Part shown: positions 1 to 58,127 of the stretch, one piece after another | Layout: every line of letters starts with the position of its first letter | Position numbering within the stretch: position 1 is the first letter of the stretch | Assembly (NCBI GenBank): GCA_012270045.1 | Contig: JAAXJC010000219.1 | Coordinates: forward strand, 1-58,127 | DNA: 58,127 bases | Direction: 5' to 3' | From: Luminiphilus sp. | Lineage (GTDB): Bacteria; Pseudomonadota; Gammaproteobacteria; Pseudomonadales; Halieaceae | Notes under the pieces: generated by a model | Told to the model about the DNA's origin: nothing | Databases searched by the model: none | Seen by the model: the letters and a program-made list of their open reading frames with translations, nothing else | Position numbers and translations under genes: made by a program

Positions 1-970
1 ATTCCGTATTAATGACCGGGTCCGGGCCATGCTGACCGAGAGCACCACCGAGTCCCGTGGCCCCCAGTTAGTGCTCTCCAGGGCCTGCAGGGAGATGCTG
101 ACAGAGCTTTTCAAAATTGAAGTACCCGAGATTTCGGAAGGGGTCATCCAGATTCGTGCCGCCGCCCGTGATCCGGGTTCCAGGGCCAAGATTGCGGTCA
201 AGACGGGCGATCAGCGTATCGACCCCGTGGGAGCCTGTGTTGGTATGCGTGGGTCCCGGGTCCAGGCGGTATCCAACGAACTGGACAACGAACGGGTGGA
301 CATCATTCTGTGGGACGACAACCCGGCCCAGCTGGTCATCAATGCCATGTCTCCCGCTGAGGTGGAGTCCATCGTTGTGGATGAGGACAGCGATACCATG
401 GAAGTCGCGGTGGCAGAGGACAACCTGGCCCAGGCCATAGGTCGCGGTGGCCAGAATGTGCGCCTTGCTTCTGATCTCACCGGGTGGACCATCAATGTCA
501 TGAGCACTGACGAGGCCGTGGAGCGTCAGGAAGCCGAGGCTGTTGAAATAATCGAGACGTTCATGAATGCGCTGGACGTGGATGAGGATGTCGCCGTCGT
601 CCTGGTCGAGGAAGGGTTCACCACCCTGGAAGAGGTGGCCTACGTGCCCCTGGAAGAGATGATGGGTATCGAAGGCTTTGATGAGGAGATCTCTGAAGAA
701 CTCCGGGCCAGGGCCAAGGATGCGTTACTGACCTTGGCCATCGCCAGTGAGGAGAAGCTGGACGTGGAGCCCGCGGAAGATCTGCTGACCATGGAAGGGA
801 TGGACAGACATCTCGCCTTTGTACTGGCCAGCCGTGGTGTAGTCACCATGGAGGATTTGGCCGAGCAGGGTGTTGATGACCTGATGGATATTGAAGACAT
901 GACCGAAGAGCGGGCGGGCGAGCTTATTATGACCGCCAGGGCGCCATGGTTTGCCGAGGAAGAGGCCTGA
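1..970 (+). CDS. nusA: Transcription termination/antitermination protein NusA (5' end outside window)
   Basis: This is the C-terminal part of NusA, which binds RNA polymerase and nascent RNA and controls pausing, termination and antitermination in the cytoplasm. The frame is open from base 2 with no start in the window. The first visible residues ([10 protein letters not shown]) belong to the S1/KH1 junction. KH1 follows with the hallmark [14 protein letters not shown], then KH2 with [15 protein letters not shown]. Two acidic helix-hairpin-helix repeats follow, from about residue 180 of the visible part, and end in WFAEEEA. The gene heads the nusA-infB-rbfA-truB-rpsO-pnp string and stops 49 nt before infB. 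Identity is secure. The missing start, and rimP which normally precedes it, should lie just left of the window. Confidence 0.98.
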
Positions 971-1019
971 ACACAGGGGCTGTTTGAAGCGACCAGGGCT
1001 GACGGATCAGGAGTAACAG

Positions 1020-3713
1020 ATGGCACAGACAGTAGCAGAATTGGCCGAGACGGTGGGTGCCTCCGTCGATCGCTTGCTCGCGCAGATGAAGGATGCGGGG
1101 TTGCCCCATGCCGCTGCGGAAGAGGAGGTGTCCGAGGACGACAAGCAGACCCTGTTGGCTTTTTTGAAGAAAAGCCATGGGGAGAGCAGCAGCGCCCCGC
1201 GAAAAATCACGCTGAAGCGGAAGCAGCTCAGTACCTTGAGGACAGGCGGTAGCGGCAAACGCACGGTCAACGTTGAAGTGCGCAAGAAGCGCACCTACGT
1301 CAAGCGCGATGACCTGGAGGAGGCAGCGCCGGGCGCTGAAGCCTCGGAGCTGCCTGCAACTGACGTTGCCAACGCGGAGGCTGGTTTGGATGCTGGCCCA
1401 GCTGCTGGCGAGGGTCTTGAGGTTGAAGCTGCAGCATCAGCTGTTGCTGCCGGAGTGGCGGACCCGGGCGGCGATGCCGCTGCAGATAGTCTACCGCCCG
1501 AGGAAGAATCGGGGGATGTTGATCCCGAAGTGCTGCGCCAGCGAGCGGCGGCGAGAAGGAAGGTTGAGGAAGAACAGCGGCAGAAAGCCCTTGCAGCTGC
1601 CGCCGAGGAACGGCGACAGGAGGAGCAGCGTAAGCTCGAGGCGGCCCAGGCCCGTCAGGCGGACGCTGGACGCAAAGCAAGTTCTCCGGGGGACACGGAA
1701 GATCGTAAGCCGAAACGCCTGCACGAGGCGCCCGCCGCCAGAGCGCCCAGGGATGACGCCGAGCGCAAACGGCCCGGACGTGCGCGACTGGACCGGAGCT
1801 CCATTCCGGGAGCCAGGGGCAAACAGCGAGGTCATAATCTGTCCCTCAGTGATATTGAAGCCGCGGAAGCGGGCGTTGGCCGTCGCCGGGGCAGCCGCCG
1901 GAAAAAGGCCCACGAGGAGCACACCAAGCACGGCTTTGAGCAGCCCACCGAAAAGATCACCTACGAAGTTAACCTGCCCGAAAACATCTCGGTGGGCGAG
2001 CTTGCGCAACAAATGGCGGTCAAGGCTGGCGTTGTCATCAAGGAACTCATGAAGCTGGGTGTCATGGCGACCATCAACCAGATGATCGACCAGGACACGG
2101 CGTCTTTGGTGGTGGAAGAGCTGGGACACAAGGTGAAGCTGGTCAGCGATGATGAACTCGAGGAGCAACTCGAGGAAACCATTGCGAGCCAGGAAGGAAC
2201 CCTGGTGCCCAGGGCACCGGTCGTCACGGTGATGGGTCACGTGGATCACGGTAAGACATCGTTGCTGGACCATATCCGCAAGACCAAGGTGGCCAGCGGT
2301 GAGGCTGGGGGCATCACCCAGCATATCGGTGCCTATCATGTTGAAACCGACCAGGGGATGATCACGTTCCTGGATACCCCCGGGCATGCTGCGTTTACAT
2401 CCATGCGGGCCCGTGGCGCCAGATCCACTGATATCGTCATCCTGGTTGTGGCAGCCGACGACGGTGTCATGCCCCAGACTGAGGAGGCCATCCAGCACGC
2501 CAGGGCAGCTGAGGTGCCACTGGTTGTTGCGGTCAACAAAATTGATAAAGAGGCGGCAGACCCGGACCGGGTCAAGAACGAACTTGCTGCCAAGGATGTG
2601 ATTCCAGAAGACTGGGGCGGAGATACCCAGTTTATAGAGGTTTCTGCCCACACAGGTCAGGGCATCGATGCCCTGCTTGACGCCCTGCTGTTGCAATCAG
2701 AACTGCTGGAATTGCAGGCACCCTCGGATACGCCCGGACAGGGCATTGTCATCGAGTCCCGTCTGGATAAGGGGCGTGGCTCGGTGGCGTCCCTGCTGGT
2801 CCAGCAGGGTACGCTGCGCCAGGGCGATATCGTCCTGGCCGGTCTCCAATACGGACGGGTTCGGGCCATGCTCGACGAATCCGCCCAGAGCGTGGATGAG
2901 GCGGGACCCAGTATTCCGGTAGAGATTCTCGGCCTCAACGGCACGCCGGATGCGGGTGATTCCTTTGTGGTGGTTGAAAGTGAAAAGCGGGCGCGGGAAA
3001 TCGCGGATTTCCGCGCCGAGAAGTTGCGCAGCAGCCGACTGGCCCGTCAGCAGGCCGCCAAACTCGACAATATGTTTGAGTCGATGACCGCCGGTGAGAG
3101 ACAGGTCCTGAACCTTGTCATCAAGGCCGATGTTCGCGGTTCCCTGGAGGCGCTTCAGGGTGCCCTGGCCGACTTGGGTAATGATGAGGTCAAGGTCAAC
3201 GTGGTGTCCGGAGGGGTTGGTGGTCTCACTGAATCCGATGTCAGTCTGGCAATGACCTCGGAGGCGATTATTTTCGGCTTCAACGTCAGGGCAGATTCCG
3301 GTGCCAGGCGCCTGGCGGAGCAGGAAGGGGTGGAAGTGCGTTATTACAACGTCATCTACGACCTGATTGATGACGTGAAAGCGGCCCTCACCGGCCTGCT
3401 CTCTCCCGAACTGCGCGAGGAGATTATTGGCATTGCAGAGGTTCGCGATGTCTTCAGGTCGCCGAAGTTTGGTCAGATCGCAGGTTGTATGGTGACCGAG
3501 GGCACCGTTTACCGCGCCAAACCCATACGTGTCCTGAGGGACAATATTGTCATCTACGAAGGTGAGCTGGAGTCCTTGAGACGTTTCAAGGATGACGCCA
3601 ATGAGGTGCGCAATGGTATGGAGTGCGGTATTGGCGTCAAGAACTACACAGACGTCAAGGTGGGAGACCTGATTGAAGTCTTTGACGTCAATGAGATTGC
3701 CCGCTCCCTCTGA
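1020..3713 (+). CDS. infB: Translation initiation factor IF-2
   Basis: IF-2 is the GTPase that places initiator fMet-tRNA on the 30S subunit and promotes subunit joining. The 897-residue length is normal for the gammaproteobacterial long form. The N-terminal IF2-N domain ([13 protein letters not shown]) is followed by a long charged, Ala/Glu/Arg-rich linker to about residue 310 and a second IF2-N-like segment. The G domain has G1 GHVDHGKT at residues 406-413, DTPGHAAF (G3) and NKID (G4), followed by the beta-barrel and C-terminal tRNA-binding domains. The ATG is preceded by CAGGAG at good spacing. It lies between nusA and rbfA and is almost certainly cotranscribed with both. Confidence 0.99.
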
Positions 3714-3719
3714 TCGCCT

Positions 3720-4118
3720 GTGGCCAAGGATTATTCACGAACACAGCGCATAGGCGACGCCCTGCAGCAGGAGCTTGCGGCCCTGCTGCAGTCGACCCTG
3801 AATGACCCCCGGCTCAAGCTGGTGAGTATTACCGGAGTCGATGTCAGCCGGGACCTCGCCCATGCAAAAGTGTTTTTCACCCAGATGGGCGTGGATGACA
3901 GCGCCTCTGCTGCGCCCACCCTGGCCGTCCTGGACAAGGCAAGCGGGTTTTTGCGCTCAGAAATCGCCCGGGCCTCCAGCCTGAGAACAGTACCCAAGCT
4001 GCGCTTCTGTTTTGATGAGAGCGTGGGTCGGGGACGTCATATGGAGGAGTTGATCCGCACGGTCAGGGCCAGCGACCGGCAAGCCGAAGACGAACAAGCT
4101 GAGCCCGGAGAAGATTGA
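3720..4118 (+). CDS. rbfA: Ribosome-binding factor A
   Basis: RbfA is a small KH-fold protein that assists late 30S maturation, 16S 5'-end processing and cold adaptation. The 132-residue product begins [20 protein letters not shown] and carries the family's [25 protein letters not shown]-type core and [19 protein letters not shown] segment. The start is GTG at 3720, six bases after the infB stop, so translation is probably coupled to infB. No strong Shine-Dalgarno is visible apart from sequence inside the infB end. The stop overlaps the truB start. Confidence 0.98.
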
Positions 4119-5044
4119 CAGTGGGGCGCCGGCGCCGGGGCCGATCTGTCGACGGCATACTCGTACTCGATAAGCCCGAGGGCATCAGTTCCAACGCGGC
4201 CCTGCAGCGTTGCAAGAGACTGTTCAATGCCGCCAAGGCGGGCCACACGGGTAGTCTTGATCCAATGGCCACTGGTGTCCTGCCCCTGTGCTTCGGAGAA
4301 GCCACCAAGTTTTCCCAGTTCGTCCTGGAGGCCAACAAGGGTTACACAGCGACCTTTGCAATCGGTGTCGCCACCGACAGCCACGATGCTGAGGGCGAGA
4401 TTGTCGCGAGGGCTAATGCAGAATCTGTTACCCAGGCTGACGTAGAGGCAGCCCTGGGCCATTTTGTCGGTGATATTGATCAGGTGCCGCCCATGTACTC
4501 GGCACTCAAACGGGATGGTCAGCCGTTGTATAAGTTGGCCAGACAGGGCATTGAGGTCGAACGCCGTGCCCGGCGGGTCACCATAGAGGATTTAAGGTGC
4601 CTGGCTTTCCGGCCAGGGGAGACAGCAGAGGTCGATGTGGCCATGCTCTGCTCCAAGGGCACCTATGTGCGCAGCCTGTCCGTGGACGTTGGCGCCCGGC
4701 TGGGCTTGCCCGCCCACGTCAAGCAGCTGCGCCGAACCCAGGCCGGCCCCTTTTCAATTGCTGACGCCGTTACCCTGGAGCAACTGGAAACCACGGCAGC
4801 TGTGGGCGTGGAAGCCCTGGATGCGCATCTGATGCCAATGGATCGTCCGCTGGCCCATCTTCCCGCTGTAAGCCTCGGAGAGTCCTCGACTTTTTACCTT
4901 GGAAGAGGGCAGCCTGTACTGGTGCCAAATGGGCCGCAAAGTGGTAAGGTGCGCGTCTACGCGGCCGGAGGATGTTTCCTCGGTATCGGTGAAATGCTCG
5001 ATGACGGTCGCGTGGCACCTCGTAGGCTTGTGATTCATCCCTGA
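4115..5044 (+). CDS. truB: tRNA pseudouridine(55) synthase TruB
   Basis: TruB converts U55 of the T-loop to pseudouridine and acts as a tRNA chaperone. The catalytic Asp lies in [16 protein letters not shown] near residue 45. The family motifs [16 protein letters not shown] and [12 protein letters not shown] follow, and a PUA-like C-terminal domain begins near residue 245. Length is 309 residues, as usual. The most likely start is TTG at 4115, whose bases overlap the rbfA TGA (TTGA overlap), with CCGGAG a few bases upstream. A GTG at 4121 is an alternative and shortens the product by two residues. Coupling to rbfA is expected with either start. Confidence 0.98.
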
Positions 5045-5134
5045 CGTTTTAGGTACCAACGAGTTAACGCCGGACCTGTCTGTAAACCTGCACGGACAGC
5101 GCCCGATCTTTCAAGCAGGTTGGAGAAAGCTACC

Positions 5135-5404
5135 ATGGCGCTAGATGCAGCCACCAAGGCCCAAATTGTCAAAGACTACCAACAGTCGGAAGGCGATACG
5201 GGCTCCCCGGAAGTGCAGGTCGCACTGTTGACCGCAAACATTGAGCAACTGCAGTCCCATTTCAAGGATCACGCGCAGGATCATCACTCCCGCCGTGGCC
5301 TCATTCGTATGGTCAACCAGCGTAGGAAACTGCTGGACTACCTGAAGAGCAAAGACACGTCACGCTATGCAGAGTTGATCAAGCGTCTCGGTCTGCGACG
5401 GTAA
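5135..5404 (+). CDS. rpsO: 30S ribosomal protein S15
   Basis: This is primary 16S rRNA-binding protein S15 of the 30S platform, 89 residues, the family standard. The conserved [17 protein letters not shown] and [16 protein letters not shown] segments are intact. The ATG at 5135 is chosen over an in-frame TTG at 5120 because GGAGAAAG sits eight bases before it and family members begin MAL/MSL. A 90-base gap separates it from truB. In enterobacteria this leader carries the S15 autoregulatory pseudoknot; I did not resolve one here. A hairpin terminator follows before pnp. Confidence 0.99.
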
Positions 5405-5416
5405 AGACCATTTTTA

Positions 5417-5446
5417 GGGCCGGCAGTCGCCGGCCCATTTATTTAT
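5417..5446 (+). terminator. Hairpin between rpsO and pnp
   Basis: A perfect 8-bp GC stem, GGGCCGGC (5417-5424) with loop AGTC and GCCGGCCC (5429-5436), is followed by ATTTATTTATT. This fits a leaky intrinsic terminator or attenuator separating rpsO from pnp, which is where E. coli has its rpsO terminator and the RNase III processing region of the pnp leader. The tail is U-rich but broken by A residues, so partial read-through into pnp is likely. Confidence 0.75.
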
Positions 5447-5458
5447 TGGAGAAAGTAA

Positions 5459-7597
5459 GTGAACGTAGTCAAGAAAACATTCCAGTACGGTGACCATGAG
5501 ATCACTCTGGAGACAGGCCGCATAGCGCGGCAGGCCAGTGGCGCCGTTATGGTGACCATGGGAAATACCAGTGTCCTGTGTACAGTGGTCGCCGCGCGGG
5601 ATATGCGCGCGGGCCAGGATTTTTTCCCTCTGTCAGTGCACTACATTGAAAAGACCTATTCAGTGGGCAAGATTCCCGGCGGGTTTTTCAAGCGTGAAGC
5701 CCGACCCAGCGAGAAGGAAACTCTGACCTCCCGTTTGATCGACCGACCCATTCGCCCCCTGTTCCCCGACGGATTTATGAACGAGGTGCAGGTGGTATGT
5801 ACGGTGATGTCCGCGGACAAGGAAACCGATCCGGATATCCCGGCCATGATCGGAACCTCCGCTGCCCTGGCGATCTCCGGCTGTCCCTTCAACGGTCCGA
5901 TCGGCGGTGCCAGGGTTGGTTTCAATGAAGCCAAGGGCTACCTGCTGAACCCCAGTTACAGCGCACTCAAGGAAAGTCAGCTGGACATGGTTGTAGCGGG
6001 CACCTCCGAGGCTGTGCTGATGGTCGAGTCAGAAGCCAAGGAACTGACAGAAGATCAGATGTTGGGCGCCGTATTGTTTGCCCACCAGGAGATGCAGACC
6101 GTCATCAAGGCAATTGATGAACTGGTTGAGGAGGCGGGCAAACCCCGCTGGGAGTGGCAGGCCCCTGCCGTGGACGAGGCCCTGAAGGCGGCGGTGGAAA
6201 CAGAGGCCAAGGCGGCCCTGGGAGAAGCCTATCGCATCACGGAAAAAGCGGCCCGCTACGAACGCGTGGGTGAGATTCGTGACGCAGCCATCACTGCCAT
6301 TGCTGTCGAGGGTGGACCCTCTGCCGATGAGGTCAAGGATCAGTTCAAGGCCCTGGAGAAAAATATCGTCCGCCAGCGCATCATCAGCGGTGAGCCGCGC
6401 ATCGACGGACGAGACGGCAGAACCGTGCGACCTATCGTGTGCGAGGTAGATGTTCTTGAAAAGGCCCATGGCTCGGCGTTGTTTACCCGGGGTGAAACCC
6501 AGGCCATTGGTGCCGTCACTCTGGGCTCCAGCCGGGACGCTCAAATTATTGATGCCCTGGAGGGTGAGCGTCGTGATCCCTTTATGCTGCACTACAACTT
6601 CCCGCCCTATTCGGTGGGTGAAGCGGGCCGGATTGGTTTCACCAGCCGTCGCGAGATCGGTCATGGCCGACTGGCACGGCGGGGCCTGGCAGCAACCCTG
6701 CCTACTGAAGACGAGTTCCCCTACACCGTGCGCGTGGTCTCGGAAATCACCGAGTCCAATGGTTCCAGTTCCATGGCTTCCGTCTGCGTCGGATCTCTGG
6801 CACTGATGGCCGCCGGTGTGCCGGTCAAGGCGCCGGTTGCGGGTATCGCGATGGGGTTGGTCAAAGAGGGCAACCAGTTTGCGGTTCTGACGGATATTCT
6901 GGGTGATGAGGATCACCTTGGCGATATGGATTTCAAGGTCGCTGGCACAGCAGGTGGTATCACTGCCCTGCAGATGGATATCAAGATTGAGGGTATCAAT
7001 GAGCAGATCATGGAGATCGCCCTGGAGCAGGCCATGCAGGCCAGACTCCATATTCTTGGTCAGATGAACGCGGTCCTCGATGGTCCCCGGGACATCGTTT
7101 CCGAGAATGCTCCCAGCATGGTGCAGCTGAAGGTGGATTCCGACAAGATCCGGGACATCATTGGTAAAGGTGGAGCGACGATCCGATCGATTACTGAAGA
7201 ATCCGGTGCGACGGTGGACATTGAGGACGACGGCACGGTCAAGGTGTTCGGCGTAACCAAGGAATCCAGGGATCATGCGGTCAATGCCATCATGGCTATT
7301 ACAGCTGAAGCCGAAGTGGGCGAGATCTACGAGGGTACCGTTGCTCGCATCGTTGATTTTGGTGCGTTTGTGACCATTCTCCCGGGCAAAGACGGCCTGG
7401 TTCATATTTCCCAAATTGCGGAAGAGCGGGTGGAGAATGTCACCGACTACCTCAGTGAAGGCGAGACGGTTCGGGTAAAGGTGCTGGATGTGGATCAGCG
7501 CGGCCGAATCAAGCTGTCCATCAAAGAAGTTGCGGCCGAAGAGGGTGCGACGGTTGAAGCTGATGGTGCAGAGCCTGAAGATCTCTCCGCAGAGTAA
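5459..7597 (+). CDS. pnp: Polyribonucleotide nucleotidyltransferase (PNPase)
   Basis: PNPase degrades RNA 3' to 5' by phosphorolysis and is a degradosome component; it can also add 3' tails. The 712 residues show two RNase PH domains separated by the all-alpha segment ([12 protein letters not shown] in the first; RGETQA and [25 protein letters not shown]-like motif in the second). KH follows at about 555-610 ([15 protein letters not shown]) and S1 at about 620-690 ([18 protein letters not shown]). The start is GTG at 5459 with GGAG seven bases upstream. It ends in front of a strong terminator and converges on acs. Confidence 0.99.
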
Positions 7598-7614
7598 GTG
7601 CAACGAATGAAAAT

Positions 7615-7640
7615 AAACCGCGGTCTCCGCGGTTTTTTTT
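7615..7640 (+). terminator. Rho-independent terminator after pnp
   Basis: A 9-bp stem, AAACCGCGG / CCGCGGTTT with loop TCT, runs directly into an unbroken T tract ending at 7640. It begins 17 bases after the pnp stop and closes the nusA-pnp operon. The A residues flanking the left arm also give it some bidirectional character, which would help end acs transcripts arriving from the right. Confidence 0.92.
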
Positions 7641-7716
7641 CGTCCAGCATTTTGCCTGCAAAGCATTGCCAGCGCCCCTGGCGCCCCTGGGGAGGCGCCA
7701 CAGCACTCCGAGTACA

Positions 7717-9654
7717 CTAGTCACCAGCTTCTCGATTCGCTACCAGATCAGCAACCACCGATGGATCCGCCAGGGTGGAGATATCGCCCAGGTTGTCAAA
7801 ATCCTGCTCGGCTATCTTCCTTAAAATTCTGCGCATGATCTTGCCCGAGCGCGTCTTTGGTAGTCCGGGGGCCCACTGAATGGTATCGGGTTTGGCGATT
7901 GGGCCGATCTCTCGCACACACAGGTCGACGAGTTCGGACTTGAGTTGATCGTCGGGGGCAACGCCCGCTTTCGGTGTCACAAAGGCGTAAATACCCTGGC
8001 CCTTGATGTCATGTGGAAAGCCGACGACAGCGGATTCGGCGATCTGGGGGTGTTCGCCCAGTGCGCTCTCCACCTCGGCGGTGCCCATGCGATGGCCAGA
8101 TACATTGAGCACGTCGTCCACCCGGCCGGTGATGCGAAAGTAACCCTCCTGGTCGCGAAGTGCGCCATCCCCAGTGAAGTAATAACCCGGGTAGGTACTG
8201 AAATAGGTGTCCACCATGCGCTGGTGGTCGTTGTACACCGAGCGAATCTGACCCGGCCAGGAGCGTTTGATGGCCAGAAGCCCGGTTGCCGCTCCTTCCA
8301 GTTCCACGCCGTTTTCATCGAGCAGTACGGGCTCAACGCCGAAGAACGGAAAGCTGGCAAATCCGGGCTTGAGTTCATGGGCTCCGGGTAGTGGTGTGAT
8401 CATGATGCCGCCGGTCTCGGTTTGCCACCAGGTATCGACAATGGGGCAGCGGCCGTCACCGACCACCTGGTGGTACCACTCCCAGGCCTCGGGATTGATG
8501 GGTTCCCCCACCGACCCCAGTACCCGCAGGCTTGATCTGGCATGTTCCGTAACCCAATTATCCCCCATCGCCATGAGGGCCCGAATTGCGGTGGGTGCGG
8601 TGAAAAACGAGTTGACCCGGTATTTGTCGACTATTTCCCAGAACCGCCCGGCGTTGGGGTAGGTGGGAACGCCCTCGAAAATAACGGAGGTGGCGGCGTT
8701 GGCCAGTGGGCCATATACGATGTAGGTGTGGCCCGTGACCCAGCCCACGTCTGCCGTGCACCACCAGATATCTCCCGGTCGATAATCAAAGACATAGCGG
8801 AAGGTCATGGCTGCCTGCAGCAGGTAGCCGGCCGTGGTGTGTAGCACGCCCTTTGGTTTGCCCGTGGATCCCGAGGTGTACAGGATAAACAGGGGGTCCT
8901 CGGCATCCATCAACTCAGGTTGGCAGTCGGTGTCAGCTGCTGCGCAGGCCTGCCCGTAATGAAGATCACGGTCTTCAGTCCAGCTGATGTCAGCCCCCGT
9001 GCGCGTCACGACGATGACCGAATCCACCGACGGGCAGTGTTCCAGGGCGGCGTCGACGTTGGCCTTCAGTGGTATGCGCCGACCACCCCGAATACCCTCG
9101 TCAGCAGTAATAACGAGGCGGCAGTCGGCATCGTTGATCCTGCTCTGCAATGCCTCCGGTGAGAAGCCTCCGAACACCACTGAGTGGATGGCCCCTATGC
9201 GCGTGCAGGCGAGCATGGCGTAGGTGGCCTCTGGAATCATGGGCATATAAATACAGACCCGGTCGCCCTTCGCAACGCCGCGGGACTTGAGGACGTTGGC
9301 AAGCCGGCACACCTGCTCCTTCAATTCGCCGTAGCTGATGTGCTGGCTGTCCCCGGGCTCATCCCCTTCCCAGATGAATGCCGTCTGCTCAGCGCGCTCG
9401 GGAAGGTGCCGATCGATGCAGTTGACCGAGACATTGAGCTTGCCTCCCGAGAACCAGCGGGCGCTGCCGCTGGCAAGATCGTACTCAGCTACCTCTGTCC
9501 AGGGCGCCTGCCAGTCCAGGAATTCGCCTGCCCGGTCCGACCAGAATTGCTCCGGATTGTCGATGGACTGCCGGTACCACTCCCGGTAGCGCTCCGGTGT
9601 GATGTGGGCCTCTGAAAAGTCGCTGGGCACCGGGTAGCGAGCGGAATCGGACAT
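7717..9654 (-). CDS. acs: Acetate--CoA ligase (acetyl-CoA synthetase)
   Basis: This enzyme activates acetate (and slowly propionate) to acetyl-CoA through an acetyl-AMP intermediate in the cytosol. The 645 residues match the family length. Visible motifs are the P-loop-like [11 protein letters not shown], the adenylate-binding [10 protein letters not shown], the hinge [15 protein letters not shown] and the C-terminal [11 protein letters not shown], whose last Lys is the usual acetylation target. ATG at 9654 has GGAG nine bases upstream. It is divergent from the porin/symporter genes on the other strand, which makes acetate uptake plus activation the likely joint role. Confidence 0.98.
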
Positions 9655-9722
9655 GGTAAGGCTCCAGACAGGGTAAGCATGACGTCGGTGGATGTTAGAT
9701 CACCGTGGCGCGGGGTCAATAC

Positions 9723-9738
9723 CGGTGCCATGCTTGCG
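9723..9738 (+). promoter_or_regulatory. Possible sigma-54-type promoter upstream of the porin
   Basis: In the 180-bp divergent region between acs and the porin, CGGTGCCATGCTTGCG gives GG-N10-GC spacing with a perfect TTGC at -12 but a poor -24 element. Expected transcription would start near 9749, about 85 bases before the porin start. Such a weak match arises by chance fairly often. I list it only because a sigma-54 activator of the CbrB type is encoded in the same window. Confidence 0.25.
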
Positions 9739-9834
9739 ATCGTATTTGCTGTCGTTCAGCGTATAAGCTGCACGGTCACGGGTTACCAGTGCCCGCGTAA
9801 AATTCAGTCCAATGTGAAAAGGATGACCCTCGTT

Positions 9835-11178
9835 ATGTCACGCTCAAAAATATGCTGCTTCGGCGTTATCTGCACCCTGATGGTGGCCGTTACCTCCGTT
9901 CGAGCCGAAGAAGTGGAGGCACTGGAAGCGCGGATCGCCACATTGGAAAGTGAACTGGTAGCGCTCCGGTCGATTGTAGAAGCGCTGCTGCCGCCCTCTG
10001 GCGATAACGCTGTGTTGCCTACGCCCGAGCAGGTGGTTGCCGTAAACGAGCCCCAGCGTCCTCCCAGCTCGGTTGGTTCCGGGGCAGGCTTCAGTTACCA
10101 GGGCTTTATTCAGCTGGATACCCTGCTGAGCGACTACAGCGACGGTCGACCAAACGGCTCGGCGATAGAGGACTTCCTGATTCCCTCTGATATCCCGGTA
10201 GCTGCCGATGGCGCCTCTGGTTTTCGAAGCACCAACATGAGCGCCAAGACCACGCGCTTTGCCTTTGCCACAGACCACCTCACTTCGGCGGGCCGTGTCA
10301 GCAGTTTGTTGGAACTGGACTTTGCCCTGAGCAGCCAGGGCAACGAGCGCATCTCCAATAGTTGGAGCAGTCGCCTGCGCCATGCCTATGTCGACTGGCA
10401 GCTATCGGAACAGAATAGTCTGCTGGCGGGCCAAACCTGGACCACGTTCATGCGTGCTGAGGCCCGCCCGGCGCTTTGGGACATGACCGGCTCGGTGGGG
10501 CAGAGCTTCAATCGCCAACCATTGATTCGGTGGCGACATAACCGCTGGAGTCTGGCGGCGGAAAATCCGGCGACCCGCCTTGAAGGCGTGCCCTATGAGC
10601 GGGAACAGCGGGCTGTTCCGGACCTGGTAGTTCGGTATGACGGTGAGACAGGGGCCTTGGGCTGGACAGTGGCCGGACTGCTGCGCCAGCTCAACTACCG
10701 TGAAGAGCGGCAGGGAGAAGCCACACGTGAAGATGAGGTTATGGGTTACGCCTTGAGTTTCGCCGGCAACTGGCAGACAGGAGCCAATGATTTTCGTTTC
10801 ATGCTGAATTATGGCGATGCGTTGGGCCGCTACATGGGCCTGAATGCGTTCAACGACGGGGTGGTAACCGCCGACGGCAGTATCCGGACCTTTGACCAGT
10901 TCGGGGGCTTGATCTCCTGGAGCCGTCGTTTTTCACCACGGTGGCAGGCGGGGGTGGCGCTGTCGGGCGCATGGGCCGATGTGCCCGGGGAAGATGTGTA
11001 TGATGCTGCGGGGCTGATGCCGGAGAGTTACGCCACCGGGCACTTCAATCTGTGGTATCGGCCTACGCCATCGCTGGCTCTGGGTTCTGAGTACATCCGT
11101 GCGGTGAAGCGCCTGGAGAATGGCAATTCCGGCAGTCTGGATCGGCTGATGCTGTCGGTTCGATACAACCTAAAATGA
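9835..11178 (+). CDS. DcaP-like outer-membrane porin
   Basis: This is a predicted trimeric outer-membrane beta-barrel porin, probably for carboxylate uptake. From the ATG at 9835 the product is 447 residues: a signal peptide ending near SVRA at residue 24, an N-terminal heptad coiled coil (EEVEALEARIATLESELVALRS) typical of DcaP-type porins, then a barrel rich in alternating aromatic/polar strands. It ends in a hydrophobic-aromatic strand (LMLSVRYNLK). The frame is open further upstream to 9679, and an ATG at 9823 is possible, but those starts would bury the signal peptide. Placement between acs and the DUF4212/SSS pair suggests it admits the same substrate. The exact substrate is inference. 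Confidence 0.85.
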   Translation: MSRSKICCFGVICTLMVAVTSVRAEEVEALEARIATLESELVALRSIVEALLPPSGDNAVLPTPEQVVAVNEPQRPPSSVGSGAGFSYQGFIQLDTLLSDYSDGRPNGSAIEDFLIPSDIPVAADGASGFRSTNMSAKTTRFAFATDHLTSAGRVSSLLELDFALSSQGNERISNSWSSRLRHAYVDWQLSEQNSLLAGQTWTTFMRAEARPALWDMTGSVGQSFNRQPLIRWRHNRWSLAAENPATRLEGVPYEREQRAVPDLVVRYDGETGALGWTVAGLLRQLNYREERQGEATREDEVMGYALSFAGNWQTGANDFRFMLNYGDALGRYMGLNAFNDGVVTADGSIRTFDQFGGLISWSRRFSPRWQAGVALSGAWADVPGEDVYDAAGLMPESYATGHFNLWYRPTPSLALGSEYIRAVKRLENGNSGSLDRLMLSVRYNLK

Positions 11179-11205
11179 CGGCGGTATTGGAGTAGGGGTT
11201 TTGTT

Positions 11206-11472
11206 ATGAGCAAACTGTCAGAAGATCAGGCCCAGCGTTACTGGCAGCGCAATCGCAGCCTCATGTTCAGATTGTTGAGCATCTGGTTTGTGGTCAGTTT
11301 TGGCTGCGGGATAGTCGGTGTGGATTTGCTGAACCAGGTCCAGATCGGGGGCTACAAGCTAGGGTTCTGGTTTGCCCAGCAGGGTTCAATCTTTGTTTTT
11401 ATCGCCCTCATTTTCTATTACGTCTTTGCCATGGCCCGCTTGGACCGGGAATTCGGGGTCGAGGAAGACTGA
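11206..11472 (+). CDS. DUF4212 small subunit of a sodium:solute symporter
   Basis: This 88-residue integral membrane protein has two hydrophobic segments (about 22-42 and 58-78). It matches the DUF4212 family, the small partner found immediately upstream of a particular class of sodium:solute symporters. The RYWQRNRSLMFRLLSIWF start and the YYVFAMARLDREFG end are typical. Its function is probably assembly or regulation of the large subunit. AGGGG seven bases upstream supports the ATG. The stop overlaps the next start (TGATG), so the two subunits are translationally coupled. Confidence 0.92.
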   Translation: MSKLSEDQAQRYWQRNRSLMFRLLSIWFVVSFGCGIVGVDLLNQVQIGGYKLGFWFAQQGSIFVFIALIFYYVFAMARLDREFGVEED

Positions 11473-13211
11473 TGGACCTCGCAACCACCACCTACCTTGT
11501 TGTTGGATTCACCTTCCTGGTTTACATCGGCATCGCCATCGCGGCCCGGGCCGGGGATACCCGGGAGTTTTATGTCGCCGGTGGCGGGGTTCATCCTGTG
11601 GCCAACGGCATGGCGACCGCTGCCGACTGGATGTCAGCGGCTTCGTTTATATCCATGGCCGGACTCATTGGCATTTCCTATAACGGCTACGGCGGCTCTG
11701 TTTTCCTGATGGGTTGGACCGGCGGTTACGTCATCCTGGCCATGCTGCTGGCCCCCTATCTGCGCAAATACGGGAAATTCACCGTTCCCGAATTCATCGG
11801 TGATCGCTATTACTCGGACACGGCCCGTGTGGTGGCGGTGATCTGCCTGATTCTTTGTTCGGTGACCTATGTGATTGGGCAAATGAAGGGGATAGGGGTC
11901 GCGTTTTCACGGTTTCTGGAGACCGATTACGAGACGGGGCTGTATACCGGCATGGTCATTGTTTTCTTCTACGCGGTGTTGGGCGGCATGAAGGGCATTA
12001 CCTATACCCAGATTGCCCAGTACGTTGTCCTGATTCTCGCCTATACCATTCCGGCCATTTTTATCAGCCTGCAGCTGACCGGCAACCCAATACCGCAATT
12101 GGGGTTGGGCAGCACGCTCACCGGCAGCGATACCTACCTGCTGGATAAGCTGGATCAGGTGCTCGCAGAAACTGGGTTCAAGGAATACACGACGTCGGTC
12201 CGGCTGAGCACGCTCAATATGTTTGCCTATACCGCATCGTTAATGATTGGTACTGCAGGTTTACCCCACGTCATTATTCGTTTCTTCACCGTGCCCAAGG
12301 TCCGCGATGCGCGAAAATCGGCGGGCTGGGCGCTGGTGTTCATAGCGATTCTGTACACCACCGCGCCGGCGGTGGCCGCCATGGCGCGCCTCAATATCAT
12401 GCAAACCATTGAACCCATGCCGGGACAGAATATGGAGATAGAACAGCGCCCTGCCTGGTTCCGGACCTGGGAACAAACGGGGCTGCTGACCATAGAGGAC
12501 AAAAACGGTGACGGTCGTCTGCAGTATGTGGCCGATCCCGAGCGCAATGAGTTGGTCAAGCTCGACAACGATATTCTTGTACTGGCTAACCCGGAGATAG
12601 CGCGACTGCCGAACTGGATTATTGCACTGGTAGCAGCTGGTGGGTTGGCAGCAGCGTTGTCCACAGCGGCAGGTCTGTTGCTGGCCATATCCTCCGCGAT
12701 CTCCCATGACCTGCTGAAAAGTACATTTTATCCGTCGATCTCAGAGCAGATGGAGCTGAATGCCTCAAGGGGCGCCATGGCCCTTGCGGTTTTCGGTGCG
12801 GGCTACCTGGGCCTGAATCCGCCGGGTTTTGCTGCGGGTACGGTAGCTCTGGCCTTTGGGCTGGCGGCGGCATCCATTTTTCCTGCCCTGATGATGGGTA
12901 TTTTCTCCACCAGAGTGACCCGGGAGGGTGCTGTCGCGGGCATGGTAGTGGGGTTGGGGGTCACCCTGTTCTATGTGTTTCAGCATAAGGGCGTCATGTT
13001 TGTCTCTGATTGGCGGTTTTTGCCTGGCCTGGGCAGTAATTGGTTTTTTGGGATTGAGCCCAACGCTTTTGGCTGTGTCGGTGCGGTGATTAACTTTGCA
13101 GTGGCATTTGGGGTCACGGCCATTACCGGGGCGCCGCCGGATCGGGTGCGGGCCCTGGTTCAGGAAATTCGTGTGCCCGCAGGGACGACGGCCGCCACGG
13201 CGCTGCACTGA
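11472..13211 (+). CDS. Sodium:solute symporter large subunit (acetate/ActP-like)
   Basis: This 579-residue member of the SSS (solute:sodium symporter) family has about 13 membrane helices. Visible SSS features are REFYVAGGGVHPVANGMATAADWMSAASFI at the start, the PHVIIRFFTVP motif and the long amphipathic helix region. A hydrophilic insertion near residues 315-375 contains DKNGDGRLQY, an EF-hand-like DxNxDG loop also seen in other large subunits of this two-component subclass. Linkage to acs and the porin supports acetate or another short carboxylate as substrate. It is coupled to the DUF4212 gene by a one-base overlap. Confidence 0.92.
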   Translation: MDLATTTYLVVGFTFLVYIGIAIAARAGDTREFYVAGGGVHPVANGMATAADWMSAASFISMAGLIGISYNGYGGSVFLMGWTGGYVILAMLLAPYLRKYGKFTVPEFIGDRYYSDTARVVAVICLILCSVTYVIGQMKGIGVAFSRFLETDYETGLYTGMVIVFFYAVLGGMKGITYTQIAQYVVLILAYTIPAIFISLQLTGNPIPQLGLGSTLTGSDTYLLDKLDQVLAETGFKEYTTSVRLSTLNMFAYTASLMIGTAGLPHVIIRFFTVPKVRDARKSAGWALVFIAILYTTAPAVAAMARLNIMQTIEPMPGQNMEIEQRPAWFRTWEQTGLLTIEDKNGDGRLQYVADPERNELVKLDNDILVLANPEIARLPNWIIALVAAGGLAAALSTAAGLLLAISSAISHDLLKSTFYPSISEQMELNASRGAMALAVFGAGYLGLNPPGFAAGTVALAFGLAAASIFPALMMGIFSTRVTREGAVAGMVVGLGVTLFYVFQHKGVMFVSDWRFLPGLGSNWFFGIEPNAFGCVGAVINFAVAFGVTAITGAPPDRVRALVQEIRVPAGTTAATALH

Positions 13212-13264
13212 TGGCCGAATCCAAAAACACTCTGAAAGGTTGGCGTTTCTTTTATGAACAATAA
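13211..13264 (+). CDS. Possible 17-codon linking ORF
   Basis: An ATG at 13211 shares its A with the symporter TGA, and the frame reads MAESKNTLKGWRFFYEQ to a TAA at 13262. The stop lies inside the first codons of the next gene (ATG at 13254). The arrangement would let ribosomes pass from the symporter to the downstream gene, whose own Shine-Dalgarno is poor. No family is recognisable, and chance is a real possibility at this length. Confidence 0.2.
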   Translation: MAESKNTLKGWRFFYEQ

Positions 13265-13715
13265 GCATGTAGTCACTGCGCTTCTGGTCGCGCCACTGCT
13301 GGCAGTGCTGGCCTGGTTTTTGGTGGGAAGCCGCACCGGGCAACCCGAACAACAGCCGGCTCCCGCGGAGGCCGGTAACAGTTATCCCATGATCGAGAGG
13401 CCCGGCTGCCGCTATCCCGGGGGAGACTGTGGCCTGTCCAATGAAGATTTCAGACTGGCCCTGGCCATTACCCCGGAGGGCCAGCTGCGCATTGCATCGG
13501 CGGTACCCCTGGATTACCTGCTGGTTGGCCTGGTGTCGGAAGCGGGACAGCCGCCCGCGCCCGCCCAGCCGGCGGGTTCAGGAAGAGACCGATGGGTTCA
13601 CAATTTTGGACGGCTACCCGGGAGTGATGACCGTTTGCGGGTGGTGGCCGTTGTCGCCGGAGCATCCTGGTTTGGTGAGGCGGGCCTGACCTTCATGGAA
13701 GCCCCGGATCAGTAA
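13254..13715 (+). CDS. Hypothetical membrane-anchored periplasmic protein
   Basis: I do not recognise this 153-residue protein. It begins MNNKHVVTALLVAPLLAVLAWFLVG, one uncleaved hydrophobic helix or signal anchor. A Pro/Gln/Ala-rich linker follows and then a compact domain from about residue 45 with two cysteines (PGCRYPGGDC) that may form a disulfide. It sits 42 bases after the symporter gene in the same direction, so it may be cotranscribed and act in the envelope. Its end overlaps the convergent panC end by 7 bp. The start is supported only by the hydrophobic segment, since the Shine-Dalgarno is weak. Confidence 0.6.
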   Translation: MNNKHVVTALLVAPLLAVLAWFLVGSRTGQPEQQPAPAEAGNSYPMIERPGCRYPGGDCGLSNEDFRLALAITPEGQLRIASAVPLDYLLVGLVSEAGQPPAPAQPAGSGRDRWVHNFGRLPGSDDRLRVVAVVAGASWFGEAGLTFMEAPDQ

Positions 13716-14560
13716 GCCCGCAGTCGGATGTTGTCAATCAACCGCGTGCTACCGAGGCTGGCAGCGGCAAAAATGGCGATATCCTGATCTCCCGGCTGGG
13801 CCAGTGACAGGTCATCACAGCGCCGCAGTTCGCAATAATCGACCGCAAAGCCCTCGGCCTCGAGGCCCTGGACAGCGTCAGCGCACAGACCCTGAAATTC
13901 ACGCGCACCGGTTGTGATTGCGTCCCTGATTTGCAGGAGGCTTGCGTACAAGTGCGGCGCAAGATCCCGCTCATCTGGACTGAGATAGCCGTTTCTGGAG
14001 CTGAGGGCGAGGCCGTCCGCCGCCCTGGCGGTGGCTACCCCCTCAACGCGTACCGGCATGGCGAGGTCTGCAACCATTTTTTCGATGACCAGCAACTGCT
14101 GCAGGTCTTTCTCACCGAACAGGGCAATGTCTGGCTGGACGAGATTCAGCAGTTTACAGACCACGGTGGTGACGCCGTCAAAATGTCCCGGCCGGTGCCG
14201 TCCGCAGAGTACCTCTGTCAGACCGGGTACACGCACAGCCGTGTGGGTCCTGAGACCCTGGGGATACAACGCGTCGACGTTGGGGGTGAACAAGAGGTCG
14301 GCGCCCGCCTCGGTCAGTAGCTCGATATCCCGATCCAGGGTGCGGGGGTAAGCGTCCAGATCCTCGCCGTCAGCAAACTGCATGGGGTTGACGAAAATAG
14401 AGACCGCCACAGTATCCGCTGAGTCCAGTGCTTTCCTCACCAGTGACAGATGACCGTCATGCAGGTTGCCCATGGTGGGTACGAAGGCCAGGCCTCCCGG
14501 GCCAGTCGGCTGCTCCGCCAGTTGCCGTCGTAGGGCTTGCGGTGTGGCTACAATTTCCAT
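13709..14560 (-). CDS. panC: Pantoate--beta-alanine ligase (pantothenate synthetase)
   Basis: PanC condenses pantoate with beta-alanine using ATP, the last step to pantothenate. The 283 residues contain the nucleotidyltransferase signature FVPTMGNLHDGHLSLV, the FVNPMQF pantoate-binding motif, FGEKDLQQLLVIEKM and SSRNGYL (KMSKS-equivalent). It follows panB by 15 bases in the folK-dNK-panB-panC run and is probably cotranscribed. No oddity beyond the 7-bp convergent overlap at its 3' end. Confidence 0.98.
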   Translation of the reverse strand: MEIVATPQALRRQLAEQPTGPGGLAFVPTMGNLHDGHLSLVRKALDSADTVAVSIFVNPMQFADGEDLDAYPRTLDRDIELLTEAGADLLFTPNVDALYPQGLRTHTAVRVPGLTEVLCGRHRPGHFDGVTTVVCKLLNLVQPDIALFGEKDLQQLLVIEKMVADLAMPVRVEGVATARAADGLALSSRNGYLSPDERDLAPHLYASLLQIRDAITTGAREFQGLCADAVQGLEAEGFAVDYCELRRCDDLSLAQPGDQDIAIFAAASLGSTRLIDNIRLRAY

Positions 14561-14575
14561 GGGCGCTTACCCCGG

Positions 14576-15370
14576 TCAGGAGTAAGTATGTTCTTCCTTG
14601 GGATATACGCCGGTTTTCACGGCCTCAACGAAGGCGCTCAGCGCGGCCTGCACCGATGTCGCACCTTCCATGAAATTCTCGACGAATTTCGGTGGTTGCG
14701 CGCTGAGACCCAGCATGTCGTGGAGCACCAGCACCTGGGCATCGGTACCCGCCCCGGCGCCAATACCGATGGTGGGAATATCCAGCTTGGAGCTGATGTC
14801 TGCCGCGAGATGAGCGGGTATACATTCCAGCACCAGCAGGCTGGCCCCGGCATCCTGAATTTCCACCGCATCGGCCAGGATGGATTTGGCTTCCTTGGGG
14901 GTTCTACCCTGGACCCGATAGCCGCCAAAGACATTGACTGACTGGGGCGTCAGGCCCAGGTGCGCGCATACGGGAATGCCCCGTTCCACCAGGCGGTGGA
15001 TACTTTCACTCAGCCAGACCCCGCCCTCCAGTTTGACCATCTGGGCGCCGGCCTGCATAAGCTGCATGCCGGACTCCAGGGCCTTGTCTGTGGTGTCGTA
15101 GCTCATAAAGGGCATATCGGCGACCACCAGTGAGTTGGGGCGCCCGCGACAGACGCAGCGGGTGTGGTACGCCATGTCGTCAATGCTGACCGGAATCGTG
15201 GTGTCGTGCCCCTGTAAGACCATGCCCAGCGAGTCGCCCACCAGAATGGTTTCCGCACCCGCATCGCTGATGAGGCGGGAAAATGTGGCGTCATAAGCAG
15301 TCATCATGACGAACTTTTCGCGCTCTGCTTTCATGGCGTTGAGCGTGCTGATGGTTACCCGTCTACTCAT
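14576..15370 (-). CDS. panB: 3-methyl-2-oxobutanoate hydroxymethyltransferase
   Basis: PanB transfers a hydroxymethyl group from 5,10-methylene-THF to ketoisovalerate, the committed step of pantothenate synthesis. The 264 residues form the expected TIM barrel. MMTAYDATFSRLISDAGAE, LVGDSLGMVLQGHDTT (Mg binding) and VKLEGG are clear, and HLGLTPQSV is conserved. It lies just upstream of panC on the minus strand, 52 bases after the kinase gene. Confidence 0.98.
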   Translation of the reverse strand: MSRRVTISTLNAMKAEREKFVMMTAYDATFSRLISDAGAETILVGDSLGMVLQGHDTTIPVSIDDMAYHTRCVCRGRPNSLVVADMPFMSYDTTDKALESGMQLMQAGAQMVKLEGGVWLSESIHRLVERGIPVCAHLGLTPQSVNVFGGYRVQGRTPKEAKSILADAVEIQDAGASLLVLECIPAHLAADISSKLDIPTIGIGAGAGTDAQVLVLHDMLGLSAQPPKFVENFMEGATSVQAALSAFVEAVKTGVYPKEEHTYS

Positions 15371-15422
15371 CTACGCTGTCCAAAGAAACGTCCCGATCAT
15401 GGTCATATCTGGCTTGGCAAGG

Positions 15423-16118
15423 TTACCCGAAGAAGGTGGGGTTGAAATAGTGGCGACCACTGCGAATGTCCAGAAGATAGTCTACCAGTTGTCCAAAGTC
15501 TCGATCACCGCGCACCAGATCAATTTCATTGGCGTTGACAATCAGCAAGGGGGCCGCATCGTAGTACAGAAAGAACTCGCTGTAGACCTCATTAATCTGT
15601 TCCAGATACTCCCGGTCTATATTGCGTTCGCTGGCGACACCCCGCTCCAGAATCCGCTCCATCAGCCGGTCCGCCGTCGCCTGCAGGTAGATCACCAGAT
15701 CGGGTACCGGAGCGTCGATGGTCAGTTGCCGAAACACCTTTTCATAGAGGGTGTATTCATCAGAGTCGAGGTTGATGCGCGCAAAAAGCGGGTCCTTATC
15801 AATCAGGAAGTCAGAAACACGCACCGGCTCAAAAATATCGCTTTGTCTCAGGTCCGCGATTTTTTGGCTGCGTTGGAAGAGGAAGAACAACTGCGTGGCG
15901 AGGGCTGCCTCCCGCCGGTTCTGGTAAAACCGCTCCAGAAAAGGGTTTTCGTGGGCATCTTCCAACAGGACCTGGTAATTGAAGGTCTGCGCCAACCGGC
16001 GGGCAAGTGTGGTCTTGCCAACACCAATCGGGCCCTCCACGGCAATATAGCCGGGCAGAGAACGCCCTCGGAGATCAAGGTTGGCAGGCTCAAAAGCATC
16101 CGGTTGATTGGCGTTCAA
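15423..16118 (-). CDS. Deoxynucleoside kinase family protein
   Basis: A 231-residue P-loop kinase of the dNK/deoxyguanosine kinase family (PF01712 type) with Walker A EGPIGVGKTT near residue 28, a lid region (RNIDREYLEQINEVY) and LVIYLQATADRLMERI. It probably phosphorylates deoxynucleosides. A gene of this family between folK and panB is common in related gammaproteobacteria. The start is TTG at 16118, overlapping the folK TGA (TTGA), so it is coupled to folK. Substrate specificity cannot be read from sequence alone. Confidence 0.9.
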   Translation of the reverse strand: MNANQPDAFEPANLDLRGRSLPGYIAVEGPIGVGKTTLARRLAQTFNYQVLLEDAHENPFLERFYQNRREAALATQLFFLFQRSQKIADLRQSDIFEPVRVSDFLIDKDPLFARINLDSDEYTLYEKVFRQLTIDAPVPDLVIYLQATADRLMERILERGVASERNIDREYLEQINEVYSEFFLYYDAAPLLIVNANEIDLVRGDRDFGQLVDYLLDIRSGRHYFNPTFFG

Positions 16119-16636
16119 GGCGGATTCCCATAATCTTCGCCACCTGAAAGCTGGATGTTTCGCTTTATCAGGTGTCCGGTGGTGCAGACAGCGAGCAATG
16201 TACCAATATACTCTCCGTTGGGCATCACATATTCGCGGCCCAGCAGATCCTGTAGCGGTTGCAGCACGAAGTCCCTTAGGTACAAGCCGGGGTGGGGCAG
16301 GGTGAGTCGTTCCTGGTTGATCTCTCTGTTGCCGAATAACAACAGGTCCAGGTCGATGCAGCGCTCACCCCAGTGTCGTCGCCTGACCCGCCCCATACGG
16401 GTCTCAATACCCAACAGATGATCCAGTAGCTCCATGGGTTGCAGGCCTGTTTGCAGTTGCGCACAGGCATTGAGGAACTGGGGTTGATCAGCCGGCCCCA
16501 TTGGTGGCGACTCGTAGACCGGTGACACAGCCAACAGGCGGGTTTGGTCCAGTGCCGCCATCATTTGGCAGGCTGTCGCCAGTTGCCTGGCAGGCTCTTC
16601 TATGTTCGACCCCAATGCCACGAAAGCATTGATCAA
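16115..16636 (-). CDS. folK: 2-amino-4-hydroxy-6-hydroxymethyldihydropteridine diphosphokinase
   Basis: FolK (HPPK) transfers pyrophosphate from ATP to 6-hydroxymethyldihydropterin in folate synthesis. Signatures are FVALGSNIEEP at the start, PQFLNACAQL, and RHWGERCIDLDLLLFG containing the catalytic Asp pair and Arg residues. At 173 residues it is slightly longer than the E. coli enzyme, with an extra C-terminal tail. The start is TTG at 16636 overlapping the pcnB stop (TTGA), and it is coupled downstream to the kinase gene in the same way. Confidence 0.97.
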   Translation of the reverse strand: MINAFVALGSNIEEPARQLATACQMMAALDQTRLLAVSPVYESPPMGPADQPQFLNACAQLQTGLQPMELLDHLLGIETRMGRVRRRHWGERCIDLDLLLFGNREINQERLTLPHPGLYLRDFVLQPLQDLLGREYVMPNGEYIGTLLAVCTTGHLIKRNIQLSGGEDYGNPP

Positions 16637-17907
16637 GGATTGCGATTCCTGCGCGGTCGGCGTCGACGCGGTGGTCGATCGTCTGGACGGGGTGGAGCGG
16701 TGCCCACCAATTCAGGGTGCTTTTGCTGTTGTTGGTCCCAGAATTCGCCGATGCCTTCCAGAGGCTCTCCTGACTCTGCTCGCAACAGCAGCAGATCATA
16801 GGCAGCCCGAAAGCGCCTGTTTGCCAATAAGTCCTTAATTTTCTTGGGTTGCTTGCGTTCCAACCTGGGTTGCAGTTCCCAGATTTCCCTGACCGGGAAG
16901 GAAAACCGCCTGGGGATGGCCATGTGCAGACAGGTCTCGGCAATCACCTGCTGGCCAGCACTGTGCACGGCCTGCAGGGGCGGCTCACCCTGTTGGGCCA
17001 GCGCATTGCCACGAGCCTGGAGTGCTGGCCACAACAGAGCGGCCAGCAAAAATGCCGGTGTGACCGGGCGATCGTCCTTTACCCGCTGGTCGGTGTTTGC
17101 CATGGCGCTGGTGACCAGGGTCCGGTATTGGGGTTCACTGGCAATCAAACTGGCCGCCTCCGGGCAGAGGCAGTGCAGCAAGCCATGTTCCAGCAACAGT
17201 AACAGGGTGGGTTTGCCATAGCCCGCCATGAACAGCTTCAGGAACTCATCAAACAGTCTCGCCGGGGGAATCTCCGTCAGCAGGGCGGCGCACTTGCCAA
17301 TGCCGGCTTCGGTGTCTGCCTCGATGTCAAATTGCAATTTGGCGGCGAAGCGAACCACCCTGAGCATGCGTACCGGGTCCTCCTGATATCGTTTCACCGG
17401 ATCACCGATAACCCTGATCAGCCGCGCCGAGATGTCGCGACCGCCATCAATTTGGTCGAGAACAGTTTCATCCAACGGGTCGTAATACAGCGCGTTGATC
17501 GTCAGGTCTCGACGTGCTGCGTCCTGCTCGAGGGTGCCGTATACGTTGTCTCTCAACAGCAGGCCTTTATCAGAGCGTTTGCTGGCATTCTTGAGTGAGT
17601 CTTCGCTGTCGTGGGGGCCCCTGTAGGTGGTGACCTCAATAACTTCCCTGCCGTCGCGGACGTGTTCTATCTGAAAGCGGCTGCCGATAATTCGATATCG
17701 CCTGAACAACCCTTTGATCTCTTCCGGCTTGGCGTTGGTGGCCACATCGAAGTCCTTTGGCTGCCCACCCAAAATAAGGTCACGGACGGCACCGCCAACG
17801 ATATAGGCTTCAAATCCACTATCGCGGAGTCGTTTTACGATGCGGATCGCGGCCGGGTTGACATGCTGCGGATGAATGGCGTGATCGGACTTTGGGATAC
17901 GGGACAA
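16633..17907 (-). CDS. pcnB: Poly(A) polymerase I
   Basis: PcnB adds poly(A) tails to RNA 3' ends and promotes decay. Homology to other PcnB proteins begins at IPKSDHAIHPQHVNPAA. The nucleotidyltransferase core has VGGAVRDLILGGQPKDFDVAT, with DFD the metal-binding pair, followed by GRDISARLIRVIGDP, RMLRVVRFAAKL and the basic arm IPRRFSFPVREIWELQPRLE. I place the start at TTG 17907 because AGAGGA sits six bases before it. The frame is open to an ATG at 18033, which lacks a Shine-Dalgarno, follows an A-rich tract and would add 42 residues unlike the family. The C-terminus is Arg/Pro-rich. It is coupled to folK. Confidence 0.93.
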   Translation of the reverse strand: MSRIPKSDHAIHPQHVNPAAIRIVKRLRDSGFEAYIVGGAVRDLILGGQPKDFDVATNAKPEEIKGLFRRYRIIGSRFQIEHVRDGREVIEVTTYRGPHDSEDSLKNASKRSDKGLLLRDNVYGTLEQDAARRDLTINALYYDPLDETVLDQIDGGRDISARLIRVIGDPVKRYQEDPVRMLRVVRFAAKLQFDIEADTEAGIGKCAALLTEIPPARLFDEFLKLFMAGYGKPTLLLLLEHGLLHCLCPEAASLIASEPQYRTLVTSAMANTDQRVKDDRPVTPAFLLAALLWPALQARGNALAQQGEPPLQAVHSAGQQVIAETCLHMAIPRRFSFPVREIWELQPRLERKQPKKIKDLLANRRFRAAYDLLLLRAESGEPLEGIGEFWDQQQQKHPELVGTAPPRPDDRPPRRRRPRRNRNP

Positions 17908-17985
17908 CAGACTTCCTCTGGGCAGAGCCTTGGCAAGTGTACTACCGGGCGCTGGCAGGGGGGAATTGGCTTTTTGGGACCCCAC

Positions 17986-18013
17986 AAAGAAACATGGGGA
18001 AGTTGCCTTCCCC
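17986..18013 (-). terminator. Hairpin with GNRA-type loop between cbrB and pcnB
   Basis: Read on the minus strand, GGGGAAG-GCAA-CTTCCCC (18013 to 17996) is a perfect 7-bp stem closed by a GCAA tetraloop, followed by ATGTTTCTTT. It could be a weak intrinsic terminator for a short RNA or an attenuator in front of pcnB. The U content after the stem is moderate and interrupted. Confidence 0.4.
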
Positions 18014-18074
18014 ACCCAGGTCCGTTCTTGCATTTTTTATTGCTTTTGGGCCGTTTATTTTTATTTCGGCTCTG
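17986..18074 (-). ncRNA. Candidate CrcZ-like small RNA or regulated pcnB leader
   Basis: This interval runs from the predicted start of the sigma-54 promoter (about 18074) to the U-rich stretch after a hairpin. It contains an A-rich run of (AAN) triplets (AATAAAAATAA) and a second one (CAATAAAAAATG), the kind of sequence the distal face of Hfq binds in Pseudomonas CrcZ. A perfect 7-bp stem with GCAA loop follows (18013-17996), then ATGTTTCTTT. The location between cbrB and pcnB is exactly that of crcZ in Pseudomonas. At roughly 85-90 nt it is far shorter than CrcZ (about 400 nt), so a structured pcnB leader is the main alternative. Confidence 0.32.
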
Positions 18075-18084
18075 CGCAAAAGTC

Positions 18085-18100
18085 AGCAGGACACATGCCA
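18085..18100 (-). promoter_or_regulatory. Sigma-54 (-24/-12) promoter
   Basis: The minus strand reads TGGCATGTGTCCTGCT, which has the obligatory GG-N10-GC spacing. It matches TGGCAYR-N4-TTGCW at every conserved position except one T in the -12 element. Predicted +1 is near 18074, 41 bases before the ATG at 18033 and 167 before the favoured pcnB start. An EBP gene (cbrB) lies immediately upstream and the operator pair sits 100-125 bp upstream, as expected for sigma-54 promoters. Confidence 0.72.
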
Positions 18101-18172
18101 ACAGAAAAAAAGTATTTATAAACAGCAACTTATGAAAAATTTATCAATGCAGGGCTTTGGTTCCCGGCGAAA

Positions 18173-18204
18173 AGTGTTACTTTTTCACCCCGCAGTGTTA
18201 CTTT
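18173..18204. promoter_or_regulatory. Two 21-bp-phased TGTTAC operators (candidate CbrB UAS)
   Basis: The 11-mer AGTGTTACTTT occurs at 18173-18183 and again at 18194-18204, a centre-to-centre distance of exactly 21 bp, or two helical turns. Each copy is itself a short palindrome (AAAGT-GTT-ACTTT in the first, AGT-GTT-ACT in the second). They lie about 104 and 125 bp upstream of the predicted sigma-54 start, on the same DNA face. TGTTAC/GTAACA half-sites are, from memory, what CbrB binds in Pseudomonas. Confidence 0.6.
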
Positions 18205-18227
18205 CGTCTGCATTGGCTCTGCGAGCT

Positions 18228-19631
18228 TTAACTTCGCCTGCGCTTGCCGGTCTGGCTTCTGGGTAGGTCGAACCGCTGCCTGCGCTCCCACAGACACTTT
18301 CGACTGATGCCCAGCTTCTGGGCGAGTTCGGTCTCGCTCATGGAGTCCTGATGCTCCAGCACGAAGCGCATAAAGTAGTCCTCCAGGCTCAGTTCTCCAT
18401 CTGCAGGGGCCATATCCGGGCCCGAGTTGACCTGCCCTGACGGTCTGTTGGACAGGGCGACCACCGAGAGTTGCAGCTCTGGGCTGCTATTGTCGGTGCT
18501 CAGCCCCATATCCTCGGGCTCTATACACTCCCCGTCGGCCATGACCACGCCCCTTTCCACCGCGTGTTCAAGTTCCCTGACATTGCCAGTCCACGGGTGT
18601 TGCACAGCAATTTGCAGGGCTTCCGGGCTCAGCGGGCGAAACCGGCAGCCCAATTTGTCTGCCAGCTTCTGGGCGAACCATTGGGCCATGCCGGCTATGT
18701 CGCCCTGTCGGTCCCGCAGCGGTGGAATGGTGAGGCTGAGCACATTTATTCGGTAGAAAAGATCCTGGCGAAACTGGTTTTGACTGGCCAGTTGGGACAG
18801 ATCACGGTGGGTGGCGCAAATCAGCCGCACATCCACCGTCTTGCTGGTGACTGCCCCAATCCGGCGTATTTCGCCCTCCTGAATGAAACGCAGCAGTCGG
18901 GACTGGGCTGGTTGAGGGAGTTCGCCTATCTCATCGAGAAATAGCGTGCCGCCATCAGCCGCTTCGATCAGGCCCATACGATTGCTTGTGGCTCCCGTAA
19001 ACGCGCCTTTTTCGTAGCCAAAAAGCTCGGATTCGATAAGGGATTCGGGAATTGCCGCGCAGTTGACCGCCACCAGTGGGCGACTGCTCCTCCTGCTCAG
19101 GGCGTGCACCCGGCGGGCGGTGAGTTCCTTGCCGGTTCCGGTTTCCCCTTGAATCAGTACGGTCGAATCGGTTCGTGCCACCTTGACCGTTTGTAGGTCA
19201 AGACGTTTGAGCATAGGGCACTCACCCTGAAAAAAGGCGCGCTCCGGTCCCGGTGTGGCTTGGTGGCCGGGGTTGCTGCGGTCAGGGTTGGAAAGTGCCG
19301 CTGCTACTACGGCGAGAAGGTCATCGTCGGAGCAAGGCTTGGCAAGATAATCGACAGCACCCGCTTTCATGGAGTCAACTGCCGATCGCAGGCTGGCGTA
19401 GTTGGTCATCACGATCACAGGAACCGGGCTGGCCAGCGGGATCAATTCGGAACCGTTGGCGCCGGGCAACTTCAATTCGGTGACGATTAGGTCAAATTCG
19501 CTGAGATTGTGTCGGGTCTCGGCTTCGTGAACACCTGAGGCTTCCGCTACCTTGTAGTCACGAGCCTCCAATACCCGGCGCAGGGCCTGTCGTTGTGAGG
19601 GCTCATCATCAACCAGCAAGACGTGAGGCAT
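18228..19631 (-). CDS. cbrB: CbrB-like sigma-54 response regulator with Glu at the phosphoacceptor site
   Basis: A 467-residue NtrC-family activator. The receiver domain (1-120) keeps D8/D9, T76 and K98, but the phosphoacceptor position in [12 protein letters not shown] is Glu (E52) instead of Asp. The AAA+ domain has Walker A GETGTGKE (162-169), the sigma-54 contact loop GAFTGA (209-214), and [10 protein letters not shown]. The C-terminal Fis-type helix-turn-helix ends [21 protein letters not shown], closely like Pseudomonas CbrB. CbrB controls carbon/nitrogen use and crcZ. Here its partner kinase cbrA, normally directly upstream, is absent: gluQ is next. Glu often mimics phospho-Asp, so kinase-independent activity is my inference. 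It lies upstream of pcnB, as in Pseudomonas. Confidence 0.9.
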
Positions 19632-19695
19632 AGCGTTACCCTGGGCCGGTGGGATTGGTTTTGTGCTACTTGAGTAACCCTACTGCAAGTGGGGC

Positions 19696-19722
19696 GGTAA
19701 CAAAATGGCATTATTTGTTACC
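19696..19722. promoter_or_regulatory. 9-bp inverted repeat with GTAACA/TGTTAC half-sites before cbrB
   Basis: GGTAACAAA (19696-19704) and TTTGTTACC (19714-19722) are a perfect inverted repeat with a 9-base centre. It overlaps the gluQ stop codon and lies about 65-91 bp upstream of the cbrB start. The half-site is the same TGTTAC/GTAACA as in the repeats downstream of cbrB, so autoregulation by CbrB is plausible. There is no T tract after it on the minus strand, so it is a poor intrinsic terminator for gluQ. Confidence 0.5.
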
Positions 19723-20557
19723 TTGGTACACGGTTCGGCTGCCAATGTGCGATGCTCCAGTCGATCAGTGCGGCAGCGTTGTTAATGGTCGCCGGGGGCA
19801 TAGGCTGCCCCAGGGCAACCAGCGCGGTCCGCAAATTGTCCTCAGGTCGCGATAGATCGACGGCAGCTGCGCCCGTTTGTTTACTCAGTTTGAAGCCCTG
19901 GGAATTTGTCACCACAGGAAGGTGGGCATACTGTGGTGACTCCAGCCCCAATCGTTGTCTGATGAATATCTGCCTTGGGGTGGAGTCCAGCAGGTCCTTG
20001 CCGCGCACAACCTGGGTAATGGCCGGGAGCGCATCATCCACAGCGGCTGCCAACTGGTAGGCGTACAGTCCGTCCCTGCGCCGAACAATGAAATTGTTCA
20101 GTTGACGACCAAGCTGCCACGTCTCGGCTCCGGAAACCCCGTCGTCGATGTTGATAACCGTTTCTTCAGGCACCTTGATACGCAGACTGGTTTCAGCGTC
20201 GGGTGGGCGAGATTGCTCGGCACAACCGCCCCTGCAACTACCATTTTCCGCCAGTGTCGCCCGGGTGCAGACGCAGTGAAACAGGTCACCCTGGTCCGTG
20301 AGTTGCTGTAATGCGGCATCGTAGCGCTGGCTGTGGCTGCTCTGGTAGTCAATGGCGCCGTCGTGGCCAAGGCCGTGGGCGTCCAGGCAAGCGGTGATGG
20401 CTGCGACTGCGCCCTGTGCTGCTCGAGGCGGATCGATATCATCAATCCGCAGTTGCCAAAGACCCGACTGGCTGCGCGCCCACAGGAAACTTCCTACTGC
20501 AGCCACCAGTGATCCCGCGTGCAGGGGACCCGTCGGCGACGGGGCGAACCGCCCTAT
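19718..20557 (-). CDS. gluQ: Glutamyl-Q tRNA(Asp) synthetase
   Basis: This truncated GluRS paralogue attaches glutamate to queuosine-34 of tRNA(Asp). The class I signature FAPSPTGPLHAGSL (HxGS replacing HIGH), RIDDIDPPR, the zinc ligands CVCTRATLAENGSCRGGC and FKLSKQTGA (KMSKS-like) are present. The first ATG/GTG/TTG in frame is GTG at 20506, inside the SLVAAVG segment, which would delete the HIGH-like motif. The frame is open back to a TGA just after dksA and offers only ATA (20557), giving IGRFAPSPTG as in other GluQ proteins, or ATC (20590, with GGGG upstream). I use 20557; a non-AUG start or a sequence error is implied. Confidence 0.92.
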   Translation of the reverse strand: MGRFAPSPTGPLHAGSLVAAVGSFLWARSQSGLWQLRIDDIDPPRAAQGAVAAITACLDAHGLGHDGAIDYQSSHSQRYDAALQQLTDQGDLFHCVCTRATLAENGSCRGGCAEQSRPPDAETSLRIKVPEETVINIDDGVSGAETWQLGRQLNNFIVRRRDGLYAYQLAAAVDDALPAITQVVRGKDLLDSTPRQIFIRQRLGLESPQYAHLPVVTNSQGFKLSKQTGAAAVDLSRPEDNLRTALVALGQPMPPATINNAAALIDWSIAHWQPNRVPR

Positions 20558-20626
20558 GAGAGTGGGCGGTGGGCTACAGCGGTTATCGATTGTGTCGCCC
20601 CGGGGATTTCAGGCCTGTGTCTCCTG

Positions 20627-21307
20627 TCAGCCCAGTTCCTGTTTTTCTTTGATTTCCGACAGGGTTTTGCAGTCGATGCAAAGAGTAGCGGTAGGTCGGG
20701 CTTCAAGGCGTTGGATGCCAATTTCGATGCCACAGGCATCACAGTAGCCGTAGTCATCCTGCACGATTCGTTCCAGGGTGCCGTCTATTTTCTTGATCAG
20801 CTTGCGCTCCCTGTCCCGGGTCCGAAGCTCAAGACTGAACTCCTCTTCCTGGGTTGCCCGGTCGGCAGGATCTGGAAAATTGGCCGCCTCGTCTTTCATA
20901 TGGGAAACGGTGCGGGTGACTTCGTCAACCAGTTCGGAACGCCAATGGAGCAGCAGACCCCTGAAATGCTCCAACTGCTCGTCGTTCATATAGGACTCGC
21001 CCCGTGTCGGTTTGTAGGGCTTGAAGTCGTCGAAATTCTGCACGGTGCCCACTGCCCGGGCAATTTTGGCCGCCCCCTTTTTGCCGCCTGCAGTTCCTTT
21101 GGCCTTGGATGGGGCTGGCTTGGCGCTTTTTGTGCCTTGTTGCTTTGCGGCTGGTGCCTTTGTCGCGGGCTTCGCAGCAGCTGGCTTTTTGACAGGAGCT
21201 TTCTTCGCCACAGCTTTCTTTACGGGTGCCTTTTTGGCCGGGGCCTTTTTAGCGGCCGCTTTTTTGGCAGCGGGCTTCTTCTTCGGGTTGGATTTCCTGG
21301 TGGTCAT
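20627..21307 (-). CDS. dksA: RNA polymerase-binding factor DksA with a long Lys/Ala-rich N-terminal tail
   Basis: DksA binds the RNA polymerase secondary channel and, with ppGpp, adjusts rRNA and amino-acid promoters. The core from about residue 90 is complete: [21 protein letters not shown], the coiled-coil tip DPADRA with its two acidic residues, [18 protein letters not shown], and the zinc finger CDACG...CIDC. Residues 1-85 are an extra tail of [13 protein letters not shown]-type repeats resembling histone H1 or AlgP, making 226 residues against about 150 normally. It is upstream of gluQ, as in Pseudomonas and E. coli. Confidence 0.96.
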
Positions 21308-21500
21308 GGCCGATTCCCTGGTTGCCTTGAAGATGGGTGGAGGCAGTCATCTCACCGCAAAACGGACTGCGCGCGGGGCCGAAAGGGGCACGCTCCCGCA
21401 ACGGGGACGGGAAGCTACCAGAATAATGGCGATCATGCCAACTCAAATCGTTGTTTTGCGTGTCCTGACCCCCAATCACCGAAATTGCTAGACTGGACCC

Positions 21501-22223
21501 ATGGGCGCGCATTGGGTCTTCAGTGAGTTGCAGGAGGGGGTACTGGAAAGAAGGTACAAACGCTTTCTGGCTGACGTTGTACTGCCTTCGGGAGCAAAGG
21601 TTGTCGCCCACTGTCCGAATACCGGGAGCATGACCGGCTGTCAGCAAGCGGGTTCCCGGGTATGGCTGTCCCACAACGCCAATCCCAAGCGCAAGCTTCG
21701 GTGGACCCTGGAGTTGGTGGAGACGCCCGGGGGGCTTGTCTGTGTGCACTCAGCACTGGCCAATAAGGTGATTGCCGCAGCGCTGCAGCAGCGGCTGATA
21801 CCGGACTTGTCGGATTTTTCCACCCTGCGTGCCGAAGTGGCGACGGGCCAGCGCTCGCGCCTTGATTTTAGGTTGGAGGGCGGGCCCCAAGCCATTTGGG
21901 TGGAGGTCAAGGCCGTCTCCTGGTGTGCCGGTGATGGTTTGGGTCTGTTCCCGGACGCGGTCAGTGTGCGAGCGACCAGACACCTCGGAGAATTGGTTGA
22001 TCTGATTTCACCCCTGAGTCGGGCAGCGCTGGTTTTCTGTGCTTTTCATGCCGGCATTAGCCGGATAGCTCCCGCTGAGGATATTGACCCAGAGTACGCG
22101 CGGGCTCTGGCCCAGGCCGTTGCAAAGGGACTGGAAGTTTACGGACTGGCTGTTGAGGTCGGCGTCGATGGCTTGCGGGCGACCCAGCCGCTGCCTCTGG
22201 AGGGCATTTCCGGTGTCGACTAA
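21501..22223 (+). CDS. sfsA: Sugar fermentation stimulation protein homologue SfsA
   Basis: A 240-residue SfsA family protein with an N-terminal OB fold (RRYKRFLADVVLPSG) and C-terminal nuclease-like domain (WVEVKAVSW, PDAVSVRATRHLGELVDL). AHCPNTGSMTGC is the family hallmark. It probably binds or cuts nucleic acid; the physiological role is unsettled. It is divergent from dksA across 193 bases. The ATG at 21501 has a weak Shine-Dalgarno. Its end overlaps the next gene by 11 bases. Confidence 0.95.
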   Translation: MGAHWVFSELQEGVLERRYKRFLADVVLPSGAKVVAHCPNTGSMTGCQQAGSRVWLSHNANPKRKLRWTLELVETPGGLVCVHSALANKVIAAALQQRLIPDLSDFSTLRAEVATGQRSRLDFRLEGGPQAIWVEVKAVSWCAGDGLGLFPDAVSVRATRHLGELVDLISPLSRAALVFCAFHAGISRIAPAEDIDPEYARALAQAVAKGLEVYGLAVEVGVDGLRATQPLPLEGISGVD

Positions 22224-22956
22224 CGTGTCCGGGGCCGCCGGATTGCCATCCCCGAACTGGGCGGTAGGTCTGGAGACCAGCGGCTTGGAGCATTGTCCGG
22301 GGATAGGACTGGCACATCCCGCGGCTGCTGCTGCACTGCAGCGCCTGCAGTCCCGTGCCCGCCGCGCCGGGATGGCCCTTGAGGTGGCCTCAGGCTACCG
22401 GGATTACAGCCGGCAGCTGGCTATTTTTAATGCCAAATTCCAGGGTCACAGACCGGTTTACTCCGATGCCGGTGAACAGTTGTGCCGCAGCCAGTTCGAT
22501 GACGCCGCCTGGCTGAAGGCGATTCTCCACTATTCGGCATTGCCGGGCACGTCACGTCACCACTGGGGTACGGATTTTGATGTCTGGGACAGCAGCGCGG
22601 TGGCTAGCGACTACCAGCTGCAGTTGCAGGCCTCGGAATATACCGGGGATGGCCCGTTTGTGGCGCTTTCGGATTGGCTTGCCGACCTGATCGCCCGGGA
22701 CGATGCCGAGGGCTTCTTCAGACCGTACCAGCCGGACACCGGTGCTGTGGCACTTGAGCCCTGGCATTTGAGTCATCGCCCGACGGCGCGCCTGTTTTAC
22801 CCACAGGTAAACGAAGAGTTGCTGCGGTCACTGTGGTCCGCAGGGCGGGCTGACGGTTCAGTGGCGGGTAGCCCGGAACCCGTGGCTGGCCTGACCGCAC
22901 TGGGCGGACAGATGGACGACGTTATGGAGCGTTACGTTCGCGCGTATTACCTTTAG
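22213..22956 (+). CDS. M15 family D-alanyl-D-alanine carboxypeptidase (VanY/LdcB type)
   Basis: A 247-residue zinc peptidase of family M15B. SGYRDYSRQ, the zinc motif SRHHWGTDFD and EPWHLSH carry the metal ligands (His, Asp, His) and catalytic Glu expected for DD- or LD-carboxypeptidases acting on peptidoglycan stem peptides. I choose GTG at 22213 because GGAGG lies nine bases before it and the upstream extension reads like out-of-frame sfsA sequence. No signal peptide is visible, so it may work on cytoplasmic muropeptides, which would suit the nearby mpl recycling gene. It is coupled to sfsA by overlap. Confidence 0.88.
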   Translation: MSTNVSGAAGLPSPNWAVGLETSGLEHCPGIGLAHPAAAAALQRLQSRARRAGMALEVASGYRDYSRQLAIFNAKFQGHRPVYSDAGEQLCRSQFDDAAWLKAILHYSALPGTSRHHWGTDFDVWDSSAVASDYQLQLQASEYTGDGPFVALSDWLADLIARDDAEGFFRPYQPDTGAVALEPWHLSHRPTARLFYPQVNEELLRSLWSAGRADGSVAGSPEPVAGLTALGGQMDDVMERYVRAYYL

Positions 22957-22974
22957 TTGCCGGTCTGAGGGTAC

Positions 22975-23008
22975 GCGATCAGCTCAGGGCGGCCACCAGG
23001 CTGATCGC
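22975..23008. terminator. Possible bidirectional hairpin between convergent genes
   Basis: GCGATCAG (22975-22982) pairs with CTGATCGC (23001-23008) across an 18-base, GC-rich loop in the 57-bp gap between the peptidase gene and ppa. No T tract follows on either strand, so termination is only a possibility. Confidence 0.3.
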
Positions 23009-23013
23009 TGCAG

Positions 23014-23658
23014 CTACTCGCCTTTCTGCGCAAGATGCCCGTGATGTCCGAAATGGTTCTGGTAATCCAGTCGGGCGGCTTTCACCACCTCGAGGGCCTC
23101 CCCCTTGCCGTAGACGCAATCGACACGGATATCGATCTCCTTGCCCGGGATCATCTTGTAGGTTGAAAAGTAGTGTTGCAGACGCTCGGTCTTGATCGGC
23201 GGCAGGTCATCGATATCGTCGACTCCTCCCCAGATGTTGTCGCCTTCCAGTACTGCGATGATTTTGTCGTCGGCCTCACCACCGTCAATCATCTGGATAC
23301 CACCCACTACTCGGGCGTTGAGCAGGATGTCCGCCCGGGTAATCAGACGCTCTGAAAAAATGCAGATATCGAGGGGGTCACCGTCTGCGACATCTGCGTG
23401 TTCGCAGCGGGCAGCGACCTCCTCTGCGCAGTAGGTGCGGGGAATAAAACCGTACAGTGCCGGGGGGGTCGCGGTTGTTCTTTGCGGCCGATCAACCACC
23501 AGGAAGCCGGTGTCTTTATCCAGCTCATACTTCACAGTATCGCTGGGCAGCATCTCTATGTAGGCCTGCACGATGCCGGGCTCGGCATCTGCTGGCACTG
23601 CCTCCAGTCCATGCCAGGGGTGTCGCCTGTAGGCGGAAAAGGGTTCATTGAGGTACAT
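23014..23658 (-). CDS. ppa: Inorganic pyrophosphatase (family I)
   Basis: A 214-residue soluble pyrophosphatase that hydrolyses PPi and pulls biosynthetic reactions forward. Metal-binding DGDPLDICIF, VKYELDKDTGFL and GFIPRTYC are recognisable, as are the C-terminal IKTERLQHYFSTYK residues. The form is longer than E. coli Ppa (175 residues) and resembles the extended type in its N-terminal region. ATG at 23658 has GGAGG nine bases upstream. Its neighbour is a PPi-using phosphofructokinase, an intriguing pairing for pyrophosphate use. Confidence 0.95.
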   Translation of the reverse strand: MYLNEPFSAYRRHPWHGLEAVPADAEPGIVQAYIEMLPSDTVKYELDKDTGFLVVDRPQRTTATPPALYGFIPRTYCAEEVAARCEHADVADGDPLDICIFSERLITRADILLNARVVGGIQMIDGGEADDKIIAVLEGDNIWGGVDDIDDLPPIKTERLQHYFSTYKMIPGKEIDIRVDCVYGKGEALEVVKAARLDYQNHFGHHGHLAQKGE

Positions 23659-23763
23659 GTTCAGGGCCTCCAGCCCGATGTATGCCTGCGGATCAGCAAC
23701 TGTACCCTCGCTGTCCGTCGCTGGATCACTGTTGTCCGGCGCCCGGACTGCCGGCGGGGGTGC

Positions 23764-25026
23764 CTATACGGTGAATGTTTCCGGTAAACGCTTGGCAACC
23801 CGCACGTTCCTAAGTTCGGTGTAGACCGGCATGCCATCTTTATACTGGGGGTAAGCCTCACCCTGAATCAGGGGTTCAAAGTAGGCCCGGCCGGCAGCCG
23901 ACACCCCGAAGCCGTCCCGACTGATGTATTTTCGAGGCATTTTCTTCTCTCTGTTGGCGATGCGGGTGAGGGCGGTCTCACCAATCTGCCACCGGTATTT
24001 TGCTCCGGGACGGCGGATAATCGTGGGCATCACCGCGTTCTTGCCCGCGGCGGCGAGCCGGACCGCCTCGGCACCGACCGCGTAGGCCTGGTCCACATCG
24101 GTCTGGCTCGCGATGTGCCGGGCGGCGCGCTGAAGATAATCAGACACCGCCCAGTGGTATTTAAAACCCAGCTTTGACTGGATGATGCCGGCCAGTGTCG
24201 GGGCAACACCGCCCAGCTGGGCATGCCCAAATGCGTCCCTGACACCGCTGTCACTGAGGAACTTGCCGTCGGCGGTTTGTACCCCCTCTGAGGCAACCAC
24301 AACACAATAGCCGCAGCGGGCAACGGACTTCCGGACCCGATCCAGGAAACCCTGTTCCTGAAAAGGCACCTCCGGGAACAGGATGACGTGGGGGGCTTCG
24401 CTGCCCGCCGTTGCGGCCAGGCAGGAAGCCCCCGCGATCCAGCCGGCGTGGCGCCCCATGACCTCGAGGATGAAGACCTTGGTTGAGGTGTCGCACATTG
24501 AAGCCACATCAAATGCCGCTTCCCGGGTCGAAATAGCCACGTATTTCGCTACCGAGGCGAAGCCCGGCGAGTTGTCGGTTACCGGCAGGTCGTTGTCTAT
24601 GGTTTTGGGCACATGGATGGCCTGCAGGGGATAGCCCATTTTTTTTGAGAGTTGGGATACTTTCAGGCAGGTGTCTGCCGAGTCACCACCTCCGTTGTAG
24701 AAGAAATAGCGGATATTGTGTGCTTTGAACACCGCGATCAGGCGCTCGTATTCAGCCCGATTCTCCTCGAGGCTACGCAGCTTGTAGCGGCAGGACCCAA
24801 AGGCACCGGCAGGGGTTGTCATCAGTCCCCGAATCGCTTTTTTGGATTCTTTGCTGGTATCTATCAGGTCCTCACGCAACGCACCTACAATACCGTTGCG
24901 ACCGGCATACACCTTGCCAATCAGGTCTTTGTACTGGGCCGCGGTTTCAATGACCCCGCAGGCAGAGGCATTGATAACGGGGGTAACTCCGCCGGACTGT
25001 GCATAAAAGGCGTTGGCTTTGGACAT
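23764..25026 (-). CDS. pfp: Pyrophosphate-dependent 6-phosphofructokinase
   Basis: This enzyme interconverts fructose-6-phosphate and fructose-1,6-bisphosphate with PPi, reversibly. From the ATG at 25026 it has 420 residues starting MSKANAFYAQSGGV. The upstream in-frame stretch to 25146 is not conserved and overlaps the mpl start. NGGGDS (111-116) keeps the Asp that blocks ATP binding, and PKTIDND (140-146) has the Lys diagnostic of PPi dependence. MGRHAGWIA and SEGVQ are further family motifs. The sequence is closest in feel to the methylotroph-type enzymes. It is divergent from mpl and next to ppa. Confidence 0.93.
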   Translation of the reverse strand: MSKANAFYAQSGGVTPVINASACGVIETAAQYKDLIGKVYAGRNGIVGALREDLIDTSKESKKAIRGLMTTPAGAFGSCRYKLRSLEENRAEYERLIAVFKAHNIRYFFYNGGGDSADTCLKVSQLSKKMGYPLQAIHVPKTIDNDLPVTDNSPGFASVAKYVAISTREAAFDVASMCDTSTKVFILEVMGRHAGWIAGASCLAATAGSEAPHVILFPEVPFQEQGFLDRVRKSVARCGYCVVVASEGVQTADGKFLSDSGVRDAFGHAQLGGVAPTLAGIIQSKLGFKYHWAVSDYLQRAARHIASQTDVDQAYAVGAEAVRLAAAGKNAVMPTIIRRPGAKYRWQIGETALTRIANREKKMPRKYISRDGFGVSAAGRAYFEPLIQGEAYPQYKDGMPVYTELRNVRVAKRLPETFTV

Positions 25027-25139
25027 GGTCTTTGGGGCGCTCCGAGTTCCGGTTGGCGACAGCTGGGGGGCATAAGGTAGTGCCCGTGGCGAGCTTGTGC
25101 AAATCCACATGCTAAGCTGCCGGCCCAGAGGAGTTTCCA

Positions 25140-26519
25140 TTGGCACAACACATTCATATTGTCGGTATTTGCGGCACCTTCATGGGTGGCCTGGCGTTGC
25201 TTGCCCGGGCAAAGGGTTACCGGGTTACCGGTTCTGACGCCAACGTCTATCCGCCCATGAGTGACCAGCTTGCCGAGGCCGGTATTGAACTGATGGAGGG
25301 TTACGGACCGGGCAACATCGATCCACAACCGGACCTGGTCGTATTGGGTAATGCCCTGTCCCGTGGTAACCCGGAGGTAGAGGCGATACTGAACGCGGGA
25401 CTGCCCTATGTTTCGGGTCCCCAGTGGCTGGGTGAGGAGGTGTTGGCGGGACGCTGGGTACTCGCCGTGTCCGGTACCCACGGCAAAACCACGACATCCA
25501 GCATGCTGGCATGGATTTTGGAAGACTGCGGGATGGCCCCCGGTTTTTTGATTGGCGGCGTGCCGGGGAATTTCGGCCAGTCGGCTCGACTGGGTCAATC
25601 CGATTTCTTCGTGGTCGAGGCCGATGAATACGACACGGCCTTCTTCGACAAGCGATCCAAATTTGTTCACTACCGCCCGCGCACCCTGATTATCGGTAAT
25701 CTGGAGTTCGACCACGCCGATATTTTTCCCGACCTCGCTGCCATCGAGACCCAGTTTCATCACCTGATTCGGTGTATCCCGGGGGAGGGTCTGGTCATCA
25801 GAGGCAATTCTGAAGCGATTGACCGGGTCCTGGCCCGCGGACTGTGGACGCCCAGCCAGACTTTCGGCGCGGGCCCCACGCCCGGCGATTGGTGCGTTCG
25901 GCCGCTGACATCGGCGGCGGACAGCTTTGAGGTCATAGGCCCCAATACTGAAAAGGTGACTGTGAACTGGGACCTGATGGGGCAGCACAACATGCTCAAC
26001 GCCTGTGCGGCCCTCGCGGCCGCTCACCATGCGGGAGTGCCCCTGGCCAGGGGCGCGGCAGCATTGGCCAGCTTCGCTGGTGTCAAGCGGCGGCTGGAAT
26101 TGCGGGGCCGGCCTGCCGGGGTGCTGGTCTACGACGACTTTGCCCATCACCCTACCGCCATCGCCATGACCCTACAGGCCATGGGTCAGCGTCAGTCCAG
26201 TGGGCGTTTGATTGCGGTCATCGAGCCGCGCTCGGCCACCATGCGCAGTGGCCAGCACAGCGCTGAACTCAACTCAGCCACCCGCGACGCAGACCGGGTG
26301 TTCTGGTTTCAGCCCCCCGGTCTGGACTGGCCTCTGGAACGTATTGTTGAGCAGAGTCCGGTGCCGGCGTCCGCCTGGCGTGATCTCGATGACATGATCG
26401 AGGCCATTGCAGCGTGGGCACGGCCCGGGGACGCTGTGGTCATCATGAGCAATGGTGGCTTTGGCGGTATCCATGAAAAGCTGATCGCGCGACTGCAGGG
26501 CGCCGCGACACCGGTCTGA
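25140..26519 (+). CDS. mpl: UDP-N-acetylmuramate:L-alanyl-gamma-D-glutamyl-meso-diaminopimelate ligase
   Basis: Mpl re-attaches recycled murein tripeptide to UDP-MurNAc in the cytosol. The 459 residues show the Mur ligase pattern: N-terminal Rossmann IVGICGTFMGGLALLARAKG, P-loop SGTHGKTTTSSM, central VEADEYDTAFFDKRSKF and LEFDHADIF, and C-terminal VYDDFAHHPTAI. TTG at 25140 is the start, with GAGGAG seven bases before. It is followed 11 bases later by the RND exporter gene. Confidence 0.97.
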   Translation: MAQHIHIVGICGTFMGGLALLARAKGYRVTGSDANVYPPMSDQLAEAGIELMEGYGPGNIDPQPDLVVLGNALSRGNPEVEAILNAGLPYVSGPQWLGEEVLAGRWVLAVSGTHGKTTTSSMLAWILEDCGMAPGFLIGGVPGNFGQSARLGQSDFFVVEADEYDTAFFDKRSKFVHYRPRTLIIGNLEFDHADIFPDLAAIETQFHHLIRCIPGEGLVIRGNSEAIDRVLARGLWTPSQTFGAGPTPGDWCVRPLTSAADSFEVIGPNTEKVTVNWDLMGQHNMLNACAALAAAHHAGVPLARGAAALASFAGVKRRLELRGRPAGVLVYDDFAHHPTAIAMTLQAMGQRQSSGRLIAVIEPRSATMRSGQHSAELNSATRDADRVFWFQPPGLDWPLERIVEQSPVPASAWRDLDDMIEAIAAWARPGDAVVIMSNGGFGGIHEKLIARLQGAATPV

Positions 26520-26530
26520 CGGAGACGCTA

Positions 26531-29140
26531 ATGACCAGGCAGTACTTCCACTGGGTGACGACCCGGAGCACCGCGATACTGGCTTGCTACACATTGCTGG
26601 CGATACTGGCGGGGTTGCAGTTGGGCAATATCCGGCTGGACGCATCATCCGATTCCCTGCTGCTGCAGGGCGACCCGGACCTGGCTTACTTCCGCGAGAC
26701 CATCGGCCATTACACGTCCGATGAGGCTTCCGGAGAATTTCTCATCCTGACCTGGCGGCCTCCCACAGAGTTGTTGGACCCCCGCTCCCTGGATCCGCTG
26801 GCCCGAATGGTGGAGCAACTGGAAGGGATAGAGGGCGTGTCCTCAGTCACCAGTATCCTCGATGTGCCGCTTCTGGAAAGTCCGCCCCTGAGTCTTGCCG
26901 ACCTGGCCGAGGCTGAGAGTCTGCCAACCCTGAGGGATGAGGGGGTGGACCCCGGGCTGGCGTTTCAGGAGTTCACCACCAGCCCCATATATCAAGATTT
27001 GCTAGTGGGCAGTGGCGGTGACGTGACCGCTGTGCAGGTCAGCCTGACCAGCGACCCTATGGGCCCTCATCTGCTGGATCGACGGGAGCTGCTGCGTGGG
27101 CAGTCACGAACCGGACAGCTGGCGGAAGCTGAGGTCGAGGAACTCGCAGAAGTAACGGCGCTGTACGATGAGTTTCTCGCTGCGGAGAACGAACGGCGCA
27201 GCAGCATGGTAGCTGCGGTGCGGGCTGTCGCCCAGCAGTTCAGGCCCCACGCGGAAATCTTTGTCGGCGGTGTGCCGATGATTGCCGCCGATATGCTCGA
27301 CTTTGTCCGGGCTGATCTGGTCACCTTCGGCGCCGCCATTGTTGGCATTATGGTGCTGGTTTTGGCAGTCATTTTCCGGGACTGGCGGTGGGTGATCAGC
27401 CCGATCCTCAATTGCGTGATAACAGCGGTGCTGATGCTGGGCATTCTCGCCGTTTTTGACTGGCGCATGACGGTCATATCGTCGAATTTTGTCGCCGTGC
27501 TGCTGATTGTGACCCTGTCCCTGTCGGTCCACCTGATCGTGCGCTATCGAGAGCTGGAGCGGGTTGAGCCAGCCCTCACCGTAGCCCAGCGGGCCGCCCT
27601 CTCCGCCAGGCTGATGCTGGTGCCCTGCGGTTACACCGCACTGACCACGGTGGTCGCATTTGCGTCACTGATGGTCGCCGGTATCCAGCCTGTGATCGAT
27701 TTTGGGCTGATGATGACCGCCGGCATCTGTGTCGCCTTTGTCACAACTTTCCTGTTTTTGCCGGCGATGATGGCCGCCTTGCCGGCGCCGGCATCCGCTG
27801 CTGGGGGCACCCCTGAAGCTGGCATGACCGTTCGTTTTGCCGGCTGGGTGCAACGCTACGGCACCGGCGTGCTGTTGGTCACTGCTGTCCTGCTGATCGC
27901 CGCTGTCTTGGGTGTTTCGCGTCTCAAGGTGGAGAACCGATTCATTGACTACTTCAAGGAAAGCACCGAGATATACCAGGGCATGGAGTTACTTGATGCC
28001 CGTCTCGGCGGCACCATCCCGCTGGACGTAATACTCTATCCGCCCGACCGGGAAGCAGGGCCCGACGACAGTGGCGCGCCCTTGGTCGACCAGGGTTCAC
28101 AGACCCTCGGCACTGCGGATACCCGTCCAGCGGCAGGGGAGTTCTTCGACGAGGACCCGATGGCGGACGACCCTTTCGGGGACGACCTGTTGTCAGATGA
28201 TCCCTTTGCTGGCGGCGATATGTTTGCCACTGACGACAGCGCAGCACCTTCATTCTGGTTTACGCCTCGGGGCAGAAGGCTGTTGGATAAGGCCCATGCC
28301 CGTATTGAAGCGCGCCCGGAAGTAGGCAAGGTGTTGTCCCTGTCAACGGCTTTCGAGGTCATGGATGGCTTATACGGCCAGCCACTGGGGGCCGTGGAGC
28401 TGGCGCTGGTGGAACAGAGCATGCCCGAGGATGTCGATCGCACTCTGGTCAGGCCCTATTTCTACCCCGAGGGGGATGAGGCTCGAATTTCGGTGCGGGC
28501 CAAGGAGACCAGTCGTGAACTGGAGCGGGATCGTTTCCTGCGCGAGCTCCACGCGGAGCTGGTGGCGGAACTGGATGTCGCTCCCGAGCGGATACAGTTC
28601 ACGTCCCTGTTGGTGCTTTACAACAACGTCCTGCAGAGCCTGTTCAGATCACAGATATTGACCCTGGGGGCGGTTTTCCTGGCCATCGGCTTAATGTTCT
28701 GGATTGTTTTCCGATCCCTGTCCCTTGCGCTGCTGGCCCTGGCGCCCAATGTGCTGGCCGCGGGCCTGGTGTTGGGGGTCATGGGGTTACTGGGTATACC
28801 CCTGGATATCATGACCATCACGATCGCCGCCATTGTGGTGGGCATTGGTGTGGATGATTGCATTCACTACTTGCACCGGTTCCGGGTGGAGTTCGCGGTG
28901 GATGGCGACTACCGGCGGGCCATGCACAGGAGTCACGCCAGCATAGGTCGGGCCATGTATTACACAACGCTGACGGTGATGGTGGGCTTTTCGCTGCTCA
29001 CCCTGTCCAACTTCACTCCCAGTTTGTATTTTGGTCTGCTGACCGATCTGGCGATGCTGGCTGCGGTGGCCGGGGCGTTGCTATTGCTGCCGAAACTGAT
29101 CCTGGTGTTCAAACCCCTGGGTCCCGGCAGCGATGACTGA
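26531..29140 (+). CDS. RND/MMPL-family exporter with acidic insertion
   Basis: An 869-residue inner-membrane exporter of the RND superfamily, MMPL-like branch. Layout: N-terminal helix, periplasmic loop (about 30-255), five helices including a sterol-sensing-like bundle (GAAIVGIMVLVLAVIFRDWRW), second anchor helix near 440, second periplasmic loop (455-700) and final helices. GIGVDDCIHYLHRF carries the conserved TM Asp residues of proton relay. Residues about 536-572 are an acidic insertion with three DDPF repeats. The substrate is unknown; lipids or hydrophobic compounds are usual. It overlaps the next gene by 8 bases. Confidence 0.88.
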   Translation: MTRQYFHWVTTRSTAILACYTLLAILAGLQLGNIRLDASSDSLLLQGDPDLAYFRETIGHYTSDEASGEFLILTWRPPTELLDPRSLDPLARMVEQLEGIEGVSSVTSILDVPLLESPPLSLADLAEAESLPTLRDEGVDPGLAFQEFTTSPIYQDLLVGSGGDVTAVQVSLTSDPMGPHLLDRRELLRGQSRTGQLAEAEVEELAEVTALYDEFLAAENERRSSMVAAVRAVAQQFRPHAEIFVGGVPMIAADMLDFVRADLVTFGAAIVGIMVLVLAVIFRDWRWVISPILNCVITAVLMLGILAVFDWRMTVISSNFVAVLLIVTLSLSVHLIVRYRELERVEPALTVAQRAALSARLMLVPCGYTALTTVVAFASLMVAGIQPVIDFGLMMTAGICVAFVTTFLFLPAMMAALPAPASAAGGTPEAGMTVRFAGWVQRYGTGVLLVTAVLLIAAVLGVSRLKVENRFIDYFKESTEIYQGMELLDARLGGTIPLDVILYPPDREAGPDDSGAPLVDQGSQTLGTADTRPAAGEFFDEDPMADDPFGDDLLSDDPFAGGDMFATDDSAAPSFWFTPRGRRLLDKAHARIEARPEVGKVLSLSTAFEVMDGLYGQPLGAVELALVEQSMPEDVDRTLVRPYFYPEGDEARISVRAKETSRELERDRFLRELHAELVAELDVAPERIQFTSLLVLYNNVLQSLFRSQILTLGAVFLAIGLMFWIVFRSLSLALLALAPNVLAAGLVLGVMGLLGIPLDIMTITIAAIVVGIGVDDCIHYLHRFRVEFAVDGDYRRAMHRSHASIGRAMYYTTLTVMVGFSLLTLSNFTPSLYFGLLTDLAMLAAVAGALLLLPKLILVFKPLGPGSDD

Positions 29141-29408
29141 GACTTTCCAATGCCGCAGTGGCTGCGGCGCCTGCTGTGTGATTCCCGGGATTGCCGAGCC
29201 CGTTTTTGGCATGCCCGGCGGTAAACCTGCCGGTACGCCATGCATACACCTCAATGATTCGTTAGGCTGTAAGCTGTTCAATGACCCCCGAAGGCCAGCC
29301 TGTTGCTCAGCATTCAGACCCGACCCCGACGTGTGTGGCACCAGCCGAGAGCAGGCGCTCAGTCTGCTGAAGATACTGGACACCGCCAGTCAGCCAGAGA
29401 TTGATTGA
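29133..29408 (+). CDS. YkgJ-type cysteine-cluster protein
   Basis: A 91-residue cytoplasmic protein with eight or more Cys in the YkgJ/CxxCxxCC pattern: CRSGCGACC at residues 7-15, PCIHL, GCKLF, RPACCSAFRPDPDVC. This family probably binds zinc or an Fe-S cluster; the role is unknown. ATG at 29133 overlaps the exporter stop by 8 bases and its TGA overlaps the next ATG, so the three genes form a tightly coupled operon. Confidence 0.85.
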   Translation: MTETFQCRSGCGACCVIPGIAEPVFGMPGGKPAGTPCIHLNDSLGCKLFNDPRRPACCSAFRPDPDVCGTSREQALSLLKILDTASQPEID

Positions 29409-30004
29409 TGACAGAAATCCCACTTTTTCCATTGTCCTCAGTTCTGGTGCCCCACGGCGCCATGCCGCTACAGATTTTTGAACAGCGCTATCTCGATATG
29501 GTGGCGTCTTGCATGCGCACGGGCACGGGTTTCGGCATGGTCTGGTTGCGCAAGGGTTCCGAGGTCAGCGGGGGTTCCATCGATACGCCCGATATCGGGG
29601 ATTATGGAACCTACGCCCGCATCACCGACTTCGACCAGCTTCCCAATGGTTTGCTCGGTATTACCATTCGCGGCGAGCAGCGTTTTCACGTTGAAGAGGT
29701 CTGGAGGGAGGATTCGGGTTTGGTTCGTGCCCGGGTCAACATGGAGCCTGCGCTACCACCGGTGACTATGAAAACCGCATGGCGTTCACTTGCGGTTGTG
29801 CTCAAGGGACTGGAGTCCCATCCGCATATTCAACGGATGAACCTGACCATTGATTACGACAATGCCTGGGAGGTCGCCCTTACCCTGGTGCAGCTTCTGC
29901 CCTTTGAGGAGTCCATAAAGTATGAATTGCTGGGCATGACCGATGTCGGGGCGTTGGTGGCAGAGTTGGATCTGTTGCTGAACCAGATCTCGGGTGAGGA
30001 CTGA
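29408..30004 (+). CDS. LON substrate-binding-domain protein
   Basis: A 198-residue stand-alone N-terminal domain of Lon protease (PUA-like fold) without ATPase or peptidase. IPLFPLSSVLVPHGAMPLQIFEQRYLDMV and GTYARITDFDQLPNGLLGITIRGEQRF are typical. It may be an adaptor or protein-binding module; the function is unproven. The ATG at 29408 shares bases with the preceding TGA; an adjacent TTG at 29405 is the only alternative. Confidence 0.9.
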   Translation: MTEIPLFPLSSVLVPHGAMPLQIFEQRYLDMVASCMRTGTGFGMVWLRKGSEVSGGSIDTPDIGDYGTYARITDFDQLPNGLLGITIRGEQRFHVEEVWREDSGLVRARVNMEPALPPVTMKTAWRSLAVVLKGLESHPHIQRMNLTIDYDNAWEVALTLVQLLPFEESIKYELLGMTDVGALVAELDLLLNQISGED

Positions 30005-30064
30005 CGATGGCCACTGGGCCTGCTATGTTGGGCTATGGGAATACAGGAATAGGGAGTGATGGAC

Positions 30065-31819
30065 ATGCATGATCTGGTGATCAGGGGCGGGACCGTTGTT
30101 GATGGCACAGGCTGCGAGCCCTTCGTCGCCGATGTGGCCGTCGATGGCAACCGGATAACCGCTGTCGGCAGTGACCTGGGGCCCGGCAGAACCGAGCTTG
30201 ATGCCAAGGGTAGCTACGTCACGCCCGGCTTTGTCGACATACACACCCACTACGATGGTCAGGCGACCTGGGACCAGGAGATGGCACCGTCTTCCTGGCA
30301 CGGTATCACCACGGTGGTGATGGGCAATTGCGGTGTCGGATTTGCCCCTGCAGCGGTCGATCGTCACGACTGGCTCATCGGGCTGATGGAGGGCGTAGAG
30401 GACATTCCGGGATCCGCCCTGTCTGAGGGTATGACCTGGAACTGGGAGTCTTTTCCCGAGTATATGGACGCCTTGGAGGCCATGCCCCGGAGTATTGATG
30501 TTGCGACGCAGGTGCCACACGGTGCGGTGCGGGCCTATGTTATGGGTGATCGGGGTGCCGCCAACGAGCCGCCCACCGAGACCGATATTGCGCGTATGTC
30601 GGCCATTGTGGAGGAGGGGCTGCGCGCAGGTGCCCTGGGATTTTCAACTTCTAGGACGGTGCTGCACAAATCGGTGGACGGTGAACTGGTGCCCGGCACC
30701 ACTGCGACCCCGGAGGAATTAATCGGCATTGGACGGGCCATGGGCCGTGCCGGACACGGTGTCTTTGAGCTCGCCAGCGACCTGCTGCCCGAGTGGAATG
30801 AATTTGCGTGGATGGGGGATCTCAGTCGGGAGACGGGGTTGCCCATCAGTTTTACTGCCTTGCAGTCGCCCATTAAGGCCATGGCCTTTGAAGAACAGCT
30901 GGCTGCCATGCGCTCGGAAAATGCCAGGGGTGCGAATTTGGTGGCCCAGGTGTCGCTCAGGGGCACCGGATTGGTGTTGGGCTGGCAGGCCACCTTTCAT
31001 CCCTTTGCTTACAAACCCAGTTGGCTGGCGATAAAAGACCTGCCCTGGTCAGAGCAGTTGCAACACCTGCAGGATGCATCGTTCAGGGACCGGTTACTTG
31101 CCGAACCGCACCAGCTCCCTGACACCGATCTCAGAATGCTGCTGGAGTTGATGATTGCGGCTTTTAACATGCAATACCCTATGGTAGAGGGCTTCAACTA
31201 CGAGCCCGGCCCGGACGACTCCATCGCTGCCAGGGCGGCCTTGGCCAACGTGTCCCCGGAGGCCTACGCCTACGATGCCATGCTGGCGGGTGACGGCCGG
31301 GGCTTCATCTATTTTCCGCTGTTGAATTACACAGACGGCAACCTGGACTTCTTGGAGCCCGTGCTGGCGTCCGGGGACTGCATCAACTCACTCTCGGATG
31401 GCGGCGCCCATTGCGGCACCATCTGTGACGCGGCGGCGACGACCTTCCTCCTGCAGCACTGGGTCCGTGACCGGGCACGGGGCCGCATCTCCATCGAACA
31501 TGCGGTACGTCGCCAGTGCGCGGATACGGCGCGGCTTTACGGCCTGCACGACCGGGGGGTACTGGCAGAGGGCTATCTTGCCGATCTCAATATCATTGAT
31601 CTGGACGCCCTGAATCTCAATCACCCCTGGGTAGCTCATGACCTCCCAGCGGGAGGCAAGCGATTGCTGCAGGATGCGTCTGGTTATCGCGCCACCATCA
31701 AATCCGGAGCCGTAACCTTCTCGGATGGGGTTTTCCAACACTGTTACCCGGGAGGGCTTATTCGGGGTCCCCAGCCAGCTCCGGCCACTGCCAACCCCCT
31801 AGCTGCTGCCAGCGATTGA
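30065..31819 (+). CDS. N-acyl-D-amino-acid deacylase/D-aminoacylase-type amidohydrolase
   Basis: A 584-residue metal-dependent amidohydrolase (amidohydrolase_3 branch). The beta-sandwich start [16 protein letters not shown] and metal motif [16 protein letters not shown] are clear. [10 protein letters not shown] and SDGGAHCG carry later active-site residues. Related proteins hydrolyse N-acyl-D-amino acids, though many relatives have other or unknown substrates. ATG at 30065 is preferred (GGGAG eight bases before) over GTG 30056 and ATG 30059. The last 62 bases overlap the convergent rnt gene. Confidence 0.87.
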
Positions 31820-32408
31820 CGATGCAGCAAAACAGCTCCGCGGTTTTGAGGGCATCGTAGGCGGCGGAGTGGGCCTCGCTGTTGTTGAACTCGATGCCCG
31901 CCCGCTTGCAAGCCTGGGCCAGCACGTTGTGGCCGAAGGCGAGTCCGGCCAGTGTTGCGGTGTCGAAATAGGAAAAGGGGTGGAAGGGATTGCGCTTGAT
32001 GTCGCAGCGCAGGGTCGCCGCGTTCAGGAAGCCGGCATCGAAGTGTGCGTTGTGACCCACCAGTATGGCCCGATTGCACCCCGTATCACGCACCTCCCTG
32101 CGAACTCTTGAGAACAGCTCGCCCAGGGCGATGGCTTCGGGCAGTGCGCCCCGCAGTGGGTTTTCGGGATCAATGCCTGTGAATTCGAGAGCCGATGCTT
32201 CTATGTTGGCACCTTCGAAGGGCTCGACATTAAAACTCACCGTCTCCACGGGGGTCAGGTCTCCCCGGTCATCAATCTGGATCAGGGTCGCAGCCACTTC
32301 CAGCAGGGCATCGGTTGCCGCGTTGAAGCCCCCGGTTTCGACATCGACGATCACGGGCAGGAAGCCGCGGAAGCGTTCCCGGATAACGAATGGCGTGGTC
32401 TCGGTCAA
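31758..32408 (-). CDS. rnt: Ribonuclease T
   Basis: RNase T trims 3' ends of tRNA, 5S and 23S rRNA. The DEDDh exonuclease motifs are complete: VDVETGG (D, E), [11 protein letters not shown] (D) and the final [10 protein letters not shown] (H, D). The start is probably TTG at 32408, overlapping the pyrC TGA (TTGA), giving 216 residues. A second TTG at 32423 would add five residues and overlap pyrC further. Its C-terminal coding region overlaps the amidohydrolase gene head-on by 62 bp. Confidence 0.96.
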
Positions 32409-33445
32409 GATGACAGTTCCCAACGCAGCATTTCCCCGGCCCTTATGGGTATGACCGTGTTGTCTCCATCCAACGGCAGGCTGGCGGGGACCGGATTGGG
32501 CTTCTGGCTCAATGTAATGCTGCCCTCATTCCTCGGTAGTCCATAGAAATCGGCTCCGAAAAAGCTGGCGAAGCCCTCCAGTTGTTCCAGTGCCCCTTCA
32601 GCTTCAAACGTCTCTGTGTACAGTTCCATGGCAGCATTTCCCGTATAGCAGCCCGCGCAGCCGCAGCTGGTCTCCTTGTTTGGGCGAGCGTGGGGCGCCG
32701 AATCGGTCCCGAGGAAGAATCGGGGATTGCCCGATGTGGCGGCTTTGCGCAGGGCCATCTGATGGCGGTCGCGTTTCAGTATGGGTAGGCAATAAAAATG
32801 CGGCCGGATGCCCCCGGCCAGCATGTCGTTGCGATTGAATAGCAGGTGATGGGCGGTGATGGTGGCCGCAACGCCTTCCCGGGCAGCGATGACGAAGGCG
32901 ACGGCATCCGCGGTGGTGATGTGCTCGAACACCACTTTCAGGCCTTCAAATCGCCTTACCAGGGGCTCCAGGTGCTGGTCGATGAAGGCCTTTTCCCGAT
33001 CAAAGATGTCGATGCCCGGGTCTGTCACTTCGCCGTGGACCAACAGGGGCACCCCGTGTTGCTCCATGGCTTCGAAGATGGGGTAGAGCCCCGATAAATC
33101 ATTAACGCCCGCGTCAGAGTTGGTGGTGGCGCCCGCGGGATAGAGCTTGATGCCGTGTAAAAAGTCGGCATCTGCGGCCTGCACGATGTCGTCGCGGCTG
33201 GTGGCATCGGTGAGGTACAGGGTCATTAGGGGTTCGAAACCCGCATGCTCCGGTGCCAGCGCGGCGAGAATACGTTCCCGGTAGGCCTTGGCCGCGTCGA
33301 CATCAGTCACTGGCGGCAATAAATTGGGCATCACAATGGCGCGGCGGGCCCAGCGGGCAATGTCGTTCACCGTGCGCTCTAGTGCGGGCCCGTCACGGAG
33401 ATGAACATGCCAGTCATCCGGCTGGGTGATAGAGATTTGTTTCAT
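32405..33445 (-). CDS. pyrC: Dihydroorotase (class II)
   Basis: PyrC closes carbamoyl-aspartate to dihydroorotate in pyrimidine synthesis. The 346-residue product has [10 protein letters not shown] (zinc His pair), [17 protein letters not shown] with the carboxylated Lys, [14 protein letters not shown] and GTDSAPH (catalytic Asp). The ATG at 33445 is chosen because CTGGAG precedes it and family members start [13 protein letters not shown]. The in-frame extension to 33568 is not conserved and overlaps argG. Confidence 0.97.
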
Positions 33446-33554
33446 AGAAGGCTCCAGACCAAGTGCCAAGTCTAGCAGGGGTGAACTGGGCAAGTTCACC
33501 TTGTGGGCGTAAACTTGCGGCCCGAAACTTGATGCACTGCCCGAGGTTGCCCCT

Positions 33555-34769
33555 ATGTCCGAGGTCAAAAAGGTCGTACTTGCCTACTCCGGCGGTCTCG
33601 ACACCTCAGTAATCGTTCGCTGGTTACAGCAGACCCATGATTGTGAGGTCGTGACTTTTACGGCCGACATCGGGCAGGGGGAAGAGGTGGAGCCGGCCCG
33701 GGAAAAAGCGGAATCCCTGGGGGTCAGGGAGATTTTCATCGAAGACCTGCGGGAAGAGTTTGTCCAGGACTTTGTTTTTCCCATGTTCCGGGCCAACACC
33801 ATTTACGAGGGTGAATACCTGTTGGGCACCTCCATTGCCCGTCCGCTGATCGCCAAACGCCTGGTTGAAATTGCCAATGACACCGGCGCGGATGCCATCG
33901 CCCACGGGGCGACAGGCAAAGGCAATGACCAGATTCGTTTTGAACTCGGTGCCTATGCCCTCAAGCCTGGCATCCGAATCATCGCCCCCTGGCGGGAGTG
34001 GCAGCTTGGCTCCCGTGAATCGCTGATGGCCTACTGTGAAGAACATGCCATCCCCGTTGATTTTGCGGGATCATCAAAGAAATCGCCCTATTCGATGGAC
34101 GCCAATTTGCTCCATATTTCCTATGAGGGTGGGGTGCTGGAAGATCCCTGGGCCGATGCCGAGGAAGCCATGTGGCGCTGGACGGTCAGCCCTGAGGCGG
34201 CTCCGGAACAGGGTGAAGAACTGGTCCTGACCTTCACCCGCGGTGATATCACAGCCATCGACGGGCAGTCCATGACACCCGCTGAGGTATTGCACCAGCT
34301 CAATTTACGGGGTGGCGCCCACGGTATCGGCCGCGCGGATATTGTCGAGAATCGTTATGTCGGTATGAAGTCCCGGGGTTGTTACGAGACGCCGGGGGGC
34401 ACCATCATGTTGCGGGCACACCGGGCCATCGAATCGATCACCCTGGACCGCGAAGTGATGCATCTGAAAGATGAGTTGATGCCGCGGTATGCCAAATTGA
34501 TCTATAACGGCTTCTGGTGGTCGCCCGAGCGTCTGATGCTGCAGGCGGCCATCGATGACAGTCAGAAGTGGGTGAACGGTGACGTGCGCCTTCGGCTGTA
34601 CAAGGGTAATGTAATGGTTCTGGGGCGACGTTCCGATGACTCGCTGTTCGATGCCAGCGTGGCGACCTTCGAGGACGATGCTGGGGCGTACGATCAGCAG
34701 GATGCCGAAGGTTTCATTAAACTGAATGCCCTGCGGATGCGGATTGCGGCCGGCAAGGGCAGGCTGTAA
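33555..34769 (+). CDS. argG: Argininosuccinate synthase
   Basis: ArgG joins citrulline and aspartate with ATP in arginine synthesis. At 404 residues it matches the type I enzyme. The N-type ATP pyrophosphatase motif AYSGGLDTS is at 10-18; [13 protein letters not shown] and [14 protein letters not shown] are conserved binding loops. It is divergent from pyrC with about 110 bases between, which must hold both promoters. The Shine-Dalgarno is weak (GAGG at some distance). Confidence 0.99.
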
Positions 34770-34798
34770 CCGGGACTGGAAGGGAGTGGGGTGACGCT

Positions 34799-36337
34799 AT
34801 GGCCAGTACGACGCCATTAACAGGACAGCCAGACAGCAACGAGTTTGATGTCATCATCATTGGCGCTGGCCTGTCGGGGATAGGTTCCGGGGTGCGTCTG
34901 CAAAGGGATTGCCCCGGTACCCGCTATGCCATTCTGGAGCGCCGGGAAGCCATAGGTGGCACCTGGGATCTTTTCAGGTATCCGGGGATTCGCTCCGATA
35001 GTGACATGCATACCCTGGGATACGATTTCAAACCCTGGTCGGCAGAGAAGGCCATTGCTGATGGCCCCGCTATTCGGGAGTACGTCAATGCAACGGCGGA
35101 CGAGTACGGTGTCCGCCAGCACATCCGGTTCCAGCACCGGCTTACCGCCGCCAACTGGGACAGTGGTCTGAACCAGTGGCTGCTGACGGTGGAGACCGGG
35201 GCGGGGGAGCAGCAGTACCGGTGCAATATCCTGCTCATGTGCGCTGGCTACTATAGTTACGACGCCGGTTATCAACCGGAGTTTCCTGGCAGGGAGTCAT
35301 TCGGCGGAACCTGGGTACACCCCCAGTTCTGGCCGGCGGACCTGGACTACAAAGACAAAAACGTGGTGGTGATCGGGTCCGGCGCGACGGCCATGACCCT
35401 GGTGCCCAATATGGCGCAGACGGCGGCCAAGGTGACCATGCTGCAGCGCTCCCCCACCTATGTCATTTCCCGCCCGTCCGTGGATGCCGGTGCCAACTGG
35501 CTGCGTCGCCACCTGCCTGACAAGGTCGCGTATGCGATCACCCGTTGGCGCAATACGGTCTGGCAGCAATTTTTCTATGGTCTGTCCAGGGTTGCGCCCA
35601 GCGTCTTGCGCGGCATGTTGCTGAAAAAAGTGCGGCAGGAACTGGATGGCATTCTGGATGTGGAAAAGCACTTTACGCCCCATTACAACCCCTGGGACCA
35701 ACGGCTGTGTCTTGTGCCCGATGATGACCTTTTTCAGGCGCTCAAATCGGGTCGTGCGGGCGTGGTGACGGACCACATAGACCACATCGATGAAACGGGA
35801 ATCGTGCTGCAGTCCGGCGAGCGTCTGGATGCGGACATTATCGTATCGGCGACCGGGCTGAATCTGGTGATACTGGGCGACGCCAAATTTACCATCGATG
35901 GCCAGGCGATCGATTTCTCCAGCGAGTGGACCTACAAGGGGATGATGTGTTCCAACATCCCCAACATGGTGCAGACATTTGGCTACATCAATGCGTCCTG
36001 GACCCTGCGAGCCGACCTTATTGCCCATTGGGTGACGCGGGTTGTTAACCACATGTCAGAGCGCGGTTACAGTAGCTTTACGCCACGCATTCCCGAGCAA
36101 TTGGCCCGCAGCATGCCAAAGCGGCTGTGGATCGATGACTTTTCAGCGGGCTATATGCAGCGGGTCATGCACCTTTTTCCCAAGCAGGGCGATCAGCACC
36201 CCTGGGTCAACCCACAAAACTTTCGCAAGGACCGGCGCATGTTCCGGGACGAAACCCTGGAGGACGGGGCGCTGATATTCGAGCGATCGAAGTCAGAAAG
36301 TGAGAGTGTCGAACCCGCGCTGAAAAAGGCCGGTTAA
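34799..36337 (+). CDS. Baeyer-Villiger-type flavin monooxygenase
   Basis: A 512-residue FAD/NADPH class B monooxygenase. The first Rossmann motif is IIGAGLSGIGSG near residue 20, and the second is VVIGSGATAMTLVPNMA. Between them FGGTWVHPQFWP fits the BVMO fingerprint FxGxxxHxxxWP, so ketone or aldehyde oxygenation is likely. The substrate is unknown; cyclic or long-chain ketones and hydrocarbons are usual. AGGGAG lies upstream of the ATG. It is transcribed after argG but with a 29-base gap. Confidence 0.88.
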   Translation: MASTTPLTGQPDSNEFDVIIIGAGLSGIGSGVRLQRDCPGTRYAILERREAIGGTWDLFRYPGIRSDSDMHTLGYDFKPWSAEKAIADGPAIREYVNATADEYGVRQHIRFQHRLTAANWDSGLNQWLLTVETGAGEQQYRCNILLMCAGYYSYDAGYQPEFPGRESFGGTWVHPQFWPADLDYKDKNVVVIGSGATAMTLVPNMAQTAAKVTMLQRSPTYVISRPSVDAGANWLRRHLPDKVAYAITRWRNTVWQQFFYGLSRVAPSVLRGMLLKKVRQELDGILDVEKHFTPHYNPWDQRLCLVPDDDLFQALKSGRAGVVTDHIDHIDETGIVLQSGERLDADIIVSATGLNLVILGDAKFTIDGQAIDFSSEWTYKGMMCSNIPNMVQTFGYINASWTLRADLIAHWVTRVVNHMSERGYSSFTPRIPEQLARSMPKRLWIDDFSAGYMQRVMHLFPKQGDQHPWVNPQNFRKDRRMFRDETLEDGALIFERSKSESESVEPALKKAG

Positions 36338-36344
36338 TCGTCCT

Positions 36345-36545
36345 ATGGGGCAGTGGCTGTTGCAGGAAACCGACGTCGGTTGCCCCTATTGCGGTGAATC
36401 CATTTCAGTGTTGCTGAACCCCGAGGACGTGGGTGTCGAGTACATCGAAGATTGCCAGGTTTGCTGTCGACCCATTGAGTTCAACGTTAGCGAGGGCAGC
36501 CAGGGTGCCCTCGAGGTCCTTGTCCGGGCCGAGTTCGACTGCTGA
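36345..36545 (+). CDS. CPXCG-motif cysteine-rich protein
   Basis: A 66-residue protein of the CPXCG family, a probable small zinc ribbon: VGCPYCGESISVLL at residues 11-24 and EDCQVCCRPIEF at about 35-46 supply the two Cys pairs. Function is unknown. It starts 7 bases after the monooxygenase stop and is probably in the same transcript. Confidence 0.88.
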   Translation: MGQWLLQETDVGCPYCGESISVLLNPEDVGVEYIEDCQVCCRPIEFNVSEGSQGALEVLVRAEFDC

Positions 36546-36607
36546 CATCCAGAAGTCGTCCCTGGGTGCAGGATCGCCTCATGTGGAATAGGGAGGGTGG
36601 ACAGGCC

Positions 36608-37066
36608 ATGTTGTTATCCATACGACCGATATGGGTCAGCGTTATGTTGCTGTTGCTCGCGGGCTTCGGTAGCGGGTCGCAGGCAGACGATACGCTGGAT
36701 TCGCTGCCTTCCGTGGCTGTCGAGGAACTGATCCGGTCAACGACAAGCTGGAACGGCAGTCCGCTGCCTCCTTACGGCTCCGGCACACCCGAAATTTCGG
36801 TGGTGCGTGTCACTTTGCCCCCGGGTGCGGCACTGCCCATGCACGTGCACCCCCAGGCGACCGCAGGGGTACTGCTGCAGGGGCAATTGGAAGTGCGAAC
36901 TCCCGGAGGTGTCACTCGTGTTGTGAATCCGGGGGACGCCGTGATTGAACTGGTCAATGAGCCCCATGGTGGTGCCAGTATCGGTAATGAGGCAGCAGTT
37001 ATTTTGGTTGTCTACGCCGGTCTTGAGGGGCAGCCCGTCACCCGCATGGTGCCGGAAGCCCAGTGA
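36608..37066 (+). CDS. Exported cupin-domain protein
   Basis: A 152-residue protein with a signal peptide (MLLSIRPIWVSVMLLLLAGFGSGSQA) followed by a cupin beta-barrel. HVHPQATAGVLLQGQLEV carries the first metal motif (His, His), and the second contributes PGDAV and EPHGG. It is probably periplasmic; the substrate is unknown. The ATG at 36608 is chosen because it places the signal peptide at the N-terminus with GGGAGGG about a dozen bases before. In-frame starts at 36566 and 36581 would add charged residues ahead of it. Confidence 0.8.
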   Translation: MLLSIRPIWVSVMLLLLAGFGSGSQADDTLDSLPSVAVEELIRSTTSWNGSPLPPYGSGTPEISVVRVTLPPGAALPMHVHPQATAGVLLQGQLEVRTPGGVTRVVNPGDAVIELVNEPHGGASIGNEAAVILVVYAGLEGQPVTRMVPEAQ

Positions 37067-37107
37067 TCAGCGCCAGGTTTGATCTGCGGGTGCCCCGTTA
37101 AAGGGTG

Positions 37108-38445
37108 TCAGAACAGCAGCGCCAACCCGGCAGACAGCACCATCATCAGCACCAGGACGGCCAGTTGCACCGTTGAGGGCTGGTGCTGCCGCCAGCCGGT
37201 CGGGTCGGCATCCTGCGGTTTGGGATTTTTGGCTTCAGCGTAGGTGCGGGTTTCCCGAACCAGCAGGGCTCTGCGGCTCTCCCAGTCTTCCAGCCAGGTG
37301 AGGACCCGCTCCGCAGGTTGGGCCTTGCCTATAAACCAGCCCTGCACTTCATCGGTGCCGGCCCGGGCTGCAGCCTCCCAATCTGCACGTGTCTCCACGC
37401 CTTCGGCTACCACGTTCAAACCCAGCCCGTGACCAATACTGACGCTGTTGCGCAGCAACACGCCCCGTTCCTCTTTTACCGATGCGCCCGACACGAAAGA
37501 GCGATCAATCTTCAGCTCGGTACAGGGCATTCGGCTCAGTTGCAGCAGGGATGAGTAGCCGGTGCCGAAGTCGTCCACCGAAACGCCCACGCCCAGCTGG
37601 CGCAGCTGGGTGAGGTGCTCGACAATTTTCGTGGCTTTGCCCGCCACCCGGGATTCGGTGATTTCAATGACCAGGGAGGACGGACTGAGCTGATGGTGGC
37701 TTAGCGATTGGTCCAGCCAGTCGATAAAATTCCGTGAGTTCAGCACCTCCACCGTGGCATTGACGGAAACCTTCAGATTGAAGCCCTGGCTCTGCCAGTC
37801 ACTCAGTTCGGTCAGGCTATCGGTGATCAATTTTCGCGTTATGGGGATGATCAGTTCCGAGTCTTCCGCTGTGGGTATGAACAGGCGCGGGGGCAGCATC
37901 GTGCCATCGGGCTCCAGCCAGCGGGCCAGCGCCTCGAAACCAACCACCTGGCCGTCCGAGAGGCGAACCTTGGGTTGATACCAGGCCCTTATTTTCTGCG
38001 CTTCTACAGCGGCGCCGACCTCGTCCAGGGACATGGGGGCCCGGTCGACCGCGTGTTCCAGAGTCGCCGTATTCAGGCGTTCGACAACGGCCTCGAGACG
38101 CTCGGGAGGACAGGGCAGTGGCAGAACACTGACCAGATCCATGTTGATGCGACTGGCCTGCTGATCCAGTAACGGGCCATGGAGACCAATGTCAGTCTCA
38201 AACATGAGGAATCTGGCCTGGGGCTGTTGCTGCTGGATTGTTTCCAGAAAACCCGGGCTGAAGCCGCTGGCGTTGCCGAGTATCAATACCATATACCGGT
38301 TAGCCACCAGAAAGCTGTCCGCACCCGCTTCATCACAGGGCTGGTAATGACCCGACAGGCTTCGACCCACCATACGACACAGGCGGGTAGCCAATGCCTT
38401 GGATTGGCCAATGACCAGGATGTCGATGTCTTCGGGCAGAACCAA
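37108..38445 (-). CDS. C-terminally membrane-anchored EAL phosphodiesterase with degenerate receiver-like N-terminus
   Basis: A 445-residue c-di-GMP phosphodiesterase candidate. Residues 1-125 resemble a receiver fold (DILVIGQSKALATRL) but have no acidic phosphorylation pocket. The EAL domain (about 135-395) has EALARW at 171, IEITES, DDFGTGYSSL, KIDRSFV and AEGVET, so the metal ligands look intact and it should be active. A single hydrophobic helix, LAVLVLMMVLSAGLALLF, forms the extreme C-terminus, a tail-anchor topology that puts the catalytic part in the cytosol. It stands alone between the cupin gene and dnaE2. Confidence 0.9.
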   Translation of the reverse strand: MVLPEDIDILVIGQSKALATRLCRMVGRSLSGHYQPCDEAGADSFLVANRYMVLILGNASGFSPGFLETIQQQQPQARFLMFETDIGLHGPLLDQQASRINMDLVSVLPLPCPPERLEAVVERLNTATLEHAVDRAPMSLDEVGAAVEAQKIRAWYQPKVRLSDGQVVGFEALARWLEPDGTMLPPRLFIPTAEDSELIIPITRKLITDSLTELSDWQSQGFNLKVSVNATVEVLNSRNFIDWLDQSLSHHQLSPSSLVIEITESRVAGKATKIVEHLTQLRQLGVGVSVDDFGTGYSSLLQLSRMPCTELKIDRSFVSGASVKEERGVLLRNSVSIGHGLGLNVVAEGVETRADWEAAARAGTDEVQGWFIGKAQPAERVLTWLEDWESRRALLVRETRTYAEAKNPKPQDADPTGWRQHQPSTVQLAVLVLMMVLSAGLALLF

Positions 38446-38704
38446 GTAATTGTCCGGACAGCTGTTTAGGACATGATAGACCAGAGCGTGGCAAAGGGAA
38501 CAGCGCTTCCTCGGCCGCCCGGTTTACCATTCCCGACGATGTACGCGGGTGTCCGGTTATGGTAGCTGCGTCAAGGTATTCCGTTGATTGTCGCTGACTG
38601 GGGGCCCGTTCGCTGTCAAGCTGACCACGGTGACTGGTGGGCTTTGTCCAACTGGCAGACGCGGATGTCGGTGCTTCCCGGTCTGGGTGACGTGACCTGA
38701 ATGG

Positions 38705-41700
38705 TCAGTGGAAGTCCCTTGATTTTACCCGTAGGTCGGCCAGCGCCGGAGAGTGGTCGAACAGCGCGCCGGCGATAACGTGCATGACGCCATCCCGGCA
38801 TTCCAGTGTGCCTTTTACCAGTAGCAACTGTGCGGTCATCAGCGCCTCACGGAAATTATCCTGCACCCTGGGCCATACCACGACATTGTGGTTGCCTGTC
38901 TCGTCTTCCAGAGTCAGGAAAATAACTCCCGATGCGGTGCCGGGCCGCTGTCGGCAGGTAACAATGCCTGCAATACGAACGAAACGATTATTGCCCAGCA
39001 CCGCCAAATCACTGTAACGACGGCATTGATTGAACGGTTCCCGGTGCCGCAGCAGCTTCATGGGGTGCTCGCGCAGGCTCAGTCCCGTGGCCTGGTAATC
39101 CGCCATGACATTTTCGGCTATGGAGGGTGCAGGCAAACTGGAGTTGTCCCATGAATCCGTGGTTGTGCTTTGGTCCGTGGCGGTCAGCAGTGGCCGAGGA
39201 GCTTGCAAACCCATAACCTGCCACTGGGAACGATAGCGGTGACCACTGAGGCTGTTCAGGGCGTCGGCACCGGCCAGGGCCTCCATATCCCGTTTGTCCA
39301 ACTGCGCCCTGCAACGAAGGTCGCCAATACTTTTGAAGGGTTGTCGTCGTCGGGCGCTTGTAATCCGGTGTCCGGCGTCCGCCCCCAGCCCCCTTATCAA
39401 TCGCAACCCCAGTCGTATGGGGGGTTGGTCTTGGTTCGCCTGTGGTAACAGTTGATGGTCCCAGTCACTATGGCTGACATCGGCAGCCAAGATGGAGACG
39501 CCGTGCCGGTCGGCATCCTGAATCAGTTGGGAAGGTGTGTAGAAGCCCATAGGCTGGCTATTCAGCAGGCCTACATAAAATGCGGCCGGATGATGGCACT
39601 TTAGCCACGCAGAGATATAGGCCAACAGGGCAAAACTGGCGGAATGGGACTCCGGAAAACCGTAACCACCGAACCCCTTGATCTGGTCGAACAGTCGATC
39701 TGCAAATTCGGGGCTGTAACCCCGGTCTTTCATGCCTTTTTTAAGCTTTTCCTCGAAGGTCAGTAATTTGCTGTTGCGCCCCCAGTTGCTGATGGCCCGC
39801 CTCAATGCGTCGGCTTCACCGCCGGTGAAGCCGGCCGCCACCATGGCCAGACGTATCACCTGCTCCTGAAAAATGGGTACACCCAGGGTCGGCTCCAGAA
39901 CTGATTTAATGGCGTCGCTGGGATAGGTGACGGTTTCCATACCGTGCTTGCGACGTAGATAGGGGTGCACCATATCGCCCTGGATGGGCCCGGGACGGAC
40001 GATGGCTATTTCAATAACCAGGTCATAAAAACAGGCCGGTTTCAGGCGCGGTAACATCGACATTTGAGCCCGGGATTCTATTTGGAATACCCCCAGGGAA
40101 TCGGCCCGTTGCAGCATCTGATAGGTCGCCCGGTCTTCCCGGGGGATATCCTGTAGTCGCTTTATATCCGGGAAGTCCCGATGCACCAGAGCCAGGGTCT
40201 TGCGTATGGCCGACAGCATACCCAGGGCAAGGACATCAACTTTCAGCAGCCCCAGTGCTTCGATATCTTCCTTGTCCCACTGGATGACGGTTCTGTCTTC
40301 CATGCTGGCATTTTCGACCGGGACAAGGTTTGACAGGGAACCTCGGCTGATGACGAATCCGCCAACGTGCTGGGAGAGGTGGCGTGGAAAGCCGAGTATT
40401 TCCTGCACCAAATCGAGAAACAGCTTGGCCTGTTGCCCGGGTGTGCCCATGCCCTGTTGTTGAAACCGTTGTTCAAGCTCTCGCTCCCGGTTCCACCAGG
40501 CCAGGGACTTGGCCAGATCCTCTATCAGCACGGCGTCGAAGCCCAGGGCCTTGCCGACATCGCGGACAGCACTTCTCGAGCGATAGGTGATGACTGTTGC
40601 CGCCAGGGCGGCCCGTCGGCGGGAATATTTGCGGTAGATATATTGAATGACTTCTTCACGGCGTTCGTGCTCAAAGTCAACGTCGATATCAGGGGGTTCA
40701 TCCCGCTCCCGGGAGATGAAACGTTCAAACAACAGATTGACCTGCTCGGGATTCACCTCGGTAATATGCAGGCAATAACAGACCACGGAATTTGCTGCGG
40801 AGCCGCGCCCCTGGCACAGGATATTTCTTTCCCGTGCAAAGCGGACAAGGTCGTATACCGTCAGGAAGTAGTATTCATAGTTGAGTTCGGAAATGAGCGC
40901 GAGTTCGTGCTGGATACGGGTTTGCACAGCATCGGGTACGCCACCCGGCCAGCGTTGCGCGGCTCCCAGTGCGACTTGTTCCCTCAGGTAGGAATTTGCG
41001 TCCTGGCCGGCGGGTATCACTTCCTCCGGATATTCGTACCGCAATTCGTCCAGGCTGAACTGACATTGCTGGCTGATCCGCAAGGTCTCTCCAATCAGCG
41101 AGGGTGGGTAGAGCGGCAATAATTTGTCCAGGGCACGCAGGTGCTGTTGACTGTTTGCCAGTCGCCGCAATCCCAGCCTGCTGACGGTAGTGTTGTGGTA
41201 GAGCGCCGTCAGCACATCATGGAGTCGCTTCCGCGATGCGCAGTGCATGCGAACGTCGCCGCAGGCGACCAGCGGTAGCTTGAGCTTCTGGGCCAGATAC
41301 CAGCGTTTCCTGAATCGCCGTACCTCATCGTTGCCGAGCAGATAGCTGCTCCCGATCCAGATTCGCCCACTGCACAGCCGTGCCAGTTGCTGGCCGGTAC
41401 CCAACTCATGCTCGGAATCCCCGGGCAGCCAGATGATGAAGCAGCGCTTCAAATGAAAAATCACATCCCGTAATCGGGTCGTATACTCACCCTTGGGGCT
41501 GCGACGTCTGGAACGGCTAATCAGGCCCGAGAGTTCGGCATAGGCTTCGCGGGTGGGTGCCAAGGCTATGAGCCGGATACCTTCAACCAGGTTGAATTCG
41601 CTGCCTATGATCAGTTTGATGGCGCAGCGTTTGGCGGCAACATGGGCTTTAACCACGCCAGCCAATGAACACTCATCTGTAATGGCCAATGCGGAATAGC

Positions 41701-41794
41701 CGCAGGCGGCGGCGCGCTCCACCAGTTCCTCCGGGTGGGAGGCGCCACGGAGAAAGCTGTAGTTACTCAGGCAGTGGAGTTCAGCGTAGGGCAT
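38705..41794 (-). CDS. dnaE2: Error-prone DNA polymerase DnaE2
   Basis: A 1029-residue C-family polymerase of the ImuC/DnaE2 type, used with ImuA and ImuB for SOS mutagenesis. The PHP domain starts MPYAELHCLSNYSFLRGASHPEELV. The polymerase core contains GRGSAANSVVCYCL and PPDIDVDFEHERREEV with the catalytic acidic residues. RPGPIQGDMVHPYLRRK and GYGFPESHSASFALLAY follow, and a C-terminal OB domain ends the protein. The ATG is immediately downstream of a perfect LexA box and has no separate leader. It is separated from imuB by four genes' worth of unrelated DNA, unlike the usual single operon. Confidence 0.96.
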   Translation of the reverse strand: MPYAELHCLSNYSFLRGASHPEELVERAAACGYSALAITDECSLAGVVKAHVAAKRCAIKLIIGSEFNLVEGIRLIALAPTREAYAELSGLISRSRRRSPKGEYTTRLRDVIFHLKRCFIIWLPGDSEHELGTGQQLARLCSGRIWIGSSYLLGNDEVRRFRKRWYLAQKLKLPLVACGDVRMHCASRKRLHDVLTALYHNTTVSRLGLRRLANSQQHLRALDKLLPLYPPSLIGETLRISQQCQFSLDELRYEYPEEVIPAGQDANSYLREQVALGAAQRWPGGVPDAVQTRIQHELALISELNYEYYFLTVYDLVRFARERNILCQGRGSAANSVVCYCLHITEVNPEQVNLLFERFISRERDEPPDIDVDFEHERREEVIQYIYRKYSRRRAALAATVITYRSRSAVRDVGKALGFDAVLIEDLAKSLAWWNRERELEQRFQQQGMGTPGQQAKLFLDLVQEILGFPRHLSQHVGGFVISRGSLSNLVPVENASMEDRTVIQWDKEDIEALGLLKVDVLALGMLSAIRKTLALVHRDFPDIKRLQDIPREDRATYQMLQRADSLGVFQIESRAQMSMLPRLKPACFYDLVIEIAIVRPGPIQGDMVHPYLRRKHGMETVTYPSDAIKSVLEPTLGVPIFQEQVIRLAMVAAGFTGGEADALRRAISNWGRNSKLLTFEEKLKKGMKDRGYSPEFADRLFDQIKGFGGYGFPESHSASFALLAYISAWLKCHHPAAFYVGLLNSQPMGFYTPSQLIQDADRHGVSILAADVSHSDWDHQLLPQANQDQPPIRLGLRLIRGLGADAGHRITSARRRQPFKSIGDLRCRAQLDKRDMEALAGADALNSLSGHRYRSQWQVMGLQAPRPLLTATDQSTTTDSWDNSSLPAPSIAENVMADYQATGLSLREHPMKLLRHREPFNQCRRYSDLAVLGNNRFVRIAGIVTCRQRPGTASGVIFLTLEDETGNHNVVVWPRVQDNFREALMTAQLLLVKGTLECRDGVMHVIAGALFDHSPALADLRVKSRDFH

Positions 41795-41796
41795 AC

Positions 41797-41830
41797 CCCA
41801 TTATACTGTATATTTATACAGTATAATGGG
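41797..41830 (-). promoter_or_regulatory. LexA (SOS) box of dnaE2 within a 34-bp perfect palindrome
   Basis: The core CTGT-N8-ACAG is at 41806-41821 and matches the gammaproteobacterial LexA consensus exactly. It is embedded in two 16-bp arms (CCCATTATACTGTATA and its complement) separated by only TT. On the minus strand TATAAT (41805-41800) serves as a perfect -10 and places transcription start at about the A of the dnaE2 ATG (41794). The mirror-image TATAAT on the plus strand points into the kinase gene. Confidence 0.9.
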
Positions 41831-41837
41831 AGGGTGT

Positions 41838-44528
41838 TCAGGCCTGGGCAATCAGAGGCAGGCGAATGGTGAAGCGGGCGCCACTGGCGCTGTTTGCCAC
41901 GGTGATCTGACCGCCCATGTCGTCAATGATTCCGTAGCTTGCCGACAGGCCCAAACCTGCGCCCTTGTTGGGCGCCTTGGTAGTGAAAAATGGATCGAAG
42001 ATACGGTTGAGGTGCTCGGGTGCCACACCGCCGGCATCATCCTCAACGTCCAGGGTATAGACCCCCGACGCCAGGGAGGAGCTGATACGAATCGCACCCG
42101 TCCGGCCGCTTTCCCGGTAGGCATCACGGGCATTGCTCAGTAGGTTGAGGATCACCTCCTCAAACTGGCTGCCGCTGCCCGGAATCAGTGTGTCGTCACC
42201 GGCGGCCAGTGCGGTTTCCAAATGAATGCCCTGGGTTTCAAAGCTTTTAGCCCAGGCTTTGATAACCGAGGTAATGGTCTGGTCGGCAGAAAAATCCTGC
42301 CATTGGGAGGGGTCAATCCTGCCGTAGGACTTCATATGCTCGATCAGCCCCGCAATCCTGGCCACCTGCTCATCGATCTGATCGGTTTTCTTCAGAGCCG
42401 GTTCCGGGTCGCTGGCCTCCCGGCCCAGTAATCGCTTGAGATTGGCGAGGGTCAGGCGAATGCTCTGCAGCGGTTGGTTTATTTCGTGGGCCATCCCGGT
42501 TGCCATTTGCCCCAGCGTCGCCAGTCGCTGGGACCTCACCACCTTCTCCTCGGCGCTTCGGAGCGAGGTCACATCCGTTAACAGGATCCAGGAGCCATCC
42601 ACATCACCCCGAAGATCAATCCGGGGGACCACGTGGATTAATGCGTTGAGCTTTTCCCCCGCCGTGTTGTGGATGGCCAGGGGTTCAAGTAGCCCGGCAT
42701 CCTCTGGTTTGAGGTGTAGCAGTCGCTCCTCCAGGTCGCTGAACCGCTGCAGCAGGCGGCCCATCACCGGATTCTGATAGGCCTGCCTCCCTGTCTTATC
42801 CACACTCAGGAATCCGACCTCCACCTGGTTGAGTAGGGTCTCGTAGCTGTGATTAATATCAATGAGCCGACTCGCGGAGCGGCGCAGGTCCGTCTCCATC
42901 TGCGAGAAACCCTCACTAAGGGTGCGAAATTCATGGGACCCGGATTCGTTATCAAACTCGAACAGGGGCTGGTCCCGTGTATCGTCCAGTGCCGACAGTC
43001 GTGTCATCGCGGAAGTCAGTTGCGAAAAGGGCTTTATGAAAAAATTGATCGCCTGCCCCATCAGAATGGCCAGCACCAGCAGGCCCGCAGTGCCTCCAAT
43101 GATCCACAGTGCCATGGCATTGAGGGTGTCCCGCATATGGGTCCAGAAGTCGGTGGTAAAGCGAAAGCAGTCGATGTCAAAGAGACGGTTGTCGAAGGAC
43201 TCTATCAGGGCATCGCTGGCCATAAAGGTGATGTAGCTGTTGCGGAACTGGGCAATGGTCTTGAATTGACCGTCTGCAAAACTCCTGCGGGACGCCGGTA
43301 TCCAGATGGCATAGTCATATTCCTGTCGGGTAATGGTGGCGCCGGTTTCGATTCCGAACAATTCATGATCCGAGGGCCCGTGAAAGTGGCTGATGCGCTC
43401 TATCATGCCGCCACCCGATCCGGTGTTTGCTATGGCAGAAAGGCCGCGGCCGTACATGAACTGCCAGAGCGCCAGTGGACTGTCGAAGATCAGCCCTACC
43501 CGTAAACGGTCGCTGGAACCAATTTGATAGAGCTGTGGGCCCTCATCGTCGGCGGACAGGGGCACCAGTCGTTGACCCGAGGGGGAGACAGTCGGCGGCA
43601 GGTCGTTACTGTTGCCACGCCAGGCCTGGGCGCCGGGGCTGAGCAGGGACAGCACGCCGTTGCGAAAGACAGCAAACCCCGCGGCACTGGTGGCATTGAG
43701 ATCAACTTTGAGCTGCGACTCCAGTTCTGCCATGCGTGTTTCGTCATCCGTTATGGCTTGCTCCAGGGTTGCGGCGATCAATTCGGCGGCGGTATCCAGA
43801 TCCGCCAGGGTCCGGTCTGCGCCCTGTGCCAGGGTCTCAAAACGGGCATCGGATTGGGCCAGCAGCGCGTCGATCTCTTTTTCCAGTTGCTCCGTTACCA
43901 GAAACCAGATCAACAACAGAATGGGTGTCGCAGCACCCAGCAGGGCGGCGGTCTCGGTAACTTCCCGCAGCGAAAAATCGATGTGGTCTTTGCCGTTGAG
44001 CCAGGCTTTGGGGATGCGCCGTTGGTTGGACAAGGCGAGAAAATGGATGGCATTGGCTCCAATCAAGGCGGCCACGCCACTGAACACCCGCTGCCCCGTC
44101 AGTACCAGCGCGACATCGATGTCGCCAAAGCCGATGGCCACTATCAGATAGCAAACCGGTACCCCCAGTAACAGCCAGTAAGCGAGACCGCAGACCGCCG
44201 TGCTCAGGCTGTCAAAGCTGTTTCTGACCAGGGTGATCAGACCCAACAACAGCAGGGTATTGAGGTGTAATGTCAGCCAGGCGTTGGGCTGTATGCTGCC
44301 CCAAACGAACCATCCCACTGCGGCACCGAGGACCGTGAGACCCAGGGCCTTTCTGGGGCCGAACCATATCAGTGCAATGAGGACAGGCAGGTCTACCAGG
44401 GTGATTTCGATGCTGCGGGCATTGAAGGCCGGCCAAACAGACAGCGCCGTGGTCAGTACTACCAGCATCACCAGCGGGGCCTGTTTGAAGATGTTTGCCT
44501 GCATGTACCTGGCCCTGGATATGGTCAT
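41838..44528 (-). CDS. Membrane sensor histidine kinase (orphan)
   Basis: An 896-residue hybrid of several parts: an N-terminal multi-helix membrane module (about 15-215, MASE-like), a periplasmic sensing loop (about 225-460), a second anchor helix near 475 and a HAMP-like linker. A PAS-type domain follows (about 560-650), then HisKA with [13 protein letters not shown] (phospho-His 681) and HATPase_c with NLLSNARDA and [12 protein letters not shown]. No receiver domain and no response regulator lie beside it. Its start overlaps the stop of the DsbE-like gene by 4 bases, so the pair is an operon. The periplasmic thiol partner hints at redox sensing, which is inference. Confidence 0.9.
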
Positions 44529-45064
44529 AACTGTGGGCTAGCCAGGGTTTGATAGAGCCCGCGCAGGCGTTGGTTCCAGACCCGTTCATCAATCAGTCCC
44601 TGATAGTGAAAACGGATATGCCCATCCCGGTCGACCAGAAGGGTCTCGGGGGCTCCCGTGACGCCCAGCGCTGTGGCGTAAGCGCCATCGAAATCTGAAA
44701 GAGTGACCTGGTAGGGGGACCCGTAGCGGGCCAGCCAATTCAGTGCGGATTCTGGTTCGTCCCGCAGGTTCAGCCCGACAATCGGTATTCCCAGGGTTTT
44801 GAGTTTTTTCAGGTGGGCATTCTCTGACCGGCAACTCACACACCAACTCGCCCAGACATTGAGTAGAAACGGCCCGCTGACAGCCTCGGTGGGGTTCAAA
44901 ACATCCTGCCCATCTGCTGATAGCACGGGGAGTAACGCCGATGGCAGCGGATAGTCGACGGCGGCGGAGTCCAGGGATCGGCGATCTTGAGACACATAGA
45001 GGCCGGCTGCCCAAAGGCTGCCGCTCAGCACAACGATTGATGCAATGACAGTTCGTGGTGTCAT
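44525..45064 (-). CDS. DsbE/TlpA-type periplasmic thiol-disulfide protein
   Basis: A 179-residue membrane-anchored thioredoxin-fold protein. The signal anchor is at 7-24; the active site is WCVSC (Cys75, Cys78); the cis-Pro loop is GAPETLLVDRDGHIRFHYQG, much like CcmG/DsbE. CcmG reduces apocytochrome c, but no cytochrome c maturation genes are nearby, so a regulatory or dedicated role is possible. The ATG at 45064 (AAGGG six bases upstream) is preferred over the extension to 45145, which would precede the anchor with unlikely sequence. It is coupled to the kinase gene. Confidence 0.88.
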   Translation of the reverse strand: MTPRTVIASIVVLSGSLWAAGLYVSQDRRSLDSAAVDYPLPSALLPVLSADGQDVLNPTEAVSGPFLLNVWASWCVSCRSENAHLKKLKTLGIPIVGLNLRDEPESALNWLARYGSPYQVTLSDFDGAYATALGVTGAPETLLVDRDGHIRFHYQGLIDERVWNQRLRGLYQTLASPQL

Positions 45065-45474
45065 GTAGACCCTTTTTATTATTGTCCCGCCAGATCCTGA
45101 GCCCACCAGACCGCGAAGTTGTCCAGCAAAGACCGTGGCCAGCATATCAGGGCGGTTACGGTACCCCCGCCGGCGCTGCCATTATATGTCAGCCACCCGC
45201 GCCAACGACACAATCGATCCACGTGCTTGAAAAAGTTACATCCGTGTAAGGGGCGAAATTTTTTTAGTAGTGTCCAGCGACAGCAGGATGTCATCCCGGA
45301 TGCAGGTCGCCCGGTTTTTGTGGCGGTTCGGTCAGCGGGTAGCCACCATCCCCTGTTGCAGCGGATCGAAAGCTACGGTTTCGCCCCTTGGACGCTTGGC
45401 GTTACAGTAGCAACCGGTACAACCCAAACGTATTGCTGCCCCTGCCCAGGCAGCTGCCAACTTGAGGTTAGGTG
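45065..45474. other. 410-bp divergent intergenic region (DsbE-like / lipocalin)
   Basis: I see no gene here. On the minus strand TATAAT at 45186-45181 is a perfect -10 with a poor -35 (TGTCGT at 18-base spacing). It could start the DsbE-like/kinase operon with a leader of about 110 nt. The right half, upstream of the lipocalin, is less GC-rich around 45250 (a run of T) but shows no convincing promoter, repeat or structured RNA. Confidence 0.35.
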
Positions 45475-46002
45475 ATGAAATTCTCCCGTTCATGTCTCGG
45501 CACCCTTCCAGCCCTTTTATTTCTGGTCGTCCTGTCCGCCTGTACCGGTATGCCGGATGGCGTCGAGCCGGTCACAGGGTTCGATAAGTCCCGCTATCTT
45601 GGCCGTTGGCATGAAATAGCCCGGCTTGATCACAGTTTTGAGCGTGATCTCGTTGATGTAACAGCAGAATACTCCCTCCGTGACGACGGCAACGTCCGGG
45701 TTGTTAACAGCGGCACAGATTCGGGAACGGGGGAACGCAAGGTAGCCGAGGGGCATGCCAAATTTGTCGGGGACGACACTACGGCGCATCTCAAGGTGTC
45801 TTTTTTCGGGCCATTCTATGGCAGCTACGTGGTATTCGAACTCGACCCGGACTACCAGTATGCCTTTGTCGCCGGTTACAACACGGATTACCTGTGGTTG
45901 TTGGCCCGGGAGCCCGATATCAGCGAGGAAGTGCGCGATAAATTTATAGCCCGTGCCAGAGCCCTTGGTTTTCCGACCGACGAATTGGTCTGGCTGCATT
46001 GA
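45475..46002 (+). CDS. blc: Outer-membrane lipoprotein lipocalin Blc
   Basis: A 175-residue bacterial lipocalin anchored as a lipoprotein, thought to bind lysophospholipid or fatty acids under envelope stress. The lipobox LSAC (Cys23) ends the signal peptide. The barrel has the GxW motif in YLGRWHEIARLDHSFERDL, then TAEYSLRDDGNVRVVNSG, FFGPFYGSYVVFELD and YLWLLAREP, all typical of Blc. The ATG at 45475 has GAGG eight bases before; a GTG at 45472 is adjacent. It is transcribed against imuB. Confidence 0.94.
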   Translation: MKFSRSCLGTLPALLFLVVLSACTGMPDGVEPVTGFDKSRYLGRWHEIARLDHSFERDLVDVTAEYSLRDDGNVRVVNSGTDSGTGERKVAEGHAKFVGDDTTAHLKVSFFGPFYGSYVVFELDPDYQYAFVAGYNTDYLWLLAREPDISEEVRDKFIARARALGFPTDELVWLH

Positions 46003-46146
46003 CCTCCACCTCAGGGGCTGAAGCTATCCCGGTGTGTACGGGCCCCAGCCTGTAAGCCCTGTGCAACCGATAGCGCCCCTACACGGGCAAATAGGTAACG
46101 GCTTGGGATCGCTGCCAATCAGAGGGCGTTAAATTGAATTGTGCAC

Positions 46147-47586
46147 TCAGGGCATAATCCCCTGTATGTACCATTGTTTGGTATGGCGATTCTGGAACAG
46201 CCAAACCGACTGTCCGGCCTCGGTCTGGGCAACGTAATAATCCCGGCTGGCGGGTTCCTGCCACCAATTGTCCTCCAGACGTTCCGGCCCCAGTACCAGA
46301 CTCAGGGGACCATTCCAGAACAGCACCCCTGCTTCTAACCGTACCGGGTTGGGCTCATCAAATAGCCAGATAGGGCGTTGTGCCTGCCCTGTGCAGGGGG
46401 TCGGGAGTTCACCGGTGTCCTGGGTCAGGTATTGGCTGAATTCGGGTAAATGGGCTTCCCGTGGAGCAATTTGATTGACTGCCTGCAAGCCCAGTCGAGA
46501 CCTCAGGCGGTCGACCAGATTATGTAGGGACTCACGATGGTGTGCTTCTCCAAATAAATCGCTGGTAGCGCCTTGCTGAACGTTGAAATCACGGGCGTGG
46601 AGAGCCAGCCCCTCAATATCGCTGCCCAGGGTGTACTTTTCCAGGCTCAGGCGCGATAACTCAAACCATAGCTCCGGTTTGTTGTGGGCCTCGCTGCTGC
46701 GCACTGTAAAAGTTTCAGTGGCACCCTGCAGGCGGAGCATTTGCCATTCGATGCAGGTGGTCTGGTGCTGGGTTGTACGGCTGAACCCGGTTAACGCCTG
46801 TAGCAGCTTCTGCATGGCCGGATGTAACTCAACCTGATTGCGAACCTCGAATCCAAACCACAGGCTGTCATGAAACTCTTTTGGTGGCTGAAAGTCGCGA
46901 GTGACATCGTCCCGGGTACTGGTGACCTCACCCAGCCATTGCTGGAATGCCTGGCCACAATGATGACCCAGCGTGCGGGAGGACATGCTGAGTATTTCCC
47001 CCAGTGTTTGGATGCCGGCTTTTTCAAGGCTCGCAAGGGTTTTGGAGAGTCCGCTTATCGCTACGTCAGATAAAAGGGCCAGGGGAATATTGTTCAGCCG
47101 CTGTTCCAGATTGCGTTCTGCTTCATGCAGGGGGCTATCTTCCCAGTCGCTCAGTAGCTCGGCAGCATGGCGATTGGGGGCCAGTCCGACTCTGGACGTG
47201 AAGCCGCGCTGCAGCAGCTCGGTCTGTGCATTGCCGATGAGTTGTTCGATGCCGCCGTGTAGCCTCAGGCAACCCCCAATCTCCAACTGCAGACCCTGCT
47301 TGCGCCAGCACTCAAGGGTGGGTGTGATGCTGTAGGCCCAACATTTCAACTGTTCGAGGGCCCGGACCTCCCGGGCAGGGTCACGCTCCAGAAGTTGCAG
47401 GCTGGTAGCGCCCAGTAGAGTCCTTACTGTTGCACCACTCTGTCCGGGCTTTATACCCGCGGCCAGCGCCACATCATTGGCGGTAATGACGCGCTGGTGT
47501 TCAAGGACAACTGCGGGGCATTCCGGTCGATGGGGCAGGCACTCCAGCGCTAGTCGTGGTAATTGAAGGTAGAGCCAAAGGGACAT
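46147..47586 (-). CDS. imuB: ImuB, catalytically inactive Y-family polymerase-like protein
   Basis: A 479-residue Y-family-like protein that bridges ImuA, DnaE2 and the beta clamp in SOS mutagenesis. The N-terminus SLWLYLQLPRLALECL is the ImuB form; the acidic catalytic residues of true Y polymerases are not present in the palm motifs. SRVGLAPNRHAAELLS, a helix-hairpin-helix segment and a little-finger region follow, and the C-terminus (NRHTKQWYIQGIMP) is typical. A LexA box ends 15 bases before the ATG and no Shine-Dalgarno is evident. It is 250 bases away from imuA instead of being coupled to it. Confidence 0.93.
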   Translation of the reverse strand: MSLWLYLQLPRLALECLPHRPECPAVVLEHQRVITANDVALAAGIKPGQSGATVRTLLGATSLQLLERDPAREVRALEQLKCWAYSITPTLECWRKQGLQLEIGGCLRLHGGIEQLIGNAQTELLQRGFTSRVGLAPNRHAAELLSDWEDSPLHEAERNLEQRLNNIPLALLSDVAISGLSKTLASLEKAGIQTLGEILSMSSRTLGHHCGQAFQQWLGEVTSTRDDVTRDFQPPKEFHDSLWFGFEVRNQVELHPAMQKLLQALTGFSRTTQHQTTCIEWQMLRLQGATETFTVRSSEAHNKPELWFELSRLSLEKYTLGSDIEGLALHARDFNVQQGATSDLFGEAHHRESLHNLVDRLRSRLGLQAVNQIAPREAHLPEFSQYLTQDTGELPTPCTGQAQRPIWLFDEPNPVRLEAGVLFWNGPLSLVLGPERLEDNWWQEPASRDYYVAQTEAGQSVWLFQNRHTKQWYIQGIMP

Positions 47587-47600
47587 ACAGGCGAATAATA

Positions 47601-47616
47601 CTGTTTATATATACAG
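47601..47616 (-). promoter_or_regulatory. LexA (SOS) box of imuB
   Basis: CTGTTTATATATACAG is a consensus CTGT-N8-ACAG box. Outside the core the arms continue as AATAATA / TATTATA. On the minus strand TATTAT just after the box can act as -10, placing the transcript start within a few bases of the imuB ATG at 47586. Confidence 0.88.
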
Positions 47617-47835
47617 TATTATAGGGCTTATGCATTGCCATGGTGTATGTACTGCCAACATATGTCTGGCCGTGCCGTTCGGATGACCGGAATCCCGGCA
47701 GTTGGCCTGGTGGTACCGGTGTGGTGACTTAGAAAGTTGCTATTGGGTAGCTCCAAAAGTTTCGTGTGTGTGCGTGAGCACAATGTGGCCTGCCGGTTTT
47801 TGGGTCGTCACGATGCAATTGGCCGCAAGTGCTTG

Positions 47836-48576
47836 TCAGGCAACGGGAGTCAGAATCTGACCGGTACGGGTTCGCACTGCCTCCGATGGTTGTTCCCAGG
47901 GTTGTGGTCCGGTAGGCAGATCCTCTTCCGGGGGTAAAAGGATGGGAGCTGACGGTTTGCCACCGCGCTGTTTGAGAATACGAACCGTACGATGGGACTC
48001 GCTGGCAAGGCGCAGGCTGAAGGGTGTGTGCTGTTCTGCTGCGCTGTCGGATCGAAACAGTATGGCAAGGGTATCGGTCTCGGTGGCTGCCAGTTGTAGC
48101 TTGCGTAATTCAGCATAGCGGTACTCCCCTGAACCCAGCCAACTGAAGACGACACTGCAGGTTGTGCTGCGGATAGCTTGCTCAGTGGCCCAGAGCTGCT
48201 CTTCACGATTTTTGGTGTGTACCAGCAGGATTTGCTCGGTGGCCACGCCACGTGTACTGAGCATGGGTGCGTAGGGGATATGGGGCGGTGCGATAAAAGC
48301 CTGCCAGCGTTTTTGGGCGCTGAGCGTCGCCATGATGGGCAAAAAGAGGCCCATTGAATTGACGTTGTTGTCATCGCCAAGCACTTCGATGCCGCCGTGC
48401 AGTGGCCAGCCCCCGAGTGCTATCCCATTATCAAGTTCAGTAAAGCCAGTGGGTAGCGCATCCACGCCGTGCCAGTCACTATTGGCCGGCGAATGCTGCC
48501 TGAAGGCGTTATTTCCGGTGTCCATACCGCGCCAGGTATCGGAACGGTTGATGATGTGCTCAAGTGGGTCAGCCAT
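47836..48576 (-). CDS. imuA: ImuA, SOS mutagenesis RecA-like protein
   Basis: A 246-residue ImuA/SulA-type RecA-fold protein of the DnaE2 mutasome. WHGVDALPTGFTELDNGIALGGWPLHGGIEVLG corresponds to the RecA-like N-terminus; the Walker A of RecA is not intact (GDDNNVNSMG). QILLVHTKNREEQLWATEQAIRS and SHRTVRILKQRGGKP are family segments. The ATG at 48576 with GGAG six bases upstream is preferred to the ATG at 48594. A LexA box lies about 50 bases upstream. The Arg-rich ILK-R end and the position beside imuB make the call firm. Confidence 0.87.
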   Translation of the reverse strand: MADPLEHIINRSDTWRGMDTGNNAFRQHSPANSDWHGVDALPTGFTELDNGIALGGWPLHGGIEVLGDDNNVNSMGLFLPIMATLSAQKRWQAFIAPPHIPYAPMLSTRGVATEQILLVHTKNREEQLWATEQAIRSTTCSVVFSWLGSGEYRYAELRKLQLAATETDTLAILFRSDSAAEQHTPFSLRLASESHRTVRILKQRGGKPSAPILLPPEEDLPTGPQPWEQPSEAVRTRTGQILTPVA

Positions 48577-48624
48577 GTTGTACTCCGCAGTCATCAGGTG
48601 CTGGGTATCGATCTGTATAAAATA

Positions 48625-48640
48625 CTGTATAAATAAACAG
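48625..48640. promoter_or_regulatory. LexA (SOS) box between imuA and the MFS gene
   Basis: CTGTATAAATAAACAG is a consensus CTGT-N8-ACAG box with flanking AATA / TATT arms. It lies about 50 bases before the imuA start on one side and 12-37 bases before the possible MFS starts (48653, 48677) on the other, so LexA may repress both genes. Confidence 0.88.
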
Positions 48641-48676
48641 TATTACTGGGGAGTGGCAAAATCAAGGGGTACTTTT

Positions 48677-49903
48677 TTGGAGCGTCGTGAAAAGCGACAG
48701 GTCAATCGCTCGGCCCTTCGCGAGAGCGCTTTTCGCCGGTATTTCCCCGCCAGTTGGTTTTCCAGTCTCGGTGCCTGGATGCTGCGCTTTCTGCTCGGCT
48801 GGAGTGCCTGGGAACTGACGGTGTCCGCCACCTGGGTCGGTGTGACCGCGGCGATGATGCTGGGCCCGGCGCTGGTCCTGGCACCCTGGTTTGGCATTCT
48901 GTCGGACCGGGTCAACCCCCGCCATGGCCTCATTGCCTCAATGCTGGTGCATGCCACGATCGCCTGCTGCGGCGCACTGGCGCTATGGGCGGATGGGTTC
49001 GGCTTGCCCGTGCTCATGGTGTTGGCCCTGGCGCTGGGCGTGGCCACTTCGGGTCACAGCCCCATGCGACTGGCGCTGATACCCCTGCTGGTGGACCGCG
49101 CAGCGCTACCGAGTGCTGTGGGCCTGTCGGCCACCACATTCAACATCGCCCGTATCCTGGGTCCCGCCCTGGGCGCCGCCCTGATCAGCACCGCCGGTGC
49201 AGCGACCGCCTTCGCCCTGTCCGGCCTGATGTTTGTTGCCGCCGCCCTGGTCCTGCTGCGCCTGCATGGCATTGGCAGCCGCGAACCCCAGCCCCGGGAA
49301 GCCTTTTACCGGCAATTCAAGGCGGGGTTGGGTTACGTAAAGGGAGAGCGGGGTATTCAACTGGTCTTCGCCTTCACCCTGTTGAATGGCCTGCTGGGCC
49401 GTACTCTGGTGGAACTGCTGCCGGCTTTCGCAGGTGGTTTCCTGGGTGGCGGCTCGGGGGCGCTGGCAACCCTGACCGCCAGCGCCGGGGTAGGTTCCAT
49501 TGCCGGTGGTCTGTTGCTGGCCCGACAGCGGGCCGATACCGCCCATCTCCTGAGCCTGGTCGCCGCAGCCATAGCCTGCGCTGCGCTGCTGATGTGCGCC
49601 CTGTCCCTGGGTACCACACTGCACCGGTTCAGTGCCCTGGTAGCCCTGCTCAGCCTGGTTACAACGGTGGCTGGCACCGGCTGCCAGACCATTACCCAAC
49701 TGTGCCTGATGGAGGCCTATCGGGGGCGGGTATTGAGCCTTTGGACATTGCTGGCCATGGGTGCGCCGGCGGTGGGTTCAGCGGTAATCGGCGCGCTTAC
49801 CGACATACTGGGCTTTACCCCAGTATTCGCCGTTGCGGGCGTTATTGGGCTGGGCTTGGTGATGTTGCTGTACAGTCGCCGTCACTGGCTCTCTGGGCCA
49901 TGA
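48677..49903 (+). CDS. Major facilitator superfamily transporter (EntS-like)
   Basis: A 408-residue MFS permease with about 11-12 helices. WFGILSDRVNPRHGL is the cytoplasmic loop 2-3 signature; GHSPMRLALIPLLVDRAALPSAVGLSATTFNIARILGPALGAAL is the TM5 region typical of the EntS/PF05977 branch of multidrug or siderophore exporters. I choose TTG 48677 because AAGGGG lies eight bases before it. GTG 48653, 12 bases after the LexA box, is the alternative and adds 8 residues. The frame is open much further upstream but runs through imuA. It is convergent with holA. Confidence 0.85.
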   Translation: MERREKRQVNRSALRESAFRRYFPASWFSSLGAWMLRFLLGWSAWELTVSATWVGVTAAMMLGPALVLAPWFGILSDRVNPRHGLIASMLVHATIACCGALALWADGFGLPVLMVLALALGVATSGHSPMRLALIPLLVDRAALPSAVGLSATTFNIARILGPALGAALISTAGAATAFALSGLMFVAAALVLLRLHGIGSREPQPREAFYRQFKAGLGYVKGERGIQLVFAFTLLNGLLGRTLVELLPAFAGGFLGGGSGALATLTASAGVGSIAGGLLLARQRADTAHLLSLVAAAIACAALLMCALSLGTTLHRFSALVALLSLVTTVAGTGCQTITQLCLMEAYRGRVLSLWTLLAMGAPAVGSAVIGALTDILGFTPVFAVAGVIGLGLVMLLYSRRHWLSGP

Positions 49904-49936
49904 ACCCGCAATTAACGGGCGGGGGCCACTGACCCC

Positions 49937-50968
49937 TCAGCCGGCGGGCTGCTGCAGTAACCCCTCGGGTCCCCTGGCCAGCAGTAACACCAGTTGATCC
50001 AGCAAATCCCAGGGACTGCCTCGCTCGAAGCCCTTGATGGTGCTGTCGGTGCGGAAGGCCAGGTGCTGGAGCTGTTCCATACTGTCCGAATCCTGTCTTT
50101 TGAAAGCCCCCTCCACCAACCGGGTACGATTGCGCCAGACACCGCGGTTGTCCATGGCTCGGGCCAGATTACTGCCCGCCGCGCAGTCACCGGCCAGTTG
50201 CCGCAGCAGTGTGACATCCCGGCTCAGTGCCCACAGGATGACCGGCGGCGGGGTGGCTTCAGCCTGCAGTCCACGCAGCGTCCGAAGGGCCGCGCCGGCA
50301 TCGCCGGCCAGGGCGGCGTCGGCGAGACCGAAGGGACTGTAGCGGGCGCTGGCCAGCACGCTGTCCATGACGGTTGCCAGATCGATGCGGTCCGATGCAG
50401 CCAGCAGCTTGAGTTTGTCGACTTCCTGAACCGCCGCCAGAAGATTGCCCTCCACCCGGTCGGCCAATAGCTGCAGCGCCTCCCGGTCAGCGGTAAGACC
50501 CGCTGCTTTAAGGCGTCGCTGGAGAAATGTCGGCAATTCGTGGCGCCCGACCGGCCAGACCTGTACCACCACACCCTCCCGGTCCAGGGCAGTGAACCAC
50601 TTGGCGCGCTGGGAGGACTTATCCACCTTGCCGGCAATGATCAGCAGTACATCCTCGCTGTCGATAGCCAGGTATTCCTGAATGGCCTTGCTGCCCTCTG
50701 CCCCGGGCTTCCCGGAGGGCAGGCGAATCTCTATGAGTTTGCGGTCGGCAAACAGGGACATGGCACCGGCGCTTTGCAATAACTGCTGCCAGTCGCCAGC
50801 CCCACCGATTTCGATCACCTCGCGCTCGGTACAACCCCCGGCTCGTGCTGCATTGCGCACGGCGTCCGCGCATTCTTCGACAATCAGGGTTTCATCACCA
50901 GAGACCAGATAACAACGCCGCAGCCCGCGCTCCAGTTGTGGTACCAGTTGCTCGGGTTTGACCGGCAT
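49937..50968 (-). CDS. holA: DNA polymerase III subunit delta
   Basis: HolA opens the beta clamp in the clamp-loader complex. The 343 residues show the three-domain layout: RCYLVSGDETLIVEECADAVR at the start, DVLLIIAGKVDKSSQRAKWF, LLADRVEGNLLAAVQEVDKL and the C-terminal helical collar ending LLDQLVLLLA. Its ATG overlaps the lptE stop by one base (TAATG), so it is coupled to lptE, as in many gammaproteobacteria. Confidence 0.96.
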   Translation of the reverse strand: MPVKPEQLVPQLERGLRRCYLVSGDETLIVEECADAVRNAARAGGCTEREVIEIGGAGDWQQLLQSAGAMSLFADRKLIEIRLPSGKPGAEGSKAIQEYLAIDSEDVLLIIAGKVDKSSQRAKWFTALDREGVVVQVWPVGRHELPTFLQRRLKAAGLTADREALQLLADRVEGNLLAAVQEVDKLKLLAASDRIDLATVMDSVLASARYSPFGLADAALAGDAGAALRTLRGLQAEATPPPVILWALSRDVTLLRQLAGDCAAGSNLARAMDNRGVWRNRTRLVEGAFKRQDSDSMEQLQHLAFRTDSTIKGFERGSPWDLLDQLVLLLARGPEGLLQQPAG

Positions 50969-51497
50969 TAACTGCTCAGGCTGTGGGTTATGCGCCGGGC
51001 TATCTGCGCCGCAAGGTCCCGGCGCATTTCCTCACGCAGCAGCCGCAGCTCTTCGGTCTTGCCCACCACGTTGCGGGGATCGTTGAGGAACTGTCGTACT
51101 ACCTGGGCGTCAGCTTCGGGGATAAGCTCGTCGGACCCCTGGCGCAAGCTGAGCGCCACGGTCATGGTCAGTTCCACCTCTGCAGAGCGGGCCTGGGCGG
51201 TCAGTGACAGGTTGCGCTGCTGGAAGCGCTCTTCGCCCAGTCGCAATACCAGAGCCTCTCCGGACTGGGAATCGAGCAGTGCGCCCTCCAGCCGCAGTTG
51301 ATTGGCCACGGCGGCAGTGAGCTCCCCCCGGGGCTGGCTACTAACGAGGGATATCGCAACATCGGTAAGGGTTTCCGAGGAACCTGCGGCTGCCGTGCCC
51401 TTGAGCTGGAAACCACAGCCCTGGAGGGACAGATAGAGCAGTAGCACAATAAATGCCTGAAGGGTCCCACGAACGGTGTTTGGCCTTGGCATGGTCA

Positions 51498-51498
<1 letters not shown>
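50968..51498 (-). CDS. lptE: LPS-assembly lipoprotein LptE
   Basis: LptE plugs the LptD barrel that inserts lipopolysaccharide into the outer membrane. This 176-residue product has a signal peptide with lipobox LQGC (Cys28) followed by GFQLKG, the standard LptE start, then alternating beta strands and a C-terminal helix. Its ATG shares a base with the leuS stop. It is placed between leuS and holA, the conserved arrangement. Confidence 0.94.
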
Positions 51499-55530
<4,032 letters not shown>

Positions 55531-55531
<1 letters not shown>

Positions 55532-56385
55532 CACTCCCCGTCGTTGTCGCCGGTGGGGGGGGTCACACGCAGGCTGATCAGGCGGCGTTGGTCGGCACTG
55601 ACCACTTTGAATTCGAAGCGATCCAGGTAAGTCGTCTCGTTCCGGGTGGGGACATGGCCAAACGCATTAACGACCAGGCCGCCGATGGTATCGAATTCTT
55701 CATCGCTGAACTGAACGCCGAAGTGCTCATTGAAATCGTCGATGGGTGTCTGGGCTTTTACAAAGAAATCCGCGTGGCTTATGCTGCTGATGTCCCGGCC
55801 CTCGTCGACGTCGGTCTCATCTTCAATTTCACCCACGATCTCTTCCAGCACGTCTTCAATGGTGACCAGCCCCGCTACGCCCCCGTATTCGTCAATCACA
55901 ATGGCCATGTGGTTGCGGTTCTGGCGAAACTCCCGGAGCAGGACGTTGAGCCGCTTGCTTTCGGGGACCACCACCGCAGGTCGCAGCAGGTCTCGCAGGT
56001 TGAACTGATGTTCGCGCTCCAGAATGAGTGGCAGCAGATCCTTGGCGAGCAGGATGCCCACGACATTGTCCAGGTTGTCGTCGATGACCGGGAAGCGGGA
56101 GTGGGCCGCATGGATGATCTGGGGCAGGGCTTCGTTGAGCTCGGCGTCTATCTTGATAACCGTCATCTGGGCCCTGGGGATCATGATATCCCGCACCTGC
56201 ATGTCGCTCACCGACAGCGCGCCCTCCATAATGGTCTTGGCGTCGTCGTCGATCAGCTCGTTGCTCACCGCCAAATCCAGGAAGCCCTTCAAATCAGCGC
56301 GGTTTTGGGGTGTCCCGGAGAGAAAATGGGTCAGCGGTTCCAGCCAGCGGCGCGCATCACCGTGGTGGCTTTGGAATGCGTTCAC
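55531..56385 (-). CDS. corC: CorC/HlyC-type CBS-domain protein
   Basis: A 284-residue cytoplasmic protein of the magnesium/cobalt efflux (CorC) family. Two CBS domains span about 65-185 (VRDIMIPRAQMTVIKIDAEL; HMAIVIDEYGGVAGLVTIEDVLEEIVGEI) and a CorC_HlyC C-terminal domain follows (DDFNEHFGVQFSDEEFDTIGGLV). The start is GTG 56385 (VNAFQSHHGDARRWLEPLTHFLSG), ten bases after the ybeY stop; the longer frame to 56529 would run back through ybeY. It is coupled to lnt. Confidence 0.94.
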
Positions 56386-56395
56386 AGGACCGTTT

Positions 56396-56872
56396 TCACT
56401 GCTCGGGGACGGGTGACAGATAGGGGTCGGGGCAGCCGAATTGCCCCAGTATGTTGGCTTCCAGACGCTCCATTGCGTCCGCGGTGGCACTGGTTTGGTG
56501 GTCGTAGCCCAGCAGGTGGAGTACGCCATGGACAGTCAGGTGGGCCCAGTGACAGCGGGTGTCCTTGCCCTGTTCCATGGCTTCCTGGGCTACCAGGGGC
56601 GCGCAAATCACAATGTCGCCCAACAGCGGGCAGTCTACGTCGGCGGGCAGGTCCGCGGGGAAGGACAACACGTTGGTGGGCCCTGGCCTGTCCCGGAAGC
56701 GTTGGTTGAGTTGCGTCATCTGGTTGCTGTCGCTGATGCGCAGGCTCACCTCCGGTCGCTGGGCGCCGGGCTGTTGCAGAAGGTCACAGGTTGCGGAGAT
56801 CCAGCGCCTGAAACTGTCGTCATCCGGGGCCTCGACCCCGGCATCGCGCTGTACGTGAACATCGGCGGTCAC
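56396..56872 (-). CDS. ybeY: Endoribonuclease YbeY
   Basis: YbeY is a metal-dependent RNase for 16S 3' processing and ribosome quality control. The zinc motif is HLTVHGVLHLLGYDH (H-x3-H-x5-H). PGPTNVLSFPADLP and LGDIVICAPLVAQEA are family segments. It has 158 residues and starts at GTG 56872, overlapping the phoH-like stop (GTGA), so it is translationally coupled to it. Confidence 0.96.
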   Translation of the reverse strand: MTADVHVQRDAGVEAPDDDSFRRWISATCDLLQQPGAQRPEVSLRISDSNQMTQLNQRFRDRPGPTNVLSFPADLPADVDCPLLGDIVICAPLVAQEAMEQGKDTRCHWAHLTVHGVLHLLGYDHQTSATADAMERLEANILGQFGCPDPYLSPVPEQ

Positions 56873-57918
56873 GGCTCCCGGCGCTCCAGTTTTGGACTGC
56901 GGGCCTCGAATTCATCGTAAGCTGACACCACCCGCTGTACCAGCGGATGCCGCACGACATCCTTGTTGGCAAACCACGTAAAGGTGATGCCCTGCACGTC
57001 TTCCAGCACCTGGGTGGCGTGGGTCAGCCCGGATTGCTGGCCCCGGGGCAGGTCGATTTGGGTCGCGTCCCCGGTGATAACGGCGGTGGAACCAAAGCCG
57101 ATTCGGGTCAGGAACATTTTCATCTGCTCACGGGTGGTGTTCTGGGCTTCATCGAGGATGATGAAGGCGTTGTTCAGGGTCCGCCCGCGCATAAAGGCAA
57201 GGGGTGCGACTTCGATGATATTGCGTTCGATATATTTGGTGACGGTCTCAAAGCCCAGCATTTCATAAAGGGCGTCGTAGAGTGGTCGCAGGTAGGGATC
57301 GACTTTTTGGCTGAGGTCCCCGGGCAAAAATCCCAGGCGCTCCCCGGCTTCGACGGCGGGGCGCACCAGCAGGATACGGCGCACCTGCTCATCGAGCAGG
57401 GCCTGCACTGCGCAGGCGACCGCCAGATAGGTCTTGCCGGTGCCCGCGGGTCCGATACCAAAATTGATGTCGTGGCGCTGGATCGCCCGCACATAGCCCT
57501 GCTGGTTTCGGCCGCGTGGCTTTATGGAAGTGCGCTTGGTGCGGATAATCGTGATCGGTTCCACATCGCTGGCGCCGGGGTTGTCCGGCAGGGACACAAG
57601 ATGCTCCAGATCCGCCTGCTGCAAATGCAGGTGCACGGTCTCGGGACTGAGGGTGACGCCCGCCACCACCTCTGCATAGAGGTTCTTCAGCAGGGCAACC
57701 GATGCCGCTGCCGCGGCGGCAGGTCCGGACACGGTAAAATGATTGCTGCGGTTGTGGATCTCCACGCCCAGGCGCACTTCAATCTGGCGGAGGTGGGCAT
57801 CAAGTTGCCCGCAGAGTGCGGCCAGGTGACGGGCATCGTTGGGCTCGAGTGTGAAGCTTTGCTGTTGGGCCGGCTCCGCGCCGTCGGCGGAATCGGGGGG
57901 TGCGCTAACTGTATCCAA
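56869..57918 (-). CDS. ybeZ: PhoH-like ATPase YbeZ
   Basis: A 349-residue PhoH/YbeZ ATPase that works with YbeY in RNA and ribosome maintenance. Walker A GPAGTGKT, FLPGDLSQKVDPYLRPLYDAL, Walker B FIILDEAQNTT and GDATQIDLPRGQQSGL are present; the N-terminal domain (about 30-120) is KH-like. The start is probably TTG 57918, with only a poor Shine-Dalgarno (AGG two bases before). It follows miaB by 69 bases, the classic miaB-ybeZ-ybeY-corC-lnt order. Confidence 0.95.
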   Translation of the reverse strand: MDTVSAPPDSADGAEPAQQQSFTLEPNDARHLAALCGQLDAHLRQIEVRLGVEIHNRSNHFTVSGPAAAAAASVALLKNLYAEVVAGVTLSPETVHLHLQQADLEHLVSLPDNPGASDVEPITIIRTKRTSIKPRGRNQQGYVRAIQRHDINFGIGPAGTGKTYLAVACAVQALLDEQVRRILLVRPAVEAGERLGFLPGDLSQKVDPYLRPLYDALYEMLGFETVTKYIERNIIEVAPLAFMRGRTLNNAFIILDEAQNTTREQMKMFLTRIGFGSTAVITGDATQIDLPRGQQSGLTHATQVLEDVQGITFTWFANKDVVRHPLVQRVVSAYDEFEARSPKLERREP

Positions 57919-57987
57919 CGCCTGTTTGGTCGCTCTTTCTGCAGCTGGGACAGAGACGATACAGACCTTGTTCCCGGAGTCAACCGT

Positions 57988-58127
57988 TCAGTTGGCTGCT
58001 GCCAGTACGCCCCGTAATGAATTCGGCAGCGCCTCCACAATGGCTACCGTTGCAAAGTCACCGATCAAATCCCTGTCGGATGAGCTGAAATTGACCACCC
58101 GATTGTTTTCGGTGCGGCCCGAGAGCT
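57988..58127 (-). CDS. miaB: tRNA-2-methylthio-N6-dimethylallyladenosine synthase MiaB (C-terminus only)
   Basis: The last 45 codons of MiaB enter from the right edge: [20 protein letters not shown] followed by [19 protein letters not shown] and the stop TGA at 57990-57988. This is the TRAM RNA-binding domain of the radical-SAM methylthiotransferase that modifies A37 of tRNAs. It is cut by the window edge, and its place at the head of the ybeZ-ybeY run supports the call. Confidence 0.93.

Follow-up and report, generated by a model that had tools for sequence, protein, structure and literature searches.

The window (the whole stretch of Luminiphilus sp. DNA that we analysed, 58,127 nucleotides) carries on its minus strand, between cbrB and pcnB, a conserved locus that probably encodes a compact decoy RNA of the CrcZ lineage, driven by CbrB and sigma-54 in a genus that has lost the CbrA kinase. 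CrcZ-type RNAs of Pseudomonas and Azotobacter soak up Hfq and so free genes for less-preferred foods from repression. The CrcZ of Pseudomonas aeruginosa, 407 nt long with six A-rich stretches, is a decoy that occupies the distal face of Hfq (PMC4063720), and in P. putida, CbrB subsites of the form TGTTAC/GTAACA, with centres 20 to 25 bp apart, drive crcZ and crcY together with sigma-54 (PMC6296734). In the mechanism that we propose, a CbrB-type activator would bind two GTAACA sites and switch on the sigma-54 promoter, and the resulting RNA would terminate at a GGGGAAG/CUUCCCC hairpin ahead of pcnB and titrate Hfq/Crc in the manner of CrcZ, but on a reduced scale and with no kinase involved. 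The level of the decoy would then be set otherwise, by the amount of CbrB or sigma-54 or by steady expression. With two A-rich tracts as opposed to the six of CrcZ, titration would need a high copy number.

The features of the locus mapped here, from gluQ to pcnB, lie on the minus strand. The gene for the cbrB-type activator (NtrC family, 467 amino acids, GAFTGA motif) occupies 18228..19631, with its stop codon at 18228. The best segment of its product is 53% identical to a cbrB-like gene of Pseudomonas fildesensis (L138); because the 25 NCBIfam matches listed for the protein contain no CbrB model, the name cbrB is based on neighbourhood and similarity. Upstream lies gluQ (19718..20506), which takes the place that cbrA holds in relatives outside the genus, and no cbrA stands beside the cbrB of the window. 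The dksA frame (20627-21307) begins with a long Lys/Ala/Pro-rich N-terminal stretch that weakly matches a histone-H1-like model; similar stretches occur in L130, L131, and L132. Downstream of cbrB are a distal (18196..18201) and a proximal (18175..18180) GTAACA, the motif of the P. putida CbrB subsites (PMC6296734), and the proximal copy starts 80 bp before the −24 element. The earlier note on this DNA had described the operators as two copies of AGTGTTACTTT 21 bp apart; the number and spacing hold, whereas AGTGTTACTTT is the plus-strand reading and the core on the transcribed strand is GTAACA. A poorly conserved AT-rich spacer (18101..18174), where P. putida has an IHF site, separates these sites from the sigma-54 −24/−12 promoter, TGGCAT-N5-CTGCT, at 18085..18100.

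The predicted small RNA (17984..18076) would start at about 18073-18076 and end within a T-rich tail at 17984-17995. It contains a putative short stem, GCCG/CGGC (18050..18070), the loop of which is the first A-rich (CA / ARN) tract, AAATAAAAATAAA (18054..18066), followed by a second A-rich tract, AAAAGCAATAAAAAA (18033..18047), both tracts being identified by pattern and alignment. The sequence GGACCTGG (18016..18023), near-invariant in family alignments, lies 5′ of a 7-bp hairpin, GGGGAAG-GCAA-CTTCCCC (17996..18013), which is followed by ATGTTTCTTTGT and is terminator-like in combination with the tail. Next comes pcnB, encoding poly(A) polymerase (16633..17907; TIGR01942, 467.7 bits against a cut-off of 305.65). 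Its start is probably the TTG at 17907, after AGAGGAAG, and not the mechanical ATG at 18033, which falls within the predicted small RNA. All of the elements listed in the earlier note, including the A-rich tracts and the GCAA-loop hairpin with its tail, are present on the minus strand.

Judged singly against chance, only some of these elements stood out. The GTAACA pair at 18175-18201, with starts 21 bp apart, occurred once in the window and in none of 100 dinucleotide shuffles, and the operator pair is beyond chance. TGGCAT-N5-CTGCT alone was at chance level (1 found, 0.98 expected in the window), and the A-rich tract AANAANAANAA at 18055-18065 was weak on its own (2 in the window against 0.56 expected, with 9 of 100 shuffles reaching 2); a longer A-rich pattern, AANAANAANAANA, had no match in the window scan. 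A scan of the window for terminator-like sequences found 2 against 1.4 expected, and the T tail is moderate, with 8 T in 12. An Rfam search of the window at the gathering score returned no RNA family. Since the single elements are mostly unremarkable, the weight of the argument falls on their joint conservation.

That conservation extends throughout the family. A protein search with CbrB matched all 120 family genomes at E 0.001, paralogues included (some best matches reached only E 1e-67 to 1e-84), and we read 50 loci, comprising the 30 best-scoring ones, the window's own among them, and 20 further chosen ones. The element order of the window recurred in all 50 (the window and 49 relatives), and so did the −24/−12 element, unremarkable as its pattern is when taken alone. 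At least one exact GTAACA lay within 130 bp upstream of the promoter in 49 of the 50 loci, and two or more did so in 32. In 47 loci, an exact GTAACA started 79 to 83 bp before the −24 element, the exceptions being L008 and L009, where the nearest was at 90, and L051, which has no exact GTAACA. Two A-rich clusters were found by pattern in 49/49 loci and by eye in L065, one of the 20 chosen loci, which had escaped the first hairpin pattern and was added after reading. The promoter and A-rich tracts, for which the earlier note had proposed a comparison of relatives, recur in these loci. A GACCTGG-type hairpin was present in 50/50 loci, in the form GATCTGG in L065. All 21 loci of the genus have a single hairpin module, and loci of other genera have two (23/29) or one (6/29). 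The second GACCTGG-type module lies 95 to 258 bp past the first, with extra A-rich tracts where these were read; loci that carry it include L013, L016, L018-L022, L025, and L028-L031.

By sequence comparison, the RNA of the window is likely to be a compact, single-module homologue of CrcZ. Positions 281-371 of the 398 in the Rfam CrcZ model aligned with 17986-18072 at 21 bits (E 0.0011, 451 bases searched). As the gathering score of RF01675 is 95 bits, the RNA falls outside that family in its present definition and we class it as a short homologue. A whole-genome search with the Rfam model at E 0.001 did not find the window's genome. For a test in the other direction, we trained a covariance model, R1, on 37 sequences from the window's family. 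R1 matched the 3′ end of CrcZ in all 12 of the family f21 loci that Rfam's CrcZ model had brought in above its cut-off (L116-L127), with E values of 1.1e-5 to 0.038, 2 of the 12 being below 0.001. We infer from the Rfam CrcZ model and from the pcnB start of G342 that f21 is Pseudomonadaceae. Further R1 matches came from P. fildesensis (L138, 0.0056), Serpens gallinarum (L143, 0.012), and Dasania (L139, two matches, 2.7e-7 and 1.1e-4), and there was none at E 1 in L137, L140, L141, or L142, two of which are Gilvimarinus. Of the 16 f21 genomes recovered by Rfam's model, a genome-wide search with R1 recovered one, G342, where its match falls within that of Rfam. A relation to full-length CrcZ is thus visible but weak; within the 407 nt of CrcZ, the last module is the counterpart of the RNA of the window. 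The CrcZ-like, CbrB/sigma-54-driven short RNA of the earlier note is still the best reading of the locus, and its length, about 90 nt as predicted from promoter and conservation, is far below that of CrcZ, as the note had supposed.

In a search of 390 genomes of the order at E 0.001, R1 matched 64, belonging to the window's family and 12 other families, and had no match in 326; Rfam's CrcZ model found 71 of the 390, and the match passed its cut-off in 19 (16 from f21, 3 from f2). Among 369 genomes drawn from the class, an R1 search with stricter filters, which lose weak matches, found only the window's own genome and none of the 368 others; those listed without an R1 match include 4 further genomes of the same order, one of which, G139, was found by Rfam's model. 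We examined 15 further R1 loci (L081-L095, half of the 30 returned), and 14 of them had cbrB on one side and pcnB on the other; they came from the window's family, f24, f30, f32, and f47. In L083 (G163), the R1 match was on a contig piece with neither cbrB nor pcnB; this genome has three R1 matches, which are perhaps CrcY/CrcX-like paralogues.

The cbrA-cbrB-RNA arrangement is also present in the window's family. CbrAB and the cbrA-cbrB-crcZ synteny are described as unique to Pseudomonadaceae in a 2022 review (PMC8871633), and PMC6296734 calls CbrAB exclusive of the Pseudomonads. The loci described here speak against a restriction to Pseudomonadaceae. With cbrA-cbrB-RNA in the window's family and four more families showing cbrB-RNA-pcnB, the system seems to be older and wider. 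Among the best-ranked titles and abstract beginnings of the open-access literature, we found no report of CrcZ or CbrA/CbrB outside Pseudomonadaceae, and terms for distribution were absent from PMC13022988 in a term search.

The partners that the proposed mechanism calls for are encoded in the window's genome, which has Hfq (E 2.6e-29), RpoN (E 1.6e-67), and Crc; the earlier note had named hfq and crc as genes to look for. The closest solved relative of this Crc is that of P. aeruginosa (E 4e-63), and neighbouring frames place the crc gene between rph and pyrE. At E 1e-20, a Crc search had matches, weaker paralogues included, in 117 of the 120 genomes of the family; within the genus, it gave no match in G110, a fragment in G049, and only weaker matches in G115 and G117.

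The earlier note did not deal with the kinase, which is where the genus departs from its relatives. A CbrA signature was present in the frame upstream of cbrB in 19/19 loci of other genera and in 0/31 loci of the window's genus, where we examined 0.7 to 2.6 kb upstream and found gluQ matches instead (gluQ adjoining cbrB was read directly in a subset of loci). A full CbrA search returned orthologues of at least 47% identity in most other genera of the family; the exceptions were g5 and g28, with no match at 1e-30, g22, with distant matches only, and g13, with the kinase half only. In the g13 genomes G013, G036, G050, and G061, the match covers only residues ~635 to 1000, in open frames of 394 to 404 amino acids, and it seems that the SLC5 transporter half was lost there and the kinase half left near cbrB, another change of input. 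For the 37 genomes of the window's genus, the matches listed were kinase-domain pieces or distant SLC5-kinases of 28 to 35% identity. In the window's genome, an assembly in 225 contigs, no open frame that matches SLC5 exceeds 671 amino acids, which is too short for CbrA.

The CbrB receiver is altered as well. The acceptor is Asp (SDLRLPG) in all 19 relatives with cbrA. Of the 31 CbrB proteins of the genus, 11 carry Glu there (TEL or TEM), 13 keep Asp but in a stretch remodelled to the LDPGRNE type, and 7 carry Gly, along with Arg in place of the conserved Lys. The window's CbrB has Glu (TEL) for the acceptor Asp but keeps the acidic pair and the receiver Lys, and its AAA+ domain with GAFTGA and its CbrB-type DNA-binding end are present. 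In a tree built from the AAA+ and DNA-binding regions, a branch with support of 100/100 set the genus apart, and single branches likewise set apart the Glu type (90/89), the LDP type (100/100), and the Gly type (98/92); two outgroup rows fell among the family's other members, so the deep placement is unsure. The simplest account would be a single loss of cbrA that preceded the receiver changes. An Asp-to-Glu change is a phospho-mimic in the NtrC-like NmpR (PMC6211767), and a limited literature search, a term search of one paper, found no test of such a mimic in CbrB. Because cbrA is missing and the receiver site is changed, CbrB probably works without phosphorylation, and it would probably drive the decoy without its kinase.

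The same observations bear on the possibility that CbrB is still phosphorylated, by another kinase, and that the RNA reports carbon status as in Pseudomonas. The genus does have kinases that are locally similar to CbrA domains (the 28 to 35% matches listed above), the window's CbrB retains the acidic pair and Lys, and phosphorylation may persist in the 13 genomes in which the Asp itself is kept, albeit within a remodelled stretch. However, the acceptor is Glu in 11 CbrB proteins, the window's included, and Gly with Lys changed to Arg in 7 others, which makes this unlikely.

A decoy that CbrB drives without its kinase leaves one feature of the RNA to be explained. Mean pairwise identity among the 21 genus loci was 0.67 for the operator block, 0.41 for the spacer, and 0.71 for the promoter. 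It was 0.54 between the promoter and the first A-rich tract, 0.79 across the A-rich part, 0.64 for the next 9 bases, 0.91 for GGACCTGG with the hairpin, and 0.77 for the T tail, and it fell to 0.35 between the tail and pcnB. GACCUGG and the stem sequence are thus the most conserved part of the RNA; GGACCTGG plus the stem sequence is near-invariant in several families and absent from Pseudomonas CrcZ. Since the sequence of the terminal stem hardly varies, there is next to no covariation in it. For the upstream GCCG/CGGC stem (stem 1), an arm-swap test gave a same-RNA pairing score of 10.52 against 9.57 ± 0.27 with swapped arms, and 0 of 500 swaps did as well; the test ignores relatedness, and its automatic splitting was wrong for L009. 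RNAalifold did not predict stem 1, and per-sequence tests against mononucleotide shuffles were mostly not significant; in that analysis, the stem-end pattern had no match in 27 of 49 loci, the ends of which were left out. Only the arm-swap test supports this candidate stem. A small peptide encoded by ATGGACCTGGATGGG was considered and rejected, because many relatives have ACG, GTG, or AAG in place of its ATG and the loop is free to vary.

The conservation of the GACCUGG-hairpin is more than a pure decoy would explain. This RNA could instead be a sigma-54-driven one that acts mainly by base pairing, with GACCUGG-NN-GGGG as the seed and the A-rich tracts merely loading Hfq. The near-invariance of GACCUGG in the family alignments, its recurrence in other families and in the second modules, and the greater constraint on element plus hairpin than on the A-rich tracts all fit such a role. 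Against it, Pseudomonas CrcZ lacks the element, and a search of 41 genus genomes with a 13-base seed revealed no conserved complementary target above the control. The 13-base complement occurred in 37 of the 41 genomes. Assuming that the RNA gene itself accounts for one copy in each genome, 8 copies are left over (4 in the window's genome and 1 each in G118, G116, G113, and G865), compared with 14 for the reversed control pattern. We therefore regard action mainly by base pairing as rather improbable.

The identity profile also bears on whether the transcript is separate from pcnB. The alternative offered by the earlier note was a leader of pcnB under regulation, through which polyadenylation would follow carbon status. 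In its favour, the probable pcnB start lies on the strand of the RNA, 167 nt downstream of the predicted RNA start, and the terminator is of moderate quality. In Pseudomonas, transcripts from the cbrB promoter reportedly extend into crcZ (PMC8871633), which implies that units of the locus can join. However, identity falls from 0.54 to 0.91 over the parts of the RNA to 0.35 past the tail, and the 23 two-module loci outside the genus have their second hairpin further downstream. Because the sites, promoter, and RNA are conserved and conservation collapses before pcnB, the locus looks like one for a separate small RNA of ~90 nt, and a pcnB leader is very unlikely. A chance resemblance of unrelated motifs between two genes, which the near-chance frequencies of the promoter pattern and A-rich tract in the window might suggest, has a negligible probability because of this conservation, with a fixed geometry in 47 of 50 loci and no R1 match in the 368 other class genomes.

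Returning to the decoy, we put forward more tentatively a broader reading, possible rather than probable, in which the genus has uncoupled catabolite repression from carbon sensing. CbrA would have been lost, CbrB locked by Asp-to-Glu in one clade and its receiver remodelled or destroyed in sister clades, and the decoy shrunk to one module, leaving a kinase-free activator to set the amount of free Hfq/Crc; the GACCUGG-hairpin would give the RNA lineage a second activity, one that Pseudomonas CrcZ lost or never had. The genus thus offers a natural experiment, in which the RNA and operators were kept after kinase loss and phospho-site change. It makes two questions testable, namely, how small a working Hfq/Crc decoy can be and how such a decoy is controlled once the carbon sensor is gone, and the locus exposes, in GACCUGG, a conserved RNA element.

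Of the known systems, the closest is CrcZ of Pseudomonas (Rfam RF01675, with its relatives CrcY and CrcX), which shares with the predicted RNA of the window a place between cbrB and pcnB, the RNA of the window being on the strand of both genes. The GTAACA-type CbrB sites, their spacing, and the sigma-54 promoter agree with those of P. putida crcZ and crcY (PMC6296734), except that P. putida has one forward and two reverse CbrB sites and the window has two reverse sites only. Both RNAs have several A-rich Hfq-type tracts of the AANAANAA kind, in two clusters in the RNA of the window, and CrcZ has a GGGGAG/CUCCCC-type hairpin near its 3′ end, R1 aligning with roughly its last 90 nt. The RNA of the window differs in its predicted length of ~90 nt as opposed to 407, in having two A-rich tracts rather than six, in the GACCUGG that CrcZ lacks, and in a score far under the Rfam cut-off, and it stands in a genome without CbrA and with a changed CbrB receiver site. 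The CbrA/CbrB system itself shares with the window the CbrB DNA-binding end and the dksA-gluQ-cbrB-pcnB neighbourhood; cbrA is kept in other genera of the family and missing from the window's genus, where the receiver site is Glu, remodelled, or Gly. Protein-titrating RNAs of the RsmY/RsmZ type, named as an analogue of CrcZ in PMC4063720, resemble the RNA of the window in that it too would be a decoy for a global RNA-binding protein; the protein and the motif are different, and we claim no homology.
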